Of a DNA stretch of 64,000 nt, positions 1 through 64,000 are shown piece by piece. The stretch lies in the NCBI RefSeq assembly GCF_900199215.1, contig NZ_FZQA01000001.1, positions 124,001-188,000 of the forward strand, given 5' to 3'. The notes below the pieces were generated by a model. That model saw nothing but the letters and a program-made list of their open reading frames with translations, was not told the DNA's origin and did not search any database. Source of the DNA: Amphiplicatus metriothermophilus (GTDB lineage: Bacteria; Pseudomonadota; Alphaproteobacteria; Caulobacterales; Parvularculaceae). Each line of letters opens with the position of its first letter. Position 1 is the first letter of the stretch. The position numbers were made by a program, and so were the translations under genes.

Positions 1-165
1 TCCCTGAAGAAGCCTGAAATTCTCACGCGGCGTGAAGCTCAGGACGAAGCCTTTCTTCTCGCAATGCGAACAGTTGCAGACGTTGGTCTGGGAAAGATCG
101 ACCTTCGCCTCGAACCGCACGGCCCCGCAATGGCATCCGCCGGTCACGTCTTTCATATCGCTCAT
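1..165 (-). CDS. GFA/CENP-V family zinc-binding protein (5' part only)
   Basis: Only the first 55 residues lie in the window; the gene continues beyond base 1. The N-terminus carries [11 protein letters not shown] and then [10 protein letters not shown], the paired Cys motifs that bind zinc in the glutathione-dependent formaldehyde-activating enzyme (GFA/CENP-V) fold. Members of this family act on S-hydroxymethyl-glutathione or have unknown substrates, so the precise reaction cannot be assigned. The ATG at 165 overlaps the pgi stop codon as ATGA, so the gene is probably translated from the pgi transcript. Confidence 0.85.
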
Positions 166-1835
166 GACCGTTCTCTCTTCGCTGCGGCTCTGATCCGGTT
201 CACCCGGTCGATCAGCGCGTTGGTGGAGACGTCGTGACCGGCCGCGGCGGGCTTTTCCTCGCCGAGCCGGGCGAGCTCGGGCAGCACCCTTCCGGCGAGA
301 GTCTTGCCGAGCTCGACGCCCCACTGGTCGAAGGAGTTGATCCCCCAGATCGCGCCCTGACAGAAGATCTTGTGCTCGTAGAGCGCGATCAGCGCGCCGA
401 GCGTCTCGGGCGTCAGTTTCTCCATCACGATCGCATTGACGGGCCGGCCGCCGGGGAAAACCTTGTGCGGGGCGAGGCGGTCGACGTCCTTCTGCGCAAG
501 GCCCTGGGCCAGCATCTCGGCGCGCGCTTCGGCTTCCGTGCGGCCGATCATCAGCGCTTCCTGCTGGGCGATGAAGTTCGCAAGCAGTTTCTCGTGATGA
601 TCGCCGATGGGCGCATGCGACAGCGCCGGCGCGATGAAGTCCGCTGAAATCAGGTCCGTGCCCTGATGGATGAGCTGATAAAAGGCGTGCTGTCCGTTGG
701 TGCCCGGTTCGCCGAAGATCACCGGTCCGGTTGCGCAGCCCGCCGGCGCGCCGTCGGCTCGCGCGCGCTTGCCGTTCGATTCCATATCCGCCTGCTGGAG
801 ATAGGCCGGCAGCCGATGAAGATGCTGATCGTAGGGCAGAACCGCATGGGCGGCCGCGCCTTCGAAATTTCGGTTCCAGATCCCGACGAGGGCGAGGATC
901 GCCGGCATGTTCTTGGCCGGCGGCGCGGCGCGGAAATGCTCGTCCATCGCATGGGCGCCCTTGAGCAGCTTCTCGAAATTGTCGAACCCGACCTGCAGCG
1001 CAATCGACAGCCCGATCGCCGACCACAGAGAATAGCGCCCGCCGACCCAGTCCCAGAACACGAACATGTTGGCGGGGTCGATTCCAAAATCTCTGACCGC
1101 GCGCTCGTTGGTGGAAAGCGCGACGAAGTGTTTGGCCACATCCGCTTCGCGCCCGCCCTTTTCGAGGAACCAGGCGCGCGCAGAGGCCGCGTTGGTCATG
1201 GTCTCCTGCGTGGCGAAGGTCTTGGAGGCGACGATGAAGAGCGTGCGCGCGGGATCGACGGCGGCGAGCGTATCGGCGAGATGCTGGCCGTCCACGTTGG
1301 ACACGAAGAAAGTGCGCCGGCCGCGGACCCAATAAGGGCTGAGCGCCTCCACGGCCATCTGCGGCCCGAGATCGGACCCGCCGATGCCGATATTCACCAC
1401 CGTGTCGAGGGGCGCGCCGGTATGGCCGGTCAGCTCCCCGGCGTGCACGCGGCGCGTGAAGTCCCGCATCTTTTCGCGCTCGGCGCGCACGCGCTTCGAG
1501 ACGTCCTCGCCGTCGACATGATAGGCGCGCATGGCGAAGTCGCGCAGCGCCACATGCAGGACCGCGCGCCGCTCGGTCGCGTTGATCTTTTCCCCCGCGA
1601 ACATGCGCCCGCGGACCCGTTCAAGATCCGCCGCCTCGGCGAGCGCCAGAAGCGCGTCGAAAATCTCCGGCGTGATGCGGTTCTTCGAGTAATCGAGATA
1701 GAGCCCCGCCGCTTCGAGGCTCATGCGCGCCGCGCGGGCCGGGTCGCGCTCGAACAGAGCGCGCGCAGACGGGCGCGGCGCGGCGGCGAGCTTTTCAAGG
1801 CGCGCCCAGGCGGGCGTTTTGACGACGTCGGTCAT
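162..1835 (-). CDS. pgi: glucose-6-phosphate isomerase
   Basis: Cytosolic enzyme interconverting glucose 6-phosphate and fructose 6-phosphate in glycolysis/gluconeogenesis. The 557 residues match the usual bacterial length of about 550. Family landmarks are visible: the sugar-phosphate loop GIGGSDLGP, the signature around DMESNGK, the catalytic-His region [10 protein letters not shown] and the C-terminal lysine segment [10 protein letters not shown]. The ATG at 1835 precedes [10 protein letters not shown], and no better start is seen. The 104-bp gap to the small plus-strand gene at 1940 should hold its promoter. The 3' end overlaps the GFA-family start by 4 nt. Confidence 0.97.
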
Positions 1836-1939
1836 GGGAAGGCTCGCGGGCGGCTTCGGAGGGATCCGGCGCGCGAGTCATAAGCATTTTAAGGGGCCCG
1901 CTCAACGCTCCTTAAACCCGCGCCGGCTAGGCTCTCCCC

Positions 1940-2155
1940 ATGAGCTTCGCATACGCCCTCCGCCGGCCCGCCGTGCGCCGCGCGCTCTCGCGCGCCGCCG
2001 CCAATCTCGCCGCCGTGGCCGCCGTCACGGCCATTTTCGCCCTCAAAGCTTATGTCGACGCGCGCGCGCGCGATCTTGCTTCGCTGGCGTCGACGCAGGC
2101 CGCGGCCGAGCTGGCGGTCGACAGGTCCCCGGCGAGTCTTCATCTGGACGACTGA
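1940..2155 (+). CDS. small hypothetical membrane protein
   Basis: 71-residue protein with an Arg-rich N-terminus (about residues 8-18), one probable hydrophobic helix (about 20-38, Ala/Val-rich) and a polar tail. The composition suits a single-pass inner-membrane protein with the N-terminus inside. No family is recognised and there is no strong Shine-Dalgarno sequence. It lies alone between pgi (divergent) and the disulfide reductase (convergent). It could be a chance open frame in GC-rich DNA, but the codon pattern and hydrophobic segment make a real gene slightly more likely. Confidence 0.45.
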   Translation: MSFAYALRRPAVRRALSRAAANLAAVAAVTAIFALKAYVDARARDLASLASTQAAAELAVDRSPASLHLDD

Positions 2156-2177
2156 GCGGCCGCTCCGCTCCGACGCG

Positions 2178-4295
2178 CTATGAGCCGGCGCGGACGGCGT
2201 CGAGCACGGCTTTTTCCGTCAGCGGCGAGGGAAGAACGATCGCCTCGCCGCCCGGCGGATAATAGACGTAAAGCGGCACGCCCGAAGCCCCGAAGGACTG
2301 CAAGGCTTGCGTGACGACCGGGTCGCGCCGCGTCCAGTCCGCCACCATGAAAGCGACGTTCTGCTTGGCGAAAGCATTCTTGACGCTGCGCCGCGACAGC
2401 ACCGTGAGATGATCGAACTGGCAGGTCACGCACCAGGCGGCGGTGAAGTCGAGAAAGACGGGGCGGCCCTCGGCCCTGAGCGCCGCGACCTTCTCGGGAT
2501 CGAAGGCGATCGTCTCCGTCCCGCCGGGCCCGGTTTCGGGCCGTTCGCCTGCGGCGACGGAATCGAGGCCGCGCGCAAGCGGCGCGAAGGCCGCGACAAG
2601 AGCCGCGAGCGCAAAGCCCCGACAGGCGAGCCTCGCTCCTGCTCCCACGCTCTTGGCGCGCTCATAAAGCCAGGCGGCGAAGGCGAGCATCACGGCGCCG
2701 GCGAGCGCCCAGGCGAGGCCCTCCGCGCCGGTTTGCCGGGAGAGCACCCAGAGGAAATACGCCGCGCCGGCGAAGACCGGAAAGGCGAGGGCCTGTTTGA
2801 ACACGACCATCCACGGACCGGGCCGGGGCAGGAAGCGGCCGAGCTCCGGCGCCAGCGACAGCAGGAGGTAGGGCGCGGCGAGTCCAAGCGCCATGGCCCC
2901 GAAGATCGCCATGCCGGCCGCCGGCGGCAGCAGCACCGCCGCGCCCATGGGCGCGGCCATGAGCGGGCCGATGCAGGGCGCGGCGACGAACACCGCGAGC
3001 GCGCCGGTCAGGAAAGCCGACCAGCCGCCGCTTCCGGACAACAGGCCCGCGCCCGCCCCTTGCAGGCTTTCGCCGACGTGAAAGACGCCGGCGAGATTGA
3101 GACCGATCGCAAACAGAACGTAGGCGGACAGGAGAACGACCGCCGGCGACTGAAGATGAAAGCCCCAGCCCAGCGCTTCGCCGCCCGCGCGCAGGGCCAG
3201 CAGAACGCCGCCGAGGGCGAGAAACGTCGTAAGAACGCCGGCCGTATACAAAATCCCGTCGCGCCGCGCCTGCCCGCGCGCGCCGGCCGCGGCGCTCATC
3301 AACGAGGCCGCCTTGATGAACACGACCGGAAAGACGCAAGGCATCACGTTGAGCAGCGCCCCGCCCAGAAAGGCCGTGAGCAGAAGAACCAGCGCGCCGT
3401 CCCCGCCCGCCGGCGCGGCGGGCGACGCAGCCGCAAGCGGCGCCTGCGTTCTTGCGGCGGCGATTTCGAAGCCCGCCCGCGTCCCGTCGCGCAAGACGAG
3501 GCCGAGAACGCCGCGAATCTCATCGCCGGCTTCCTGCGCGCCGACGTCGGCTTTCATCGAAATCATGAGCCGGCCGTCCTCGGCGCGCACGGTCTGGGGC
3601 GCGGCGGGTTCGATCAGCCTTTCCGTTTCCGGAAAGAAAAAAGTCTCCCTGTACGGATGATCCGGCGCCTTCATGGCGACGGTCAGCCGGCCCGCGTCGA
3701 TATGGAACAGCGCTTCGTTGTCGAAGGGCTGCGGCGCGTCGGCGCGCGCGGCCTCGGCGCGGGCGGCGGCCCGCTCGTCCGTCGCTGGCTCGATCGCGAC
3801 CGGCATGGAGAGCGTGAAAGCCCCCTCTTCCGGAACGCAGATCTCCTCGCAGATGAGCCAGGTCGCCGCAATTTCGATTGCGACCGTCTCGCCCGGCGGG
3901 GCGTCCGTCGGCGCGGTCACGGGGATGAGAAAGGCGGGATTTCCGTGATGGCCGAAATTGGCGAGCGGCCCGACGGGAATACGCTCCGGGGTCGGATAAA
4001 TAATCTCGCCGACGGCGTAACTGTCAGGAAGGGTCCAGTCAAGTTCGAGCGGCAGGCCGGAATCGCCGGGATTCTTCCAGTAGACGTGCCAGCCGGGCTT
4101 CAGATGCTGCTCGAACACGAACCAGGTCGTCTCGCCCGGCGCGAAGCCCTGACGCACGGGGTAGAGCGCGCTCTCGGCGCGCTCGGTGACGACGCGGCTT
4201 TCAAGGCGCGCCTCGGCCGGCGCGAAACCCGCGCCGGCGATCAACGCGACGAGCGCCGCGACGAAAGGTGTCCGGAATCCGCGCAAGGCTTTCAT
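2178..4295 (-). CDS. ScsB/DsbD-type thiol:disulfide interchange protein
   Basis: Carries reducing electrons from cytoplasmic thioredoxin across the inner membrane to periplasmic thiol proteins. The start chosen at 4295 gives a clean signal peptide (MKALRGFRTPFVAALVALIA, then Ala-rich cleavage region). An upstream in-frame start at 4445 would overlap the neighbouring methyltransferase gene and lacks this feature. Domains in order: periplasmic domain with the Cys pair ICEEICVPEEG; about eight membrane helices with Cys in NVMPCVFP and VAAPCIGP; a C-terminal thioredoxin domain with CVTC at residues 622-625. The long periplasmic domain resembles ScsB rather than E. coli DsbD. No scsC/scsD partner is adjacent. 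Confidence 0.88.
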   Translation of the reverse strand: MKALRGFRTPFVAALVALIAGAGFAPAEARLESRVVTERAESALYPVRQGFAPGETTWFVFEQHLKPGWHVYWKNPGDSGLPLELDWTLPDSYAVGEIIYPTPERIPVGPLANFGHHGNPAFLIPVTAPTDAPPGETVAIEIAATWLICEEICVPEEGAFTLSMPVAIEPATDERAAARAEAARADAPQPFDNEALFHIDAGRLTVAMKAPDHPYRETFFFPETERLIEPAAPQTVRAEDGRLMISMKADVGAQEAGDEIRGVLGLVLRDGTRAGFEIAAARTQAPLAAASPAAPAGGDGALVLLLTAFLGGALLNVMPCVFPVVFIKAASLMSAAAGARGQARRDGILYTAGVLTTFLALGGVLLALRAGGEALGWGFHLQSPAVVLLSAYVLFAIGLNLAGVFHVGESLQGAGAGLLSGSGGWSAFLTGALAVFVAAPCIGPLMAAPMGAAVLLPPAAGMAIFGAMALGLAAPYLLLSLAPELGRFLPRPGPWMVVFKQALAFPVFAGAAYFLWVLSRQTGAEGLAWALAGAVMLAFAAWLYERAKSVGAGARLACRGFALAALVAAFAPLARGLDSVAAGERPETGPGGTETIAFDPEKVAALRAEGRPVFLDFTAAWCVTCQFDHLTVLSRRSVKNAFAKQNVAFMVADWTRRDPVVTQALQSFGASGVPLYVYYPPGGEAIVLPSPLTEKAVLDAVRAGS

Positions 4296-4380
4296 CGTCC
4301 CCGCTGATAGCCGCGACGGCGGGCCTCGCCAAGCCGCCGTTTCGTGCGCCGCCTCTTCGCTCTCTCGAATGTGACGCGCC

Positions 4381-5226
4381 TCACCGCGCGCGCGCCGCAA
4401 CCATCCAGCAGGCGGCGACGAAACGGACCTGGCCGTCGCGCACATAGGGATCGAAGGCGGCGCGGACCGTCTTCACGACGCGGGCGCGCGTGCGCTCATC
4501 CGCCTGGGGCAGAATCAGGCCGAGCGGACCAAGCCGGGTGAAATAGCGAACCAGATCGCTCTCTGGAAAGGCGCAGGGAACGTCGATCGGCCGGATGTCG
4601 ATGTCGGTCCAGCCGCCTTCCGCCAGAACGCGGCGAATCCGGCCGATGTCCGCCAGGGCGAATTGGCCCGGCGCGTCCGGCCGGCGCGCGGGCATGGCCG
4701 GCAGAAACGGCGCGGCCGCACGCTCGGCCGTCGTCATGAACGGGTTCTCCTCGGGACTGCGCCACACGACGCATCGCAGCGCTGCGTCGTCTTTCGCCGC
4801 CCGCCGCAGATTGGCGAAGGCGGCGGTGAAGTCGTCGAAGAACATGACGCCGAAGCGCGACAGGATCATGTCGAAGCCGGCGGGCTCGAATGGATGGGTC
4901 TGCGCGTCGGCGCAGATGAAGTCCGCCGGCGCGCCCTCCCGCGCCGCCCGCGCTTTCGCCGCGGCGATCATCGGTTCGGAAATGTCGACGCCGACGCTGC
5001 AACCTCCCGGCGCAAGCCGGCGCGCGACGGCGAGCGTGATCGCGCCCGTACCGCACCCGACATCGAGAACCGCGAAGTCCGATCCGGCGGGGACCGTTTC
5101 GGCGAGCCGGTCTTCAAGCGGTCTGAACATCTGGTCGAGCAGATCCTGCATCTCGACCCAGACGCGACCGGCCAGCCCGTTCCAGAGCGCGGCCTGATCG
5201 GCGTAGGGCTGAGGGGCGGCGTCCAT
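4381..5226 (-). CDS. class I SAM-dependent methyltransferase
   Basis: 281 residues with the Rossmann-fold SAM signature LDVGCGTGAI (about residues 53-62), followed by an acidic residue at the end of strand 2 (GVDISEPMI) and a motif II-like FDMILSRFGVMFF segment. The order and length fit UbiE/Methyltransf_11-type small-molecule methyltransferases; the substrate is unknown. A good ribosome site (AAGGAG) sits six bases before the ATG. It is transcribed divergently from a MerR regulator through a shared 75-bp region containing a MerR-type dyad, so it is the likely target of that regulator. Confidence 0.82.
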   Translation of the reverse strand: MDAAPQPYADQAALWNGLAGRVWVEMQDLLDQMFRPLEDRLAETVPAGSDFAVLDVGCGTGAITLAVARRLAPGGCSVGVDISEPMIAAAKARAAREGAPADFICADAQTHPFEPAGFDMILSRFGVMFFDDFTAAFANLRRAAKDDAALRCVVWRSPEENPFMTTAERAAAPFLPAMPARRPDAPGQFALADIGRIRRVLAEGGWTDIDIRPIDVPCAFPESDLVRYFTRLGPLGLILPQADERTRARVVKTVRAAFDPYVRDGQVRFVAACWMVAARAR

Positions 5227-5277
5227 AGTCGTCTCCTTACGCTTGCTCTTGACTGACGAAGACGGCAGCCTGCCAGT

Positions 5278-5297
5278 TCAAGCCGACTTGAGGTCAA
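5278..5297. promoter_or_regulatory. MerR-family dyad operator between divergent genes
   Basis: TCAAG-CCGA-CTTGA (5278-5291) is a perfect 5-bp dyad with a 4-bp centre, the same spacing as the SoxR box core (TCAAG-N4-CTTGA). It directly follows a TTGACC -35 hexamer for the minus-strand methyltransferase (5292-5297 read in reverse). With a 19-bp spacer the -10 would be CAGGCT, which is poor. The dyad also touches GAGGT (5290-5294), the ribosome site of the merR gene, allowing autoregulation. Assignment is by resemblance only. Confidence 0.5.
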
Positions 5298-5301
5298 GCG
5301 G

Positions 5302-5742
5302 ATGAAAGTTCTCGACATCGCGGAAACGGCGCGGCGCGCCGGCGTTCCCGCCTCGACCCTGCGCTATTACGAGGAGAAAGGCCTGATCGCCTCCATCGGC
5401 CGGCGGGGCCTCAGGCGCGTGTTCGACGAATCCGTCATCGAAAGGCTGGCGCTGATCGCGCTGGGGCGCGCCGCCGGCTTCTCGCTCGACGAGATCGCGA
5501 TGATGTTCGGGCCCGACGGCCGGCCGCGCATCGACCGGCGGATGCTCACGGCGAAGGCCGACGAGCTGGACAAGACGATCCGCAGGCTGAGCGCCATGCA
5601 GGACGGTCTGCGGCACGCCGCCGCCTGCCGGGCGCCCAGCCATATGGAATGCCCCGTCTTCCGGCGCATCGTGCGGGCGGCCGCATCCGGCGCGCTCGCA
5701 GCGCGGGCGCCGAGACTCTCAAAAGGACCGAAAAGCGCCTAG
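5302..5742 (+). CDS. MerR family transcriptional regulator
   Basis: 146 residues: a winged-helix DNA-binding domain at 1-70 (DIAETARRAGVPASTLRYYE, then GLRRVFDESVIERL), a dimerisation helix (about 80-115) and a short C-terminal effector segment with two cysteines (CRAPSHMEC). MerR proteins twist over-spaced promoters when bound to an effector. The Cys pair suggests a thiol, metal or electrophile signal, but there is no SoxR CxxCxC cluster. The ATG at 5302 has GAGGT seven bases upstream. The probable target is the divergent methyltransferase. The 3' end overlaps the convergent sapC-like gene by 4 bp. Confidence 0.87.
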   Translation: MKVLDIAETARRAGVPASTLRYYEEKGLIASIGRRGLRRVFDESVIERLALIALGRAAGFSLDEIAMMFGPDGRPRIDRRMLTAKADELDKTIRRLSAMQDGLRHAAACRAPSHMECPVFRRIVRAAASGALAARAPRLSKGPKSA

Positions 5743-6533
5743 TTGGCGTTCAGCGGCCGGACGACGGCCTCGCCCTGCAGATCATAGCGGCGCGCGCGGC
5801 GCATGAGCAGCAGGCGCCAGTTCGCCATCGACATGAGCTGGGCGTAGACGATCGGCAGCACGCCGGTCCGGCGAAGCTCAAGGAACTTCTCGTCAGGAAG
5901 CTCGGCGAGCAGCTTTTCGTCGACGCCGAAATACTGCGCGAAGGTGACCGGCTCGCCGCCCTGCTGGGGCGTATACTGGGCGGACTGGCCGACCGCCAGC
6001 TTCATCTGCTCGATGATCTGCATGGCCTGATCGGTGGTGCGCCGGTCCTGCTCGTACTGCTTGCAGAACTCGATGGCGTTGCGCATCGCCTCCGACGGCT
6101 CGCCATTGTCGAACAGCGGGATCTCCGCATTCTGCGTGAACCCTTCGTAAGCCGCATCGACGACTACGGCGAGACGGTCCCCGCCGGTCTCGGACGCGAA
6201 AGCGAAGGGATAACGGCGCAGATAGCCGGGGACATAAACGTTGTCTTCCCACTCGCCGGCGTCGTTCACGAACAGATTGACGTCCTCATAGATGCCGAGA
6301 ACGGCGATGGGCGTGATCTTCTCCACGCCGGAGAAGACCACCGGGTAATACTTCATTGCGGCCGGAATTTCGCTCACCGTCAGCGGCACGCCGCGGATGT
6401 TCGCGCAGAAGGCGTAAGGCTTTTGGGGCCGGCTAAGCCCGTAAGCGCCATGCTGCTCCTTGTTGAGGAGCTCGGGGCGCTCGAACAGGAACATCTTGCC
6501 GGTGACCTTCGGCGTGGCGGACGTTTCGCTCAT
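5739..6533 (-). CDS. SapC family protein
   Basis: 264 residues from the ATG at 6533 (MSETSATPKV), which has AAAGG upstream; a longer open frame to 6626 starts with Arg-rich sequence unlike the family. The protein matches the SapC family: an early conserved block (GAYGLSRPQKPYAFC), then PAAMKYYPVVFS and a central YLRRYPFAF motif. SapC proteins were named for an S-layer-associated locus in Campylobacter and are common in Caulobacterales and Sphingomonadales next to sugar or halogenase clusters, but the function is unproven. No signal peptide is seen and no typical SapC partner genes are adjacent. Confidence 0.8.
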   Translation of the reverse strand: MSETSATPKVTGKMFLFERPELLNKEQHGAYGLSRPQKPYAFCANIRGVPLTVSEIPAAMKYYPVVFSGVEKITPIAVLGIYEDVNLFVNDAGEWEDNVYVPGYLRRYPFAFASETGGDRLAVVVDAAYEGFTQNAEIPLFDNGEPSEAMRNAIEFCKQYEQDRRTTDQAMQIIEQMKLAVGQSAQYTPQQGGEPVTFAQYFGVDEKLLAELPDEKFLELRRTGVLPIVYAQLMSMANWRLLLMRRARRYDLQGEAVVRPLNAN

Positions 6534-6659
6534 GGACGACCTTTCCAGATTATTTCGACCGCAGCGGAGCTTTTCTGCAGACCTCTTGCGCCGCGCCGAG
6601 CGGCGGTTCGGCGCCCCGCTTAGCAAAAAGCCGCCCAGGCTCCAAGCGTTAGTCTTCCG

Positions 6660-7595
6660 TCAGCCGAGCCCCGCCGCGCGCGCGGCCTCGCGGATGAAGG
6701 CCGCAGCGTCCAGCGGCCGTTCCTGCGGGATGAAATGGCCGGCGCTGGAGCATGTCTGCACGCTCGCGCCGCTGCGGACAAGCCGTCCGGCCGCGCCGCG
6801 AAACAGGGTCGAGCCGGATTCCGCTGCGAGGACGAAGACGGGCGCTAGGGTTCGCCGGATCGCCCCCCAGAAATCGAAGCCGAGCGCGGCGAAGGTCGCC
6901 GCCTCCCATGCAGGCGCGCAGGCGAGCCGCACCCCGCCCCCGGCGTCCACGACAAGGCCGTCTTCGAGATAATCCCCGAGCGCGCCCGGCGCCCATGCGC
7001 GGAAGACCGGCTTGCGGGCGTAGCTTTCGAGGACCGCCGCGCGGTCGGGCCAGCCGTTCCTGCGGGCGCGCGCGCCGCGGGCGAGCGGCAGACGGCGCGC
7101 CAGCAGCCCGCGCAGCGGTCCCGTCGCGCACAGGCGCACGGAAAGCGGCGGGATCACAGGCTCGATCAGGATGAGCGCGGCGACGTCCGTCCGGCCGCGC
7201 GCCGCCAGCGCCGAAGAGGTCGCGCCGCAGGAATGGCCCGCGAGGATCCAGCCCGCGCCGGCCGCGCCCTCTAGCCCGTTCAGCCGGTCGAGCGCCGCCG
7301 CGAGGTCGCGCCCGTATGTCTCCCAGCTTGCAAGACGACGCGGATCGGCGGGCAGGGTCGTCCGGCCGTGGCCGCGCAGGTCGGGCGCGATGATGTCGAA
7401 GGCGTCCGCAAGCGGGGCGAGCATTCGCTTGTAGCCGGACGCGCAAAAGCCCGTCGCATGCGCGAACAACAGCTTGGGCGCGCCCGGCTTTCGCCAGCGC
7501 CAGCCCGCCATCGCGCCGTCGCCGAAGTCGAGGGCGAAACGCTCGGCCGACTCTGACGGCGGCGGGACGGGAGAGGACGATTCGGAGGGCGTCAT
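6660..7595 (-). CDS. alpha/beta hydrolase
   Basis: 311-residue alpha/beta-hydrolase fold enzyme without a signal peptide. The oxyanion-region motif is HATGFCASGY (about residues 46-55), the nucleophile elbow is AGHSCGAT with Ser122, and the catalytic His is probably in SAGHFIPQERP near the C-terminus. Family members of this layout include small-ester hydrolases and haloalkane-dehalogenase-like proteins; the substrate cannot be told from sequence. It runs codirectionally with the exonuclease gene upstream and the SapC gene downstream, with short gaps that leave room for no strong promoter. Confidence 0.85.
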   Translation of the reverse strand: MTPSESSSPVPPPSESAERFALDFGDGAMAGWRWRKPGAPKLLFAHATGFCASGYKRMLAPLADAFDIIAPDLRGHGRTTLPADPRRLASWETYGRDLAAALDRLNGLEGAAGAGWILAGHSCGATSSALAARGRTDVAALILIEPVIPPLSVRLCATGPLRGLLARRLPLARGARARRNGWPDRAAVLESYARKPVFRAWAPGALGDYLEDGLVVDAGGGVRLACAPAWEAATFAALGFDFWGAIRRTLAPVFVLAAESGSTLFRGAAGRLVRSGASVQTCSSAGHFIPQERPLDAAAFIREAARAAGLG

Positions 7596-7620
7596 GGTCC
7601 GGCGACCATGATGCGGCGGT

Positions 7621-8175
7621 TCACGGCGTCAATCGCGGATCGCAGCTTTCCCGCGCCAGGCGATAGAGCGTCTGCAGATGGCGCGCGTCGGCGGCGGCGC
7701 GGTGCCGGCGCGGCGCCAGGCGGGCCGCGCCGGCCAGTACGGCGGCTTCGTGCGCGCGGGGGAAATGCCGCATCAGCCAGGCGAAATCGCGCAGCGCGAA
7801 TCCCTGCCTGACGCCGGCCGCCGAGAACAAGCGGAACAGCCAGAAGCCGTCCCAGTCCGGCGCGTCGGAATAGACCTCGGCGCCGGCGAAGGCCTCGTTG
7901 AGGGCTCGGCAGACCTCTACGGGCGCGAGGCCCTCGCGTTCGAGCCGGGCGCGATCGAGGCCGTGAAGGCGTTCGGCCTGCGGATCCCACGATTCATCCG
8001 TCCACGAATCATGTGGGCGAATCATGAAAGCCTGCGGCTCGCCCTCCTCGAACGCCCAGCCGACCTCGACCGGCCAGGACTTCGATCCGAGGCCGGACGC
8101 CTCCACGTCGATGAAGGCCAGCTTCCGCGCGCCCGTCTGTCGCGTATGCTCGATCGCTCTTTCCGCCATAACCAT
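7621..8175 (-). CDS. DEDDh 3'-5' exonuclease family protein
   Basis: Exonuclease-superfamily domain: FIDVEASGLG supplies the first Asp-x-Glu metal ligands (ExoI), SDAPDWDGFWL the ExoII Asp, and HRAAADARHL the HxxxxD ExoIII motif. About 184 residues is short but covers the three Exo motifs. The start is uncertain: ATGs at 8169 and 8175 fit the family best, while an in-frame start at 8304 would add an unlike, Arg/Pro-rich extension. Substrate (DNA or RNA) is not assignable. It lies 25 bp upstream of the hydrolase gene on the same strand. Confidence 0.75.
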   Translation of the reverse strand: MVMAERAIEHTRQTGARKLAFIDVEASGLGSKSWPVEVGWAFEEGEPQAFMIRPHDSWTDESWDPQAERLHGLDRARLEREGLAPVEVCRALNEAFAGAEVYSDAPDWDGFWLFRLFSAAGVRQGFALRDFAWLMRHFPRAHEAAVLAGAARLAPRRHRAAADARHLQTLYRLARESCDPRLTP

Positions 8176-8388
8176 CGCGCGTTTGAAGCAGAATTTCGTG
8201 ACGCGGCCGTGACCGCCCGCAGGCGGCGGGCCGCCGGCCATAGCCCATGCGACAGGAAGAGTATAGCCCTTCCGCCTAGGGAAGGGTAAAGCCGCGCCGC
8301 ACAATGGACGCTGCAGCGCAGCATCGCTTCCCGGACGCGGAGAATCGTTGAGGCACGGAGAAACCAGGGCGCGTTCGCGGGAAAGGAG

Positions 8389-8583
8389 TCATTTCGAACG
8401 GTAAACGCCGGTTTCCGGATCGCGTTCGAAATCGAGCACCGGCTTGCCGGCGCGCTGAGGGTCGCGCCGCCTCTCCTCAACCGCGCGCCGCAGGGCGCGC
8501 GCGCGGCGCTCGGCGTAACGGTAAAGCGCAAACGCCCCGGCGGCCGTCGCCAGCCCGGCGACGATGCCTGTCATGGCGCTCAT
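8389..8583 (-). CDS. small single-pass membrane protein
   Basis: 64 residues: hydrophobic helix at about residues 4-21 (GIVAGLATAAGAFALYRY), then a strongly basic Arg-rich helix and a polar tail ending RDPETGVYRSK. The layout resembles many short alphaproteobacterial proteins of unknown function found beside the protease SppA/SohB. It follows the S49 peptidase gene by 34 bp in the same direction of transcription. The 213-bp stretch between it and the exonuclease start shows no other feature. Confidence 0.55.
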   Translation of the reverse strand: MSAMTGIVAGLATAAGAFALYRYAERRARALRRAVEERRRDPQRAGKPVLDFERDPETGVYRSK

Positions 8584-8617
8584 GGCGGCCTCCTTTCATT
8601 CGGGCGCGCCGTCGGCC

Positions 8618-9475
8618 TCACCGGCCGTAGCGCGCCCACAGAGCCTTCGCCTCGAGGGCGGCGAGGACAGCCTCCGGATCGATGAGGCCGCGGCTTTCCC
8701 CGCCCATCAGCCGGCGCAGCAGCGAGCCGCGATCAGGCGCGACCTTTTTCAGCTTAACATTTTCGCCGAAGCGCGCCCGCATCAAATCGCCGAGATGAGC
8801 GATTCCGTCGACGAGTCCGCGCTCCTTCGCCGGACCGGCCGTCCAGAAAGCGCCGGTGAAGACGTCATCCTGTCCGCCGAGGCGATCCCCGCGCCGGGCT
8901 TTGACGAGATCTATGAACTGCGCGTGCATGTCGTCGAGGATGGCCTGCAGGCGCGCGACCTCCGTGGGGTCTTCGCGGCGAAAGGGATCGAGAAGGCTCT
9001 TGTGCTCGCCGGCGGTATAAAGCCGGCGCTCGACGCCGTGCCGGCCGATCAACTCGTGAAAGCCGAAACCGGCGGAAATCACGCCAATTGAGCCGACTAC
9101 GGACGATGCGTCAGCGTAGATCTCGTCGCCGGCGAGCGCGAGAATATATCCGCCCGAGGCGCCGACATCCTCGATGAAGGCGTAGACGGGAATCTTCTTC
9201 TTCTCCGCCTGGCGGCGGATCGCGTCGTGGATGAGGCGCGACTGCACCGGCGAGCCGCCCGGCGAATTGATCGCGAGGGCGACGGCCTTGAGAGCGCGCG
9301 GCTTGAACGCCGACTCGATGGCGGATTCGACTCGCGCGAGCGTCAGCCCCTTCCGGGCCGGGCCGAGCTGGCCGACGACGCCGGAAAGCTCGATCACGGT
9401 CACGAGAGGCCGCCGGCGGCCGAAGAACGGCGGAAAGGAAAATCGCGCGCGGGTCGATGGGGACGATTCGGTCAT
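8618..9475 (-). CDS. S49 family signal-peptide peptidase-like protease
   Basis: 285-residue ClpP/crotonase-fold serine protease of the SppA/SohB type. NSPGGSPVQSR forms the oxyanion strand, the nucleophile is Ser107 in VGASGGYI, and the general-base Lys is probably Lys159 in AGEHKSLLDPF. The region SSVVGSIGVI is also typical of the family. The N-terminus has a basic stretch but no clear transmembrane anchor, unlike SohB, suggesting a soluble or loosely membrane-attached protease acting on cleaved signal peptides or membrane-protein fragments. It is transcribed divergently from the polyprenyl synthase gene across a 164-bp gap. Confidence 0.88.
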   Translation of the reverse strand: MTESSPSTRARFSFPPFFGRRRPLVTVIELSGVVGQLGPARKGLTLARVESAIESAFKPRALKAVALAINSPGGSPVQSRLIHDAIRRQAEKKKIPVYAFIEDVGASGGYILALAGDEIYADASSVVGSIGVISAGFGFHELIGRHGVERRLYTAGEHKSLLDPFRREDPTEVARLQAILDDMHAQFIDLVKARRGDRLGGQDDVFTGAFWTAGPAKERGLVDGIAHLGDLMRARFGENVKLKKVAPDRGSLLRRLMGGESRGLIDPEAVLAALEAKALWARYGR

Positions 9476-9639
9476 TTTCTCCCATTACGGGCAGCCGCCT
9501 CATTCATCAATCGGCGCCGCGGCGGGAAACGACCCTGAGCGCCGCGCGCAATCGGTCGCAAGGGGCCGCCTTGACCAGCCCCATGCCTTTTCGCAAGGTG
9601 CGAGCGCGACGCAATCTATTGCAATGAAAGGCGACCGCT

Positions 9640-10680
9640 TTGGGTCTGGCGGCTGCGAGCTCCGAACATGCCCCTGTCGCCGCGTGCGGCTTCGCGGAGG
9701 CGACGGCGGTTCTGCGCCGCCTGACGGCGGACGATCTTGAGCGCGTCAACGAAACCATCCTTGACCGGATGCGCTCGCGAGCGCCGATGATCCCCGAGCT
9801 GGCGGGGCACCTCTTGCGCGCAGGCGGCAAGCGCATCCGCCCGATGCTGACCCTCGCGGCGGCGCGTCTGTTCGGCTATCGGGGGCTGGAGCATGTCAAG
9901 CTCGCCGCCGCGGTCGAACTCATTCACGGCGCGACGCTTCTGCATGACGACGTCGTCGACGGATCGGCGCTGCGCCGGGGCGCGCAGACAGCGAACGTCA
10001 TCTGGGGCAACAAGGAAAGCGTGCTCGTCGGCGATTACATCTTCTCGCGCGCCTTCGAGCTGATGGTCTCGGCGGGCGATCTGAAAGTGCTGCAGATTCT
10101 TTCGGCGGCTTCGGGCGTCATCGCCGAAGGCGAGGTGCTGCAGCTTTCGACCCAGAATAATCTCGACGCGACTTTTGAAATGTATCTCGCCGTTATCGAA
10201 GCGAAGACGGCCGCGCTGTTCGCGGCCGCCGCCGAAGCCGGCGCGGTCATCGCGGGCTGTTCGGAAGAGGACGCCGAGGCGCTGCGCCGTTACGGCGCCG
10301 ATCTCGGCGTCGCCTATCAGCTCGTCGACGACGCGCTCGATTATTCGGGCGCGGAAGACGCGCTCGGCAAGCGCGTAGGCGACGACTTCCGGGAGGGCAA
10401 GATGACCCTGCCGGTCGTGCTGGCGCTGGCCCGCGCGGAAGGCGAGGAAACCGCCTTCTGGCGGCGCGTCATCGCCGAAGGCCGTCAGGATGCTGACGAT
10501 TTCGATCGCGCGCGTGCGATCATGCGGCGCGCCGGCGCGATCGAGGACACTATCGGCTGCGCGCGCCGATACGCCGAGACGGCCCTGGCGAGTCTTCAGG
10601 ACGTCAGGGGCGCGAAGGATGAAGCCTGTCTGCGCGCGCTCGCCGATCTCGCCGCCGCATCGACGCGCCGGTCGAACTGA
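9640..10680 (+). CDS. polyprenyl (octaprenyl/decaprenyl) diphosphate synthase
   Basis: Trans-isoprenyl chain elongation enzyme that makes the ubiquinone side-chain precursor from FPP/GPP and IPP. The first Asp-rich motif is LLHDDVVD (Asp103, Asp104, Asp107) and the second is QLVDDALDY; GGKRIRPML is the IPP-binding region. At 346 residues it has the normal length. The best in-frame start is TTG at 9640; there is no ATG before Met44, which would remove conserved sequence. The small Ala before the first Asp motif (GATLLHDD) fits a long-chain product, but chain length cannot be fixed by eye. Confidence 0.9.
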   Translation: MGLAAASSEHAPVAACGFAEATAVLRRLTADDLERVNETILDRMRSRAPMIPELAGHLLRAGGKRIRPMLTLAAARLFGYRGLEHVKLAAAVELIHGATLLHDDVVDGSALRRGAQTANVIWGNKESVLVGDYIFSRAFELMVSAGDLKVLQILSAASGVIAEGEVLQLSTQNNLDATFEMYLAVIEAKTAALFAAAAEAGAVIAGCSEEDAEALRRYGADLGVAYQLVDDALDYSGAEDALGKRVGDDFREGKMTLPVVLALARAEGEETAFWRRVIAEGRQDADDFDRARAIMRRAGAIEDTIGCARRYAETALASLQDVRGAKDEACLRALADLAAASTRRSN

Positions 10681-10686
10681 GCGCGC

Positions 10687-11805
10687 TTACTCCGCCGCCT
10701 GAGGAATCTGTCGCGAGGCGGCGGCGTCTTCGCCCGCTCCGGCGGACGGCGCGGGCGTTTCGGCCCGCGCCAGCAGGCCGGCGCGGCGCGCGCGTGCGAA
10801 AAGCGGCCAGCCGAGCCCGCAAAATACAAGCGCCAGGCCCGCCGGAACCAGCCATTGCGCGCCCGGATCGAGCCGCGTCATCACGAAGGCCGCCGCGAGC
10901 GAGGCTGCTGTGAGGCTGGCGTAGACGGCCGTCGTCTGGACATGACTCGCGCCTAGGCGGGCCATTAGCTGATAAAGGTGCTCGCAATGGGCGGCGAGCA
11001 CGTTGCGCCGGCGGCGCGCGCGATGGATCAACGTGAAGGCGACGTCGAACAGGAACGCCGCCATTGCAGTCGGAACGAACAGCGCGCTTGCCGCCCCCGC
11101 CGATTCCTGCGCCGCGACGACGGCTAACGCAGCGATAAGAAAGCCGACCGTCTGGCTGCCGCAATCGCCCATGAAGAGTCGCCCGCGCGGAAAATTCGAA
11201 GGCAGAAAACCCAGGAGCGCCGCGCCGAGCAGACCTGCGGCCAGCGCCGTCTCCGGCGCGCCCGAAAAAGCGGCCGCGCCCGCAAGTCCCGCCGCGGTCA
11301 GGAGCCCGCAGCCCGCCGCCATGCCGTTCACGCCGTCCATGAAGTTGAAGGCGTTCATGAAGCCGACGATCCACAGCACCGTCAGAAAGACCCCAGCCGC
11401 GCCGAGCGGGACGGCGCCGGCGAAGGGAACGGGGCCCGTCTCAAGAGCGCCGAAAAGCACGATGAAAAGCGCCGCGGCGGCGAGCTGACCGGCGAACTTC
11501 CAGACCGGGGACAGATCGTAAAGATCATCCGCCAGCCCCATCGTAAATACGAGGGCCGCGATGGCGGCGAGCTTCAACGCGACAAGCGCGAAGGAAGGAA
11601 CGGCGAGCGCGGCGAGGACCATGCCGATCGTCCACGCCCCTGCGATGGCGAGCCCGCCGGAGCGGGGCGTCGCGTCGCGATGATTGGAGCGCCCGTTCGG
11701 ATGATCGAGCACAAGCCTGCGCCGGACGGCCAACCGCGAAAGCGCCGCCCCGACCGCCGCGACGCAAACGCCGATCACGCCGAGCACAATGGGTTCCGCC
11801 GGCAT
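10687..11805 (-). CDS. WecA/MraY-like undecaprenyl-phosphate sugar-phosphate transferase
   Basis: Polytopic membrane enzyme (about ten helices) of the glycosyltransferase family 4 superfamily, which links a sugar 1-phosphate from a UDP-sugar to undecaprenyl phosphate to begin surface polysaccharide synthesis. Catalytic landmarks are GLADDLYDLSP, NAFNFMDGVNGM and FMGDCGSQTVGF, as in WecA/TagO rather than MraY. The ATG at 11805 has AAGGA upstream and is preferred to 11832. It converges with the polyprenyl synthase gene (6-bp gap) and follows ispE closely, so several isoprenoid/lipid-carrier genes cluster here. Confidence 0.85.
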   Translation of the reverse strand: MPAEPIVLGVIGVCVAAVGAALSRLAVRRRLVLDHPNGRSNHRDATPRSGGLAIAGAWTIGMVLAALAVPSFALVALKLAAIAALVFTMGLADDLYDLSPVWKFAGQLAAAALFIVLFGALETGPVPFAGAVPLGAAGVFLTVLWIVGFMNAFNFMDGVNGMAAGCGLLTAAGLAGAAAFSGAPETALAAGLLGAALLGFLPSNFPRGRLFMGDCGSQTVGFLIAALAVVAAQESAGAASALFVPTAMAAFLFDVAFTLIHRARRRRNVLAAHCEHLYQLMARLGASHVQTTAVYASLTAASLAAAFVMTRLDPGAQWLVPAGLALVFCGLGWPLFARARRAGLLARAETPAPSAGAGEDAAASRQIPQAAE

Positions 11806-11850
11806 CCTTGTTCCTTCGCCCCCCCTGAACACTACGCCTGACCCGGCGGA

Positions 11851-12768
11851 TTATTCCCCTGCTTGCCCGAACGCCATAGCGCAGAGCGACGGCGTTTGCC
11901 ACCGCCGTGCGAGCGCGGCCGCCAGAGCCCACCAGCCGCGGCCCGAAGCGGCGCGCGCGGCCCGCGCCGCAGCCTCGCCCGACGCGAACAGGGCGAACAC
12001 GGTCGCGCCGCTGCCGGACATGCGCGCGCAGAGCGCGCCGGGACGGGCCGCCAGAAAGTCCCGCGCCGCAGCGATGACAGGCGCGCGCGCGACGGCGTGC
12101 GGCTCGAGATCATTGCGACTCGCCGCGACATAGGCGCGCAACGCTTCGTAGCCGGCGAAGGCGGCCGGCCGCAGTCGCCTCGGCGAAGGCGGCGCCGGAT
12201 TGGCGGCGTCGAAAGCACGAAAGACCGGGCCCGTGGGCGTCTCGACTCCCGGGTTGGCGAGACAGATCCAGAGCGGCGGCAAACGCGGCCCGCGATCGAG
12301 CTTCTCCCCGGCTCCGCCCACATAAACCGGCCGCGCAGCAAGACAGGCCGGGACGTCCGCACCGAGCCGGAAAGCGAGCCGGGCGAGCGCGTCGTCCGGC
12401 ATGTCGAGCCGCCATAGCCGAACAAGCGCGCGCAGCGCGGCGGCCGCGTCCGCCGAGCCTCCGCCGATCCCGGCCGCGAGCGGCAGGTTCTTTTCAAGCC
12501 GCAAGGCCGCGCCGGCGCGCACGCCCGCCGCCGCCCGCAGCGCCTCGGCCGCGCGCCAGACGAGATTGCTCTCCACGGGAAAGCGCGCGAGCGCAGCGCC
12601 GAAAGGCCCCTCGACGGCGAGAGAAAGATCATCCGCCGGCTCGGCCGCGACGACGTCGCCGGCGCAGGCGAACACGAACAGACTCTCGACGGCGTGCAGC
12701 CCGTCGGCGCGCGCGGGCCCCACATGCAGATGCAGATTGATCTTGGCCGGCGCGATTTCGCGGATCAT
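11851..12768 (-). CDS. ispE: 4-diphosphocytidyl-2-C-methyl-D-erythritol kinase
   Basis: GHMP-family kinase of the MEP isoprenoid pathway that phosphorylates CDP-methylerythritol. APAKINLHLHVG is the N-terminal substrate-binding strand, PLAAGIGGGSADAAAA the ATP-binding GHMP loop, and ARMSGSGATVFALF the C-terminal GHMP motif. The start at 12768 (MIREIAPAKIN) matches the family; a start at 12816 would overlap the upstream TPR gene. About 305 residues is slightly longer than E. coli IspE (283). It is probably cotranscribed with the TPR lipoprotein gene 13 bp upstream. Confidence 0.95.
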   Translation of the reverse strand: MIREIAPAKINLHLHVGPARADGLHAVESLFVFACAGDVVAAEPADDLSLAVEGPFGAALARFPVESNLVWRAAEALRAAAGVRAGAALRLEKNLPLAAGIGGGSADAAAALRALVRLWRLDMPDDALARLAFRLGADVPACLAARPVYVGGAGEKLDRGPRLPPLWICLANPGVETPTGPVFRAFDAANPAPPSPRRLRPAAFAGYEALRAYVAASRNDLEPHAVARAPVIAAARDFLAARPGALCARMSGSGATVFALFASGEAAARAARAASGRGWWALAAALARRWQTPSLCAMAFGQAGE

Positions 12769-12781
12769 GTCCGACTCTCCG

Positions 12782-14509
12782 TCACGCGCCTTCCTCTGAA
12801 GCAAGGCCTTTCTCAAGCTTTTTTTCGATCAGGGCCTTGAGGCGCACGCCGGGATCGAGCTCAAGCGCGCGCCGCCACTGATAGCGCGCTTCGGTCTTAC
12901 GCCCCAGGCGCCAATAGACGTCGCCGAGATGATCCGTGATCGTTGCATCGTCAGGTTCGAGCGCGGCGGCGCGTTCGAGATGCACCACCGCTTTTTCGTA
13001 ATCGCCTAACTGGTAATAAGCCCAACCAAGACTATCGATGATCGCGCCCGAGCGCGGTTCGAGCTCGACCGCCTTTTCGATGAGCTCGAACGCGCGCTCC
13101 AGATTCACGCCGCGCTCGGCCCAGCTGTAGCCGAGATAGTTTAGCGCCGTAGGCTCGTCGGGCGCGAGTTCGACGGCGCGCTCAAGATCGGCTTCGGCGT
13201 CAGGCCAGCGATCAAGCTCCAGATAAGAAGCGCCGCGCGCCACGTAATAGCGCCAGGCGCCGTCGTCCGGCTCGTCGCCGGCGCGCCCGATGAGCTCGTC
13301 GAGCGTCGCGACGGCTTTGTCGTGCTCGCCTTGTCCGGCGTAGACATTGGCGAGCGTGAAGCGAAGCTCGCGCCCGTCCGGATCGCGGCGAATAGCCTCC
13401 CTGAGCAGGTTTATCGCTTCGGCCGGACGCGCCTGCGCCATCAGCCCGCGCGCCATTTCGATGCGGGCCTGCTCGAAATGCGGCGAGGACGGCGCGATCC
13501 CGGCGAGCGCGGCTGTCGCGCCCTCGTAATCGCCGTAGACATTGAGAATCGTCCCGACGAGGCGGCGCGCCTCGTCGAGCTTCGGGTCGAGATAAAGCGC
13601 GATGCGCGCGAGCGCGAGCGGCAGGTTGAACCGCGGCTCGCCGAGAATGAACCCGGCCTCCTGCGCGCGCGCGCGCTGGCCCGCCGCTTGGTCGATCATC
13701 GCCGCGCCGAAGGAATAGAACGCGATCGCCGCTCCTTCGCTCGGCGAAACCTTCGCATAGGCCCGGCTCGCCCGGCCGCGATCGAGACGGGCGAGTCCGG
13801 CCTCGGCGGCCCGGCGCGCGGGGCCGGGTTCTCCTTCGAGCAGCTTGTAATAGGCGCGGGCGGTCTCCTCGTCGCCGCGACGTTCGAGAAACGCGCCGTA
13901 AGCGGCGCGTCCCACAGGCCCGCCGAGCGCGAAGACCGAAGCCTGATGGGCTGCGCGCGCTTCGTCGATTTTCCCGGCCATTTCGGCCAGCAGCGCGCGG
14001 TGCAGCGGATTGAAGCCGGCGAAAATATCCGTGTCAGGATTTTCAAGCCGCGCCATGGCTGACTCGGGGCCGGCGAGCCCGGCCTCGATCCACACGTCGG
14101 TCAGAAAGCCGACCGACTTGACGAACGGCGTCTCCATCGGGCCGTTGAGAATCGCGCGCGCCTGACGCAGCCGTCCCTGCTTGAGCGCGCGCGCGGCCAG
14201 CAGCGTGCGCGCCAGCCCGTCGTTCGACGCCTCGCCGCCGATGGCGACGAGCTTTTCCGCATAAGGCGCGGCCGCGTCGATCTCGCCGGCGGCGAGATGA
14301 TAGAAGAAGGCGTCGCGCAGAATGTCGACTTGGCCGGGCGCGGCCTCATGCGCGGCGGAGTAGGCGGCGGCCGCGTCGTCGATCGCATTGACGCGCGCGG
14401 CGAGCCTGCCGGCGAGGTACTCCCCGGTCAGGCTGGTGTCGGCTTCGTGCGTGGCGCAACCCGCGCCGGCGAGAAGACCGGCGAACAACAACGCTCTGGT
14501 CAGGCTCAC
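12782..14509 (-). CDS. TPR-repeat lipoprotein
   Basis: 575 residues. The N-terminus MSLTRALLFAGLLAGAGC reads as a lipoprotein signal with the Cys at residue 18, though the -3 residue is Gly rather than Leu. The mature part is almost all helical with many tetratricopeptide repeats, best seen in the last third (for example TALNYLGYSWAERG and SLGWAYYQLGDYEKAVVHLE). Such proteins are outer-membrane or periplasmic scaffolds in envelope assembly. This position just before ispE is common in alphaproteobacteria, but no specific role is established. Confidence 0.85.
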   Translation of the reverse strand: MSLTRALLFAGLLAGAGCATHEADTSLTGEYLAGRLAARVNAIDDAAAAYSAAHEAAPGQVDILRDAFFYHLAAGEIDAAAPYAEKLVAIGGEASNDGLARTLLAARALKQGRLRQARAILNGPMETPFVKSVGFLTDVWIEAGLAGPESAMARLENPDTDIFAGFNPLHRALLAEMAGKIDEARAAHQASVFALGGPVGRAAYGAFLERRGDEETARAYYKLLEGEPGPARRAAEAGLARLDRGRASRAYAKVSPSEGAAIAFYSFGAAMIDQAAGQRARAQEAGFILGEPRFNLPLALARIALYLDPKLDEARRLVGTILNVYGDYEGATAALAGIAPSSPHFEQARIEMARGLMAQARPAEAINLLREAIRRDPDGRELRFTLANVYAGQGEHDKAVATLDELIGRAGDEPDDGAWRYYVARGASYLELDRWPDAEADLERAVELAPDEPTALNYLGYSWAERGVNLERAFELIEKAVELEPRSGAIIDSLGWAYYQLGDYEKAVVHLERAAALEPDDATITDHLGDVYWRLGRKTEARYQWRRALELDPGVRLKALIEKKLEKGLASEEGA

Positions 14510-14533
14510 GCGGCCTCCTCGCCGACGACGGCG

Positions 14534-16213
14534 TCACATGTTGGGATAATTCGGTCCGCCGCCGCCTTCGGGCGTGACCCAGTCGATATTCTGGGACGGA
14601 TCCTTGATGTCGCAGGTCTTGCAGTGAACACAGTTCTGCGCGTTGATCTGGAATCGCGGATCGGATCCGCCATCCTCGTAAACAACCTCATAGACGCCCG
14701 CAGGGCAATAGCGCTGCGCCGGCTCGGCGTAGGTCGGCAGATTCACCCGGATCGGGATTTCAGGATCCTTAAGCCTGAGATGGCAGGGCTGGTCCTCCTC
14801 GTGATTCACGCCCGAAAAGGCCAGATTGGTCAATCGGTCGAAGGTGAGAACGCCGTCGGGCTTGGGGTAATCAATGGGCTTGTGCTTGTCTGCCGGCTCC
14901 GTCGCTTCGGCGTCCGTCTTACCGTGCCGTAGCGTCCCGAAAAGGGAAAAGCCGGGAGCGAGCGCGTTCGTCCAAAGATCAAGCCCCGACAGCGCGATGC
15001 CGCCGAAAAAGGTGCCGAATTTCGTCCATAGCGGCTTGACGTTGCGCGCCTGATAAAGCTCGCGGCGCACCGGCGAGCGGCGGTAGGCAGCCTCGTAAGC
15101 TTCCAGCGCGTCGCCGGCGCGCCCTTCAGAAATGGCGTCGAAAGCGGCGTCGGCGGCCATTATGCCCGTCAGCATGGCGTTGTGATTGCCCTTGATGCGG
15201 GGCACGTTCACGAAGCCGGCCGCGCAGCCGATGAGCGCCCCGCCCGGAAAGACGAGCTTCGGCGTCGACTGATAGCCGCCCTCCGTAATCGCGCGCGCGC
15301 CATAGGCGATGCGCTTGCCGCCTTCGAGAAGCGCGGCGATTTCCGGATGGGTCTTGAAGCGCTGGAATTCTCCGTATGGGTATAAATACGGATTCTTGTA
15401 ATTAAGATGGACGACGAAGCCGAGCGCAATCGTGTTGTCCGAGTAGTGATAAAGAAACGACCCGCCGCCGACATCATCCTTCAGAGGCCAGCCGAAGGTG
15501 TGCTGCACATACCCTGGCCGGGCTTTTTCCGGCGCGATCTCCCAGAGCTCCTTCAGGCCGATGCCGAATTTCTGCGGATCGGACTGCGCGTCGAGCTCGT
15601 ATTTCGCGATCAGCGTCTTGGCCAGCGAGCCGCGCGCGCCTTCGGCGATCAGAACATATTTGCCGTTGAGCTCCATGCCGGGCTCGTAGCGATCGGTAGG
15701 CTCGCCGTCGCGTCCGATCCCCATTTCGCCGACGACGACGCCTTTAAGCGAGCCGTCCTCGCGGAAAAGCGGCTTGGAGGCGGCCATGCCGGGGTAAATC
15801 TCGACCCCCAGACTTTCGGCCTGCTCGGCGAGCCAGCGGCAGACATTGCCCATGGACACGACATAGCAGCCATGATTTTTCACCATCGGCGGCATCAGGA
15901 ATCCGGGCAGCGGGATTGAGCCCGACGGGCCGAACAGCTTGAACGCCTCGGCAGTCACCGGCGTGTCGATCGGCGCGCCGCGCTCCTTCCAGTCCGGCAA
16001 AAGCGCGTCCAGCCCCGACGGGTCGAGCACCGCGCCTGAAAGGATGTGCGCGCCGACCTCCGAGCCTTTTTCGACGACGACGACGTTGAGTTCCTCGCCG
16101 GCTTTCTCTGCGCGCTGCTTGAGTCGGATCGCGGCCGCCAGGCCAGCCGGTCCCGCGCCGACGATGACGACGTCGAAGTCCATGGATTCGCGTTCCGGCG
16201 CCTGATCGAACAT
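14534..16213 (-). CDS. electron transfer flavoprotein-ubiquinone oxidoreductase
   Basis: Inner-membrane-associated FAD and 4Fe-4S enzyme that passes electrons from reduced ETF (fatty-acid and amino-acid oxidation) to ubiquinone. FAD-binding motif VVIVGAGPAGLAAAIRL lies near residue 12-28; the C-terminal ferredoxin-like segment CVHCKTCDIKDP supplies three cluster cysteines, with a fourth in RYCPAGVYEV. The 559-residue length and C-terminal GGGGPNYPNM are typical. The start at 16213 begins MFDQAPERES. The etfAB genes are not in the window. It is divergent from the uracil-DNA glycosylase gene across 151 bp. Confidence 0.96.
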   Translation of the reverse strand: MFDQAPERESMDFDVVIVGAGPAGLAAAIRLKQRAEKAGEELNVVVVEKGSEVGAHILSGAVLDPSGLDALLPDWKERGAPIDTPVTAEAFKLFGPSGSIPLPGFLMPPMVKNHGCYVVSMGNVCRWLAEQAESLGVEIYPGMAASKPLFREDGSLKGVVVGEMGIGRDGEPTDRYEPGMELNGKYVLIAEGARGSLAKTLIAKYELDAQSDPQKFGIGLKELWEIAPEKARPGYVQHTFGWPLKDDVGGGSFLYHYSDNTIALGFVVHLNYKNPYLYPYGEFQRFKTHPEIAALLEGGKRIAYGARAITEGGYQSTPKLVFPGGALIGCAAGFVNVPRIKGNHNAMLTGIMAADAAFDAISEGRAGDALEAYEAAYRRSPVRRELYQARNVKPLWTKFGTFFGGIALSGLDLWTNALAPGFSLFGTLRHGKTDAEATEPADKHKPIDYPKPDGVLTFDRLTNLAFSGVNHEEDQPCHLRLKDPEIPIRVNLPTYAEPAQRYCPAGVYEVVYEDGGSDPRFQINAQNCVHCKTCDIKDPSQNIDWVTPEGGGGPNYPNM

Positions 16214-16364
16214 GTTTCTTTCCTCCGCCCCGGCAGCTCCTGAGAACCGCATCGTTCAGGCCTGTTTGGCAAAATTTCGCCGCGAGGGCCACAACGGACG
16301 GCGCCCGCCGGCGGAAACGAACGCCCGTTTGACGCAAGACGCGGCGTGTGCTGCCCTCGCCGGC

Positions 16365-17201
16365 ATGAACAAGACGAGTCCTGAAGACGCCGCGCGGGCG
16401 CTGTTGCGCTGGTACGCCGAGATGGGGGTCAGCGAGGCCGTCGAGGCAAGCCCGGCGGATTTCTTCGCCTGGCCCGACGCGCCGCCGCGCTCGTCTCAAC
16501 TCGACGGCGCCTTGGGGACCCACGCGCCGCCCGCCCGTCCGCCGACGGCGCGCGCGCCCATCGCGCCTATCGCGCCTTCGAGCGCGCCGTCGGCGGACGA
16601 GGCGATCGCGGCGGCGGAGGCCGCCGCGCGCGCCTGCGACACCTTCGACGCGCTCGACGCGGCGGTGCGCGCTTTCGAAGGCTGTCCGCTCAAGGCCGGC
16701 GCCCGCACGACCGTGTTCACCGACGGAACGCCCGGCGCCGATCTCCTCGTCATCGGCGAAGCGCCCGGCCGCGACGAGGACCGCCTCGGCAAACCCTTCG
16801 TCGGTCGGGCCGGCCAGCTTCTCGATCGCATGCTCGCCGCCATCGGACGGGCGCGGGAGACGAACGCGCTCATCTCCAACGTGATCTTCTGGCGCCCGCC
16901 GGGCAACCGCACGCCCACTCAGCTCGAGGTCGCAGCGTGCAAGCCCTTCGTGGAACGACTGATCGAGATCACCGCGCCCAAAGCCGTGCTGCTCGCCGGC
17001 GGGGTCCCGACCCAGGCCCTGTTGCAGGTGACGGGCATCATGCGCGCACGCGGCGTGTGGCGCGAGATCGAGACCGCCTCGGGCGCGCGCTTTGCGGCGT
17101 TGCCCACCTTTCACCCCGCCTTTCTGTTGCGCCAGCCGGCGCAGAAGCGCCTCGCTTGGGCGGATCTGCTCGCGCTCCAGAGGCGATTAACAGGCGATTA
17201 A
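16365..17201 (+). CDS. family 4 uracil-DNA glycosylase
   Basis: Removes uracil from DNA to start base-excision repair. The motif A sequence GEAPGRDEDRLGKPFVGRAG and motif B-like FHPAFLLRQPAQKR are those of family 4 (Fe-S) enzymes; cysteines in EGCPLKAG and AACKPF are candidates for cluster ligands. The start chosen at 16365 (MNKTSPEDAA) gives 278 residues. About residues 35-75 form an Ala/Pro-rich linker between a small N-terminal segment and the catalytic domain, common in the alphaproteobacterial versions. The stop codon lies inside a perfect CtrA-type box. Confidence 0.9.
   Translation: MNKTSPEDAARALLRWYAEMGVSEAVEASPADFFAWPDAPPRSSQLDGALGTHAPPARPPTARAPIAPIAPSSAPSADEAIAAAEAAARACDTFDALDAAVRAFEGCPLKAGARTTVFTDGTPGADLLVIGEAPGRDEDRLGKPFVGRAGQLLDRMLAAIGRARETNALISNVIFWRPPGNRTPTQLEVAACKPFVERLIEITAPKAVLLAGGVPTQALLQVTGIMRARGVWREIETASGARFAALPTFHPAFLLRQPAQKRLAWADLLALQRRLTGD
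17187..17201 (+). promoter_or_regulatory. CtrA-type box TTAA-N7-TTAA
   Basis: TTAACAGGCGATTAA is a perfect match to the CtrA full-site consensus. It arises from two tandem copies of AGGCGATTAAC. It overlaps the end of the uracil-DNA glycosylase gene and is 140 bp upstream of the lytic transglycosylase start. CtrA is the cell-cycle response regulator of Caulobacter and its relatives; binding here is inferred only from the consensus. Confidence 0.45.
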
Positions 17202-17340
17202 CGACCGTGAACTTATCGTTAGGCGAGGGGCGGCGCGGAATGCGTCTTTCCCGTCAGGGCGCCGCCGGCTTATGCTCGGCGGCCGTCGAGCGGACTCTTC
17301 GCAGCAGCAGACAGGCGTCGAGCGCCGGGAGCAGGAGGGG

Positions 17341-19116
17341 ATGAAAGCGACGCGCGCCACTTTCGCCGCGATCTTCGCGATGCTGGCCGGAACCGCGGCG
17401 GCCGCGCCGGAACAGCCTGCGGATCCGACGCCGGCGGCCGACGCCGGCGCCGCGCGGGAAACGCGGCCATACGCCCCGCGCGTGCTGAGCGAAGCGGATG
17501 CGGCGCGCTACGCCGAAATCTTCGCGCTTCAGGAAGACGGCCGCTGGAAGGAAGCCGACGCCCTTATCGCCGAAGTCGAGGACGACGCGCTGATGGGCTA
17601 CGTGCTCTATCAGCGTTACATGCATCCGACCGATTATCGCTCGCGCTTCGACGAACTCAAGCGCTGGATGGCGTATTTCGCCGATCATCCGGATGCGTCG
17701 AAAATCTACTCCCTGGCGCTGAAGCGCCGGCCGAAAGGCGCCGCCCCGCCGGTGCGTCCGATCCCGCGCAAATGGCGCAAGAAGCCGGCCGGGTTCGAGT
17801 TGCATCCCGATCTCGAGGCCGACTATGCGCGCACCAGTCGGCCGCAGCTCGTCCAGATCGAAGGCCGGGTGCGCTATCTCACGCGCCGCAACGAAGCCAT
17901 CAAAGCGCTCAAGGAAATTGACGGCCATCTCGCGCGTCGCACGATCACCGAACGCCAGTACGATCGCATGCGCTCCTGGATCGCGGCGAGCCTTTATTAT
18001 CAGGGCTATGTCGACACCGCCGCGCGCCTCGCCGAGGATGCGGCCTCGCGCAACGGCGCCGTCGCGCCGCTGGCGCGCTGGATCGCTGGTCTCGCCGCTT
18101 TCCGTGGGAGCGACATGGCGCGCGCGCACACGCATTTCGCCGCGATGGCGGCGGTTCCCCATCAGGAGGACTCCTTGCGCGCCGCGGCCGGCTTCTGGGC
18201 GGCGCGCGCCGCGCTGGCGGCCGGCCGGCTGGACGATGTGACGCCCAATCTCGAAATCGCCGCTTCGTTTCCCTTCACTTTTTACGGCCAGCTCGCCCTC
18301 GCCCAGCTCGGGCGCGATTATGATTACGACTGGACGCCGCCGGCGACGACCGCCGAGGGCTTCGCCGCCCTTGTCGAAGCCGCCCCGCGCGTGCGCCGGG
18401 CGGTCGCGCTCGCCGAAGCCGGCCGACGCCATGACGCGGATCTGGAGCTGCGCTGGGCCAGCGGCGAGATCGAACCGCCTCTCGACGCGCAGCTTCTGGC
18501 GGTCGCCGCCGCGCTCAAGCTGCCGGCGGCGCAGGTCGACATCGCCGAATCAGGCGATGCAAAATATCTCGAAGCCGGGCTTTATCCGATTCCGGATTAT
18601 ACGCCAGCGGAAGGTTTCAAGACGGACCGGGCGCTCATCTACGCGCTGATGCGCCAGGAATCGAAGTTCAAGGTCGAAGCGACGAGCCGTGTCGGCGCGC
18701 GCGGGCTCATGCAGCTCATGCCGCGCACGGCGAGCTTTATCGCGCGCGACCGCTCGCTTCAGCGCGGCAAGGGCCGCGACCGGCTCTACGACCCTGCGCT
18801 CAATCTCGAGCTCGGCCAGACTTACGTGAACCATCTGATCGAGACGGCCGCGGACGGCGATCTTTTCGCGCTCGCCGTCGCCTATAACGGCGGACCGGGC
18901 AATCTTCGCCGGTGGCGGCGCGCGGCCGAGATCGACGATCCGCTCTTGTTCATCGAAAGCATTCCCAACCAGGAAAGCCGCGACTTCGTCGAGCATGTGC
19001 TGACGAATTTCTGGATCTATCGCGCGCGGCTCGGCCAGCCCGCGCCGACCCGCGACCGGGTCGCGGCAGGCGAGCTGCCCCTCTACGAAGCGCTCGACGA
19101 AATCGCGGGCGAGTAG
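17341..19116 (+). CDS. soluble lytic murein transglycosylase
   Basis: Periplasmic enzyme cleaving the MurNAc-GlcNAc bond with formation of 1,6-anhydroMurNAc. The start at 17341 (MKATRATFAAIFAMLAGTAA) gives a signal peptide and has a strong GGAGGGG ribosome site. A long alpha-helical superhelix region occupies about residues 40-420, as in Slt70, followed by the SLT domain: ALMRQESKF with catalytic Glu440, GARGLMQLMP, and AVAYNGGPGNLRRW. The length of 591 is close to Slt70 (645). A CtrA-type box lies upstream. It may also help the Tad machine cross peptidoglycan, given the convergent tad genes, but that is only proximity. Confidence 0.93.
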   Translation: MKATRATFAAIFAMLAGTAAAAPEQPADPTPAADAGAARETRPYAPRVLSEADAARYAEIFALQEDGRWKEADALIAEVEDDALMGYVLYQRYMHPTDYRSRFDELKRWMAYFADHPDASKIYSLALKRRPKGAAPPVRPIPRKWRKKPAGFELHPDLEADYARTSRPQLVQIEGRVRYLTRRNEAIKALKEIDGHLARRTITERQYDRMRSWIAASLYYQGYVDTAARLAEDAASRNGAVAPLARWIAGLAAFRGSDMARAHTHFAAMAAVPHQEDSLRAAAGFWAARAALAAGRLDDVTPNLEIAASFPFTFYGQLALAQLGRDYDYDWTPPATTAEGFAALVEAAPRVRRAVALAEAGRRHDADLELRWASGEIEPPLDAQLLAVAAALKLPAAQVDIAESGDAKYLEAGLYPIPDYTPAEGFKTDRALIYALMRQESKFKVEATSRVGARGLMQLMPRTASFIARDRSLQRGKGRDRLYDPALNLELGQTYVNHLIETAADGDLFALAVAYNGGPGNLRRWRRAAEIDDPLLFIESIPNQESRDFVEHVLTNFWIYRARLGQPAPTRDRVAAGELPLYEALDEIAGE

Positions 19117-19139
19117 GATAGAGGCGAGGGAAGAGGAAG

Positions 19140-19183
19140 GAGAAGCGAGAGCGATTGTTTTCCGGCTTCTCTGCCTCTCTTTT
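19140..19183. terminator. possible bidirectional terminator between convergent genes
   Basis: GAGAAGC (19140-19146) can pair with GCTTCTC (19165-19171) across an 18-nt loop, followed on the plus strand by a pyrimidine run ending in TTTT (19180-19183). It lies between the stops of the lytic transglycosylase gene and tadC. The loop is long and the U-tract short, so the call is weak. Confidence 0.3.
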
Positions 19184-20153
19184 ACAGATCCATCACCTGC
19201 ATGATCGCCGGGCCGAGGATGACCGCAAACAGAACCGGCAGGAAGAAGCCGATCATCGGTACGGTGAGCTTCGGCGGCAGGGCGGCGGCTTTCTTCTCCG
19301 CCTCCTGCATGCGCATCTCGCGGCTTTCGTTCGCCATGACGCGCAGGGACTGGCCGAGCGGCGTGCCGTATTTCTCCGACTGAACAAGCGCGGTCGTCAC
19401 GCCCTTGACGCTTTCGAGGCCCGTGCGTTCGGCGAGGTTGAGGTAGGCCTGTTTGCGCTCCTGAAGGTATGAAAGCTCCGCGGTCGTCAGGCCAAGCTCC
19501 TCGGCGAGCTCGGGCGCGCCAGGGCCGATCTCTTCGGCGACCTTCTGCAGCGCGGCCTCGATCGACATGCCGGATTCGACGCAGATGAGCAGGAGGTCCA
19601 GCGCGTCCGGCCAGGCTTCCTGAAGCTTCTGCTGGCGCTTCTTGACCGCGTTCTCGATGTAAAGGTTCGGCACATAGAAGCCAGACAGAAAGCCGCCGAC
19701 GACCGCCAGCAGCTTGGTCAGATTCTCCAGATCGACCGCCTTCAGCACATAGACGTAAATTCCGACGCCGATGGCCATCACGAACGGCATGCCGATGCGC
19801 GCCGCGAGAAAGATGAACACCGGACGCTGGCCACGAAAACCGGCCATCACCAGCTTCTTGCGCGCATCGGCCGCGTCGAAGATCTCGAACAGCTTGAGGT
19901 TCTCGACGATCTCCTTGAGCATGCCCTGGGCGCTCGCCGCGCGCAGGCCTTTCGCGCCCTTGCGCGCGAAAGCCTCCCGCTGCTGCTGGCGCAGCCGTTC
20001 GCGATATTCCGTGACCGATTTCATGCGCGCCTTGAGCCTGTCCTGCACGAGGAACGGCTCGAGCACGGTGAAGATCGTCCCGATCGCCGCGAGCGAGACC
20101 AGAAGCGCGATCTGGAACTGCCGATCCGTCGCTGCGTTTATGATCGCTTCCAT
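19182..20153 (-). CDS. tadC: Tad pilus inner-membrane platform protein TadC
   Basis: 323 residues of the type II secretion F (GspF) domain family, with hydrophobic helices near residues 12-32, 105-150 and at the C-terminus (FFLPVLFAVILGPAIMQVMDL region). It forms the inner-membrane platform on which the CpaF ATPase extrudes Flp pilin. The conserved GspF core includes ALDLLLICVESGMSIEAALQ. It is last in the Tad gene run, with 7 bp to tadB. Equivalent to CpaH of Caulobacter. Confidence 0.93.
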   Translation of the reverse strand: MEAIINAATDRQFQIALLVSLAAIGTIFTVLEPFLVQDRLKARMKSVTEYRERLRQQQREAFARKGAKGLRAASAQGMLKEIVENLKLFEIFDAADARKKLVMAGFRGQRPVFIFLAARIGMPFVMAIGVGIYVYVLKAVDLENLTKLLAVVGGFLSGFYVPNLYIENAVKKRQQKLQEAWPDALDLLLICVESGMSIEAALQKVAEEIGPGAPELAEELGLTTAELSYLQERKQAYLNLAERTGLESVKGVTTALVQSEKYGTPLGQSLRVMANESREMRMQEAEKKAAALPPKLTVPMIGFFLPVLFAVILGPAIMQVMDL

Positions 20154-20160
20154 GACAGCG

Positions 20161-21153
20161 CTACACCTTGATGTTGATCATCTTCTTCATGACCATAATG
20201 CCGGTGCCCATCCACAGACCGGCGCCGATCAGAATGAAATTGCCCGGCTTGGTCGTGAAAAGCGGCGCCAGGTAATCCGGCGAGGTCATCGACACTGCGC
20301 CCATGACGAGAAACGGCAGGGCGCCGATGATCATCGCCGAGGCCTTCGCCTCAGCCGAGAGCGCCTTCACCTTCCCGACCATCAGCTTGCGTCCGCGCAG
20401 CACGCTGGCGAGATTGTTGAGCGCCTCGGCCAGATTGCCGCCCGTCTTCTGCTGGATCATCAGCACGATCGCGAAGAAACGCACCTCCTGCAGCGGCATC
20501 CTTTCAAACATTCGCTCAAGCGCCTGCTCCAGCGACAGACCGACGCGGATGCCCTCCGTCAACATATGGAATTCTTCGTTCACAGGCTTCGGCGCTTCTG
20601 CAGCGATGATCTTGAGACATTCGTTCACCGGCAGACCTGACTTCACGCCGCGCACGATGACGTCGATGGCGTTTGAAAATTCGTTGGCGAACTTCTTTTG
20701 CCGCCGCTTTCGGGCGAAATTGACGAACCACCGCGGAACGCCGAACCCGCCGATGAGAATGAGAAGGCCGGTGATCCAGAGCTTCTGGCCTGAAATCACG
20801 CCGATCACGCCGAACACGAGCGCGCAGACGACAGAGCCGATATAGAACTGCTGCACGCTGAAAGTCAGACCCGCCTGCTCGATCTGTTGCGCGAGCGAAG
20901 CGCGCCGCTTCTTCTTCAGCTCCTTGTTCTTGTCCTCGATCTTGGCCAGCGCTTCGGTCAGCTTGCGGCGGCGATCCTTAGAATCGCGATCCCCGCCGGC
21001 CGCGGTCGCCGCGCGGCGCGCGGGACGCGCGGTTTCGATCTCGGCGATACGGCGTTTAGCCTTGTCCTTCTGCGAGGGCGCCGACAATGCGAAAGCGAGC
21101 GCGCCGAGGCACACAACCCCGAGAACCGCGACGATGATTATCTGTTGGTCCAT
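20161..21153 (-). CDS. tadB: Tad pilus inner-membrane platform protein TadB
   Basis: 330 residues, GspF-domain partner of TadC. It has an N-terminal helix (IIIVAVLGVVCLGALAFAL), a basic/charged segment (about residues 28-80, Arg/Lys-rich), paired helices around residues 105-145, the F-domain core (AIDVIVRGVKSGLPVNECL) and two C-terminal helices. Equivalent to CpaG of Caulobacter. It is separated from cpaF by 5 bp and from tadC by 7 bp, indicating one transcript. Confidence 0.93.
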   Translation of the reverse strand: MDQQIIIVAVLGVVCLGALAFALSAPSQKDKAKRRIAEIETARPARRAATAAGGDRDSKDRRRKLTEALAKIEDKNKELKKKRRASLAQQIEQAGLTFSVQQFYIGSVVCALVFGVIGVISGQKLWITGLLILIGGFGVPRWFVNFARKRRQKKFANEFSNAIDVIVRGVKSGLPVNECLKIIAAEAPKPVNEEFHMLTEGIRVGLSLEQALERMFERMPLQEVRFFAIVLMIQQKTGGNLAEALNNLASVLRGRKLMVGKVKALSAEAKASAMIIGALPFLVMGAVSMTSPDYLAPLFTTKPGNFILIGAGLWMGTGIMVMKKMINIKV

Positions 21154-21158
21154 GGCCG

Positions 21159-22673
21159 CTACTCCGACGCGGCGTCGAGTGCGGCGGCGAGCTCGGCCTC
21201 TTTGCCGTAGTAACGGGCGCGATCCCAGAAAGCCGGGCGGGCGATGCCGGTGGAGCGGTGTTTGCCCAGAAGCCGGCCGTTCTCGTCCTCGCCGGTGACT
21301 TCGTACACGAACAGATCCTGCGTGATGATGGTGTCGCCCTCGGTGCCGAGAACTTCGGTGATATGGGTGATACGGCGCGAACCATCGCGCAGGCGCGCCG
21401 CCTGAATGATGACGTCGATCGAGCCGACGATCATTTCACGGATGGTCTTGGACGGCAGATTGTAGCCGCCCATGGTGATCATCGATTCGAGACGCTGCAG
21501 CGCTTCGCGCGGACTGTTGGCGTGAAGCGTGCCCATCGATCCGTCGTGACCGGTGTTCATGGCCTGCAGGAGGTCGAAGGCCTCGGGGCCGCGCACCTCG
21601 CCGACGATGATGCGCTCGGGGCGCATCCGCAGACAGTTCTTGACGAGGTCGCGCATCGTCACCTCGCCCTGGCCTTCGAGGTTCGGCGGGCGAGTCTCGA
21701 GACGCACCACGTGCGGCTGCTGGAGCTGAAGCTCGGCGGCGTCCTCGCAGGTGATGATGCGCTCGTCATGAGCGATGAAGCCGGTCAGACAGTTCAGCAG
21801 CGTCGTTTTCCCGGAGCCCGTGCCCCCGGAGATCAGCGTGTTGATGCGGCAGGCGCCGATGATCTCCAGCACCTTCGCGCCTTCCGGCGATATGGACCCG
21901 AAATTGATCAGGTCCGTCATTTTGAGCTTGTCTTTCTTGAACTTCCTGATGGTGAGCGCAGCGCCGTCGATGGCCAGCGGCGGAGCGATCACGTTGACGC
22001 GCGAGCCGTCCGGGAGGCGCGCGTCGCAGATCGGCGAGGCTTCGTCGACGCGCCGGCCGACCTGGCTGACGATCCGCTGACAGATGTTCATGAGCTGCGC
22101 GTTGTCGCGGAAGCGCACATTGGTGAGCTGGATCTTGCCGCCAACCTCGATGAACACCCGGCTCGCGCCGTTGACCATGATGTCGGCGATGTCGTCGCGC
22201 GCCAGAAGCGGCTCGAGAGGCCCGTAGCCGAGAACGTCGTTGCAGATGTCCTGCAGGAGCGCTTCCTGCTCGGCGATCGACATCTGCACGTTCTTGATCG
22301 AGATGATCTCGTTGACGATGTCGCGGATCTCCTCGGCCGCCGATTCGGCGTCGAGCTGGGCGAGCTGCGACAGGTCGATCGTGTCGATCAGCGCGTTGAA
22401 GATCGTGGTCTTCGTCTGAAAATACTCGTCCGAACGCCCGCCGATCTCGACCGTCGGCACGGGCTTGGGCGGGGGCGGAGGCGTCGGGGCGGCCACGCGC
22501 GGGGGCGCGCCTGCGGCCGGTTTTTTCGGCGCGGCCGCGCCGGCCGGTTTCGCGCCCGGACCCGAAGCCGGCTTCGGCTTGGGGGTCGCCGCCGCCGCGG
22601 CCGGCCGCGGCTTGCCCGCCGGCGCCGCAGGAGGCTCTGCGACCTGACTCGTTCTGCGTCCGAACATCGCCAT
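21159..22673 (-). CDS. cpaF: Tad pilus assembly ATPase CpaF/TadA
   Basis: Hexameric secretion ATPase (PulE/VirB11 class) that powers Flp pilus extension and retraction. Walker A is [13 protein letters not shown]; the Asp box and Walker B region is [20 protein letters not shown]; the His box is [14 protein letters not shown]. The first about 75 residues are an Ala/Pro/Lys-rich, probably disordered linker, after which the conserved N-terminal domain starts at [17 protein letters not shown]. 504 residues in total. It lies between cpaE (16-bp gap) and tadB. Confidence 0.96.
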
Positions 22674-22689
22674 GAGCGCTCTTTACCGT

Positions 22690-24342
22690 CTAGCGTTTCC
22701 TGAAAAGGCCGATGAGGCTGAACTTCGCGCGCGCGCCGGGCGGGTCGGCGCGGCCAAGCAGGCGCGTCGTCAGATCGCGCAATCCCTGCGCGGTCTTCGT
22801 CTTGGCGCCGACCTCGAAGATCGGCGCGGCGTTCGTCGCGGCGGTGTGGAAAAGCTGCGGCTCCCAACCGATGACCAGCGCCGGCTTGAGACCCACATGC
22901 TCCGCATACTGTTCCGGCTGCACGGAAGACAGCTTGGGGTCGAACTGGTTCAGCACCAGCGTGGGCGGCGCGTCATTGGGCCGGGCCGCTGAAATGACGT
23001 CCACGAGGTTTTTCGTATTGCGGAACGAGGCGAGATCCGGGGCGGCGGTGATGACGATCTCGTCCGCCGTCTGAAGCACGCGTTTCGACCAGCTCGTCCA
23101 CATATGCGGCACGTCGATGACGATCGTCGGCGCCGCGCCGCGCACCACGTCGATCACCGTCTCGAAAGCCTGATCGTCGAGGTCGTAATCGCGATCGAGC
23201 AGATTAGGCGCGGTGAACAGGCTCAACCGATCCGTATGCTTCTGCAGGAGCCGGTCGAGCAGCACGTCGTCGAGACGCTCCGGCGCGGATAGCGCCTCGA
23301 TGAGGCCCGAAGTCGGATCCTGCTCGAAATCGAGGCTCGCCGTGCCGAAGGGCAGGTCGAGGTCGAGAATGACGGTGTCGGACTGATGCTCCTCCGCCGA
23401 GCACCAGGCGACGTTGTGCGCAAGCGTGGACGAGCCGACGCCGCCGCGCGCGCCGACGAAGGCGATGGTGCGCCCGATGGGCGGCGCGGACGGATCGATG
23501 TAAAGCGCGGCGATCGCCTTGATGATCTGCAGGGGCGAGCGCGGCCGAACCAGATAGTCGCTGACGCCCTGGCGGATGAGCTCGCGATAAAGGCCGATGT
23601 CGTTCATCCGGCCGATGATGACGACCTTGGTCGAGGGATCGCACACCTGCGCCAGCTCGCCGAGCTGCTCGAACAGCGCCGGCCCGCCGTCGAGCGTTTC
23701 GAGAATGATGAGGTTGGGCGTCGGCGTCGACTGGAAGTGATCGACGGCCTTGGCGATGCCGCCCATATGCATCGTCAGATGCGCCTTCGACAGACGCCGG
23801 TCGACGGCGGCGCGTTCGAGCAGCGCCGTGGTCTGCGGCGTCTCGCAGAAGGCGTGGATCGAGATCCGCGGCACCGGGCGCGCATCGAGTTCGTCCTCCT
23901 CGCCGGCCGGACCGGCGTCGAACTCGACCGACGGGGCAGGCTCGTCGCTCGCCGCGAGCGGGGCCGCGGTCAGCATCCCGGCCGTCGCGCGCGGCGCGCC
24001 GGCCGTCACGTCCGCTTCGGCCGCATCAGCGTCTTCGGCGGGCGCTTCCGCCTCAAGGGCTTCCGCATCGCCGAGATCTTCGTCCTCGAGAAGACTCAGG
24101 TCTTCCTCGAAGATCTCCTCGCCCTCGAAATCCTCCTCGCCGAGCGCGGCGAGCTCCTCGTCGGAAAGCTCTTCGTCCAGCCAGGCGTCCTCGCTCTCGA
24201 AATCCTCGAGCTCGTCGAGCGCGTCCTCGGCTTCCGCCGGCGCGGCGGCCGGACCGCCGTCAGGACCGAGCCGGGCGGCCGCTTTCGCGGCGCCTTCCTC
24301 GTCGTCCTCGTATTCGAAGGCTTTCTCAACGGCCTTGGTCAT
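22690..24342 (-). CDS. cpaE: Tad pilus localisation protein CpaE/TadZ
   Basis: ParA/MinD-like protein that positions the Tad machine at the pole. The start at 24342 (MTKAVEKAFE) has AAGGAG six bases upstream. Layout: an unusually long acidic Glu/Asp/Ala-rich region (about residues 5-130), an atypical receiver-like domain (LIILETLDGG...KVVIIGRMND, no phosphoacceptor context assured), then a deviant Walker A GARGGVGSSTLAHN lacking the MinD signature lysines, as is usual in CpaE, and LDLDLPFGTAS as the Walker A'/B region. 550 residues. Upstream of cpaF by 16 bp. Confidence 0.93.
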   Translation of the reverse strand: MTKAVEKAFEYEDDEEGAAKAAARLGPDGGPAAAPAEAEDALDELEDFESEDAWLDEELSDEELAALGEEDFEGEEIFEEDLSLLEDEDLGDAEALEAEAPAEDADAAEADVTAGAPRATAGMLTAAPLAASDEPAPSVEFDAGPAGEEDELDARPVPRISIHAFCETPQTTALLERAAVDRRLSKAHLTMHMGGIAKAVDHFQSTPTPNLIILETLDGGPALFEQLGELAQVCDPSTKVVIIGRMNDIGLYRELIRQGVSDYLVRPRSPLQIIKAIAALYIDPSAPPIGRTIAFVGARGGVGSSTLAHNVAWCSAEEHQSDTVILDLDLPFGTASLDFEQDPTSGLIEALSAPERLDDVLLDRLLQKHTDRLSLFTAPNLLDRDYDLDDQAFETVIDVVRGAAPTIVIDVPHMWTSWSKRVLQTADEIVITAAPDLASFRNTKNLVDVISAARPNDAPPTLVLNQFDPKLSSVQPEQYAEHVGLKPALVIGWEPQLFHTAATNAAPIFEVGAKTKTAQGLRDLTTRLLGRADPPGARAKFSLIGLFRKR

Positions 24343-24384
24343 CGTCGTCTCCTTAAGCCGGCTGCGCGGCTTCACGCCGATCCT

Positions 24385-25071
24385 CTATTGCGAGATCTGC
24401 ACATCCATGTTCGCTTCCTGCGCCGAGCCCGTTTGCTCGCCCTTGCGGTAGGCGCGCATGACGCGCACGCGCGCCTCGGCGTCGGCGGGCGCTTCATCGG
24501 CAGGCTGAATGAGATCGCGCGGATCGGCGACCATGGCGGCGAGATTGTTCTGCGTGGCGCAGCCGAAATTTGGCGAGCGCAGATTGCGATAGTCGCGCAT
24601 CCGCATGCCGGCCCAGTTTCCGCAGGCGCTGGGCGTGGCCACATAACGCGTGTAGGAAAGAACGATCTGGCGGTCGTTTCCGCCGCCTGCCCGATAGCTC
24701 GATCCCGTCATCGACGCCCAGTCGACCCCGGCCTCGTAGAGAACCGCGCGCACGTCGGCGGCGGCTTCCTCTGCGTCGCGGTCGGCGGCGCCCCCGCCCG
24801 ACGGCGCCGTGACCGTGAGCGGACCGTGGCCGTTGACGAGATAGGCGTCGGCGAAGGCGCGGATGCGCGCCTTGTCGACGGCGCTCAGATCCGTCGTCGT
24901 CGGATCGGCGCCCAGCGTGAGCGTGACGACCTGCGTGTCGACGGAGATGGGATGTTCTTCGGCGACCGAGAGCGCCTGCTCGGGTCCGTTGAAAGCCGAA
25001 GAGCACCCGGCCGCGAAGGCCGTCGCGGCCGCCGCCAGAAACGCTTTCGCCAGAGATCGGTGGAGGGTCAT
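24385..25071 (-). CDS. cpaD: Tad pilus assembly lipoprotein CpaD
   Basis: 228 residues. MTLHRSLAKAFLAAAATAFAAGC is a lipoprotein signal with the lipobox FAAGC. The mature domain contains an OmpA-like ADAYLVNGHGPLTVTAP stretch and the CpaD signature region around NFGCATQNNLAAMVADPRDL. CpaD helps the CpaC secretin insert in the outer membrane. It lies between cpaC (12-bp gap) and cpaE (42-bp gap). Confidence 0.92.
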   Translation of the reverse strand: MTLHRSLAKAFLAAAATAFAAGCSSAFNGPEQALSVAEEHPISVDTQVVTLTLGADPTTTDLSAVDKARIRAFADAYLVNGHGPLTVTAPSGGGAADRDAEEAAADVRAVLYEAGVDWASMTGSSYRAGGGNDRQIVLSYTRYVATPSACGNWAGMRMRDYRNLRSPNFGCATQNNLAAMVADPRDLIQPADEAPADAEARVRVMRAYRKGEQTGSAQEANMDVQISQ

Positions 25072-25083
25072 GATGCGCGCTTC

Positions 25084-26571
25084 CTAATCGAGGATGAAAC
25101 CGAGGGGGCCTTGCAGAGTCTTTTCGCGAACGCCCGAACCTGCGAGGCCGTAAGTGGAGATCATCTTTCCAAGGAGGATCGCCTGAAGATCGCTCGCCGG
25201 CGCCATGCCCTGAACCGGGTCGGTGAGCTTCGACTCATGCGTCGGATTGACGAGATAGGGCGTGACCATGATGACCAGCTCGGTCTCGTTGTTCTGGTAG
25301 TCGCGGCTGCGGAACAGCTGGCCGAGCACCGGCGCGTCCTTCAGGCCGGGAATGCCCTGAATGGTCGAGCGCATGTCTTCCTGCAGCAGGCCCGCCATGA
25401 CGAGGCTGCCGCCCGACGGCAGTTCGACCGTCGTGTTGGCGCGGCGCACCGACAGGCCGGGAATGGCGAGGTTGCCGGTCGTCGAGAAGCCGCCCTGGCC
25501 GTCCGGCACGATGACGCCAGGCACGATGAAGGCGTTCTCGGACGTGACCTCGCTCACCTCGGTCGATATCTTCAGGCTGATGCGGCCCTTGTCGAGCACG
25601 ACCGGCGAAAAGCCGAGGCCCACGCCGAACTCCTTGAACTCGATGGTGATGCCCTCGTCGTCCTGGCCCACGGGCACGGGAAACTCGCCGCCCGCGAGGA
25701 ACTTCGCGGACTCGCCCGACACCGCGGTGAGATTAGGCTCGGCGAGCACGCGCACGATGCCGGTCGACTCCAGCGCTTCGAAGGCGACGTCGAGATCGGT
25801 CAGATCGCCGATGGACGTGCCTAGGTTGCCTTCCAGACCGCCCGCCGCGCCGATAAGGTTCGACGAGGCGAACGTCAGCGCCGCATTGTCGAGCGTCACC
25901 GTGCCTGAATTTGAGATGCCGAGCTGCTTGATCAGCTGGCGCTGCATTTCGACGATGCGCACCTTCAGCATCACCTGCTCGGGCTGGCGGATGCTCAGCA
26001 TGGTGATGACCTTTTCCTCGCCGCCGACATAGCGCGCGGCGATATTGGCCGCGTTCGCGGCCTGCGCGCCCGACTGCACCGTTCCGCGCAGGACGACGTT
26101 GTCGTTGACCGCCTCGGCCGTGATGCGCGCGTCCGGGATGAGCCGCGAGAAAATCTCCGTCAGCGCGTCGAGATCGCGCTCGACCTGGATTTCGAGATTG
26201 AGAATCTGCCGGCCCTGCGCGTCGAAGAAAAAGGCGTTGGCGAGGCCGACCGCCTTGCCGAGCAGATAGACCCGGCGCGGCGTGCGCACCACCGCGTCGA
26301 CGATCTCCGGCTGCGAGACCAGCACGTCGGCGGCCGAATGCGGCAGCTCCACGATCGCCGCCTTGTTCAGCGGCAGGACGATGCTCTTCGAGACCGCGCT
26401 CTGGCCGCCAAGATCGATCTCGACCGGATACGCCCCGCGCTGGGCCGCCGCCGGCGCCGTCGCGGCCAGAAGCGCGGCCAGACCGAGCAGAAAACGCTCG
26501 CGATGACGGATCAGGGCCGCGCGCATGAGCGGCGCAATTGCATTCCGAACTGTCCGAACCGGGTTCATCAT
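25084..26571 (-). CDS. cpaC: Tad pilus outer-membrane secretin CpaC/RcpA
   Basis: 495 residues. An N-terminal signal peptide is followed by the pilus N-domain (VLPLNKAAIVELPHSAADVLVS), a BON/N-type domain (ARITAEAVNDNVVLRGTV) and the secretin C-domain (AEPNLTAVSGESAKFLAGGE, then LPSGGSLVMAGLL). It forms the outer-membrane channel for the Flp pilus. ATG codons at 26571 and 26568 are both possible. A stand-alone copy of the first domain is encoded at 50306. Confidence 0.95.
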   Translation of the reverse strand: MMNPVRTVRNAIAPLMRAALIRHRERFLLGLAALLAATAPAAAQRGAYPVEIDLGGQSAVSKSIVLPLNKAAIVELPHSAADVLVSQPEIVDAVVRTPRRVYLLGKAVGLANAFFFDAQGRQILNLEIQVERDLDALTEIFSRLIPDARITAEAVNDNVVLRGTVQSGAQAANAANIAARYVGGEEKVITMLSIRQPEQVMLKVRIVEMQRQLIKQLGISNSGTVTLDNAALTFASSNLIGAAGGLEGNLGTSIGDLTDLDVAFEALESTGIVRVLAEPNLTAVSGESAKFLAGGEFPVPVGQDDEGITIEFKEFGVGLGFSPVVLDKGRISLKISTEVSEVTSENAFIVPGVIVPDGQGGFSTTGNLAIPGLSVRRANTTVELPSGGSLVMAGLLQEDMRSTIQGIPGLKDAPVLGQLFRSRDYQNNETELVIMVTPYLVNPTHESKLTDPVQGMAPASDLQAILLGKMISTYGLAGSGVREKTLQGPLGFILD

Positions 26572-26620
26572 CGTTCCCTAACCTGCCTTCCGCGCGCGAG
26601 ATTTGCGCCGCGCCTGCGCA

Positions 26621-27370
26621 TCAGGACCTGCCGTACCGGATCACCGTGACGTCGCTCGACCGGCGCGTCTGGCTCTCCACTTCGCCCTCGGGCTGGAACA
26701 CGCTTCTGAGCGCGAGGCTGAGCGTTCCGTTCGCGCGCGCGCTGATGAAGGACTCCGCGTCGCCCGGCGAGAATTCGAGCGTGACGGTCGCGCCTTCGAT
26801 ATGCGCCGCTTCCGGCGCCTCCGCGTACATGGCGTTGACCGCGAGCACGCGGACGTTCTCGAAGATGGTGCGGGTGCGCGGCGCCCCGCCGTCGCGCCCG
26901 CCCGTCGTATGCAGAACGTCCACCCGGTCGCCCGGCAGGATGAATCCGCCGGAGGCCGTCTCGGGCGAGACCCTGAGCGTCACGGCGCGCATGCCGGGGG
27001 TGAGAATCGCCGCCATCAGGCCGGAGTTTCCGGCGCGCACGATCTTCTGCTCGATGATCGGCTCGCCCGCGACGATCAGCGTGCGCGCCACGGCGCCGGC
27101 GAGATCTTCCGTCTTCACGCCGCCGGCCTCGGTGATGAAGGACGGCGAGAGCGCCTTTTTCGGCCAGGCGACCCACTTCACCGTCTCGACGCCGAGGCGC
27201 TCCCCGCGCTGAAAATCCTTGTCGGCGACGAGCACGCGCACCGTCTCTTCCTTCGCCGGCTCGATGATCTGCACCGTTTGCGGCGCGGGGGAATTGTTCA
27301 TCATCAGGAAGAACGCGCCGACGCCGGCGACGAGCGCCACGGCGAGAACGGCCATACGCGAAACATTCAT
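26621..27370 (-). CDS. cpaB: Tad pilus assembly protein CpaB/RcpC
   Basis: 249 residues from the ATG at 27370 (MNVSRMAVLAVALVAGVGAF), which begins an N-terminal membrane anchor. Periplasmic SAF/RcpC domains follow: VLVADKDFQRGERLGVETVKW, then GMRAVTLRVSPETASGGFILPGDRVDVL. CpaB works with the CpaC secretin in the periplasm. The upstream 100-bp gap to cpaA contains a 7-bp palindrome. The longer frame to 27442 has Arg-rich sequence and no anchor at its start. Confidence 0.92.
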   Translation of the reverse strand: MNVSRMAVLAVALVAGVGAFFLMMNNSPAPQTVQIIEPAKEETVRVLVADKDFQRGERLGVETVKWVAWPKKALSPSFITEAGGVKTEDLAGAVARTLIVAGEPIIEQKIVRAGNSGLMAAILTPGMRAVTLRVSPETASGGFILPGDRVDVLHTTGGRDGGAPRTRTIFENVRVLAVNAMYAEAPEAAHIEGATVTLEFSPGDAESFISARANGTLSLALRSVFQPEGEVESQTRRSSDVTVIRYGRS

Positions 27371-27455
27371 GTCGAACCTGCCCTTCCTGCCCTCTCGATT
27401 CCGCCGAAAGCGGTCCGGCGGCGTTTTCCATCCTGCCGGCAACTTCTCAAAACCC

Positions 27456-27476
27456 GGTTAACTCAATCTGTTAACC
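27456..27476. promoter_or_regulatory. palindrome GGTTAAC-N7-GTTAACC upstream of cpaB
   Basis: Perfect 7-bp arms with a 7-bp centre; the right arm overlaps the cpaA stop codon. It sits 86 bp upstream of the cpaB start in the only sizeable gap inside the cpaA-tadC run. The TTAA cores are 9 bp apart, so it does not fit CtrA N7 spacing. It may bind another dimeric regulator; function is unknown. Confidence 0.35.
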
Positions 27477-27977
27477 GCCATAGGCCAATTGGAAGTAAGG
27501 CGTTTGCGGAAAGCTAAGCAGCCCGCCGGCCGCGATCGCGACCGCATAGGGAATGTCCTTGGGCTGCTGATGCAGCCGCATGATCCAGGGCGCGTGGGCG
27601 TAGATCGGCAGAAGCGGCGTCTTGCGGAAAAGAATGAGCGCGACGGCGAGCGCCGCCCCCGCGAAGGCCATGTTGACGAGAAACGCGCCGAGACCGGACA
27701 GCCCGATCCACGGCGCGATCGCCGCGAGCAGCTTCGCGTCGCCCCCGCCGAGAATGCGGAAGGCGAACAGCGCGAAGCCGACGGCGAGCGCCGCCGCGGC
27801 GAGCAGGAGCCCTTCGAGATAAAGCGCCGCCGGCGCGCCGAGCGCGAGCCCGCCCGCGAAATAGGCCGCGAACAGGACGACGGAGATCCAGTTCGGAATC
27901 TTGAATTCGTAAAGGTCGTTCGCCGCCGCGATGAGAAGCGCCGCAGGAAAGATCGACAGCATCATCAGCGGAACCAT
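27471..27977 (-). CDS. cpaA: prepilin peptidase CpaA (A24 family)
   Basis: 168 residues and about five to six membrane helices, the short form of type IV prepilin peptidase that lacks the methyltransferase half. The two catalytic aspartates are in ANDLYEFKIPNW and GGGDAKLLAA. It removes the leader from Flp pilin and the pseudopilins. The start at 27977 (MVPLMMLSIF) has GAGGAGG about a dozen bases upstream. Repeat cluster 1 begins only 27 bp before the start, so any cpaA promoter lies inside or beyond the repeats. Confidence 0.92.
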   Translation of the reverse strand: MVPLMMLSIFPAALLIAAANDLYEFKIPNWISVVLFAAYFAGGLALGAPAALYLEGLLLAAAALAVGFALFAFRILGGGDAKLLAAIAPWIGLSGLGAFLVNMAFAGAALAVALILFRKTPLLPIYAHAPWIMRLHQQPKDIPYAVAIAAGGLLSFPQTPYFQLAYGG

Positions 27978-28003
27978 GCCGCGTTTCCTCCTCTTCGACC
28001 CTG

Positions 28004-28447
28004 CGTCATCCCGGGCGCGCTGCGGCGCGAAGCGCCGCTGCGCAGACCCGGGACCGCTCTCGACCCGCGCTCCCGTCATCCCGGATGCCGCGCGGCATGA
28101 AATGCTGCGCCGCTGGTCCGGGACCGTCATCCCGGGCGCGCTGCGGCGCGAAGCGCCGCTGCGCAGACCCGGGACCGCTCTCGACCCGCGCTCCCGTCGT
28201 CCCGGATGCCGCGCAGCATGAAATGCTGCGCTGCTGGTCCGGGACCGTCATCCCGGGCGCGCTGCGGCGCGAAGCGCCGCTGCGCAGACCCGGGACCGCT
28301 CTCGACCCGCTCCGAGCCCGGCCGGACCCGATCCGGGGCCTGCATTGCATCGCTGCGCGCTGCAATGCGCCCGGGAGGACGGAGAAAGCCGGACCCGATC
28401 CCGGGTCTGCGGCGCGTCATTCCATGCCGCGCCGCGCCCGGGATGAC
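28004..28447. repeat. palindromic repeat cluster 1 (seven 43-bp units)
   Basis: Units between CCCGGG-type boxes: A at 28010-28052, B at 28080-28122, A at 28131-28173, B at 28201-28243, A at 28252-28294 (all in reverse polarity), then C at 28333-28375 and D at 28400-28442 (forward polarity). The conserved spacer 28295-28332 separates the two polarities. CGTCAT precedes the left end and ATGACG follows the right end. Each unit is exactly 43 bp and can fold into a hairpin. It lies between cpaA and the flp terminator; open frames across it are repeat artefacts. Confidence 0.93.
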
Positions 28448-28492
28448 GCAGGGGCCCGGGGCGACGTTTCGTCTCCCAATACCCCGCGCGGA

Positions 28493-28507
28493 TTAACGGG
28501 CCGTTAG
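28493..28507 (-). promoter_or_regulatory. CtrA-like site / short palindrome upstream of cpaA
   Basis: TTAACGGGCCGTTAG matches TTAA-N7-TTAA at 7 of 8 positions and contains the palindrome TAACGG-G-CCGTTA. It lies between the flp terminator and repeat cluster 1, about 515 bp upstream of cpaA. It is a candidate for driving the cpaA-tadC transcript; no clear -10/-35 is seen. Confidence 0.3.
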
Positions 28508-28534
28508 ACATGACCCGAAAATCGCCCCAAACGA

Positions 28535-28560
28535 AAAAGGAGGCCCGAAGGCCTCCTTTT
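28535..28560 (-). terminator. flp terminator with UUCG tetraloop
   Basis: An 11-bp perfect stem, AAAAGGAGGCC paired with GGCCTCCTTTT. Read on the minus strand the loop is UUCG closed by C-G, the extra-stable tetraloop, followed by a T-rich tail (TTTTTCG counting the stem end). It begins 22 bp after the flp stop codon, so most flp transcripts should end here rather than read into cpaA. It could also work on the plus strand. Confidence 0.85.
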
Positions 28561-28581
28561 CACTTCCAACAAAAATACGTC

Positions 28582-28761
28582 TTACGGCGTGTTGGCATTT
28601 GTGAGCTCGTCACCGATGGTGGTGAACGTCGTGTTAAGATTTCCGCCGACAGTCCTAACTGCCACGATGATCGCGACGGCGATCAGGGCGGCGATCAGGC
28701 CGTATTCGATGGCCGTGGCGCCTTCCTCGTCTTTGAGAAAGCGGTTGATGAGAGCTTTCAT
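28582..28761 (-). CDS. flp: Flp family type IVb pilin
   Basis: 59-residue major pilin. MKALINRFLKDEEGATAIEYGLIAA shows the short basic leader and the Flp cleavage motif; processing by CpaA is expected after Gly in DEEG, leaving ATAIEYG... with Glu5 and Tyr6 of the mature pilin, the Flp hallmark. A hydrophobic helix follows and the C-terminus ends LTNANTP. The ATG at 28761 has AGGAG eight bases upstream. It has its own terminator and is separated from cpaA by repeat cluster 1, so it is probably expressed at a different level from the machine genes. Confidence 0.96.
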   Translation of the reverse strand: MKALINRFLKDEEGATAIEYGLIAALIAVAIIVAVRTVGGNLNTTFTTIGDELTNANTP

Positions 28762-28818
28762 GAGTCGACTCCTGCTTGCACGAGACTCTTGCTTGCACCG
28801 CTGAATGGGTTGTTCAGC
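28762..28818 (-). promoter_or_regulatory. flp leader: 15-bp direct repeat, three GANTC sites, small hairpin
   Basis: Immediately before the flp ATG are two near-identical 15-mers, 28767-28781 and 28784-28798 (GACTCxTGCTTGCAC on the plus strand, one mismatch, 17-bp period). The proximal copy contains the ribosome site. Three GANTC sites (28762-28766, 28767-28771, 28784-28788) fall in 27 bp. Further upstream, GCTGAA (28800-28805) pairs with TTCAGC (28813-28818). GANTC is the CcrM methylation site of alphaproteobacteria. No convincing -35/-10 pair was found in the AT-rich stretch near 28885-28905. Confidence 0.45.
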
Positions 28819-28960
28819 CCCCACCCAGACTGCCCGAACTATGATCGCGAGGCGTAAAGAAAGCCTGAAACGATAGAGCCGCAATCCGTTAAATTTTTAT
28901 TGTGAAAGTCGGTAAACGAACGGTTAGCGGCGCATAATGTTCGTGTACGGATCTTCGTGG

Positions 28961-29252
28961 TCCCGGATGCTGCGCGCCTCCCGTCGTCCCGGGCGCGCTG
29001 CAGCGCGAAGCGCTGCTGCGCAGACCCGGGACCGCTCTCGACGCGCTCCCGTCATCCCGGATGCTGCGCAGCATGAAATGCTGCGCTGCTGGTCCGGGAC
29101 CGCTCTCGACCCGCTCCGAGCCCGGCCGGACCCGATCCCGGGTCTGCGGCGCGTCGTTTCACGCCGCGCCGCGCCCGGGATGACGGAGAGGGCCGGACCC
29201 GATCCCGGGTCTGCATTGCATCGCTGCGCGCTGCAATGCGCCCGGGATGACG
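28961..29252. repeat. palindromic repeat cluster 2 (four units plus a fragment)
   Basis: A B-type fragment begins at 28961. Full 43-bp units follow: A at 28988-29030 and B at 29056-29098 (reverse polarity), then D at 29137-29179 and C at 29204-29246 (forward polarity), with the same central spacer (29099-29136) as cluster 1. It lies between the flp upstream region and the 3' end of the GIY-YIG gene. Together with the flp leader it fills the 516 bp without protein-coding genes. Confidence 0.92.
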
Positions 29253-29277
29253 GAGAGGGCCCGGGCGCCGGATCGCG

Positions 29278-29568
29278 TCACCGCCAGCCGAGCAGCGGAT
29301 ACAGATCTTCCCAGCCCGGATTCATCTCTTCGATCAGCCTGACCTTCCAGGCCCGCCGCCAGCGCTTGATGCGTTTTTCTTCGCTGATGGCGTCCGTTAT
29401 GCGCTGATACTCGGCGTACCAGACGAGCCGGTCCAGGCCGTAACGCCGGCAGAAGGCCGAGCCCCGCCCCTCCCGATGCTGATGGATGCGCCGGGCCAGA
29501 TCGGCGGCCACTCCCGTGTACAGGACGCCGCGGGGCTTGTTCGCCAGCATGTAGACATAGCCGGGCAT
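29278..29568 (-). CDS. GIY-YIG single-domain nuclease family protein
   Basis: 96 residues, essentially only a GIY-YIG domain: first strand YVYML (4-8), second strand VLYTGVA (15-21), Arg26 in DLARRI, the metal-binding Glu in ISEEKRIKRW (about 63-64) and an Asn near EMNPGW. Small proteins of this YhbQ/UPF0213-like type are widespread and mostly uncharacterised; some nick DNA. The gene lies between palindromic repeat clusters 2 and 3, 31 bp and 52 bp from their nearest edges. No other nuclease partner domain is present. Confidence 0.88.
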   Translation of the reverse strand: MPGYVYMLANKPRGVLYTGVAADLARRIHQHREGRGSAFCRRYGLDRLVWYAEYQRITDAISEEKRIKRWRRAWKVRLIEEMNPGWEDLYPLLGWR

Positions 29569-29620
29569 TGCGAAAGGTTACGGTCTGCAAAACCAACCGT
29601 CACCCCGCGCCTGATGCTCC

Positions 29621-29915
29621 CCGTCGTCCCGGATGCTGCGCAGCATGAAATGCTGCGCTGCTGGTCCGGGACCGCTGTCCGCCCGCTCCGAGCCCGGCCG
29701 GACCCGATCCCGGGTCTGCGGCGCGTCGTTTCACGCCGCGCCGCGCCCGGGATGACGGAGAGGGCCGGACCCGATCCCGGGTCTGCGGCGCGTCGTTTCA
29801 CGCCGCGCCGCGCCCGGGATGACGGAGAAAGCCGGACCCGATCCCGGGTCTGCATTGCATCGCTGCGCGCTGCAATGCGCCCGGGATGACGGAGAAAGCC
29901 GCGCCCGGGATTACG
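29621..29915. repeat. palindromic repeat cluster 3 (four units plus a partial end)
   Basis: B at 29628-29670 (reverse polarity), then D at 29709-29751, D at 29776-29818 and C at 29843-29885 (forward). A truncated right end follows, with box CCCGGG at 29904-29909. The central spacer is 29671-29708 with small changes (ACCGCTGTCCGCCC). The truncated end runs into the terC gene and supplies its stop codon. This cluster fills the 342 bp between the GIY-YIG start and the terC stop. Confidence 0.92.
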
Positions 29916-30684
29916 GAGAAGGCCGCGCCGTCTTGCGCCGCGCGCGGATGTTGAGAAGCTCCACCGCCAGAGAGAAGGCGATGGCGAAATAAAGATAGCC
30001 GCGCGGAATGTGAAAGCCCGCCCCGTCGGCGACCAGCGCGACGCCGATCAGCAGAATGAAGGCGAGCGCCAGCATCTTCGTGGTCGGGTGCTTCTCGATG
30101 AATGCGGCCAGCGGCTCGGCCGAGACCGCCATGACGATCGTGGAGAGCACGACCGCCGCAATCATCACGATCAGGATGTTCGTCAACCCCACCGCCGTGA
30201 TGACGCTGTCGAGGGAAAAGACGATGTTGATGACCATGAGCTGGACCAGCACGCCGCCGAGCGTGGACCTGGCCCCGGCTTCCTCATGGGCGACGCCTTC
30301 CACCGCGGCGTGAACCTCGACGGTGCCCTTCCACAACAGGAAGAGCCCGCCGGCGAGCAGCACCAGATCCTTGGCGGTCACGGATGCGATCGCCTCGCGG
30401 GCGTGCCCGTCCCCGCCCGCCAGAAACGCGGCCAGTCCCTGCGGCAGCGTGAACAGCGCGTTCCTGTCGAGGCCGACGATCCAGAAGATCGCGCCGAGCA
30501 TGGCGATGCGCAGGATCATCGCGCCCCACACCCCGAAGCGCCGGGCGAAGACGTGCTGTCTGTCCTTCAGCTTCGAGACGGCGATCGAGATGAAAAGCAG
30601 ATTGTCGATGCCGAGAACGATTTCGAGGAAGGTGAGCGTCGCAAGGCTGCCCCAGAAAGCGGGCTCCGCGATGAGATCGGCCAT
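29911..30684 (-). CDS. TerC family integral membrane protein
   Basis: 257 residues with about seven membrane helices. FLEIVLGIDNLLFISIAV carries the acidic LGIDN motif and VFSLDSVITAVGL the second acidic helix, both typical of TerC/Alx metal (manganese) exporters. The start at 30684 (MADLIAEPAF) has GGAGGGG upstream and is preferred to 30705. The C-terminus ends ARPSP, and its last codons and stop are made of the flank of a palindromic repeat. It lies between repeat clusters 3 and 4. Confidence 0.9.
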   Translation of the reverse strand: MADLIAEPAFWGSLATLTFLEIVLGIDNLLFISIAVSKLKDRQHVFARRFGVWGAMILRIAMLGAIFWIVGLDRNALFTLPQGLAAFLAGGDGHAREAIASVTAKDLVLLAGGLFLLWKGTVEVHAAVEGVAHEEAGARSTLGGVLVQLMVINIVFSLDSVITAVGLTNILIVMIAAVVLSTIVMAVSAEPLAAFIEKHPTTKMLALAFILLIGVALVADGAGFHIPRGYLYFAIAFSLAVELLNIRARRKTARPSP

Positions 30685-30765
30685 TTTCCCCTCCGGACCA
30701 TTCAATAGCGGCTATAGCGCGATTTGCCGCCAAGGGGACCGCCCGGATTTCCCCGCGCCGCGTCA

Positions 30766-31058
30766 TTCCGGATGCTGCGCATCTCCCCGTCGTCCCGGAT
30801 GCTGCGCGGCATGAAATGCCGCGCTGCTGGTCCGGGACCGCTCTCGACCCGCTCCGAGCCCGGCCGGACCCGATCCCGGGTCTGCGGCGCGTCGTTTCAC
30901 GCCGCGCCGCGCCCGGGAGGACGGAGAAAGCCGAACCCGATCCCGGGTCTGCATTGCATCGCTGCGCGCTGCAATGCGCCCGGGAGGACGGAGAAAGCCG
31001 AACCCGATCCCGGGTCTGCATTGCATCGCTGCGCGCTGCAATGCGCCCGGGAGGACGG
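30766..31058. repeat. palindromic repeat cluster 4 (four units plus a fragment)
   Basis: A B-type fragment is followed by B at 30794-30836 (reverse polarity), then D at 30875-30917, C at 30942-30984 and C at 31009-31051 (forward). The central spacer 30837-30874 matches that in clusters 1 and 2. The flank after forward units here reads AGGACGG instead of ATGACGG. It fills most of the 398 bp between the terC start and the hemH stop. Confidence 0.92.
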
Positions 31059-31082
31059 CGGACACCGGGAGGACGGGCGCGG

Positions 31083-32114
31083 CTACGCCCACCCCGCGAG
31101 CTCGCGCCGGGCGAGCGACTCGAGAAGCGCGACCGCCTCGGGCGCGTCGTTGAGGCAGGGGATCGCGTCGAACGCCTCCCCGCCCGCGGCGAGAAAACGC
31201 GCACGCCCGGCGACGGCGATTTCTTCAAGCGTTTCGAGACAGTCCGCCATGAAGCCCGGCGTCATCACGGCGAGCCACCTCGTCCCTTCGCGGGCGAGGC
31301 GCTCGATCGTCTCGTCGGTCGCCGGACCCAGCCATTTCTCCGGCCCGAAGCGGGACTGAAAGGCGATCGGCGCGGCCTCCTCGGACCAGCCCATCGCCGC
31401 GCGCAACAGACGCGCCGTCTTCTGGCAGTGGCAGTGATAGGGATCGCCCGCCGCGAGGAATCGTTCCGGCAGGCCGTGAAAGGAAATAATCACGCGCTCG
31501 GGCGTCCAGCCCAGTTCGGCGAAACGCCGGCGCGCGCCCGCGGCGAGCGCTTCGATATAGGCCGGCTCGTCGTGAAAAGCCGGCGCAAGGCGCAGCGCCG
31601 GCTGCCAGCGCATGGCGCGGACCGCCGCGAAGAGCGCATCGTTCACGCTCGCCGTGGTCGAGGCCGAATATTGCGGATAGAGCGGCAGAACCAGAATCCG
31701 CCCTGCGCCCGCGGCCCGCATCGCTTCGAGCCGCCCGGCGAGCGAGGGCGCGCCGTAGCGCATCGCCCAGTCGACGAGAACGCCCGCGCCCAGCCGCGCC
31801 GCAAGCGCCTCCGCCTGCCGCCGCGTGAACCAGCGCAGGGGCGATTCGCCCTCCTCCCGCCAGATCGCCTTGTAGGCCCGCGCCGTTCTGGCGGGGCGAA
31901 CGTTGAGGATCACGCCGTAAAGAAGCGGCAGCCACAGCGCGCGGGGATAATCCACCACCCGCCGGTCGCTCAGAAACTCCGCCAGATAGCGCCGCACCGC
32001 CCCCGGCGTCGGCGCGTCGGGCGTGCCGAGATTGACGAGCAGAACGCCCGTGCGCGGCGGGGCGATCGCCGGATGGCCTTCGGGCAGGTTCCGGTTCTGT
32101 GAGGGGTCGTTCAT
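31083..32114 (-). CDS. hemH: ferrochelatase
   Basis: Inserts ferrous iron into protoporphyrin IX in the last step of heme synthesis. Motifs: LLVNLGTPDAPTPGAVRRYL at the N-terminus, PLYPQYSASTTAS, and the catalytic-His region IISFHGLPERF, with the conserved Glu in AVMTPGFMADCLETLEEI. 343 residues is typical. CHCQKTA and a late Cys (PCLND) are present, but a 2Fe-2S cluster is not assured. The gene ends 31 bp from the last repeat unit of cluster 4. Confidence 0.96.
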   Translation of the reverse strand: MNDPSQNRNLPEGHPAIAPPRTGVLLVNLGTPDAPTPGAVRRYLAEFLSDRRVVDYPRALWLPLLYGVILNVRPARTARAYKAIWREEGESPLRWFTRRQAEALAARLGAGVLVDWAMRYGAPSLAGRLEAMRAAGAGRILVLPLYPQYSASTTASVNDALFAAVRAMRWQPALRLAPAFHDEPAYIEALAAGARRRFAELGWTPERVIISFHGLPERFLAAGDPYHCHCQKTARLLRAAMGWSEEAAPIAFQSRFGPEKWLGPATDETIERLAREGTRWLAVMTPGFMADCLETLEEIAVAGRARFLAAGGEAFDAIPCLNDAPEAVALLESLARRELAGWA

Positions 32115-32177
32115 GGCCGGCGTCCGGGGCGAAGGGGGGCGAGAGTCATGCGGGGGACGTTCAAATCCTGTTTACGC

Positions 32178-32228
32178 GGGCGGGGCGCGGCGAGATGTCC
32201 CGCCAGGCGCACCGATTACGCCCCGCCC
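32178..32228. promoter_or_regulatory. long inverted repeat in the hemH / PiT-like intergenic region
   Basis: GGGCGGGGCG (32178-32187) and CGCCCCGCCC (32219-32228) are perfect 10-bp arms around a 31-nt centre. A second small dyad, TCAC-AATA-GTGA, follows at 32231-32242. They lie in the 208-bp gap between divergent genes and upstream of the membrane protein start. They could form a leader hairpin or mark an operator; neither is recognised. Confidence 0.3.
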
Positions 32229-32322
32229 TGTCACAATAGTGAAACAGAAAAACACGAGGGTGCCCCCGCCTCGCAAGGGGGGCGGCGGCCGCGCGCCGCG
32301 CAAAACCGGACAGGCGGGCTTG

Positions 32323-33336
32323 ATGGACATCGGCATTACTTTCTGGGCCATGGTGGGCTTCTGCTTCGCCGCCTACGCAGTCGTGGGCAACGACGCGTTG
32401 CAGACCCTCGGCACCTTCATCAACTCCAATCGCAAGCTGCCCTGGTGGGCGCTGTTCCTGTTCGCGGCGACGGTGCTCTGCGTCACCTTCGTGATCGGCT
32501 ATATCCAGTTCGACGGCGATCCGTCCTGGGGCCGGCTTTCCAACGCGAAGAAATATCCCGTTTTCGAGGTGCAGTGGTATCATGTGGTGCCGGCCTTCGT
32601 GCTGCTGCTGCTGACGCGCCTCGGCGTGCCGGTCTCGACGAGCTTCATGGTGCTGTCGATCTTCGCCTCGGTCGAGGGGATGACGTCGATGGTCCAGAAG
32701 TCGCTTTACGCTTATGTCGTCTCCTTCGGCGTCGGCCTCGTTCTTTACGCCGTGCTGGCGCCGACGATCGAGCGCTATTTCCTCAACACGCCGGAAAAGG
32801 CGCAAAAGCCCTTCTGGATTCTTCTGCAATGGGTCACCACCGCCTATCTGTGGGGCGTGTGGCTGGTGCAGGATTTCGCGAACATCTTCGTCTTCCTGCC
32901 GCGCGATCTGACGCCCGTACAGGCGTTCGCAGGGGTCGGCGTGATTATTCTTTTCCTGCTCGTCACTTTCGCCAACCAGGGCGGTCCGGTGCAACGGATC
33001 ATCCGCTCGAAGAGCAACGTCGCCGACATCCGCTCCGCGACGATCATCGACTTCATCTACGCCTCGCTGCTCGCCTATTTCGCCTATATCTCGACCACGC
33101 CGCTGTCGACGACCTGGGCGTTTCTGGGCTTCATCGCGGGACGCGAGTTCTCGATCGCCACCATCGACAAGATCCGTTCGCCCGGCGCGACCGCGCGGCT
33201 TGTGGGCATGGACGCCTTCAAGGCGTTCGTCGGCCTCGTCATCAGCGTCGGTCTCGCCGTCGGCCTGCCGCGGCTGGCCAGGGCCATCGGCGAGAACGCG
33301 GAGTTCGCGGCGCTGTTCGCCGGGCTCGGCGGCTGA
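32323..33336 (+). CDS. PiT-like polytopic membrane protein of unknown substrate
   Basis: 337 residues and about eight or nine helices. Two features recall the PiT inorganic phosphate permeases: an N-terminal GNDALQTLGTFINSN (compare GANDVANAVG) and GVPVSTSFMVLS in the first half, echoed by TTPLSTTWAFLGFIAGRE in the second half (compare the PiT PVSTTH motif). This suggests an inverted-duplication transporter fold, but identity is low and the substrate is unknown. The start at 32323 (MDIGITFWAM) is the first giving a membrane-like N-terminus. It converges with the ligase gene at a 4-bp gap. Confidence 0.7.
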   Translation: MDIGITFWAMVGFCFAAYAVVGNDALQTLGTFINSNRKLPWWALFLFAATVLCVTFVIGYIQFDGDPSWGRLSNAKKYPVFEVQWYHVVPAFVLLLLTRLGVPVSTSFMVLSIFASVEGMTSMVQKSLYAYVVSFGVGLVLYAVLAPTIERYFLNTPEKAQKPFWILLQWVTTAYLWGVWLVQDFANIFVFLPRDLTPVQAFAGVGVIILFLLVTFANQGGPVQRIIRSKSNVADIRSATIIDFIYASLLAYFAYISTTPLSTTWAFLGFIAGREFSIATIDKIRSPGATARLVGMDAFKAFVGLVISVGLAVGLPRLARAIGENAEFAALFAGLGG

Positions 33337-33340
33337 CGCC

Positions 33341-35092
33341 TCACTCGGCCGCCTTGGGCAGAGGGTCTTCGTCCGGCGCGTCGGAACGCGCGTCGCTCGC
33401 CGCCGCGCTCTGCGCGCGCTCCTCGCGCGCGGCGCGCTTTTCCTCGGCGCGCTGGCGTTTTTGAGCCTCTTTCAGTTCGCGCCGCGTCGGCGCCGGCGCA
33501 GGTTCCGCGGCGGCGGCTTCGAGCGCGGCGAGGCCCTCCTCGGCCATGCGCTGGATCGTCGCATAGTCGAGCTTGCCGGTGCCCAGCACCGGCACGTCCG
33601 CGACGCAGACGATTTTCTTCGGCACGGCGAGCTCCGGCACGCCGTGCGAGCGGGCCCAGGCGAGCAGCAGGCCGCGATCGGCGCCCGCCTTGGCGGTCAC
33701 GAGGACGATCTGCTCGCCCTTGCGTTCGTCGGGCAGCGCGACCGCGCCATGCAGATGATCCGGCCAGACGGCGCAGGCGCAGTTCTCCACCACCGCGAGC
33801 GAGATCATCTCGCCGCCGATCTTGGCGAAGCGCTTCAGCCGGCCGCGGATCGACATATAGCCGTTCTCGTCGAAGGCCACGACGTCGCCGGTGTCGTGCC
33901 AGCCGTCGGCGAGCGGCTTGACGACGCCGGGCTCGTCCGGCGTCAGGTAGCCCTTCATGACGTTCGGCCCGCGGATGAACAGCCGTCCTCCCTCGGCCAG
34001 TCCTTCCACCGGCTCGACGCGCGCCTCGATCCCCGGCAACAGCCGGCCGACCGCGCCGGCGCGGATGTCGCCCGGCTGGTTGGCGGCCACCACGGGCGAG
34101 GCCTCGGTCACGCCGTAGCCTTCCAGCACCTCGAAGGAGAAGCGCCGCTCAGCCGCCTGGCGGGTCTCGTCCTTGACGCGCTCGGCGCCGCACACGGCGA
34201 TCCGCAGCGAGCTCATGCCGCCTTCTTCGCTGGCGCGCATGTACTGGTTGAGGAAGGTGTCGGTGGCGAGGATGATCGTCGCGCTCGTCTCGAAGATCCG
34301 CTTGGGGATGATCTTGGTCTGCAAGGGCGAGGGATGCAGCACGACCGGATAGCCGGCCATCACCGGCCACAGCGTTCCCGCCGTCAGGCCGTAGCAGTGA
34401 AAGGCCGGCAAGGGATTGAAGAAAACGTCCGTCGGCTCGATCTCCACATGCTCGGTGATCTGCTGGATGTTGGCGAGAATGTTCGCATGGGTGAGAACGA
34501 CGCCTTTCGGATCGCCCTCCGTGCCGGACGTGAACAGGATGACGCCGGTATCGTCCGGATGCGGATCGGCGGCGAGCAGCTTCGGCAGGAGCGGGCCCGC
34601 AAGGGCGCGCAGCTTGTCGGCGCGGGTGAGCGCTTCTTTCGCGTCTTCGAGATAGATGAACTCCACGGCCTCCGACAGCTCGGCGATCAGCTTCTCAAGC
34701 CCGGCGAGTTCGACGAACTTCCTGGCCGTGACCACGCGGCGCACTTCGGCGGCGTTGCAGGCGGCCTTGAGATTGCGCGCGCCCGCCGTGAAATTGAGCA
34801 TCGCCGGCGTGCGCCCGCGCGCGAGGATCGCCAGAAAGGCGATCAGAATGCCTGCGCCCGTCGGCAGAAGCACGCCCACGCTTTCGCCCTTCGTTGTACG
34901 GCGCGCGATCGGCCCGGAAATGGCGAAGGCGCCGCGGACGATGTCCCGATAGGTCAGCTTGCGGCCGTCGCCGTCGATGACGGCGAGGGTCTTGCCGCCC
35001 TTCCGGCGCGCGCTTTCCAGAAAGGCCTGGAAAATGGACCGACGCGAGCGCCGGAGCACCCGCCTTACGGCGTCGCCCTTGTGAGCGTTCAT
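33341..35092 (-). CDS. AMP-dependent acyl-ACP/acyl-CoA synthetase (Aas ligase-domain type)
   Basis: 583 residues. The ATP-binding A3 motif VILFTSGTEGDPKGVVLTH, the A5 motif EGYGVTEASP, the A7 region WHDTGDVVAFDENGYM and the C-terminal Lys region LGTGKLDYATI are intact. Closest in type to the acyl-ACP synthetase half of Aas, but the acyltransferase half is absent. The last about 60 residues form a highly charged Arg/Glu/Ala helix, probably a coiled coil or membrane-surface tail. It probably activates free fatty acids for lipid recycling. A PlsC-like gene lies 8 kb away. Confidence 0.85.
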   Translation of the reverse strand: MNAHKGDAVRRVLRRSRRSIFQAFLESARRKGGKTLAVIDGDGRKLTYRDIVRGAFAISGPIARRTTKGESVGVLLPTGAGILIAFLAILARGRTPAMLNFTAGARNLKAACNAAEVRRVVTARKFVELAGLEKLIAELSEAVEFIYLEDAKEALTRADKLRALAGPLLPKLLAADPHPDDTGVILFTSGTEGDPKGVVLTHANILANIQQITEHVEIEPTDVFFNPLPAFHCYGLTAGTLWPVMAGYPVVLHPSPLQTKIIPKRIFETSATIILATDTFLNQYMRASEEGGMSSLRIAVCGAERVKDETRQAAERRFSFEVLEGYGVTEASPVVAANQPGDIRAGAVGRLLPGIEARVEPVEGLAEGGRLFIRGPNVMKGYLTPDEPGVVKPLADGWHDTGDVVAFDENGYMSIRGRLKRFAKIGGEMISLAVVENCACAVWPDHLHGAVALPDERKGEQIVLVTAKAGADRGLLLAWARSHGVPELAVPKKIVCVADVPVLGTGKLDYATIQRMAEEGLAALEAAAAEPAPAPTRRELKEAQKRQRAEEKRAAREERAQSAAASDARSDAPDEDPLPKAAE

Positions 35093-35189
35093 GGGATACC
35101 GCCTTCCTGCCCCGGACCCTCCTTCTTGCGAGGAGGTCGCTTCTTTTTAACAAGGCGGGGCCCGGCGCGCAAAGGCGGCGCGGCCAAGG

Positions 35190-35897
35190 CTAGGACGGCC
35201 GCGCGGCGCGGATTTCCTCGATGACGGACCGGGCCGCGGCGGCGGGATCGGGCGCCTGCACGATCGGCCGGCCGACGACGAGATAGTCCGCGCCGGCGCG
35301 CATGGCGGCGGCTGGCGTCGCCGCCCGCTTCTGGTCGTCGGCGCCGGCGCCGGCGGGCCTCACCCCCGGGGTGACGATGAGGAGCCGGTCTGCGAAACGC
35401 GCGCGGATCGCTTCGGCCTCCTTCGCCGAAGCGACGACCCCGTCGGCGCCGGCCTCGGCCGCGAACTCGGCGCGCTTGAGGACGAGATCCTCGAGCTTCG
35501 TCGTGATCCCGGCGCGCTCAAGCGCGGCCTGATCGAGGCTCGTGAGCACGGTGACCGCGATGATCTTGAGCCGAGGGTCGTCGCCCCGTCCGGCGACGGC
35601 CCCTTTCAGCACGTCCGGCTCGGCGTGCACCGTGAGGAAATCGCCGCCCAGCCGGCGAACGCTCTTCACGCCGCGCTCCACCGTCGCGCCGATGTCGTGA
35701 AACTTGAAATCCAGAAAGACCTTCCCGCCCGCTTCCATCAGGCGACGCGCAAGCTCGATCCCGCCGACGGGCATGAGCTGATAGCCGATCTTGTAAAAGC
35801 GGCCCGCGGCGCCGAGTCGCGCGACGAGCTCCTCCGCCTGCGGAACGTCCGGCAGGTCGAGGGCGATGATCAGTCTTTCCGCGGCGTCAGGCGTCAT
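35190..35897 (-). CDS. pyrF: orotidine 5'-phosphate decarboxylase
   Basis: 235-residue TIM-barrel enzyme making UMP from OMP. IIALDLPDVPQAEELV begins the barrel; the catalytic charged network is LDFKFHDIGATV (Asp-x-Lys-x-x-Asp), and the phosphate loop is TPGVRP with the late VVGRPI. The ATG at 35897 overlaps the nth stop codon as ATGA, so the two genes are translationally coupled. The usual bacterial length of about 230-245 is met. Confidence 0.96.
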   Translation of the reverse strand: MTPDAAERLIIALDLPDVPQAEELVARLGAAGRFYKIGYQLMPVGGIELARRLMEAGGKVFLDFKFHDIGATVERGVKSVRRLGGDFLTVHAEPDVLKGAVAGRGDDPRLKIIAVTVLTSLDQAALERAGITTKLEDLVLKRAEFAAEAGADGVVASAKEAEAIRARFADRLLIVTPGVRPAGAGADDQKRAATPAAAMRAGADYLVVGRPIVQAPDPAAAARSVIEEIRAARPS

Positions 35898-36889
35898 GCG
35901 GCGGCTCCTTTCCTCACGCGCCTTCGCGGGACGAGACGCAGACGCTGGCCGCCCTTGGCGACGACTCGCTCGATTTCGCCTTTGACTTCCATGTCGAGCT
36001 TGACGGTCGTGGTCCACCAGGAAACCGAGCCGAGACTCTCAAGCTCTTCGGCGGAAAGACGCGCCTTCACCGCGTCGGGAAGCTCTTTGAACGCAAAGCC
36101 CTCTTCCCCCGCCGTCTTCAGCGCGTCCAGAATCGCGCGCCGCACGGCCTCATATTTCCAGCGCGGAATGCGCACGCTCGCCCGGCCCGGCGTCGGCGTG
36201 CGGCATTCGATCTTTTCCTCATCGCGGGCGGATTTGCGCGCATGAGCCGCCGTCTTGTCCGGATAAAGGCAAAGATCGGCGACGACGCAGTTCGGACAGT
36301 CGGGCCGGCGCGCCTTGCATACATAACGCCCGTGCAGGATCAGCCAGTGATGGGCGCCGCGCAGATATTTCTTCGGCGTGATCTTTTCGAGCGCGCGCTC
36401 GACCTCAAGCGGCGTCCGGCCAGGCGCAAGGCCGGTGCGGTTGGCGACGCGGAAGATGTGCGTATCGACCGCGATGGTCGGCTGGCCGAAAGCGACGTTG
36501 CAGACCACATTGGCGGTCTTGCGTCCCACCCCCGGCAGTTTTTCCAGAGCCTCGCGGTCGGCGGGAACCTTCCCGCCGTGCCGCTCGATCAGGATCTTCG
36601 ACAGCGCGATGACGTTCTTCGCCTTGTTCCGCCACAGGCCGATGGTTCTGACGTGCTCGCCGAGTTTCTTCTCGCCCAGCGCGACCATTTTTTCCGGGCT
36701 GTCGGCGATCTGGAAAAGACGCGCCGTCGCCTTGTTAACCCCGACGTCGGTCGCCTGCGCCGAGAGCACGACTGCGACCAGCAGGGTGTAAGGATTGGTG
36801 TAATTCAGCTCCGTCTCCGGCGCGGGATCGCGCGCAGCGAGGCGGGCGAAGAATTTCTCTGCCTCTGTCCGGGTGAGCGTGCGGGGCAT
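35894..36889 (-). CDS. nth: endonuclease III fused to a C-terminal DUF6958-like domain
   Basis: Residues 1-210 are a complete Nth: helix-hairpin-helix LPGVGRKTANVV with catalytic Lys124, VDTHIFRV with Asp142, and the 4Fe-4S ligands Cys191, 198, 201 and 207 (C-x6-C-x2-C-x5-C). It excises oxidised pyrimidines. Residues about 225-320 add a second domain (KYEAVRRAILDAL ... VSWWTTTVKLDMEVKGEIER) that I recognise as like the small stand-alone DUF6958 proteins of proteobacteria. E. coli Nth is only 211 residues, so this is a fusion in one frame with no stop between. Overlaps pyrF by 4 nt. Confidence 0.92.
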   Translation of the reverse strand: MPRTLTRTEAEKFFARLAARDPAPETELNYTNPYTLLVAVVLSAQATDVGVNKATARLFQIADSPEKMVALGEKKLGEHVRTIGLWRNKAKNVIALSKILIERHGGKVPADREALEKLPGVGRKTANVVCNVAFGQPTIAVDTHIFRVANRTGLAPGRTPLEVERALEKITPKKYLRGAHHWLILHGRYVCKARRPDCPNCVVADLCLYPDKTAAHARKSARDEEKIECRTPTPGRASVRIPRWKYEAVRRAILDALKTAGEEGFAFKELPDAVKARLSAEELESLGSVSWWTTTVKLDMEVKGEIERVVAKGGQRLRLVPRRRVRKGAAA

Positions 36890-37017
36890 GACGGGACTGT
36901 CTCGGCGGGCCCGGCCCAAGGACGGGCCGTCCGGACATAGCAGCGCCCGGCCCGCGGCGCAAAGCGGGCCGATCCGCCGCAATTGGCGGGCGCGCCGACC
37001 CGGGATAGGCTCGCCCC

Positions 37018-37563
37018 ATGCCGAGACTTTCCGCCTTCGAGGACATGGCGCCCGTCGTCGCCGGACGCGCGCGCGATCTCCCGCCCGCGCCGGCCCCGCC
37101 CGATGAGCGGGTCTTCGACGCGATCCTTTACCCGAACCGCTCGCTGCCCGACGCCGGTTTCGCGGCGGTGATGAGCGTCATCATCGGCGTCAATCTGAGT
37201 TTCGGCCTTTATTTCTATGCGCTCGGCGCCTGGCCGGTGCTCGGCTTTTGCGGCCTTGATGTTTTTCTCGTATGGCTCGCCTTCAAGCTCAGCTATCGGC
37301 AGGGCCGGCTGCACGAGCGGGTGCGGGTCACGCCGGACGCCATGTGGGTGAGCCGCGTGCTGCCTTCCGGCCACGAGACCCGCTGGCGGCTGCAGCCCTA
37401 TTGGACGGAGGTGCATATCGACCGGCCGGCGCGTCATGAAAGCCAGGTGCAGGTGGTCTCCAAGGGCCGCACGCTCGTGCTCGGCTCCTTCCTGTCGCCG
37501 CGCGAGCGCGCCGAGTTCGCGGACGCCCTGGCCGAAGCGCTTGCGCGCGCGCGGCGGGGGTGA
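37018..37563 (+). CDS. DUF2244 family membrane protein
   Basis: 181 residues: a Pro-rich N-terminal segment, two adjacent membrane helices (about residues 45-85, SVIIGVNLSFGLYFYALGAW, then a second) and a cytoplasmic beta-rich C-terminal half (RVTPDAMWVSRVLPSGHETRW). This matches DUF2244, which is common in alphaproteobacteria and often near respiratory or nth genes; the role is unknown. It is divergent from nth and starts a plus-strand run through 41711. Confidence 0.85.
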   Translation: MPRLSAFEDMAPVVAGRARDLPPAPAPPDERVFDAILYPNRSLPDAGFAAVMSVIIGVNLSFGLYFYALGAWPVLGFCGLDVFLVWLAFKLSYRQGRLHERVRVTPDAMWVSRVLPSGHETRWRLQPYWTEVHIDRPARHESQVQVVSKGRTLVLGSFLSPRERAEFADALAEALARARRG

Positions 37564-37572
37564 GGAAGGACC

Positions 37573-38112
37573 ATGGTCGGATTCTTCATCGGCGGCGTGG
37601 TCATTCTGGGCGCGTGCTTCGGGCTCTATGCGCTCTGGGCGCGACGGATTTCAGCTGAAATCGCCGAGGGCGGCGAGGTCGAATGGGCGCAGCTTCAGAA
37701 GAACGATCCGGAGCTGGTCGCCGGCCTTACGCGCGAGCAGTTCGACGCGATTTATCGCCGCGTGAACTTTCCGCGCTTCCCGAAATACGCCCTCGCCTGC
37801 GCGGCGGCTTTTTTCCTCTCTCTGCCGATCATCCTAGCGCTCCTGTCGGGCGGGATATGGGCGGGCGAGGCGTTGGGTTTGCTGCCCGCGCCGGCCGAAT
37901 TCGCCAATCGCTATCTCGTCGAGGACGGACGGATGCGCGTGATCACCGCCGCGACGCCAGAGGCGGCGATGTATTACGCGCGCGACCTTGCCGGCTTTTA
38001 CTATTTCTTCGGCGTGCTGTTCGCCTGGATCGTGATCGTGACGATCTTTATGCGGCGCTATCATGCGCGCCGGCCGGGCTATCTGCGCGAGGAGATTCTG
38101 CGCGCGCGCTGA
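37573..38112 (+). CDS. hypothetical membrane protein
   Basis: 179 residues with three probable helices: residues 2-22 (VGFFIGGVVILGACFGLYAL), about 75-98 (ALACAAAFFLSLPIILALL) and about 140-160 (FYYFFGVLFAWIVIVTIFMR). A soluble segment between the first two contains LTREQFDAIYRRVNFPRFPKY. No family is recognised. It starts 9 bp after the DUF2244 gene and ends 22 bp before gloA, so it belongs to the same transcript. Confidence 0.75.
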   Translation: MVGFFIGGVVILGACFGLYALWARRISAEIAEGGEVEWAQLQKNDPELVAGLTREQFDAIYRRVNFPRFPKYALACAAAFFLSLPIILALLSGGIWAGEALGLLPAPAEFANRYLVEDGRMRVITAATPEAAMYYARDLAGFYYFFGVLFAWIVIVTIFMRRYHARRPGYLREEILRAR

Positions 38113-38134
38113 CTGACGGAAAGGAACGCGATCT

Positions 38135-38575
38135 ATGGAATATTTGCACACGATGGTTCGGGTGAGCGATCTCGACGCTTCGCTCGACTTCTATTGCAAC
38201 AAGCTTGGCCTCGTGGAAGTGAGCCGCAAGGACTATGAAAAGGGCCGCTTCACTTTGGTCTTTCTCGCTGCGCCCGGCGACCTCGAGACCGCGAAAGAGA
38301 AGAAGTCGCCTATGCTGGAGCTCACTTATAACTGGGATCGGGAGGAATATTCCGGCGGGCGCAATTTCGGCCATCTCGCCTACCGGGTCGGCGACATCTA
38401 CGCCGTCTGCGAACGTCTGATGAAAGGGGGCGTGACGATCAACCGTCCGCCGCGCGACGGACATATGGCCTTCGTGCGCTCGCCCGACGGCATTTCCATC
38501 GAGCTCCTTCAGAAAGGCGAGCCGCTGGCGCCGGCCGAGCCCTGGGCGAGCATGGAGAATGTCGGCGCGTGGTAA
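38135..38575 (+). CDS. gloA: lactoylglutathione lyase (glyoxalase I)
   Basis: VOC-fold metalloenzyme converting the methylglyoxal-glutathione hemithioacetal to S-lactoylglutathione. Metal ligands are visible as His5 (YLHTMVRV), a Glu in MLELTYNW, His in FGHLAYRV and Glu in SIELLQKG. 146 residues is typical. The 3' end overlaps the GTG start of the acetyltransferase gene by 7 bp. It is part of the 37018-41711 plus-strand run. Confidence 0.92.
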   Translation: MEYLHTMVRVSDLDASLDFYCNKLGLVEVSRKDYEKGRFTLVFLAAPGDLETAKEKKSPMLELTYNWDREEYSGGRNFGHLAYRVGDIYAVCERLMKGGVTINRPPRDGHMAFVRSPDGISIELLQKGEPLAPAEPWASMENVGAW

Positions 38576-39177
38576 GGGCGTCTGCGAAACCGGCGTTTGC
38601 GGTTCATCCGCTCACAGCCGAGCGCTGGGCTGATCTCGAAACCGTATTCGGCCCTACGGGCGGCTATTGCGGCTGCTGGTGCATGTACTGGCGCGCGCCG
38701 CGCCGCGACTTCGAGAACCCTGAGGCCCGCAAGCAGATGAAAGCCCGTTTCCGCCGGCGCGTAAGGAAAGGCCCGCCGCCCGGCCTCATCGCCTACGCCT
38801 GCGACGGCGAGCCTGTCGGCTGGATGCAGCTCACGCCGCGACCGGACGCGCCCAACTGGAACGGGCCGCGCCGGCTTTCGGCGCCGCTCGACCCGGCGGA
38901 AGGAGACGACCCGAACGTCTGGGCGATCAACTGCTTCGTCGTACGACGGCGCTGGCGCCGCAAGGGCGTCGCGCGCGCGCTGCTGGGCGCGGGCATCGAC
39001 TGGGCCCGAAAGAACGGCGCGCGCTGCATCGACGCCTGTCCGGTGGAAACGGCCGAAAACAAGCCGGCCGTGTCGCTTTATCACGGGACCGCGGCTATGT
39101 TCGCGCGCGCGGGTTTCGTCGAGATCGCCCGCCGCCGGGGCGACCGGCCGCTCGTGCGGCTTCGCTTCGGCGCCTGA
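38569..39177 (+). CDS. GNAT family N-acetyltransferase
   Basis: 202 residues starting at GTG 38569, inside the end of gloA. The acetyl-CoA loop is RRRWRRKGVARALLGAGIDW and the motif B-like strand is ARCIDACPVE; the N-terminus has an unusual Cys/Trp-rich block (GGYCGCWCMYWRAP) seen in a subgroup of small GNAT proteins. The substrate is unknown. Coupled to gloA by overlap. Confidence 0.82.
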   Translation: MVRASAKPAFAVHPLTAERWADLETVFGPTGGYCGCWCMYWRAPRRDFENPEARKQMKARFRRRVRKGPPPGLIAYACDGEPVGWMQLTPRPDAPNWNGPRRLSAPLDPAEGDDPNVWAINCFVVRRRWRRKGVARALLGAGIDWARKNGARCIDACPVETAENKPAVSLYHGTAAMFARAGFVEIARRRGDRPLVRLRFGA

Positions 39178-39240
39178 ACGTCTTCTTAAGCTCCGCCGGC
39201 TATCCGCCTGTTGCAAGAATCCGCCGCCCGAAAGCGCCCA

Positions 39241-40200
39241 ATGACCGAAACCGTTCTGTCGCTCGAAAACGTGGTCAAGCGCTATGGCGGGCTCGCCGCC
39301 GTGGACGGGCTGTCCTTCGCAGTCGCGCGCGGCGAGATCTTCGGCTTTCTAGGCCCCAACGGCGCGGGCAAGACGACGACTTTGCGGATGATCCTCGGCA
39401 TCATTCCGCCGACGGCGGGCCGCATCACGGTTCTCGACTCGATCTCGGCGATTCCTGTGCGCCATCGTCTCGGCTATCTGCCGGAAGAGCGCGGCCTTTA
39501 CCGCAAGATGCGCGCCGCCGAGACCATCGCCTATTTCGCCCATCTGCGCGGAGTGCCGGCGCGCGCGGCGAAAAAGAAGGCCCATGAACTTCTCGAACGC
39601 TTCGGTCTCGCAGACTTCGCACGGGCCAAGAATGAAGCGCTGTCGAAAGGCATGGCGCAGAAGGTGCAGCTTCTCGCGACCATCGCGCATGAGCCGGAGC
39701 TGCTCATTCTCGACGAGCCTTTTTCCGGTCTCGATCCCATCAACCAGACGACGCTCGAAGCGCTCATCCGCGACCTCAAGGCGGAAGGGCGCACCATCAT
39801 CTTCTCGACCCATGTCATGCAGCACGCAGAGCGTCTCTGCGATCGTTTCCTGATCATCGCCAGCGGGCGCAAGCGCTTCGAGGGCGATCTCGCCGCGGCG
39901 CGCGCGGCCTTTCCGCCGCGACTCCTGCTGCGCACACGCGATCCCGTCGACCCGCTCGCCGCCGCGCCCGGCGTGCGCGAAATCGTCGCTCTTGGCGAGA
40001 CGACGGACGGTGAGCGAGAGTATGAAATCGTTCTCGAGCGCGGCGCAGACCCGCAGCTTGTGCTGAAGGCCGCTTTCGAGGCGGGCATACGGCTTTCGAG
40101 CTTCGAGCGCGCCGGGGCGAGTCTGCACGATATCTTCGTGGCGCTCGCCGGCGAGAAAGAAGACGAGCAAGCCTGCGCCATGAAGGAGGCGGCCGAATGA
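39241..40200 (+). CDS. ABC transporter ATP-binding protein (NatA-like)
   Basis: 319 residues. Walker A GPNGAGKTTTL, Q-loop region replaced by LGYLPEERGLY, an ABC signature degraded to LSKGMAQKV, Walker B LLILDEPFSGLD and switch His in FSTHVMQHAE. The LSKGM signature and C-terminal about 100-residue domain fit NatA/YhaQ-type exporters of ions or drugs. The ATG at 39241 is used. The stop overlaps the permease ATG by 4 bp (ATGA). Confidence 0.9.
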   Translation: MTETVLSLENVVKRYGGLAAVDGLSFAVARGEIFGFLGPNGAGKTTTLRMILGIIPPTAGRITVLDSISAIPVRHRLGYLPEERGLYRKMRAAETIAYFAHLRGVPARAAKKKAHELLERFGLADFARAKNEALSKGMAQKVQLLATIAHEPELLILDEPFSGLDPINQTTLEALIRDLKAEGRTIIFSTHVMQHAERLCDRFLIIASGRKRFEGDLAAARAAFPPRLLLRTRDPVDPLAAAPGVREIVALGETTDGEREYEIVLERGADPQLVLKAAFEAGIRLSSFERAGASLHDIFVALAGEKEDEQACAMKEAAE

Positions 40201-41711
40201 AGTCTGCCTTGCTGATCGCCTGGCGCGAATACCGACAATATATTTTCTCGCGCGGCTTCCTGTTGTTTCTGGTGCTGTTTCCCCTCGGCGTGCTCTTCGT
40301 CGGAGCGACCGTCGGCTATCTTGAGCGGGCCAAGCCCGCGCGCAGCTTCGTCGTATTCGACGAAACGGGCCGCTATGTAGACGCCATCGACGCCGAACTC
40401 GAACGCCGCCGAAAGCGGGCGATCCTGTCGGCGTGGGACGCCTATGTAAGGCTGGCGGCGGAGCCGGAAGCACTGGAAGCCGCGCTGATCCCCGAACCTT
40501 TCGCGCCAGGTCCGGCCAACCATGCGCGCGTCGAGGCGTTCTTCGCAGCCGGGCTCGACGCGGCCGCGGCCGCTCTCGCGCCCTATCTGCGCGAGAATGC
40601 GCCGGCTTTCATCGAACCGCGGCGCCAGTTCGAGCGTTTGCCGCTTCCCGAGGAAGCGCGCGCGGCGAAGAATCTCGCGGATGCGGCTGAGAGACTGAGA
40701 CCCTATCTTCTCGACGAAAAACGCCCCCCCGGCGCGAAGGAGCCGCTCTTCGCGGCCGTGCTGATCCCGGCTGGCTTCTCGCGCGCGCCGGATGCGCCGT
40801 CTGCGGAATATTGGAGCCGCAACCTGACCGATCCCGCCCTCGAAAGCGTGATCGCCGACGCGCTCGACTACGCGCTTCAACGCGAGGCGGCGGGAGATTA
40901 CGGACTGTCAGCGGCGGCGCTTGAGGAGATAGCGGGAATCGACGCGCCGCTCGAATCTTTCAGACCCGACAAGGCCGACGGCGAAGCCGCGCTCACCTTG
41001 CGCGACCGCATCGAGACCTCGCTGCCGGCGATGATGACATATATGCTGCTGGTCGTTGTTTTCGGCGTCGGCAATCTGCTGCTCACCAACACGATCGAGG
41101 AACGCTCGAACAAGATCGTCGAAGTGCTGCTGTCGTCGGTCACTGCGGGCGAGTTGATGATGGGCAAGCTCGTCGGCATCGCCGCGGTCGGCCTTACGAT
41201 GCCGGCGATCTTCGTCGTCGGCGGACTCGTCATGGCGTTCGTCGCGCCTGGCGGGAACGAGTTCGCCGCCGAAGCGGCCGGCGCGCTGTTCGGCTCGCAC
41301 CTCATCTGGGTCTATCTGTTCTATTTCTTCTGCGCCTATGCGATTTTCGCGATGATCTTTCTCGCCATCGGCGCGATGTCGAATTCGCTGCAGGACGCGC
41401 AGAGCTTCATGGGCCCGGTGATGCTGGTAGTGTTCCTGCCGCTGCCGTTCATGTTCATGGTCTATCAGAATCCGAACGGCCTGATCGCTTCGATACTCAC
41501 CTGGATTCCGATTTACACGCCCTATGCGGCGATGATGCGCGCCGCCGCCGGCCCGCCCCTGTGGGAGATCGTCGGCGCCACCGCGCTGATGCTCGCCTTC
41601 GCGATCGCGCTGGCGCGCGTCATGGGCCGGATCTTCCGCAACGCCATCTTGCAATCGGCGCCGCCCAAGGCGCGCGACGTCTGGCGGCTAGCGAAAAAGG
41701 AGGCGCGCTAA
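40197..41711 (+). CDS. ABC-2 type permease (NatB-like)
   Basis: 504 residues: one N-terminal helix (GFLLFLVLFPLGVLFVGATV), a large extracytoplasmic domain (about residues 55-270), then five C-terminal helices starting at MMTYMLLVVVFGVGNLL. TNTIEERSNKIVEVLLSSVTAGELMMGK is the conserved ABC-2/NatB cytosolic loop. It partners the overlapping ATPase gene to form an exporter; substrate unknown. It converges with the zinc-finger gene. Confidence 0.9.
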   Translation: MKSALLIAWREYRQYIFSRGFLLFLVLFPLGVLFVGATVGYLERAKPARSFVVFDETGRYVDAIDAELERRRKRAILSAWDAYVRLAAEPEALEAALIPEPFAPGPANHARVEAFFAAGLDAAAAALAPYLRENAPAFIEPRRQFERLPLPEEARAAKNLADAAERLRPYLLDEKRPPGAKEPLFAAVLIPAGFSRAPDAPSAEYWSRNLTDPALESVIADALDYALQREAAGDYGLSAAALEEIAGIDAPLESFRPDKADGEAALTLRDRIETSLPAMMTYMLLVVVFGVGNLLLTNTIEERSNKIVEVLLSSVTAGELMMGKLVGIAAVGLTMPAIFVVGGLVMAFVAPGGNEFAAEAAGALFGSHLIWVYLFYFFCAYAIFAMIFLAIGAMSNSLQDAQSFMGPVMLVVFLPLPFMFMVYQNPNGLIASILTWIPIYTPYAAMMRAAAGPPLWEIVGATALMLAFAIALARVMGRIFRNAILQSAPPKARDVWRLAKKEAR

Positions 41712-41729
41712 AGGGCGCAGCAAGCCGAA

Positions 41730-41918
41730 TCAGCTTCCAGCCTTTTCCGGATCGTACACGAATTTCCGGTCGCAATAGCCGCATTCGGCTTCGCCGTCTT
41801 CGAGCGAATACCACACGATCGGATGGCCGAGGGCGCCGCCGCCGTCGCAGGCGATGCGGCGGGTTTTCACATAGATCACCTCCGGCGGCGGAGGAGCGGC
41901 GGGCGATTCGTCGGACAT
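41730..41918 (-). CDS. zf-CHCC zinc-finger domain protein
   Basis: About 62 residues from the ATG at 41918 (MSDESPAAPP); starts at 41957 and 41966 would add a low-complexity N-terminus. ACDGGGALGHPIVWYSL and ECGYCDRKFVYD give the Cys-x-His-x-Cys-x2-Cys zinc set of the zf-CHCC family, related to the NDUFS6 accessory subunit of complex I. In bacteria it is a small cytosolic protein of unsure role. It is divergent from the ABC ATPase gene at 42080. Confidence 0.82.
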   Translation of the reverse strand: MSDESPAAPPPPEVIYVKTRRIACDGGGALGHPIVWYSLEDGEAECGYCDRKFVYDPEKAGS

Positions 41919-42079
41919 CGTTCGCGCCTGTGCGCTGGCTGACATGGCTTCGGACATGGCGGTCATGGGCGATCCGCTTTCAACGGTCCGCCCTGATTGG
42001 CGGGCGGCGTCCGCGCCGTCAAGGCCTCCTGCGCCGACAGAAGCGTTGACCGCCGCGCCGCGGGCCCCATATTGCGCCC

Positions 42080-43075
42080 ATGAACCTTCAGCCCGACATT
42101 TCGCCTGTCCCGGCCGGAGCGCCCGCGCGCGCCGGCGCCAGACGCGAATGCGCCATCGTCGCGCGCGGTCTCAAAAAGACCTACGCCGCGACGAAAAAAT
42201 CCCCCGCCAAGGAGGCGCTCAAAGGGATCGATCTCGAAATCCCGCGCGGGTCGATCTTCGGCCTTCTGGGGCCCAACGGCGCGGGCAAGTCGACCTTCAT
42301 CAACATTCTCGCCGGCCTGGTGAACAAGACCGAAGGCTCGGTGTCGGTCTGGGGCTTCGACATCGACCGCAACCCGCGCCAGGCGCGCGCCTCCATCGGC
42401 GTCGTGCCGCAGGAAATCAACGTCGACGTCTTCTTCACGCCCAAGGAGGCGCTCGAAATCCAGGCGGGGCTCTTCGGCGTGCCGAAAGCCGAGCGGCGCA
42501 CGATGGAGATCCTTCGCACGCTGGGCCTCGAAGACAAGGCCGACGCATATGTGCGGATGCTGTCCGGCGGAATGAAGCGGCGCCTGCTGGTCGCGAAGGC
42601 GATGGTGCACGCCCCGCCGATTCTGGTTCTCGACGAACCTACGGCCGGGGTCGACATCGAGTTGCGCCGCCAGCTGTGGGATCATGTGCTGGAGCTGCAT
42701 GAAAGCGGCGTCACCATCGTTCTGACTACGCACTATCTCGAAGAGGCGCAGGAGCTGTGCGACCGCATCGCCATCATCCATAACGGCGATGTCGTCGCCT
42801 GCGAGCCGACGGACAAGCTTATCGCCTCGCTCGACCGCAAGACGCTGATGGTCACGCCCCTGGCCCCCCCGGCCGCCGCGCCGGATCTCGCGCCGTTCGA
42901 GGCCGAGCTCAAGCCCGACGGGCGGCTCGCCATTCCCTATCGCCCAAGCAAGGCGCAGGTGGCGGAAATTCTTGAGCGCCTTTCCGCCGCCGGCGTGCGC
43001 GTTCGCGATCTTTCCACGGTCGAGGCCGATCTCGAGGACGTGTTCCTGGAGCTCACCTACAATTCCGGACGCTGA
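42080..43075 (+). CDS. ABC transporter ATP-binding protein, no adjacent permease
   Basis: 331 residues: Walker A GPNGAGKSTFIN, signature LSGGMKRRLL, Walker B LVLDEPTAGVD and switch His in TTHYLEEAQEL. The layout resembles YadG/CcmA-type ATPases, which pair with a one-domain ABC-2 permease, but none follows here: the next gene is a convergent acyltransferase. The nearest permease (40197) already has its own ATPase. It may serve a permease encoded elsewhere. Confidence 0.87.
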   Translation: MNLQPDISPVPAGAPARAGARRECAIVARGLKKTYAATKKSPAKEALKGIDLEIPRGSIFGLLGPNGAGKSTFINILAGLVNKTEGSVSVWGFDIDRNPRQARASIGVVPQEINVDVFFTPKEALEIQAGLFGVPKAERRTMEILRTLGLEDKADAYVRMLSGGMKRRLLVAKAMVHAPPILVLDEPTAGVDIELRRQLWDHVLELHESGVTIVLTTHYLEEAQELCDRIAIIHNGDVVACEPTDKLIASLDRKTLMVTPLAPPAAAPDLAPFEAELKPDGRLAIPYRPSKAQVAEILERLSAAGVRVRDLSTVEADLEDVFLELTYNSGR

Positions 43076-43093
43076 GAAGATCGCACGCCACGA

Positions 43094-44014
43094 TTAGCCC
43101 GCAATCGAATCGCATGACGGAAGCGGCCGCCATGGCAGGCCGGCTCTTATGCGGCGAAACGCATGCTCGCGCAGCGCTGCGGTCACTTCGTGGGGATCGC
43201 CTTTAAGCGCTTCGGGCGGGATCGCCGGACCGAAAGCGATGTCGAAGCGCTTGCCGCGCTTGTTCAGAAGCTCGTTGAACAAGGTGATATCGCGCAGCTC
43301 CGTGCTCAGCTTCCAGAACCAGTAATAGAGCCATGAATTGCGCGCCTTCACGTCGGCGGGCACCACAGGACAGCGGTATTTCCGCGCGAAGATCGCGACT
43401 GAAGGCTGCCAGGGCTGCTCCTGCAGCGCGCGTGTTTCGTCCATATAGGCGATGCGCCCGGAGGCGAAGAGAACGACGCAGGCGCCGCTCTCGAAAGCCC
43501 TCATCGCGCTTTCGAGGGTTTCGCGCGAGCGCGCCCGCGTGCGCTTCGCCTCCACCCACTCTACGGGAATGAGCGTTTCGGCGAGACGCGGCGCCACGCG
43601 GATGGCGTCACGATTGGCGAAGAAGATGACGTCCTGGCGCACCTGTTTGAGCGCGTCGTACATCGCGACGCCGTCGGCGATCCCGGTCGGATGGGTCGAG
43701 GCGATGATGACCCCGCCGCGTCGGGGCACGTGTTCAAGTCCGCTCACAGCGACGTCAAGCGACAAAATCCCGCTTACATGACCGAGCACGCCGCGACCTG
43801 ACAGAGGCGCGATCGCGTCGGCCATGCGCGCCGCCTCCTTCTTGCGCAGCAGCGGATACAGGATCGCGCGGTAAAGCGGCCACAGGCGGGAACGGACGAG
43901 CGTCGTCGCACGCTCTTCGATCAGCGTCTCGACAATGTGCTTGTCGCCATCGTTTCCCGACGAGACGTCGCCGTCTCTCGCTGGGGCGCCGACCGACTGA
44001 TCCGCCTGCGCCAT
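43094..44014 (-). CDS. PlsC/LPLAT-family 1-acylglycerol-phosphate acyltransferase-like protein
   Basis: 306 residues. The catalytic region is ASTHPTGIADG (His and Asp separated by five residues, as in the hemolysin/ornithine-lipid type rather than the HxxxxD of PlsC), and the second motif is FASGRIAYMDE in place of FPEGTRS. It probably acylates a lyso-lipid. The ATG at 44014 has GGAGGG five bases upstream. It is divergent from the Sel1/prolyl hydroxylase gene. Confidence 0.78.
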   Translation of the reverse strand: MAQADQSVGAPARDGDVSSGNDGDKHIVETLIEERATTLVRSRLWPLYRAILYPLLRKKEAARMADAIAPLSGRGVLGHVSGILSLDVAVSGLEHVPRRGGVIIASTHPTGIADGVAMYDALKQVRQDVIFFANRDAIRVAPRLAETLIPVEWVEAKRTRARSRETLESAMRAFESGACVVLFASGRIAYMDETRALQEQPWQPSVAIFARKYRCPVVPADVKARNSWLYYWFWKLSTELRDITLFNELLNKRGKRFDIAFGPAIPPEALKGDPHEVTAALREHAFRRIRAGLPWRPLPSCDSIAG

Positions 44015-44091
44015 AGTCCCTCCGGTTTTTCGCCCGGCACGCCGGCGGGCGTCTGTCTTTAAGTCGCGTCCTGATGCTATCAAATTCCTCC

Positions 44092-45357
44092 ATGAACGAG
44101 ATTAACGCCTTGAGGGCCCGGGCGAACGCCGGCGACGCCGCGGCGCAATATCGGCTCGCCGCCATGCTCGCGCAGGCCGGCGATGCCGCCAGCGCGAAGG
44201 AATGGCTCGAGAAGGCCGCCGCCTCGGGCCATCCAGGCGCCATCTACACGCGGGCGACCGAGCTGCTGTCCGGTCCGCCGGCGCATATGGCGCCCGTTCG
44301 CGCCGCGGACATGCTTCGGGAAGCGGTCGAGAAGGGCGGGCTCGGCGCGGCCCGCCAGCTCGCGGCGCTGAAAACGCTCGGCCTCGGCGCAGCGACGGAT
44401 CGGAGGGGCGCCCGCGCGCTCCTCGCGAAGGCCGCGGCGGGGGGCCATCCCGCCGCGATGCGGGAGGCGGCCGCACTGGCGATTATGGCTGGACGGGATG
44501 CGGCGGCGGCCGACATCCTGCTCCGGACCGCGGCGCTGAAAGGCGACTGGATCGCGGCGGTCCTCGCCTTGCGCCGGGGCGGAATCTTCACCGACGCCGA
44601 AGCGCAGAGCGCGTTGTCGCAACTGCGCCAGGCCGGCGCGCCGCTTCTCGACCGACACGGGCCGCCCGCAGCGACGGCGACGCAACCGCGCGCCTTGAGG
44701 GAAAACGAAATCGCAGCGCTTCTGGAGAAAAACGACGCGCCTGCGCCGTCGCGGAAAGTCCTGCGCGAAACCGCGCCGCGGCTCGTCGCTTACGAGAAGG
44801 CGCTGACGCCTCTTGAGTGCGATTATGTCATTTGCGCCGCCGCGCCGCTATTGACGCCGTCGGCGGTCGTCGATCCCAGGGCCGCCGGCGCGCGCCAGGA
44901 ATCGTTTCGCACTTCCGACGGCTGCGCCATCGGCGTGGTCGATCTCGACCTCGTGCTCTTTGCGATCTGGGAAAAGCTCTGCGACGCGGTCGGCGCGCTT
45001 ACGCCCAATTCCGAGCTCATGGGCGTGCTGCGTTATCGCCCGGGCCAGGAATACAGGCCCCATCACGACTATCTGCCCGAAGACGAGAAAGACTATTCAG
45101 AAGTGCGCCGCGCCGGTCAGCGCGCCCATACCCTGCTCGTCTATCTCAATGACGGCTTCGCAGGCGGCGAGACGATATTTCCGAGACTCGGACTTTCGTT
45201 CCGCGGGCGCGCGGGCGACGCGCTGTATTTTCAGAACACAGATGAAACGGGCGTTCCTATAGAAGACAGCCAGCACGCTGGAGCCGCCGTCTCCGCCGGC
45301 GAGAAATGGATGCTGACTCTGTGGATCCGCCAGCGTCGTTTCTGGTTCTGGAAATAG
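44092..45357 (+). CDS. Sel1-repeat protein with C-terminal prolyl 4-hydroxylase-type dioxygenase domain
   Basis: 421 residues. Residues about 1-185 are helical Sel1-like repeats (AAAQYRLAAMLAQAGD, GARALLAKAAAGGHPAAM). Residues about 230-415 are a 2-oxoglutarate/Fe(II) oxygenase: iron ligands His324 and Asp326 in RPHHDYL and His395 in SQHAGAA, with Lys405 in GEKWML for 2-oxoglutarate. The domain is of P4Hc type, hydroxylating a proline or other residue of a protein. The repeats probably hold the substrate or a partner. It converges with rph at a 1-bp gap. Confidence 0.87.
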   Translation: MNEINALRARANAGDAAAQYRLAAMLAQAGDAASAKEWLEKAAASGHPGAIYTRATELLSGPPAHMAPVRAADMLREAVEKGGLGAARQLAALKTLGLGAATDRRGARALLAKAAAGGHPAAMREAAALAIMAGRDAAAADILLRTAALKGDWIAAVLALRRGGIFTDAEAQSALSQLRQAGAPLLDRHGPPAATATQPRALRENEIAALLEKNDAPAPSRKVLRETAPRLVAYEKALTPLECDYVICAAAPLLTPSAVVDPRAAGARQESFRTSDGCAIGVVDLDLVLFAIWEKLCDAVGALTPNSELMGVLRYRPGQEYRPHHDYLPEDEKDYSEVRRAGQRAHTLLVYLNDGFAGGETIFPRLGLSFRGRAGDALYFQNTDETGVPIEDSQHAGAAVSAGEKWMLTLWIRQRRFWFWK

Positions 45358-45358
45358 T

Positions 45359-46069
45359 CTATTCGAACGCCGCCTTCTGGCGCGCGGCGAGCCCGGCGCA
45401 GCCCTCCTTGGCCAGCGACAGAAGCGCAGCGAACTGCTCGTCGGAGAACGGCGCTCCTTCCGCCGTCGCCTGAATCTCGACGAGTCCGCCGCGGCCGGTG
45501 ATGACGAAATTCGCATCCGTCTGCGCCGTCGAATCCTCTGCATAATCGAGATCGAGCGCCGGCGCGCCGTTTACGATGCCGCAGGAGACCGCGCTCACCG
45601 AATCAACGACCGGATTGGCGGCGATCACCCCGTCGCGAACAGCCCATCGGCAGCAATCCTCGAGCGCCACCCAGGCGCCTGTAACCGCGGCGGTGCGCGT
45701 GCCGCCGTCGGCCTGAAGCACGTCGCAATCGATCAGGATCTGGCGCTCCCCGAGGGCTTTGAGATCGACGACGGCGCGCAGGGAACGCCCTATGAGGCGC
45801 TGGATCTCCTGGGAGCGGCCGGACTGGCCGGCCTTGGCCTCCCGCTTCATCCTTTGATGGGTCGAGCGCGGCAGCATGCCGTATTCGGCCGTGACCCAGC
45901 CGCGGCCCTGCCCGCGCAGCCAAGGCGGCGTCGTCTCGTCCCACGTGGCGGTGCAAAGCACGTGGGTGTCGCCGAACTTCACGAGACAGGAGCCTTCGGC
46001 GTGGCGGGCGACGCCGCGCTCGAGGCTGACGGCGCGCATTTCGTTGAAGGAGCGGCCGGAGGGGCGCAT
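45359..46069 (-). CDS. rph: ribonuclease PH
   Basis: 236-residue phosphorolytic 3'-5' exoribonuclease that trims tRNA 3' ends. [32 protein letters not shown] (with the conserved Arg residues) and the [18 protein letters not shown] phosphate-binding region are all present. It is the usual neighbour of hrcA-grpE in alphaproteobacteria; here a hypothetical membrane-protein gene lies between them. Confidence 0.96.
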
Positions 46070-46230
46070 GAGACGATCCTGAGTTGAGAGGGGCCGGACG
46101 TTCCGGAGCCAGTCTCGTGCCTACCCCTCGCATCCGCGCTTGTCGAGACGGACCGAACACGGAGGCGTTTCACAAGCCTCGCCTCGGCTGCTAGGATCGA
46201 AGTGGGGGTAGAAAGGTCGGGGGAAGACGC

Positions 46231-47250
46231 ATGTCCTTGCGCGCCGCCGTCGCCGCGCTTGTCTGTCTGGCGCTTCTGGTCCTGGCCGCTCGCCTGATTG
46301 CGGGATTCCACGATGGCGGGCTCGCCGATCTTCTGACCATCCTCGCTTTCGCCGGCGGTTCTATCTGGTGCGCTCTGGCCGCCTGGACGGCGATTCCGGC
46401 CGCTTTCCTGACGATCATCGCCGCCTTCGCAGCGTTTGCGGATTCGCAAGACGAGGAAGAGCCCCGCCGCAGAGGCGGTTCGGTCGGCGCGGCCGCCTTT
46501 TTCTTCCTGCTCGCTGTCGGGCTGATCTGGCTCGCCTTCGCCTGCGCAAACCGGACGGCGGAAGCGGCCGCCCCGCCGCCGGCCGCGATCGTCGAACCCG
46601 AACCTGCGTCTGAGCCCGAACCCGAACCGCCCCCGCCCGAAGACGAGCCCGAGCCTGAACCGGAACCCGTCGCAGCGCCGTCCCCGCCTGCGCCCACGCC
46701 CGAGGTCTTCGCCGCGCCGGTCTATTGGGAATACATGTATCCGCTGATCCTTGACGGCGACTACCGGCGCTCGCCGAGCATGATCACCCGGCTCGACAGG
46801 CTTTTTCCCCTTGACGATCCAGACGGGGAGACGCGGGCGCTGCTGTGCGGCAAGGCCTGGGTCGCGATCGCCGGCGCGGCCTCGCAGGAAGGGCCGCGGG
46901 CGCGTAACGAACGTCGCGCCCGCCTGCGCGCCGAGCTCGCGCTCGCCGCCGCCGGTCGGTGGCTCGATGCGCATGCGGCGGAAGACTGCCCCAGGCCGGC
47001 GCTTGTCGGCCTCGATCTGGGCCAGCACGCTGCGACCGTGGAAGCGCCCCGCATGGATGGAACGGACACCGCCTGGCAGCGCCAGATCCTGATCGTGACC
47101 CGCATGGCCGCGGCGGAGGAAATGACCGGCGCGGACAAGGCTCTCGAGGAAGTCCGCGCCTTCTATGACGATCCGCAAGGCCGGGCCGCCCTGTTGGCGG
47201 GGCGCGTCTACTCCCGCCCGGCTCATATCTTCGCGCCTGACGCCCGGTAA
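46231..47250 (+). CDS. hypothetical membrane-anchored protein with Pro-Glu spacer
   Basis: 339 residues. Three hydrophobic helices occupy about residues 3-85 (AAVAALVCLALLVLAARLIA and two more), then an acidic Pro/Glu repeat (about 115-155, EPEPASEPEPEP pattern) and a soluble, mainly helical domain to the end (RRSPSMITRLDRLFPLDDPD). The spacer recalls the periplasm-spanning region of TonB, but there is no TonB C-domain. A Gly/Ala-rich ribosome site (GGGGGAAG) precedes the ATG. It is not recognised; it lies between rph (divergent) and hrcA. Confidence 0.72.
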   Translation: MSLRAAVAALVCLALLVLAARLIAGFHDGGLADLLTILAFAGGSIWCALAAWTAIPAAFLTIIAAFAAFADSQDEEEPRRRGGSVGAAAFFFLLAVGLIWLAFACANRTAEAAAPPPAAIVEPEPASEPEPEPPPPEDEPEPEPEPVAAPSPPAPTPEVFAAPVYWEYMYPLILDGDYRRSPSMITRLDRLFPLDDPDGETRALLCGKAWVAIAGAASQEGPRARNERRARLRAELALAAAGRWLDAHAAEDCPRPALVGLDLGQHAATVEAPRMDGTDTAWQRQILIVTRMAAAEEMTGADKALEEVRAFYDDPQGRAALLAGRVYSRPAHIFAPDAR

Positions 47251-47328
47251 TCCGAACGCCTCTCTTCCGCCCGATAACTTGCGCAGCGTCGTTCAATCCA
47301 TACATAAATCACGATAAAAGTCGCCGCC

Positions 47329-48357
47329 ATGAGCGCTCTCAACGAACTGGATGCGCGAGCTCGCGAGATTTTTCGCGATCTCGTGGAAGAATATTTGCGC
47401 ACCGGCGAGCCGGTGGGCTCGCGCACGCTTAGCCAATCCTCCGGGTTGGGGCTGTCTGCCGCGACCATCCGCAACGTGATGGCCGATCTGACCGATCTCG
47501 GCCTTCTCCATGCCCCCCATATTTCAGCCGGACGGCTGCCGACCGAGCGGGGCCTTCGACTGTTCGTGGATAGCTTGATGCAGGTCAGCGATCTCACGGA
47601 AGAGGACCGTCGCGAGATCGATTCCGGCCCGGTCGGCGCGGAAGGCGACACGGTGCTCGAGAAGGCCGCGGCGAAGCTTTCGGGCCTCACTCATACGGCG
47701 AGTCTGGTGCTCGCGCCCAAGACCGAAGCGCCGCTGCGCCATATCGAATTCGTTTCGATCTCGCCCGGTCAGGCGCTCGTCATTCTCGTCTTCGAGGACG
47801 GCCGGGTCGAGAACCGCATTATCACGCTGCCCGACGGCCTGCCCGGCTCGGCGCTGATCTACGCCGGCAACTATTTGTCGGAGCGGCTGCGCGGGCGCAC
47901 CATCAGCGAGACCCGCGAAGAGATTCTGCGTGAGATCGAGAACCACCAGGCCGCGCTCGACGCCCTCACATCCAGGCTCGTTCAGGAAGGCGTCGCCGAA
48001 ATCGCCGGCGGCGAGCGCTCCTCGCTGATCGTGCGCGGACGCGCCAATCTGCTTGACGACGCCTCCCAGGAAGACCTTGAGCGCGTGCGCATGCTGTTCG
48101 ATGACCTCGAACGCAAGCGCGACGTGATCGACCTTATCAACGCCGCCCGCGACGGCGAAGGGGTGAAAATCTTTATCGGCTCGGAAAACCGGCTTTTCTC
48201 GCTCTCGGGTTCCTCGGTGATCGTCGCGCCTTACCGCGACCAGAACCGGCGCATCGTGGGCGTTCTCGGCGTGATCGGCCCGACGCGACTCAACTACGCC
48301 CGGGTCATTCCCATCGTGGACTACACCGCCGAGGTCGTCTCGCGCCTGTTGAAATGA
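47329..48357 (+). CDS. hrcA: heat-inducible transcription repressor HrcA
   Basis: 342 residues with an N-terminal winged helix (EYLRTGEPVGSRTLSQ, LSAATIRNVMADLTDLGLL) and the C-terminal GAF-like domain ending GVIGPTRLNYARVIPIVDYTAEVV. It represses groESL/dnaK-type operons through CIRCE elements. No CIRCE (TTAGCACTC-N9-GAGTGCTAA) is seen upstream, so its own gene does not appear autoregulated by that element. grpE follows 42 bp downstream. Confidence 0.96.
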   Translation: MSALNELDARAREIFRDLVEEYLRTGEPVGSRTLSQSSGLGLSAATIRNVMADLTDLGLLHAPHISAGRLPTERGLRLFVDSLMQVSDLTEEDRREIDSGPVGAEGDTVLEKAAAKLSGLTHTASLVLAPKTEAPLRHIEFVSISPGQALVILVFEDGRVENRIITLPDGLPGSALIYAGNYLSERLRGRTISETREEILREIENHQAALDALTSRLVQEGVAEIAGGERSSLIVRGRANLLDDASQEDLERVRMLFDDLERKRDVIDLINAARDGEGVKIFIGSENRLFSLSGSSVIVAPYRDQNRRIVGVLGVIGPTRLNYARVIPIVDYTAEVVSRLLK

Positions 48358-48399
48358 CGCCCCCTCGCGCGTACATGCGGGCCGACCTCAGGTTGAAAG

Positions 48400-49050
48400 A
48401 TGGATATTTCGAAAACCATGACAGGCGATAAGGATTATCCGCCGAACGAAGGCCAGCGCCCCGGCGAGCCCGTAGAGGAAACGGCGTCGCAGGGCGCGTC
48501 CCCGAACGGCGCCGGCGAGCCGACCGAAGCGGCGGCCGAAGACCCTGAGACGCTGCGCAACGCCCTCGCAGAGCTGAACGACAAGGTGCTTCGGCTCGCC
48601 GCCGAGCTTGAGAATACGCGCCGCCGGGCCGAGCGGGAAAAGGCCGACATCGCGCGCTACGCCATCGCCGGCTTCGCGCGGGATTTGCTGACCGTGGCGG
48701 ACAATTTCGAGCGCGCGCTCGCCGCTGCGCCGTCTGCGGACGACGCCGTGCCGGCCGAAGCGTTCGCGGCCTTTCTCGAAGGGCTCAAGATGACTGATCG
48801 GGAGCTTATCGCAACGTTCGAACGGCATGGCGTGCGGCGCATCAATCCCAAGGGCGAGAAATTCGACCCGCATCTGCATCAGGCCGTCGCGCAAGCGCCG
48901 GGCGAAACGCCGGCGGGCCATGTGCTCGACGTCGCCCAGCCAGGCTTCGTGATCGGCGACCGCGTGCTGCGCGCGGCCATGGTCGTGGTCTCGACAGGGG
49001 CGGGCGAAAACGGCGCCGACGGCGAGTCTGCGGCTTCTTGCGGCGCATAA
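48400..49050 (+). CDS. grpE: nucleotide exchange factor GrpE
   Basis: 216 residues; a disordered acidic N-terminus (about 1-50), a long helix (LRNALAELNDKVLRLAAELENTRRRAER) and the C-terminal beta domain with the signature PKGEKFDPHLHQAV. It releases ADP from DnaK. The start at 48400 (MDISKTMTGD) may be replaced by 48418. It forms the usual hrcA-grpE operon. A minus-strand DUF2061 frame runs through its last 170 bases. Confidence 0.95.
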   Translation: MDISKTMTGDKDYPPNEGQRPGEPVEETASQGASPNGAGEPTEAAAEDPETLRNALAELNDKVLRLAAELENTRRRAEREKADIARYAIAGFARDLLTVADNFERALAAAPSADDAVPAEAFAAFLEGLKMTDRELIATFERHGVRRINPKGEKFDPHLHQAVAQAPGETPAGHVLDVAQPGFVIGDRVLRAAMVVVSTGAGENGADGESAASCGA

Positions 49051-49259
49051 GCCTGAACGCCCCTCGCTTGGCGGGAGCGCGCTTCAAGACGCGTCCAGAG
49101 GCGCTCATGCAGATTATAGAAGGCGGTTTGGATGAGGGGTTCGATCAATCCCACGCCCATCGCGGCGACCCAACTTCCGGTGACGGCGAAAGTCACCGCG
49201 ACCGCGACAAGAAAATGCATGATCCCGTAGGTCAGCGTTTTTGAGCTGGCGAAAGCCAT
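48879..49259 (-). CDS. DUF2061 family small membrane protein with extended C-terminus
   Basis: 126 residues. Residues 1-65 match DUF2061: SKTLTYGIMHFLVAVAVTFAV, then SWVAAMGVGLIEPLIQTAFYNLHERLW, a two-helix domain normally found in proteins of about 60-80 residues. The remaining about 56 residues (from about VQAYAPQEA) are simply the antisense of the 3' end of grpE and look non-homologous, as if the original stop was lost. Transcribed away from the Crp-like gene side. An AT-rich upstream stretch (about 49315-49348) is a likely promoter region. Confidence 0.68.
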   Translation of the reverse strand: MAFASSKTLTYGIMHFLVAVAVTFAVTGSWVAAMGVGLIEPLIQTAFYNLHERLWTRLEARSRQARGVQAYAPQEAADSPSAPFSPAPVETTTMAARSTRSPITKPGWATSSTWPAGVSPGACATA

Positions 49260-49369
49260 GGCGTTTTTCCTCCGGGGTCTCCCTCCGCAGATCTGGCGGA
49301 ATGGAACCTTGTCATCAATATATGATAATAATTATTAATTGCAATAACTGAGCCGCGCCCATCAGGCCC

Positions 49370-49395
49370 GCCGCATCACGAACGCGTGATGCGGC
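49370..49395. terminator. perfect 11-bp hairpin downstream of the Crp/Fnr gene
   Basis: GCCGCATCACG (49370-49380) and CGTGATGCGGC (49385-49395) form a perfect stem with loop AACG. It lies 31 bp beyond the Crp-like stop codon on the minus strand. There is no U-tract in that direction, so it could be a Rho-aided terminator, an mRNA-stabilising hairpin or an operator dyad for the DUF2061 gene just downstream. Confidence 0.4.
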
Positions 49396-49425
49396 GTCTT
49401 GTGATACGCCCAAGCCGGTCAGCGA

Positions 49426-50151
49426 TCAGCTCGCCAGACGGTTCAATTCAGCGATGTCGTCAATGATGAGCCCCGGATAATCGCGGCGCGCCACGCCTTC
49501 CTGAATGAGCAGGGCGATCGCGCCGGCGGTTGCGGCCTCGTCCGCCCCGGCCTTTTCGGCAAGCTCGCGATGGCGGGGCATGCGCGGAATGCGCCAGAGG
49601 CCGCTCACTGCGTCGCGCTCCACATATTCAAGAAGCGCCGCAAAGACCCGTCGCTCCGGCGCGCTGTCCTGAACGGGGCCTGCTTGGGCGGTCGCAGCGA
49701 GCGCGCGGGCGAAATACAGCATGAGATTGCGCGTGAGCGAGGGGCGCTGCGCGACCACGGCGCGAAAGCCGGCCGCGTCGATAGCCACGACGGTCGAGTC
49801 GATCTCGGCCGTGAGGGTCAAATGCCGCCCGCCGGCGGCGGTCTCCTCGCCGACGACGGCTTCGGCCAAACCGAAGAACTCCCCCGCCGGAAGCTCGTCG
49901 ATCAGAAGCGCCCCCGATTCAGGATCGGCGGAAGCCGCTTTCAGCCTGCCGGATTTCACCAGAAAAAATTCGTCCCCGTCATATTGGCCGAGAGAAAATA
50001 CGGCTTCGCCCGCATTATAGAAACGGGCTTGCGAGATCTCGGCGACGGCTTTTACGACGGCCGGAGGCAGATCGGCGAAAGGCGACGCCGCCGCCAATGC
50101 GGCGGCGAGATCCTCGCCCTGAGAAGATGAAGGCAACGGCGTAGCCGACAT
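49426..50151 (-). CDS. Crp/Fnr family transcriptional regulator
   Basis: 241 residues: a cyclic-nucleotide-binding beta-roll at about 20-145 (FYNAGEAVFSLGQYDGDEFFLVKSGR, ELPAGEFFGLAEAVVGE), a long dimer helix, and a C-terminal winged helix with the recognition-helix-like RELAEKAGADEAATAGAIALL. No N-terminal FNR cysteine cluster. The phosphate-binding GE-x-RS-type cassette of cAMP binders is not clear (FFGLAEAVVGEET), so the ligand is uncertain. Upstream is the secretin N-domain gene, divergent across 154 bp. Confidence 0.85.
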   Translation of the reverse strand: MSATPLPSSSQGEDLAAALAAASPFADLPPAVVKAVAEISQARFYNAGEAVFSLGQYDGDEFFLVKSGRLKAASADPESGALLIDELPAGEFFGLAEAVVGEETAAGGRHLTLTAEIDSTVVAIDAAGFRAVVAQRPSLTRNLMLYFARALAATAQAGPVQDSAPERRVFAALLEYVERDAVSGLWRIPRMPRHRELAEKAGADEAATAGAIALLIQEGVARRDYPGLIIDDIAELNRLAS

Positions 50152-50245
50152 GGCGCGCTCTCCAGCGCCTTACTATGCGCCCGTGCAGCTTAAAGTCCGG
50201 TAAAAGGTAAAATTGCGACGATGCGGAGGGTTTCTCGACCCTGCG

Positions 50246-50260
50246 TTAAGCCTTCATTGA
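50246..50260 (+). promoter_or_regulatory. CtrA-like box upstream of secretin N-domain gene
   Basis: TTAAGCCTTCATTGA matches TTAA-N7-TTAA at 7 of 8 positions, 45 bp upstream of the start at 50306. A pilus-related gene downstream makes the match more interesting, but a single imperfect box is weak evidence. Confidence 0.3.
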
Positions 50261-50305
50261 CCCGCGGGCGCTAGCGTGAGGCCGCAGAATACAGGATCGC
50301 CGCTC

Positions 50306-50737
50306 ATGCGCACGCTCATCGCCGCCGCCGCCATTTTGTGTCTGGCTGTCGCTCCCGCGCGCGCCGGACAGATCTGGCTCACCATGGATCAGGTTCGCCC
50401 CTACGAGATCGAGCGCCCAGCCGGCCAGATCGTCGTCGGAAACCCGGAAATCGCCGACGTGACCGTACACGACAAAAAGCGCATCTTTCTGTTCGGCAAG
50501 GCGCCGGGTCTGACGAACATGATCATTTTCGATGAAAAGGGCGAAGCGATCGAAACGCTCGTCATCCGCGTTCGTTCTAATACGAGCGGCATGCTGACTT
50601 TCCATCGCGGCGCGCAGCGCACGACCTACAACTGCACGACGGAATGCGACGCGACCATTACGGTCGGCGACGGAAACGAATCGTTCACGCAGGTCGCCAG
50701 CCAGGTCGCCCAAAAGCAGCAAGGCGGCAATCAATAA
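50306..50737 (+). CDS. stand-alone pilus assembly protein N-terminal domain (secretin N-domain)
   Basis: 143 residues: signal peptide MRTLIAAAAILCLAVAPARA, then a domain equivalent to the first domain of CpaC (YEIERPAGQIVVGNPEIADVTVHDKKRIFLFGKAPGLTNMIIFD pattern; compare VLPLNKAAIVELPHSAADVLVS and LLGKAVGLANAFFFDAQG in CpaC at 25084-26571). There is no secretin channel domain. Two cysteines (CTTEC) near residue 110 could form a disulfide. The start at 50306 is supported by the signal peptide. Probably a periplasmic Tad-pilus accessory, encoded 24 kb from the main locus. Confidence 0.85.
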   Translation: MRTLIAAAAILCLAVAPARAGQIWLTMDQVRPYEIERPAGQIVVGNPEIADVTVHDKKRIFLFGKAPGLTNMIIFDEKGEAIETLVIRVRSNTSGMLTFHRGAQRTTYNCTTECDATITVGDGNESFTQVASQVAQKQQGGNQ

Positions 50738-50762
50738 GCGCGTTCGAGAGAACGGCGCGTCT

Positions 50763-51947
50763 TTAAGCCGAAGGCTCATCGTCCCTTCTCAACGGCTCAG
50801 CCTCGAAGTGATAGATGCGTGGGCGCTCATGCGACCCGAGCTGCGTGCGACACCAGGCGTCTATCTCTCGCGCAGTCTGCTCGGTCGGCGGAATTTCAGC
50901 GTTAAGCCTGATATGCGCAATAAGGCGGGTGATCCCGCCTGGACGCCCGTCGGCGCTGACCTCGCAGCTCTCGACAAACCGATGGCGGCTGATCGTCTCG
51001 GCGATCCGATCGGGAAAGACATTGACGGCGCCTACTTGCACCGCCCCGTCGCGCCGCCCGCCAAGCCGAAAGCTGCGTTCGCTCTCCCAATGCAAAATGT
51101 CCATGGCCTTGACCCGACGAACCGCGCCGGAGGGGGAGCGGCGCAACATTTTCTCTCCATCGCGACGCCAGCAATCGAACAGGATGAAGGCCTCGTCAGG
51201 AGAATCGCGCCAGGCGACGAGCCCGGTTTCGGTCGAGCCGTAAAATTCGCGAATGGCGCCGAACCCGGCCTTGCGCATCTCCGCCGCCAGGTCGGACGTC
51301 ATCGGTTCGCCGAATGACACGCCCATCGCGTTGTCGGGCGCGAGGACTCCTTCCCTGATGACATAACGCCACAATGTCGGCGTCGCCACGAGGACATCGC
51401 CGAAAGCAAGCGTTTCGCCGAGCGCGTCGGGAGAAAGACCGCGCGCGTCGAGGCATGGAATCCGCAAGAGATTTGGCGTGAGCACCGTCGTCGAGAAGCC
51501 CAGAAGCCCGTGCGGCGCCACGAGCGAAATCATGCGACGCCGACCGTAAAGCAGATTCGCTGCCGCCGCGGCGTCTGCAAACACCTCGTCTGCGGGATGC
51601 GCGCACGCCTCGCGCTCGCTGTCACGGCCGGCGGGCGTAAAGCGCATGACGGTGAGCGACCGGGTCGCGCCGTCCTCGGCGGCGCGCGCCCAGTCGGCGA
51701 GGCGCTCGGCGCCGGCCGCATCGATCAAGACGGGATCAAGGCCGAAGAAGTCCGCCGCTCGGCGCGCGCAGGCCGCGCGTTCGGATTTCGACAACGCCAG
51801 CCCTCCCGCCCCCAGGGGCGTTTCCTCGCTCCAGCCCGCAAGAGTGAGAAAATCCACATGCCGCTTGAAGCGCGCGCCGAGTTCTTCGGCCGCAAGGGCT
51901 GCGATGATTCGCGCAATCCGCTCACGCGGTATGACGAACGCCTTCAT
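50763..51947 (-). CDS. short AMP-dependent synthetase/ligase-like protein (4-coumarate-CoA ligase-like) with altered ATP loop
   Basis: 394 residues, the reduced adenylate-forming fold: A5-like EFYGSTETGLVAW (about 235-247), an A7/A8-like segment (DILHWES ... RLGGRRDGAVQVGAVNVFPDR) and a small C-terminal domain. The A3 phosphate loop, normally TSG(S/T)TGxPK, reads TPAGRDSER (about 104-112), with no conserved Gly or Lys pattern. Size and features recall the ligases of photoactive-yellow-protein and aryl-polyene pathways, but neither pathway is visible here. The ATG at 51947 overlaps the aminotransferase stop as ATGA. Confidence 0.7.
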   Translation of the reverse strand: MKAFVIPRERIARIIAALAAEELGARFKRHVDFLTLAGWSEETPLGAGGLALSKSERAACARRAADFFGLDPVLIDAAGAERLADWARAAEDGATRSLTVMRFTPAGRDSEREACAHPADEVFADAAAAANLLYGRRRMISLVAPHGLLGFSTTVLTPNLLRIPCLDARGLSPDALGETLAFGDVLVATPTLWRYVIREGVLAPDNAMGVSFGEPMTSDLAAEMRKAGFGAIREFYGSTETGLVAWRDSPDEAFILFDCWRRDGEKMLRRSPSGAVRRVKAMDILHWESERSFRLGGRRDGAVQVGAVNVFPDRIAETISRHRFVESCEVSADGRPGGITRLIAHIRLNAEIPPTEQTAREIDAWCRTQLGSHERPRIYHFEAEPLRRDDEPSA

Positions 51948-52801
51948 GCTGGACCTTTCCGGGTCAACGACTCGTCCAGGCGGCGTTGATAGCATGACCG
52001 CAGGGCGCGGAAGCTCTCTTCTCCTTTCGAAGGCGGCGGCGCATCCTTCAGCCGCGCCGCGCGCAACCCGATCAGACTGTTGGTGAGAAAGACGAATCCG
52101 CCGGCCACAGCGTCAAGGCTTATCTCCTTCTCTGCAGCCACAAGGCCGACCGCCGGCGCGGCGGCGAGAACCAGCCCGCGCACGACGCCAGGCATGGCGC
52201 CGTCCTCGATCCGCGGCGTCACGAGCGCGCCATCAGCGCTGATGACGAAAATATTGGCCGACGTCGCGCAGGCGACCGCACCCCTCTCGTTAAGCAGGAT
52301 CGCATCGTCGGCGCCGGCGCGCCGCGCCGCGTCGAGGGCGAGCATGTTATCGATATAGCCGCCGATGGCCTTGAACCTGCTCGCAACCGCCGCCGAAAAG
52401 CGCCGGCGTTCGGATGCGACGAGCCGCGCAGGTCCGCGCGGCGCTTCACACGCGCTCAGCGAAACAAGCATGGTCGGCGAGGCCGTCTGCGGGGGAAAGA
52501 GCCCGCGCGGTCCCGACCCGCGGCTGACCGTCACGCGCGCTGCAGCGGACCTTTCCGCCAGGCCTTCGCGCCGAGACAGCTCGGCGATGATCGCGGGCAC
52601 GGCGTCGAGCGCCGGGGGCGCCGGAATGCGCAGCGTCGCAAGACCGCATCTCAACCGCGCCGCGTGCTCCGGCCAGAACGCACATAGTCCGTGTGAAACA
52701 TAAATAGTCTCGAACGCGCCATCGCCGAGAAGGAACCCCCGGTCCGCGGCGTCGATCGCGCCGGCGCTTTCGCGCCAGTCGCCATTCAGCCAGACGCTCA
52801 C
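51944..52801 (-). CDS. class IV aminotransferase / 4-amino-4-deoxychorismate lyase-like protein
   Basis: 285 residues from the GTG at 52801 (MSVWLNGDW), which has GAGG seven bases upstream. Fold-type IV PLP enzyme: GFLLGDGAFETI at the N-terminus, probable PLP Lys144 in RFKAIGGYIDN, and ATSANIFVIS plus TPRIEDGAMPGVVRGL for the cofactor phosphate. The position usually holding a Glu that contacts the PLP pyridine nitrogen (VxEATSxN) is Cys178 here (codon TGC). It may be a PabC-type lyase in folate synthesis, a D-amino-acid transaminase or a changed enzyme. Coupled to the ligase-like gene. Confidence 0.78.
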   Translation of the reverse strand: MSVWLNGDWRESAGAIDAADRGFLLGDGAFETIYVSHGLCAFWPEHAARLRCGLATLRIPAPPALDAVPAIIAELSRREGLAERSAAARVTVSRGSGPRGLFPPQTASPTMLVSLSACEAPRGPARLVASERRRFSAAVASRFKAIGGYIDNMLALDAARRAGADDAILLNERGAVACATSANIFVISADGALVTPRIEDGAMPGVVRGLVLAAAPAVGLVAAEKEISLDAVAGGFVFLTNSLIGLRAARLKDAPPPSKGEESFRALRSCYQRRLDESLTRKGPA

Positions 52802-52914
52802 GCGTATCCTCGTCGCTCTTGCGTAATCAGAGCGGGTTTCATCGCAAGTCCCGCAGCCCACCGCAACTGCCGCCGGGACTTGCCTCCGCCCGCCGGGGCG
52901 CGCAGGGTTCGGCC

Positions 52915-53853
52915 ATGCCCGACGTCGATTCCAAGACCCGCACGCTTCTCGACATGATGGCCGCGCTGGACGAGCCCCCGCTCAGCCGGCAAACGGTCGA
53001 GGAGTTCCGCGCCCGCCGCGAGCGCGGCCGGCCTCTCATCAATCCGACCTCGCCCGAGCTGCCGATCATCCAAGATATCGAGGTCGACGGCGGCGCCGGG
53101 ACGCTGAAGGCGCGCCTTTACGATGTCGCCGAAGGCGCGGCGCGCCCGACGCTCGTCTATTTCCACGGCGGCGGGTTCTGCTACGGCGATCTCGAAAGCC
53201 ACGATCCCCTGTGCCGGCGACTCGCGCATCACGGCGGCTTCCGCGTGATCGCCGTCGATTATCGCCTGGCGCCGGAACATCCCTTTCCGGCCGCGGTCGA
53301 GGACGCCTGCGCCGCGACCGCCTGCGTCGCGCGGGAAGCGGCGCGCTTCGGCGCGGACCCGCTGCGGATCGCCGTCGGCGGGGATTCCGCAGGCGCGAAT
53401 CTGGCGACGGTCGCCGCCCGCCTTGCCTGCCGCAACGGCGGGCCCTCGCTGAGGTTTCAGCTTCTTATCTATCCGGTCACGCAGCAGTCGCGCACAACCC
53501 CCTCGCGGGAGAAGTTCGCCGAAGGCTATTTTCTCACCAAGGAGTCGATGGACTGGTTCCACGGCCATTATCTGGGCTCGGCCTACGATCCGACCGACGA
53601 ACGCATTTCCCCGCTCGACGCCCCGGTTCCGGAAGGGCTGCCGCCCGCGCTGATCGTCACGGCGGGATTCGATCCCCTGCGCGATGAGGGGCTGGCCTAC
53701 GCCGAAGCGCTCAACGCCGCCGGAGTGCGCGCCGATTACAAGGAGTACCCGGACCAAATACACGGCTTTTTCTCCTTCACGGCGTTTTCATCCGTGGCCG
53801 AAGAAGCCATCGCCGACGCCGCGAGGGCCGTTCGCGCCGCCCTTGAGGGCTAA
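52915..53853 (+). CDS. HSL-family alpha/beta hydrolase (esterase/lipase)
   Basis: 312 residues of the hormone-sensitive-lipase type: oxyanion motif YFHGGGFCYGD, nucleophile motif GGDSAGANLA, and a C-terminal catalytic Asp (GFDPLRDEG) and His (DQIHGFFSF). It hydrolyses short-chain acyl esters. The start at 52915 (MPDVDSKTRT) matches the family; the longer frame to 52819 does not. It is divergent from the class IV aminotransferase gene. Confidence 0.92.
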   Translation: MPDVDSKTRTLLDMMAALDEPPLSRQTVEEFRARRERGRPLINPTSPELPIIQDIEVDGGAGTLKARLYDVAEGAARPTLVYFHGGGFCYGDLESHDPLCRRLAHHGGFRVIAVDYRLAPEHPFPAAVEDACAATACVAREAARFGADPLRIAVGGDSAGANLATVAARLACRNGGPSLRFQLLIYPVTQQSRTTPSREKFAEGYFLTKESMDWFHGHYLGSAYDPTDERISPLDAPVPEGLPPALIVTAGFDPLRDEGLAYAEALNAAGVRADYKEYPDQIHGFFSFTAFSSVAEEAIADAARAVRAALEG

Positions 53854-53863
53854 AGCGCCGGAC

Positions 53864-54229
53864 TTAAAATCCGTACACGATGCGGAAATTGTTGATGACG
53901 ATGGCGGCGTTGAACAACAGCGCCACGGTGAAAATGCCGAGCACGATGCGGTGGGGGAACCAGATCACCATGCCCGATATCACGGCCTGAAGGGCGACCT
54001 TCGCGCCGATCCAGCCGGGGCCGAGATTCTCCATCGCGGCGCGCATGAAGGGATTAGCCTCTTCGCCGGCGCCGGCGCCGATCGCCATCACGGTCGAGAC
54101 GATGTCGAACAGCGCCACCAGATTGTAGAGCGCGACGCTCGCCCAGGCGAGCCGCAGATTGTCGACTTCCCCACGTGAACGGGCCGCCTCGCGCACGAGC
54201 CGCCGTCGGCGCTTCTCGGATAGAAACAA
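53864..54229 (-). CDS. DUF5658 family membrane protein
   Basis: 121 residues: a basic N-terminus, then about three helices. The NLVALFDIVSTVMAIGAGAGEEANP motif is typical of DUF5658-like proteins, as is the second half (HRIVLGIFTVALLFNAAIVINNF). Function unknown. The only start in frame at the long end is TTG at 54229, with no clear ribosome site; an internal GTG before VREAARSRG is also possible. It converges with the esterase gene and is divergent from TIGR02302. Confidence 0.7.
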   Translation of the reverse strand: MFLSEKRRRRLVREAARSRGEVDNLRLAWASVALYNLVALFDIVSTVMAIGAGAGEEANPFMRAAMENLGPGWIGAKVALQAVISGMVIWFPHRIVLGIFTVALLFNAAIVINNFRIVYGF

Positions 54230-54366
54230 GAGAACCAGAACGCGCTCCTGTTAACCCTACGACGCCCCGAGACGCGCCCGCGCGCGCCGGATCGCCCTTG
54301 ATCGTCCATAAACCGCGCGCCCGGCGCATCGACGCCCGGCCGCGCGCAGGATAAACTGCAAAAAGC

Positions 54367-56832
54367 ATGACGATCGAATTGAAACAGCGCGCGCGCGCCG
54401 CCGAGAAGCTCGCGCGCGTTAGAGAAACGTCCGAGCCAGGCCCTGCGACGGCCTTCGCCGCGCGTCTCGTGCTTTTCTGGGAGCGGCTGTGGCCGGCGCT
54501 GCTTCTGCTCGCCGCGCCGTTCTTCCTGATCGTGGTCGCAAGCCTGTTCGGCCTTTTCGCCCATGCGCCTGTCTGGTTCCACTGGATGAGCCTCGCGGCG
54601 GCGGGCGCCGCGAGCGTCGCCGCCTTCCTCCGTTATGGACGGGAGATCGCATGGCCGTCGCGGCGTGAGGCCCTGGCCAGAATCGAGGCGGACGGCCGGC
54701 TGCGCCACGCGCCGCTGCAGGCCCTCGAAGACCGGCCGTTCGACGGCGATGCGGCGCGCGCGCTCTGGCGGGCGCATCTAGCCGACATGGCGCGCCGGGC
54801 CCGGGCGGCGCGACTTTACGGCCCGCGCGCGACCGCCGACGAGCGCGATCCCTGGTCTCTGCGCTATGCGGCCTTGGGGGTGCTCGCCGTGGCGCTTGTG
54901 GCCGCTGGACCGGATCGCAACGTGCGCCTTATCGGCGCGTTCACGCCAAGCGCAGCGCTGAAAGGCGGCGCGGCCCTGGCGGATCTCTGGATCGAACCGC
55001 CGGCCTATACCGGCAAGGCGCCCGTTTATCTATTGCGGGCGGGCGAGCGTCTCGCAGGCGATCGCGCCCAAATCGATGCGCCTGAGGGCGCCGTCGCCGT
55101 TTTGCAGGCGCCAGGCGCGCGCCGCCATCGGCTGATCTTCGAAACGCGAGCCGAGACGTTGAAGGGGGAAGCCGCGCTGGACGCAGGCGCCGGAAGATCC
55201 ATGCTCCGTCTCGACGAGAGCGGTCTCTTGCGACTGCGCATCGCCGGCGCGGAGGGTCGCTGGCCGATCGGGATCATTCCTGATTCCCCGCCTGAAGCGG
55301 CGTTTCTGGAAACGCCGGCGACGACCGACGATGCGCGCCTCGCCTTGGCCCTGCGCGTCGAAGACGACTACGGGATCGCCTCGGCCGCGCTGCATCTGCG
55401 GCTGGACCCGGATCAGGACCGCCCTCTCGACGCGCCGGATTTCGATCCGGCTTCGATCCGTGCAGAGAGGATCATAAAGCTTGACGGCCTCTCCGGCGCG
55501 GGCAGCGAACGGCGCTTCGATCTCGACCTGCAAGCCGATCCCTGGGCCGGGCTCGCCGTCATCGGCCGTCTTGTCGTGACCGACGGCGCCGGCCAGACAG
55601 GCGAAACGGAGGAAATCTCGTTTCGGCTGCCCGCGCGGCCATTCTTCAATCCGCTCGCCCGCGCCGTCATCGAGCAGCGCCAAACACTCGCCGTATCGGC
55701 ATCCGCATGGCATCGGGCAGGCAGGGCCTTCGACGCGCTGACCTTCGCGCCGGAGGCGTTCTACGACGAGGCGACGGACTATTTACTGCTGCGCACGGCC
55801 TTTTGGCGGGTGATGAGGAAGAAGGGAGAGGACCTCGCCAAAACAGTGGAGGATTTCTGGCCGCTCGCCCTGCAGCTCGAAGACGAGGCGCTAGAGCTCG
55901 CCCGACGCCGCCTAGAAGCCGCCCGCGACGCGCTGCGCGCCGCGCTCGAATCCGGCGCGAGTGACGCCGAAATCGCCCGCCTCGTAGAGGAGATGCGCGA
56001 GGCGTTGCAGCAATACCTGCAAGCGCTGGCGCAATCCGGCCGACAGTTCTCAGACGATGCGCCGCCTACGGATGAAATGCTGAGTACGGACGACCTCGAC
56101 CAGATGCTCGACGCGATCCGCGATCTTTCGGAGTCGGGCGCGCGCAACGCCGCCCGCCAGGCGCTCAGCGATCTAGAGCAGATTCTGGACAATTTACGCC
56201 TCGCCGGCCGCGGTGCCGGCGGGCAGGGCGCAGGCCGTGGTCAAGGCGCGCCTGGCGAGAGCGGTCCGGCCGGCCAGGCCGGCGATCTCATCGGCCGACA
56301 ACGCGATCTCGCCAACCGCTCTTTCGAGCGCGGCCGAGAGCCCGGCGCGCGCGGCGACGACCTTGCGCGCGAGCAGCGCGGCCTGTCAGACGACCTTTCC
56401 AGCCTGCTCGATCAACTCAGCGCCGCGGGCGAGACCGCCGACCCGCAAGGCCGCGGGGCCCGCGCGCTGCGCTACGCGCAAGACGAGATGGGGCGCGCCG
56501 AGGAAGCCCTGCGCAGCGGGAATTTCGACGCCGCCTCTTCCGCCATGGAGCGCGCCGTCGCGGCCATGCGCGACGGGGCCGAAGCGCTCGCCGAAGCCGA
56601 AGCCCGCCAGGCGCGCGAAGGGCCGGGCGAAGGCGAGAGCCGCGACGGACCGGCGCTCGACCCCTTGGGCCGACCGACCGGCCAGTCCTACGGCCGCGGC
56701 GTCGAAACGCCGGACGGCTGGGATCGTCCCCGCGCACGCGACGTGCTGGATGAGCTGCGCAAGCGTCTCTCGGACGGAACCATCACGCCGGAAGAGCGCG
56801 CCTATCTCGAACGGCTGCTCGAGCGGTTCTGA
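54367..56832 (+). CDS. TIGR02302/DUF4175 family protein
   Basis: 821 residues, the normal size for this alphaproteobacterial family. Two helices near residues 45-85 (ALLLLAAPFFLIVVASLFGLF) and one near 170-185 anchor it; a periplasmic beta-rich part follows (EPPAYTGKAPVYLL), then a long helical region and a Gly/Gln-rich low-complexity stretch (about 615-640). The C-terminus ends in LRKRLSDGTITPEERAYLERLL. Its function is unknown; it is often near lysA/argH-type genes. It is the largest gene in this part of the window. Confidence 0.9.
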   Translation: MTIELKQRARAAEKLARVRETSEPGPATAFAARLVLFWERLWPALLLLAAPFFLIVVASLFGLFAHAPVWFHWMSLAAAGAASVAAFLRYGREIAWPSRREALARIEADGRLRHAPLQALEDRPFDGDAARALWRAHLADMARRARAARLYGPRATADERDPWSLRYAALGVLAVALVAAGPDRNVRLIGAFTPSAALKGGAALADLWIEPPAYTGKAPVYLLRAGERLAGDRAQIDAPEGAVAVLQAPGARRHRLIFETRAETLKGEAALDAGAGRSMLRLDESGLLRLRIAGAEGRWPIGIIPDSPPEAAFLETPATTDDARLALALRVEDDYGIASAALHLRLDPDQDRPLDAPDFDPASIRAERIIKLDGLSGAGSERRFDLDLQADPWAGLAVIGRLVVTDGAGQTGETEEISFRLPARPFFNPLARAVIEQRQTLAVSASAWHRAGRAFDALTFAPEAFYDEATDYLLLRTAFWRVMRKKGEDLAKTVEDFWPLALQLEDEALELARRRLEAARDALRAALESGASDAEIARLVEEMREALQQYLQALAQSGRQFSDDAPPTDEMLSTDDLDQMLDAIRDLSESGARNAARQALSDLEQILDNLRLAGRGAGGQGAGRGQGAPGESGPAGQAGDLIGRQRDLANRSFERGREPGARGDDLAREQRGLSDDLSSLLDQLSAAGETADPQGRGARALRYAQDEMGRAEEALRSGNFDAASSAMERAVAAMRDGAEALAEAEARQAREGPGEGESRDGPALDPLGRPTGQSYGRGVETPDGWDRPRARDVLDELRKRLSDGTITPEERAYLERLLERF

Positions 56833-56838
56833 CGGGTT

Positions 56839-57897
56839 TCAGCGGACGGCGATTTGCGGCGCGCCTTGCGCCAGCCGGCCGATGATCGCAGCGTCGCCAT
56901 GGCCATGGCGGGCGAAAATTTCAAGGACTGTTTCGACGCTTTCCGGCGCGCAGGCCACAAGCAGCCCGCCGCTGGTCTGCGGATCGCAAAAAAGATCGCG
57001 TTCAACCTCCGCCCAATGCGCCGGCGCATCGACGGCTTCCGCGACGCTCCGCCAGTTTCGCGCGGACGCTCCGGTGCGCACGCCCGTGTCGGCCAGCGCG
57101 CGGGCGGCTGGAAAGACGGGTGCGGACGAACTGTCTATTTCCGCAGCGAGACCGCTCGCCCGGCATATCTCCAGAAGGTGGCCCAGCAGCCCGAAGCCCG
57201 TGACGTCCGTCGCTGCGTGAACCCCTTCCACGCTGGCGAGATCGACGCCAGGCGTATTGAGCCGCGTGGTCGACTCGATCATCAGCCGATAACTGTCCGC
57301 ATCAAGAACGCCGCGCTTGAGGGCTGCGCTCAATATCCCGATCCCGAGCGGTTTGCCGAGAACAAGCGCGTCGTCTGCGCGCGCGCCGGAATTGCGCAGG
57401 ATTCTCTTCGGATTGACAAGCCCCAGCGCGGCGAGGCCATAGATAGGCTCAGCGGCGTCAATTGAGTGGCCGCCGGCGATGGGAGCCCCAGCCGCATCGC
57501 AGACCGCGCGCCCGCCCGCAAGGATCTTCCGGATGGTCGGCGCGCCGAGCTTGTCGATCGGCATGCCGACAAGCGCGAGCGCGAAGATGGGCCGCCCCCC
57601 CATCGCATAGACATCGGATAGCGCGTTGGTCGCCGCGATGCGCCCGAAGTCGTAAGGGTCGTCGACGATGGGCGTGAAGAAATCAGTCGTGGCGACAAGC
57701 GCGAGATCGTCCGTCAGCCGATAGACCGCCGCATCGTCGCTGGTCGCTGCATCCACGAGAAGCGCTGTCTCGCCCGAAGCGAGCGGCGCTTCGCTCAACA
57801 GCTCGCGCAGCACGTCCGGCGCCAGCTTGCAGCCGCACCCTCCGCCGTGGGCGAGCGCGGTCAGACAGGGCTCCTCGCCGGATTCGGGCGCGGTCAT
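56839..57897 (-). CDS. selD: selenide, water dikinase
   Basis: 352 residues. Makes selenophosphate from selenide and ATP for selenocysteine or 2-selenouridine. The N-terminal active-site loop is GGGCGCKLAP with Cys21 and Cys23 (both TGC, so a Cys rather than a Sec form) and Lys24; the ATP-binding region is TDFFTPIVDDPYDFGRIAATNALSD. The start at 57897 has GGAGGAG upstream. No selA, selB, selU/mnmH or selC is in the window. Downstream on the same strand is TIGR02302 (convergent); upstream is the thioesterase pseudogene. Confidence 0.95.
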   Translation of the reverse strand: MTAPESGEEPCLTALAHGGGCGCKLAPDVLRELLSEAPLASGETALLVDAATSDDAAVYRLTDDLALVATTDFFTPIVDDPYDFGRIAATNALSDVYAMGGRPIFALALVGMPIDKLGAPTIRKILAGGRAVCDAAGAPIAGGHSIDAAEPIYGLAALGLVNPKRILRNSGARADDALVLGKPLGIGILSAALKRGVLDADSYRLMIESTTRLNTPGVDLASVEGVHAATDVTGFGLLGHLLEICRASGLAAEIDSSSAPVFPAARALADTGVRTGASARNWRSVAEAVDAPAHWAEVERDLFCDPQTSGGLLVACAPESVETVLEIFARHGHGDAAIIGRLAQGAPQIAVR

Positions 57898-57983
57898 GGC
57901 GTTCTCCTCCGATGCGCGCAACTTGGCCAGCTACAGACGCTTTAGCTATGGCGCGACGGGCCGGCCCCGCCAAGTCCCTTTCC

Positions 57984-58424
57984 TCAACCCGATCGCGCGA
58001 GCGCGTCAGGACCGAGTCCGAAGGCGGCGAAGATCTCCGGTCCCATCCCTCGCGGCCGGCGAGTCTCGATGTCGAGTAGACGCCAGTTGACTTCATGCAC
58101 GCGCTCGCTCGCGCGGCGCCCAGCTTCCGGATGTCCACGAAGCGGAACCCTTGCGCGCGCCCGAGCCAGGTGCGCGCCGCGGCCGCCGCGCCCGGTAGAA
58201 CCGGCGCGCGATAGTCGATCTCGTGGCGCAGCACGATCTACATGCAGCGCCGGCGCAATTGAGACGAGGCGAGATTGCGCCAATGGGCGGCGGCGACGTC
58301 CTGCGCAGACACAGATCGTGTTGTTGACATGGCCCATCTCGTCGAAATCGCCGGGCGTCGGGTGGATTATTCGTCGGAACGCGGTCTCGAAAGACCGCGC
58401 GCTCAAGCCGGTCCCGTCCGACAT
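57984..58424 (-). pseudogene. acyl-CoA thioesterase (hot-dog fold) pseudogene
   Basis: Reading from the ATG at 58424: FRRIIHPTPGDFDEMGHVNNT is the N-terminal hot-dog motif in frame 1; the sequence then resumes in another frame as AQDVAAAHWRNLASSQLR, meets an in-frame TAG in RRRCM-stop-IVLRHEIDYRAPVLPG, and finally returns to the first frame for VHEVNWRLLDIETRRPRGMGPEIFAAFGL before the stop at 57984. That makes two frameshifts and one nonsense codon (probably TGG to TAG) in about 440 bp. The parent was a YbgC/4-hydroxybenzoyl-CoA-thioesterase-like protein. Confidence 0.85.
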
Positions 58425-58467
58425 CAACAGGCACGCGGCGCTCCCTTAATCCTTGGCGCGGGCTCTG

Positions 58468-60132
58468 TCATTCCTTGCGCGCATCAGCGTCGGCGGTCGC
58501 GTATCGGACGGCCGCTTCTATCGCCTCCCGGCGAGAGGCGAAACGCGCTTCCGGCCGAACATGCGGCAAGGCGGCGAGTCCGTCGAGCGTTTTTGCAACC
58601 TCCCTGGACAGCCCGGAGATGAAAATCATTTGCCCCTTTTCGTGGGTGATCGTCATAATCTCCTGCACGGCAAGCGCCGCGCTGGTGTCGACATAAGCGA
58701 CGTTCGTAAAGTCGAAGACGCAGACGCGCGCGCCGGTCAGCGCGGGCGATGCGCGGCGTGCGAGTTCGCGCGCCGACGCATAGGAATAGGTTCCCTGCAG
58801 GATCGTGATCAGCACCTTGCCGTCGGCAGCCCGCAGGAGCGCGCGCTCCTCGTCGCTAAGCTGATCGAGCTCGTCCGGCGATGCGACTTGCCTGACAGTC
58901 TTCAATTGCAACTCCGCCATATGACGGGCGTTAACAAGGCTCGCCATGATTATCCCCACAGCGACAGCCATGATGAGGTCGACGAACACCGTCAGTCCCA
59001 TCGTGATGAGCATAATGACGAACTTGTCGCGCGGCGCGCTCGCCATCCGGCGAAGATAAGGCCAGTCGATAATGTCCCAGCCCACCTTCATCAGAATCGC
59101 CGCCAGAACAGCTTGCGGCACCCGCTCCACAACCGGCCCGAGCCCCAGCGCCATCCCCAACAGCGTGAGCGCGTGAATCGCGCCGGAACGCCGCGTGCGC
59201 CCGCCGGCGCGGATGTTCACCAGAGTGCGCATGGTCGCGCCCGCGCCCGGCAGGCCGCCGATTAGGCCTGAGACGGCGTTGCCGATTCCCTGTCCGATCA
59301 GTTCGCGATCCGGATCGTGCCGCGTGCGCGTGACGGAGTCCGCGATCAGCGAGGTAAGCAGGCTGTCGATGGAGCCGAGCAGCGCCAGGATGAACGCCGC
59401 CTGCAGCATCTGCGACGCATCAGCCAGCGAAATCGAGGGAATCAGCAGAGCGGGCGGCCCCTGCGGCACGGACCCGATCGTCGGCGCGTCTTGGATGAAA
59501 ACCGCCGCCGCCGTGCCGAAAACCAACGCCGCCAACGGCGCCGGAAAGTAACGCTGCAGCTGCTTCGGCCAGAACACGATCAACGCGAGCGCAGCGACAG
59601 CTAATCCCGCAACGCCGGGCCGTATCGTCGAGGGATCAATCCCGGCGAGCGCCTTAATCGCGCCGATCACGCCCCCGCCTGAGGCATCGAGCCCCAGAAA
59701 CGGCAGGATCTGCACGAACATGATGATGAGGCCGATGCCGGTCATAAACCCGGATACGACGGAATATGGCGTGTACGTTACATATCTGCCGAGACGCATG
59801 ACTCCGAATGTAATTTGCAGGAGGCCGCCCAGCGTGACGATGGCGAAGGCTTCGGCGAGATTGTTTGCATGCGCGGCGATGACCGCGCCCATCACGACGG
59901 TCATAGGCCCCGTGGGCCCAGAGACTTGCGTCGGCGTTCCGCCGAAAACGGCCGCGAAAAACCCGACTGCGATCGCCCCGTAAAGCCCCGCGACCGGACC
60001 CGCGCCCGATGCGACGCCGAAAGCCAGCGCTAGGGGCAGCGCGACCACAGCGGCCGTCGCGCCGCCGAAGAGGTCGCCGCGAAGCGTCTCAAGTCCAAAG
60101 CGGCTGCGGGGCTCACTTGGCAGCTTGTTCAT
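58468..60132 (-). CDS. SulP family anion transporter with STAS domain
   Basis: 554 residues: about 12 to 14 helices with the SulP signatures ALPLALAFGVASGAGPVAGLYG and GPTGPMTVVMGA, and a C-terminal STAS domain (about 425-540, FDFTNVAYVDTSAALAV). Transports sulfate, bicarbonate or another oxyanion; the GPTGPMT helix is closest to bacterial bicarbonate/sulfate SulP proteins. It is divergent from the arsenic operon across 250 bp, which holds no other visible gene. Confidence 0.9.
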   Translation of the reverse strand: MNKLPSEPRSRFGLETLRGDLFGGATAAVVALPLALAFGVASGAGPVAGLYGAIAVGFFAAVFGGTPTQVSGPTGPMTVVMGAVIAAHANNLAEAFAIVTLGGLLQITFGVMRLGRYVTYTPYSVVSGFMTGIGLIIMFVQILPFLGLDASGGGVIGAIKALAGIDPSTIRPGVAGLAVAALALIVFWPKQLQRYFPAPLAALVFGTAAAVFIQDAPTIGSVPQGPPALLIPSISLADASQMLQAAFILALLGSIDSLLTSLIADSVTRTRHDPDRELIGQGIGNAVSGLIGGLPGAGATMRTLVNIRAGGRTRRSGAIHALTLLGMALGLGPVVERVPQAVLAAILMKVGWDIIDWPYLRRMASAPRDKFVIMLITMGLTVFVDLIMAVAVGIIMASLVNARHMAELQLKTVRQVASPDELDQLSDEERALLRAADGKVLITILQGTYSYASARELARRASPALTGARVCVFDFTNVAYVDTSAALAVQEIMTITHEKGQMIFISGLSREVAKTLDGLAALPHVRPEARFASRREAIEAAVRYATADADARKE

Positions 60133-60347
60133 ATGTCGATCGGATCAGGGATGCGGATTAAAGATCTGTTTCCGCCGCGTCAGGGGCTGTCGGCGCAGCA
60201 TGGCTGCGTCGCCATCATGCGCCGTCGCCGTCCGCTTTCGCACAGCGGCGAAAAGACGCGGGTCCGCGCTTCTCCCCGCCGGCCTGTTGCGCCGCGGCTT
60301 TCAGCGCCGCGAGGGGCGCCGGCGGCGGTCGAATGGTTGCGCGCCCA

Positions 60348-60390
60348 TTGACAAACATAAATAATTCCATAATTATCTAATTATGGAATT
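60348..60390 (+). promoter_or_regulatory. arsR promoter and overlapping palindromic operator
   Basis: TTGACA (60348-60353), 17-bp spacer, AATTAT (60371-60376). A perfect palindrome with 13-bp arms, 60363-60375 and 60378-60390 separated by TC, covers the -10 hexamer and continues over the arsR ATG (60383-60385). The expected start point, six bases after the -10, is the A of that ATG, so the mRNA is probably leaderless. ArsR bound here would block polymerase and release the promoter on arsenite binding. Confidence 0.75.
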
Positions 60391-60721
60391 TGATAGCGCC
60401 ATATCCGCTTTCTCAGCGCTGTCGCAGGAGACCCGGCTTCAGGCTCTGCGGCTGCTCGTGAAAAAAGGGCCGGGAGGTCTATCGGCGGGCGCTCTCGCCG
60501 AGGCTCTTGGCGTTTCCGCGCCGACCATGTCCTTCCACCTCAAAGAACTGGCCAATGCCGGCCTGGTTCTGTCGCGCAAGACCGGCCGCAGCGTGATCTA
60601 TGCGGCCGATTACGCCGGCGTGCGGGCGCTTGTCGATTTTCTGCTGGCCGATTGCTGCCAAGGAGACCCCCGCCTGTGCGGGCCTTACGTCATCAAGGAA
60701 AAACAGGAGACAGCCGTATGA
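60383..60721 (+). CDS. arsR: ArsR family arsenic-responsive repressor
   Basis: 112 residues with a winged-helix domain (QETRLQALRLLVKKG, recognition helix SAPTMSFHLKELANAG). C-terminal cysteines Cys91, Cys92 and Cys99 (LADCCQGDPRLCG) resemble the Cys95-Cys96-Cys102 arsenite site of the Acidithiobacillus ferrooxidans ArsR rather than the alpha3 site of E. coli ArsR. It represses its own operon. No ribosome site precedes the ATG, in line with a leaderless transcript. Its stop overlaps the arsI ATG. Confidence 0.93.
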   Translation: MEFDSAISAFSALSQETRLQALRLLVKKGPGGLSAGALAEALGVSAPTMSFHLKELANAGLVLSRKTGRSVIYAADYAGVRALVDFLLADCCQGDPRLCGPYVIKEKQETAV

Positions 60722-61149
60722 AACGCCTACACGTCCACATCAGAGCGAGAGACCTCGAGGAGTCCGTCCGCTTTTATTCCGCCCTGTTCGGCCGCGGTCC
60801 CGACAAGCGCGAGGCCGATTACGCCAAATGGCTGCTCGACGACCCGCGGGCCAATATCTCCGTCTCGACCCGCGGCGGCGCGCCGGGCGTCGATCATGTG
60901 GGCGTGCAGGTCGACGACAGCGAAGCGCTCCATGTCGTGGCGGACCGACTGAAGGCGGCTGAAGCCGACATCGTCGAACAGTCGGACGCCGCCTGCTGCT
61001 ACGCCAGGAGCGACAAATACTGGGCGCGCTCGCCCGAGGGCGCAGTCTGGGAGCTTTTCCACACCTTCGGCGACAGCGCTGAATACGGCGGCGATCTCGT
61101 CCCGCAGCGTAACGCTGCATCTGAAACCGCCTGTTGCGCGCCGCGCTGA
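60718..61149 (+). CDS. arsI: ArsI/CadI-family dioxygenase (C-As lyase)
   Basis: 143 residues, VOC fold. Candidate iron ligands His5 (KRLHVHIRA), His60 (GVDHVGVQ) and Glu112 (VWELFHTFG), and the vicinal thiols Cys93-Cys94 (DAACCYARSDKYW) that bind trivalent organoarsenicals in ArsI. It cleaves the carbon-arsenic bond of methylarsenite and aromatic arsenicals. The start at 60718 overlaps the arsR stop (ATGA). The C-terminus ends with a further CC (TACCAPR). CadI-type metal resistance is the alternative. Confidence 0.88.
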   Translation: MKRLHVHIRARDLEESVRFYSALFGRGPDKREADYAKWLLDDPRANISVSTRGGAPGVDHVGVQVDDSEALHVVADRLKAAEADIVEQSDAACCYARSDKYWARSPEGAVWELFHTFGDSAEYGGDLVPQRNAASETACCAPR

Positions 61150-61185
61150 CGGGCGAGCCGAACGGCCACGATCCTGAACCGACTG

Positions 61186-61629
61186 ATGAAAAACATCCTT
61201 TTTCTATGCACAGGCAATTCGGCCCGCTCGATCATGGCCGAGGCCTATATGAACCACGCCGGCGCCGGGCGCTGGCGGGCCTATTCGGCCGGCTCGCAGC
61301 CGACGGGCCGGCCTAACCCCCTCGCGCTGGAGACCCTCCGGGCGCACGGCGTGCCGGCGGGCGCGCCGCGCTCGAAGAGCTGGGACGCGTTCGCGCGCGC
61401 CGGCGCGCCGATCATGGATGTGGTCGTCACCGTCTGCGACAACGCCGCCGGCGAGATCTGCCCGGTCTGGCCTGCAGCAGAAGGAAAGCGGCCCGAAAGA
61501 CTGCACTGGAGCTTTCCGGACCCGGCGGCCGCGACAGGCGACGACGACGCGCGCCGCGCCGCCTTCGAGGACGTCTTTCAGGCGATCCGCAAACAGATAG
61601 ATAAATTCATCGCCGAACGCCTCGATTGA
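61186..61629 (+). CDS. arsC: arsenate reductase ArsC (low-molecular-weight phosphatase type)
   Basis: 147 residues: the phosphatase P-loop [15 protein letters not shown] with nucleophile Cys8, then [16 protein letters not shown] with the second Cys pair, as in thioredoxin-coupled ArsC. It reduces arsenate to arsenite, which Acr3 exports. Start ATG at 61186, 36 bp after arsI. Confidence 0.93.
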
Positions 61630-61672
61630 CGCCTGCATTCTCCCCCACACCGAAACCGGAAAGGATCGTGTC

Positions 61673-62752
61673 GTGACGATCTTCGAACGCTATCTCTCCT
61701 TGTGGGTCGCGCTCGCGATCGCAGCCGGCGTCGCCTTGGGCCGGCTCGCGCCGGGCCTGTTCGACGCGCTCGCCTCCTGGGAGTACGCAAATGTCAACTT
61801 CGCCGTCGCCGTTCTGATATGGGCGATGGTGTATCCCATGATGATCAACGTCGATCTTAAGAGTCTTCGTCATGTCGGCGACCGTCCAAAAGGATTGATC
61901 ATCACGCTTATCGTCAACTGGCTGATCAAGCCGTTCACCATGGCCTTGCTCGGCGTCGTGTTTTTCAAGCACATTTTCGCCGGGCTGATTCCGCCGGCGG
62001 ACGCAGATGGATATATCGCCGGCCTCATTCTTTTGGGAGCGGCCCCCTGCACGGCGATGGTCTTCGTGTGGTCGCAGTTCACCCGCGGAGACGCCGCCTA
62101 CACGCTGACGCAGGTCACTGTGAATGACGCGATCATGGTTTTCGCTTACGCGCCGATCGTCGCCTTGCTGCTCGGCGTCGCGGACATATCCGTGCCATGG
62201 GAAACGCTGATCGTTTCCGTTGCGCTATACGTCGCCGTTCCGCTCGCCGCCGGCGCCGCCACGCGACGGCGCCTGAAGGCATCCGGCGGCAACAGCGCCG
62301 TCGCCGCGTTCACAATGAAATTGAAACCCTACGCCGTCATCGGCCTTTTAGCGACCGTCGTGCTGCTCTTTGGTTTTCAAGGAAATGTGATCATCGAAAA
62401 GCCGCTTGTCATCGCTCTCATCGCCGTTCCATTGCTTATTCAGTCTTATGGCGTATTCGCTCTCGCTTTCGGCGCCGCCTGGGTTTGGCGAGTCCCATTT
62501 AACGTCGCGGCGCCATGCGCGCTGATCGGCACGTCCAACTTTTTCGAGCTCGCCGTCGCCGTCGCCGTCAGCCTCTTCGGGCTCGACTCCGGCGCCGCGC
62601 TGGCGACAGTCGTCGGCGTGCTGGTCGAGGTGCCCGTCATGCTCTCGCTCGTGGCTTTCGCCAACGCCGCCGCCGGGCGGTTTCCAGACGGCGCGCCGGC
62701 TTGCGCGCAGGACGGCGGCCGCGCTTTGCGCCCTGCATCGCGCAGGCTATAG
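61673..62752 (+). CDS. acr3: arsenite efflux permease Acr3
   Basis: 359 residues with about ten helices of the BASS-type fold. The essential cysteine is in [13 protein letters not shown]; the [14 protein letters not shown] and [14 protein letters not shown] helices are typical of Acr3. It uses GTG at 61673 with GGAAAGG nine bases upstream. It exports arsenite made by ArsC. The last about 30 residues are polar and Arg-rich, unlike the family core. It ends 7 bp before zapE. Confidence 0.93.
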
Positions 62753-62759
62753 AGCCCCG

Positions 62760-63938
62760 ATGCGGGGGCCGCTTCCCAGATATCGCGCGCTCGTTGAGAG
62801 CGGCGCGCTCGAAGCCGATCCGGCTCAGGAAGAGGCCGCCGAGCGCTTGCAGCGCCTGCATGTGGCGCTGGCGGTCCGCCGCAGCGGCCTGTCATGGTTC
62901 GGACGGCGAACGCCGCCGCGCGGACTTTATCTGTGGGGCGGAGTCGGGCGCGGCAAGTCGCTCCTGATGGACATCTTCTTCAACAACACGAGCTTCGCCC
63001 CCAGACGCCGCGTTCATTTTCATGAGTTCATGACCGAAACCCACGAACGCATAGCGGCTTGGCGCGCAACGCCGGCGCGCGCGAAAAAGCGCCATCCTGG
63101 CGTCGACCGCAAGGCGCCGGACGACCCGATGCCTCCCGTCGCGCACGACATCGCGCGCGAGGCGATGCTGCTTTGTTTCGATGAGTTTCAGGTCTCCGAC
63201 ATCGCCGACGCGATGATCCTCGGGCGATTGTTCGACGCTCTGTTCGCGCGCGGCGTCGTCGCAGTCGCGACATCGAACCGTCATCCGGACGACCTTTACA
63301 AGGATGGCCTTAACCGCCAGCTTTTTCTTCCCTTCATCGCGCTGCTGAAAGCGCGCCTTGACGTGATGGAGCTTAAGGCTGCGCGCGATTATCGGCTGGA
63401 GCGGCTCGCCGGCGCGCCGGTCTACCACCATCCGCTGGGGGCCGAAGCCGACGCCGCTATGGACGAAGCCTGGGCGCGCCTCATCTGCGGAGCCAGGGAG
63501 CGCGTCGAGCATCTCGTCGTGAAGGGACGCAAGCTGACGGTCCCGCGCGCGGCGCGCGGCGCGGCGCGGTTCGATTTCGCCGATCTGTGCGAGAAGCCTC
63601 TTGGCGCGGCGGACTATATCGCGCTTTGCCGGCGCTACGGCGCGCTCCTCATCGACCGCATTCCGCGCATGGATCCGTCCCGGCGTAATGAAGCCAAACG
63701 TTTCGTCGCGCTGGTCGATGCGATCTATGAGGCGCGCACCAAGCTCGTCTGCTCAGCCGACGTCGAGCCGCACGCCCTTTACCCCGAAGGCGACGGCGCG
63801 TTCGAGTTCGCCCGCGCCGCCTCGCGCCTGGCGGAGATGGGCTCGGCCGACTATCTCGCAGCCGAGCATCGCGCCGCGCTTCAGCAGACGGCCGAGGCGC
63901 CTTCGTCGCCCGAACCGGCTGCGGCGACCCGGACCTAG
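62760..63938 (+). CDS. zapE: AFG1/ZapE-family cell division ATPase
   Basis: 392 residues. Walker [13 protein letters not shown], Walker [16 protein letters not shown] and [15 protein letters not shown] are diagnostic of the AFG1/ZapE ATPases, which in E. coli act on the division ring under stress. The ATG at 62760 gives the full family N-terminus ([18 protein letters not shown]). It starts 7 bp after acr3 but is a housekeeping gene usually upstream of mdh; the arsenic operon has come to lie in front of it and may drive it in part. Confidence 0.92.
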
Positions 63939-63948
63939 GCCGGCGGAC

Positions 63949-63974
63949 CGCATTTCCCTTCCCGCGGAAATGCG
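63949..63974. terminator. hairpin downstream of zapE
   Basis: CGCATTTCC (63949-63957) pairs with GGAAATGCG (63966-63974) as a perfect 9-bp stem with an 8-nt loop. No T-run follows, so it is a weak candidate for a terminator or processing site. The last 26 bases of the window, with ATG codons near 63989 and 63998, may begin the next gene, often malate dehydrogenase in this setting, but nothing can be read from them. Confidence 0.35.
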
Positions 63975-64000
63975 CTACTTGCCCGCTCATGCGAGACATG

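Follow-up and report, generated by a model that had tools for sequence, protein, structure and literature searches.

The 64-kb window of Amphiplicatus metriothermophilus DNA analyzed here, the whole stretch of 64,000 nucleotides, contains a crowd of short palindromic units, and the question that the locus raises is what these units are and what spreads them. A pattern search combined with reading of the sequence confirmed the original prediction of 19 units of 43 bp each in four clusters (Table 1). Eighteen of them, between 28010 and 31051, show the exact 43-bp spacing, and the nineteenth (28332-28374), with CCGGGG as its first box, was added by reading. The box pattern with complementary arms was not found elsewhere in the window, and a search against Rfam yielded no match in it. 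All 19 units matched a covariance model in a whole-genome search (E values of 6e-16 to 9e-13), matches which are by construction, since the model was built from these same units. Each unit carries a CGTC tag at one end, the A and B units on the minus strand and the C and D units on the plus strand, and consists of an outer CCCGGG stem, an inner 12-bp arm and a 3-nt loop (TTC, TGC or TCC). The 31 nt between the outer stems fold as a 12-bp hairpin, and the 6-3-8-11-8-1-6 layout proposed initially had to be redrawn, as its 8+11+8 portion covers only the outer part of this structure. Every window unit contains one arm mismatch, at position 5 in type A, 3 in type B and 9 in types C and D, with the exception of two mismatches in the type B unit that starts at 28080.

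Table 1. Repeat units and nuclease gene at 28010-31051 of the window (cluster 1, 28010-28442; cluster 2, 28988-29246; cluster 3, 29628-29885; cluster 4, 30794-31051)
Feature	Position	Strand	Evidence
Unit type A, cluster 1	28010..28052	-	43-bp spacing pattern
Unit type B, cluster 1, two arm mismatches	28080..28122	-	43-bp spacing pattern
Unit type A, cluster 1	28131..28173	-	43-bp spacing pattern
Unit type B, cluster 1	28201..28243	-	43-bp spacing pattern
Unit type A, cluster 1	28252..28294	-	43-bp spacing pattern
Unit type C, cluster 1, first box CCGGGG	28332..28374	+	Reading; model match 28330-28381
Unit type D, cluster 1	28400..28442	+	43-bp spacing pattern
Unit type A, cluster 2, compensatory pair change, arm position 8	28988..29030	-	43-bp spacing pattern
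Unit type B, cluster 2	29056..29098	-	43-bp spacing pattern
Unit type D, cluster 2	29137..29179	+	43-bp spacing pattern
Unit type C, cluster 2	29204..29246	+	43-bp spacing pattern
GIY-YIG nuclease gene, 96 aa	29278..29568	-	PF01541 match, ORF, conserved residues, predicted fold
Unit type B, cluster 3	29628..29670	-	43-bp spacing pattern
Unit type D, cluster 3	29709..29751	+	43-bp spacing pattern
Unit type D, cluster 3	29776..29818	+	43-bp spacing pattern
Unit type C, cluster 3	29843..29885	+	43-bp spacing pattern
Unit type B, cluster 4, compensatory pair change, arm position 8	30794..30836	-	43-bp spacing pattern
Unit type D, cluster 4	30875..30917	+	43-bp spacing pattern
Unit type C, cluster 4	30942..30984	+	43-bp spacing pattern
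Unit type C, cluster 4	31009..31051	+	43-bp spacing pattern

Across the genome, 34 loci together harbor no fewer than 81 units. The division into four arm types (four A units and five each of B, C and D) holds locally in the window, whereas the genome as a whole contains 42 distinct ungapped units and the relatives sampled add 62 more. The structured-family claim had been staked on covariation of the arms, and covarying arm pairs occur in the window, in 30 distinct units of the same genome outside it and in 62 from relatives, which supports the view that the units are a structured family. The accompanying claim of selection rather than simple copying stands only in part: the paired arms covary, but most units within one arm type are near-identical copies. 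Template switching at imperfect palindromes can alter both arms at once, and paired changes could therefore arise without selection, the family being neutral debris. In line with this, the tandem arrays show local recombination, and the double-change pairs in the window number 8, not above the shuffles (mean of 6.5, with at least 8 in 87 of 500). However, mismatches recur uncorrected at fixed positions (T-C or C-C at 9, A-A at 5), and such switching leaves the tag, the spacer and the nuclease association described below unexplained, so we consider this origin improbable.

The ends and the arrangement of the units pointed to a known class of repeats. In the same genome, 62 of 76 unit ends read GACG, which is CGTC on the opposite strand, and 5 read GACA; sequence conservation ends at the tag, and in relatives the corresponding sites occur without the cluster. 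The outer eight pairs are formed in 96.7% of cells across the 42 distinct units. The first pair is frequently G-T or G-C in place of A-T. Among 43 pairs of close neighbors, 22 are oriented tags-outward, 20 in tandem and 1 tags-inward, and 19 of the 22 tags-outward pairs share a spacer of approximately 32 bp (31 to 33 bp between matches). CGTC REPs, as surveyed by Di Nocera, De Gregorio and Rocco (2013, PMC3733652), share with our units a one-sided CGTC (or TGTC) tag, an 8-bp stem opening with A-T (8-9 bp in the survey), frequent tags-outward pairs, and a mainly alphaproteobacterial occurrence with no RAYT. In the same account, the loop measures 4-5 nt in contrast to the 31-nt hairpin here, the 3-nt tail is mostly CCA, which is absent here (after the stem, the window units continue with CGG or CGC), and tandem units are negligible, compared with 20 of 43 close neighbors here. 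Collectively, these data make it very probable that the units belong to the CGTC class. They are a long-hairpin variant of it, with the CGTC tag, an 8-bp outer stem, an internal loop, a 12-bp inner hairpin and a T-N-C loop, dispersed mainly as tags-outward pairs of approximately 136 bp and amplified locally in tandem.

CGTC repeats constitute one of two REP superfamilies in the 2013 survey, which knew of no transposase for them and left open the agent of their spreading (PMC3733652). The original prediction had likened the units to the REP/BIME elements moved by RAYT enzymes. The architectural half of this analogy was borne out, as RAYT-linked GTAG REPs, BIMEs and REPINs are likewise short imperfect hairpins found in pairs of opposite orientation and in clusters. 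The enzymatic half was not: the tags here are of the GACG/CGTC type instead of GTAG, the genome itself gave no match to Y1_Tnp (PF01797, the RAYT profile), and none was found in any of the nine genomes of the genus (this one and eight others), five of which are element-rich. We therefore rejected a RAYT as the mobilizer within the genus. PF01797 does match in 10 of 61 relatives in a wider set, including the element-carrying G009, G017, G030 and G034, the match in element-rich G009 being a single weak one above the cut-off. Mobilization by a RAYT whose gene was lost or works from elsewhere, a reading already weakened, is very improbable.

The densest repeat array encloses a different candidate, a gene for a 96-aa GIY-YIG nuclease between clusters 2 and 3, with one whole tags-outward pair on either side. 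The gene had not figured in the original prediction. The assignment is based on a PF01541 match in a profile search of the genome (E value of 1.6e-13), on residues G19, R27, H31, E64 and N83, invariant in 40 homologues, and on the UPF0213 protein BH0048 (1zg2), which is both the only PDB sequence match (E value of 2.1e-6) and the best fold match (TM-score of 0.57, with 32% identity over the aligned folds). A search of the protein against NCBIfam yielded no match. The profile match, the alignment and the predicted fold indicate a standalone domain with an intact active site. In contrast to the gene studied here, the genes of a UPF0213-like clade have no CGTC hairpins beside them (0 of 10).

To what extent such genes and repeats occur together was apparent from several sets of homologues. 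Around 80 named homologues, the density of CGTC hairpins is 1.56 per kb within 250 bp but 0.02-0.05 per kb beyond 500 bp, and 23 of the 80 are flanked on both sides. In the family set, 13 of 59 standalone GIY-YIG genes have a CGTC hairpin within 300 bp, compared with 0 of 25 UvrC control loci, and two other standalone clades have such hairpins beside 0 of 27 genes. Of 96 standalone genes, 10 have a long-hairpin unit within 300 bp, against 0.54 expected; the other 86 have none within that distance, and damage is seen in two of these ten (an internal stop in G009, a truncation in G285). None of the 84 element matches in G007 lies within 2.5 kb of either of its two standalone genes, UvrC is the only GIY-YIG gene in element-carrying G138, and for G027, with 18 element matches, no standalone gene is listed. 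Long-hairpin flanks occur on several nuclease lineages. Four of the five family-set genes that have them fall in one clade (SH-aLRT of 98) with an F-C motif, which also contains 22 short-loop-flanked genes and 11 for which no flanks were found, and neither the fifth (G020) nor the distant carriers belong to it; we therefore do not claim that the long hairpin is tied to any single nuclease clade. One genome, that of Erythrobacter sanguineus, contains seven dispersed copies of a block composed of the gene and two REPs, an analogy only, since these REPs are of the short-loop kind. In the part of the literature covered by our search, we found no published link between GIY-YIG genes and CGTC repeats.

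The repeats might instead function mainly as RNA, forming gene-end hairpins that stabilize or end transcripts, with the nuclease incidental. Their RNA folds are stable (−33 to −40 kcal/mol; for none of four units did any of 200 shuffles reach the same stability), and the minus strand encodes all the genes that surround the clusters. Nevertheless, we rejected intrinsic termination (a hairpin followed by a T run), as the two terminator-like sites in 27900-31200, a number no higher than the shuffle level, both fall outside the units. As an RNA role also leaves the spacer, the tag and the nuclease association unexplained, we regard it as unlikely.

The array around the nuclease gene suggested that the nuclease, in place of the transposase known from similar repeats, may act on the units and contribute to their spread. 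We favor the view, with a probability of roughly 0.6, that these are long-hairpin REPs with a standalone GIY-YIG nuclease as partner that would copy pairs by nicking. The enzyme would recognize the tag and the stem base in extruded or single-stranded DNA and nick there, and nick repair or replication would copy pairs into new sites; gene-less pairs would then be non-autonomous derivatives of a REP-gene-REP cassette. Judged from the sequences, the nuclease probably acts on the CGTC-tagged units, and the odds that it also mobilizes them appear about even.

A nuclease may also act on repeats that it does not spread. The Ssn nucleases of Neisseria reportedly use repeats as recognition sites and thereby limit or steer the uptake of single-stranded DNA. 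They share with our case a small standalone GIY-YIG protein and a family of repeats, CGTC-1 (dRS3) elements among them, but the repeats here have long hairpins. By this account the units would be sites that were spread otherwise and are retained because they serve as such. The association data (hairpin density near homologues, 13 of 59 against 0 of 25 UvrC loci, 10 of 96) also speak for it, and a pilin gene (Flp_Fap) is flanked by clusters 1 and 2. Moreover, the Neisseria dRS3 repeats are CGTC-1 elements according to the survey (PMC3733652). On the other hand, the seven dispersed Erythrobacter blocks indicate that the gene has moved with its repeats, and the pilus neighborhood of the array is unconserved, the distance between pilin and TerC being approximately 410 kb in G004. 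We consider a role as mere sites rather unlikely, though the least improbable of the alternatives.

Under the favored reading of a nuclease partner, the gene found repeatedly among CGTC repeats, with multicopy blocks of its own, provides a candidate enzyme for their spread. More tentatively, and with somewhat less than even odds, CGTC-class REPs as a whole may be the ends and gene-less derivatives of small mobile elements powered by GIY-YIG nucleases, a second and unrelated enzymatic route beside RAYT, of which the long-hairpin family would be one radiation across many families of one bacterial class. If this is true, REP populations originated at least two times, by unrelated enzymes.

The segment 28010-31051 contains 19 units of 43 bp, four of arm type A and five each of types B, C and D. 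Read in one polarity, each consists of CCCGGG, 3 nt, a 12-nt arm, a 3-nt loop, a second 12-nt arm, 1 nt, CCCGGG and A-N-GACG, that is, of a CGTC tag (the opposite strand of GACG), an outer stem of 8 bp and a hairpin enclosed by it. RNA folding of one unit per type gave energies between -33.3 and -40.1 kcal/mol, with z scores of -5.0 to -7.9, and none of 200 shuffles was as stable. Every unit carries a single arm mismatch at a position typical of its type, with the exception of one B unit with two, and compensatory changes within a type were found in the A unit at 28988 (G-C to A-T) and the B unit at 30794 (A-T to G-C).

The original prediction held that the arms differ in sequence but keep their pairing. 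In the window alignment (19 rows, 13 distinct), 93.1% of cells were paired, falling to 24-45% once the partner was slid, and the covariation score was 0.339 versus 0.152 in shuffles, none of 500 being as high. Neither double-change pairs (8 versus 6.5, with 87 of 500 shuffles as high) nor further pair types (10 versus 14.7) exceeded shuffles in the window. Among 30 distinct own-genome units outside it, 52 double changes were counted against a shuffle mean of 19.7 (highest of 300 shuffles, 30), and 62 distinct units from near and distant relatives yielded 124 against a mean of 48.4 (highest, 61); pair types were again not above shuffles in either set. Arm pairing there reached 88.3% and 87.1% of cells, respectively, percentages inflated by pre-selection of these units for 8 of 12 complementary positions. 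Arm positions 1, 2, 6, 7 and 10 are nearly invariant, and 3-5, 8, 9, 11 and 12 vary. The units are one family with a fixed frame.

Because tag and stem agree with those of CGTC REPs, whereas loop, tail and tandem arrays differ, we call the units a long-hairpin variant of these repeats. A survey (PMC3733652) describes CGTC repeats as lacking an association with transposase genes, notes the exclusion of repeats whose loops were unusual and mentions Bradyrhizobium CGTC-1 loops of other lengths; given this last mention, the variant may have been glimpsed there earlier.

A covariance-model search of the own genome (3.16 Mb, 18 contigs, 98.4% complete; 150 of 11,775 candidates scored) found at least 81 units at 34 loci, 19 of them in the window. 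Units also occupy the extreme ends of three contigs, so that the assembly breaks within units and copy number is underestimated. Conservation around units drops steeply past the tag. Neighbours less than 150 bp apart (n = 43) comprised 22 tags-outward, 20 tandem (gaps of -1 to 20 bp) and one tags-inward arrangement, and 31-33 bp separated the 52-bp matches in 19 of the 22 tags-outward pairs. This pair is likely the dispersal unit.

G-rich (GGGATTR)n heptamer runs flank long-hairpin loci outside the window (e.g., L268, L270, L271 and L283). Of 36 own-genome loci, 12 have such a run no farther than 120 bp away, four of them on both sides, and the runs read towards the unit in every case. Genome-wide, 19 of 22 pattern matches were no more than 60 bp from a unit, the reversed-pattern control not being independent; the other three adjoin a different palindrome on contig C9. 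A stricter pattern was not found at 61 loci of relatives.

Unit matches at E <=0.01 were present in 38 of 61 genomes (own included), unevenly spread: with opposite-strand readings included in the counts, five genus genomes had 93, 34, 33, 84 and 54 and four had 0, 0, 1 and 1. Class-wide, with the scoring of 15 candidates in each genome, 12 of 385 genomes (own included) from 11 genera matched at E <=1e-6. The TerC-hemH junction, the site of cluster 4, is short and unit-free in six relatives, the other two having no such gene pair among the matches listed; the prepilin peptidase-pilin junction is too short to contain cluster 1 in each of the eight, of which four were read. Compared in this way, clusters 1 and 4 are most simply insertions in this lineage. 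Pilin and TerC genes are ~1.1 kb apart here versus ~410 kb in relative G004, which places the nuclease gene and clusters 2 and 3 at a rearrangement breakpoint.

Features discussed, with locations (window positions unless a contig is named)
Feature	Location	Remark
Cluster 1	28010-28442	
Cluster 2	28988-29246	
Nuclease gene	29278-29568 (-)	96 aa
Cluster 3	29628-29885	
Cluster 4	30794-31051	
Region of the pilin-TerC comparison	28448-29911	G004:C33 in the relative
Units at contig ends (G000, own genome)	C8:12-133, C17:12-133, C10:270706-270827	
Heptamer matches beside another palindrome	C9:1060-1204	L395
Erythrobacter sanguineus blocks	NZ_FRDF contigs	L078, L099, L113, L123, L126, L132, L137
Genomes with a long-hairpin-flanked GIY-YIG gene		G000, G006, G008, G009, G020, G417, G199, G182, G075, G285

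The minus-strand gene between clusters 2 and 3 matches GIY-YIG nucleases (E 1.6e-13); the remaining two own-genome matches correspond to UvrC, in a frame of 650 aa, and to a frame of 142 aa. Residues G19, R27, H31, E64 and N83 are common to 40 homologues, and the confidently predicted structure (mean pLDDT 96.3) has 1zg2 as its closest PDB fold. Among the best 80 of 256 named homologues, 75 are alphaproteobacterial by title or lineage, which points to an alphaproteobacterium as the source of the window. Around these 80, tagged hairpins with a perfect 8-bp stem had a density of 1.56/kb within 250 bp, 0.20/kb at 250-500 bp and 0.02-0.05/kb farther away, and 35 had at least one no farther than 500 bp away, 23 of them on both flanks. 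Standalone genes of the family had a CGTC hairpin within 300 bp in 13 of 59 cases (nine on both sides); none lay at 25 UvrC loci or beside 27 genes of two other standalone clades sorted by motif.

Of the 59 family genes, 5 had a long-hairpin match within 300 bp (0.39 expected), as did 5 of 37 distant-carrier genes (0.15 expected; 37 of 43 listed, four fetched since already apparently close), jointly P ~3e-10 if every match is taken as an independent site. None of the 25 UvrC loci had such a match. On the nuclease tree, most forks of which are weak, genes with the same flank type group together (32 changes versus 57 in shuffles, with none of 200 shuffles as low). The remaining 86 of the 96 genes had no such unit within 300 bp, and two associated genes are damaged (internal stop in G009, truncation in G285). 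The two standalone genes of G007 have none of that genome's 84 matches nearby, elements in G138 occur with UvrC as the only GIY-YIG gene, and G027 has 18 matches with no standalone gene among those listed. The RAYT transposase profile PF01797 (Y1_Tnp) is weakly present in element-rich G009 and absent from the genus. The elements may persist after enzyme loss or be served in trans.

Genome G182 carries at least 12 standalone genes among the matches listed, and CGTC hairpins of several loop types adjoin 8 of 11 examined (L336-L338, L342-L349), making it a natural set of nuclease-repeat pairs. At L358 (G075), four same-orientation long-hairpin units, three at 209-bp steps, lie directly upstream of a GIY-YIG gene.

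Among the best 80 loci, E. sanguineus DSM 11032 has at least seven copies, at unrelated sites, of a ~400-bp block in which a GIY-YIG gene is bounded at either end by a CGTC REP, tags outward. Between -80 and +310, all 15-base bins have a mean pairwise identity of 0.85-1.00, against 0.25-0.42 well beyond these limits; on the left the similarity reaches ~30 bp beyond the tag. A tags-outward pair corresponds to such a block minus its gene, which suggests an autonomous versus non-autonomous relation; as the E. sanguineus REPs have 4-nt loops, this applies to the long variant by analogy. The block has one REP per gene end, whereas the window gene is flanked by a complete pair on either side. Cutting of the units by the nuclease is a putative activity.

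A 2025 paper reportedly describes Ssn, GIY-YIG nucleases whose cutting targets are single-stranded repeats, among them one from Neisseria. In that case, the pairing of a GIY-YIG nuclease with a CGTC repeat is already known in Neisseria, and the novelty here would lie in the long-hairpin family, in its distribution and in the evidence from the blocks.
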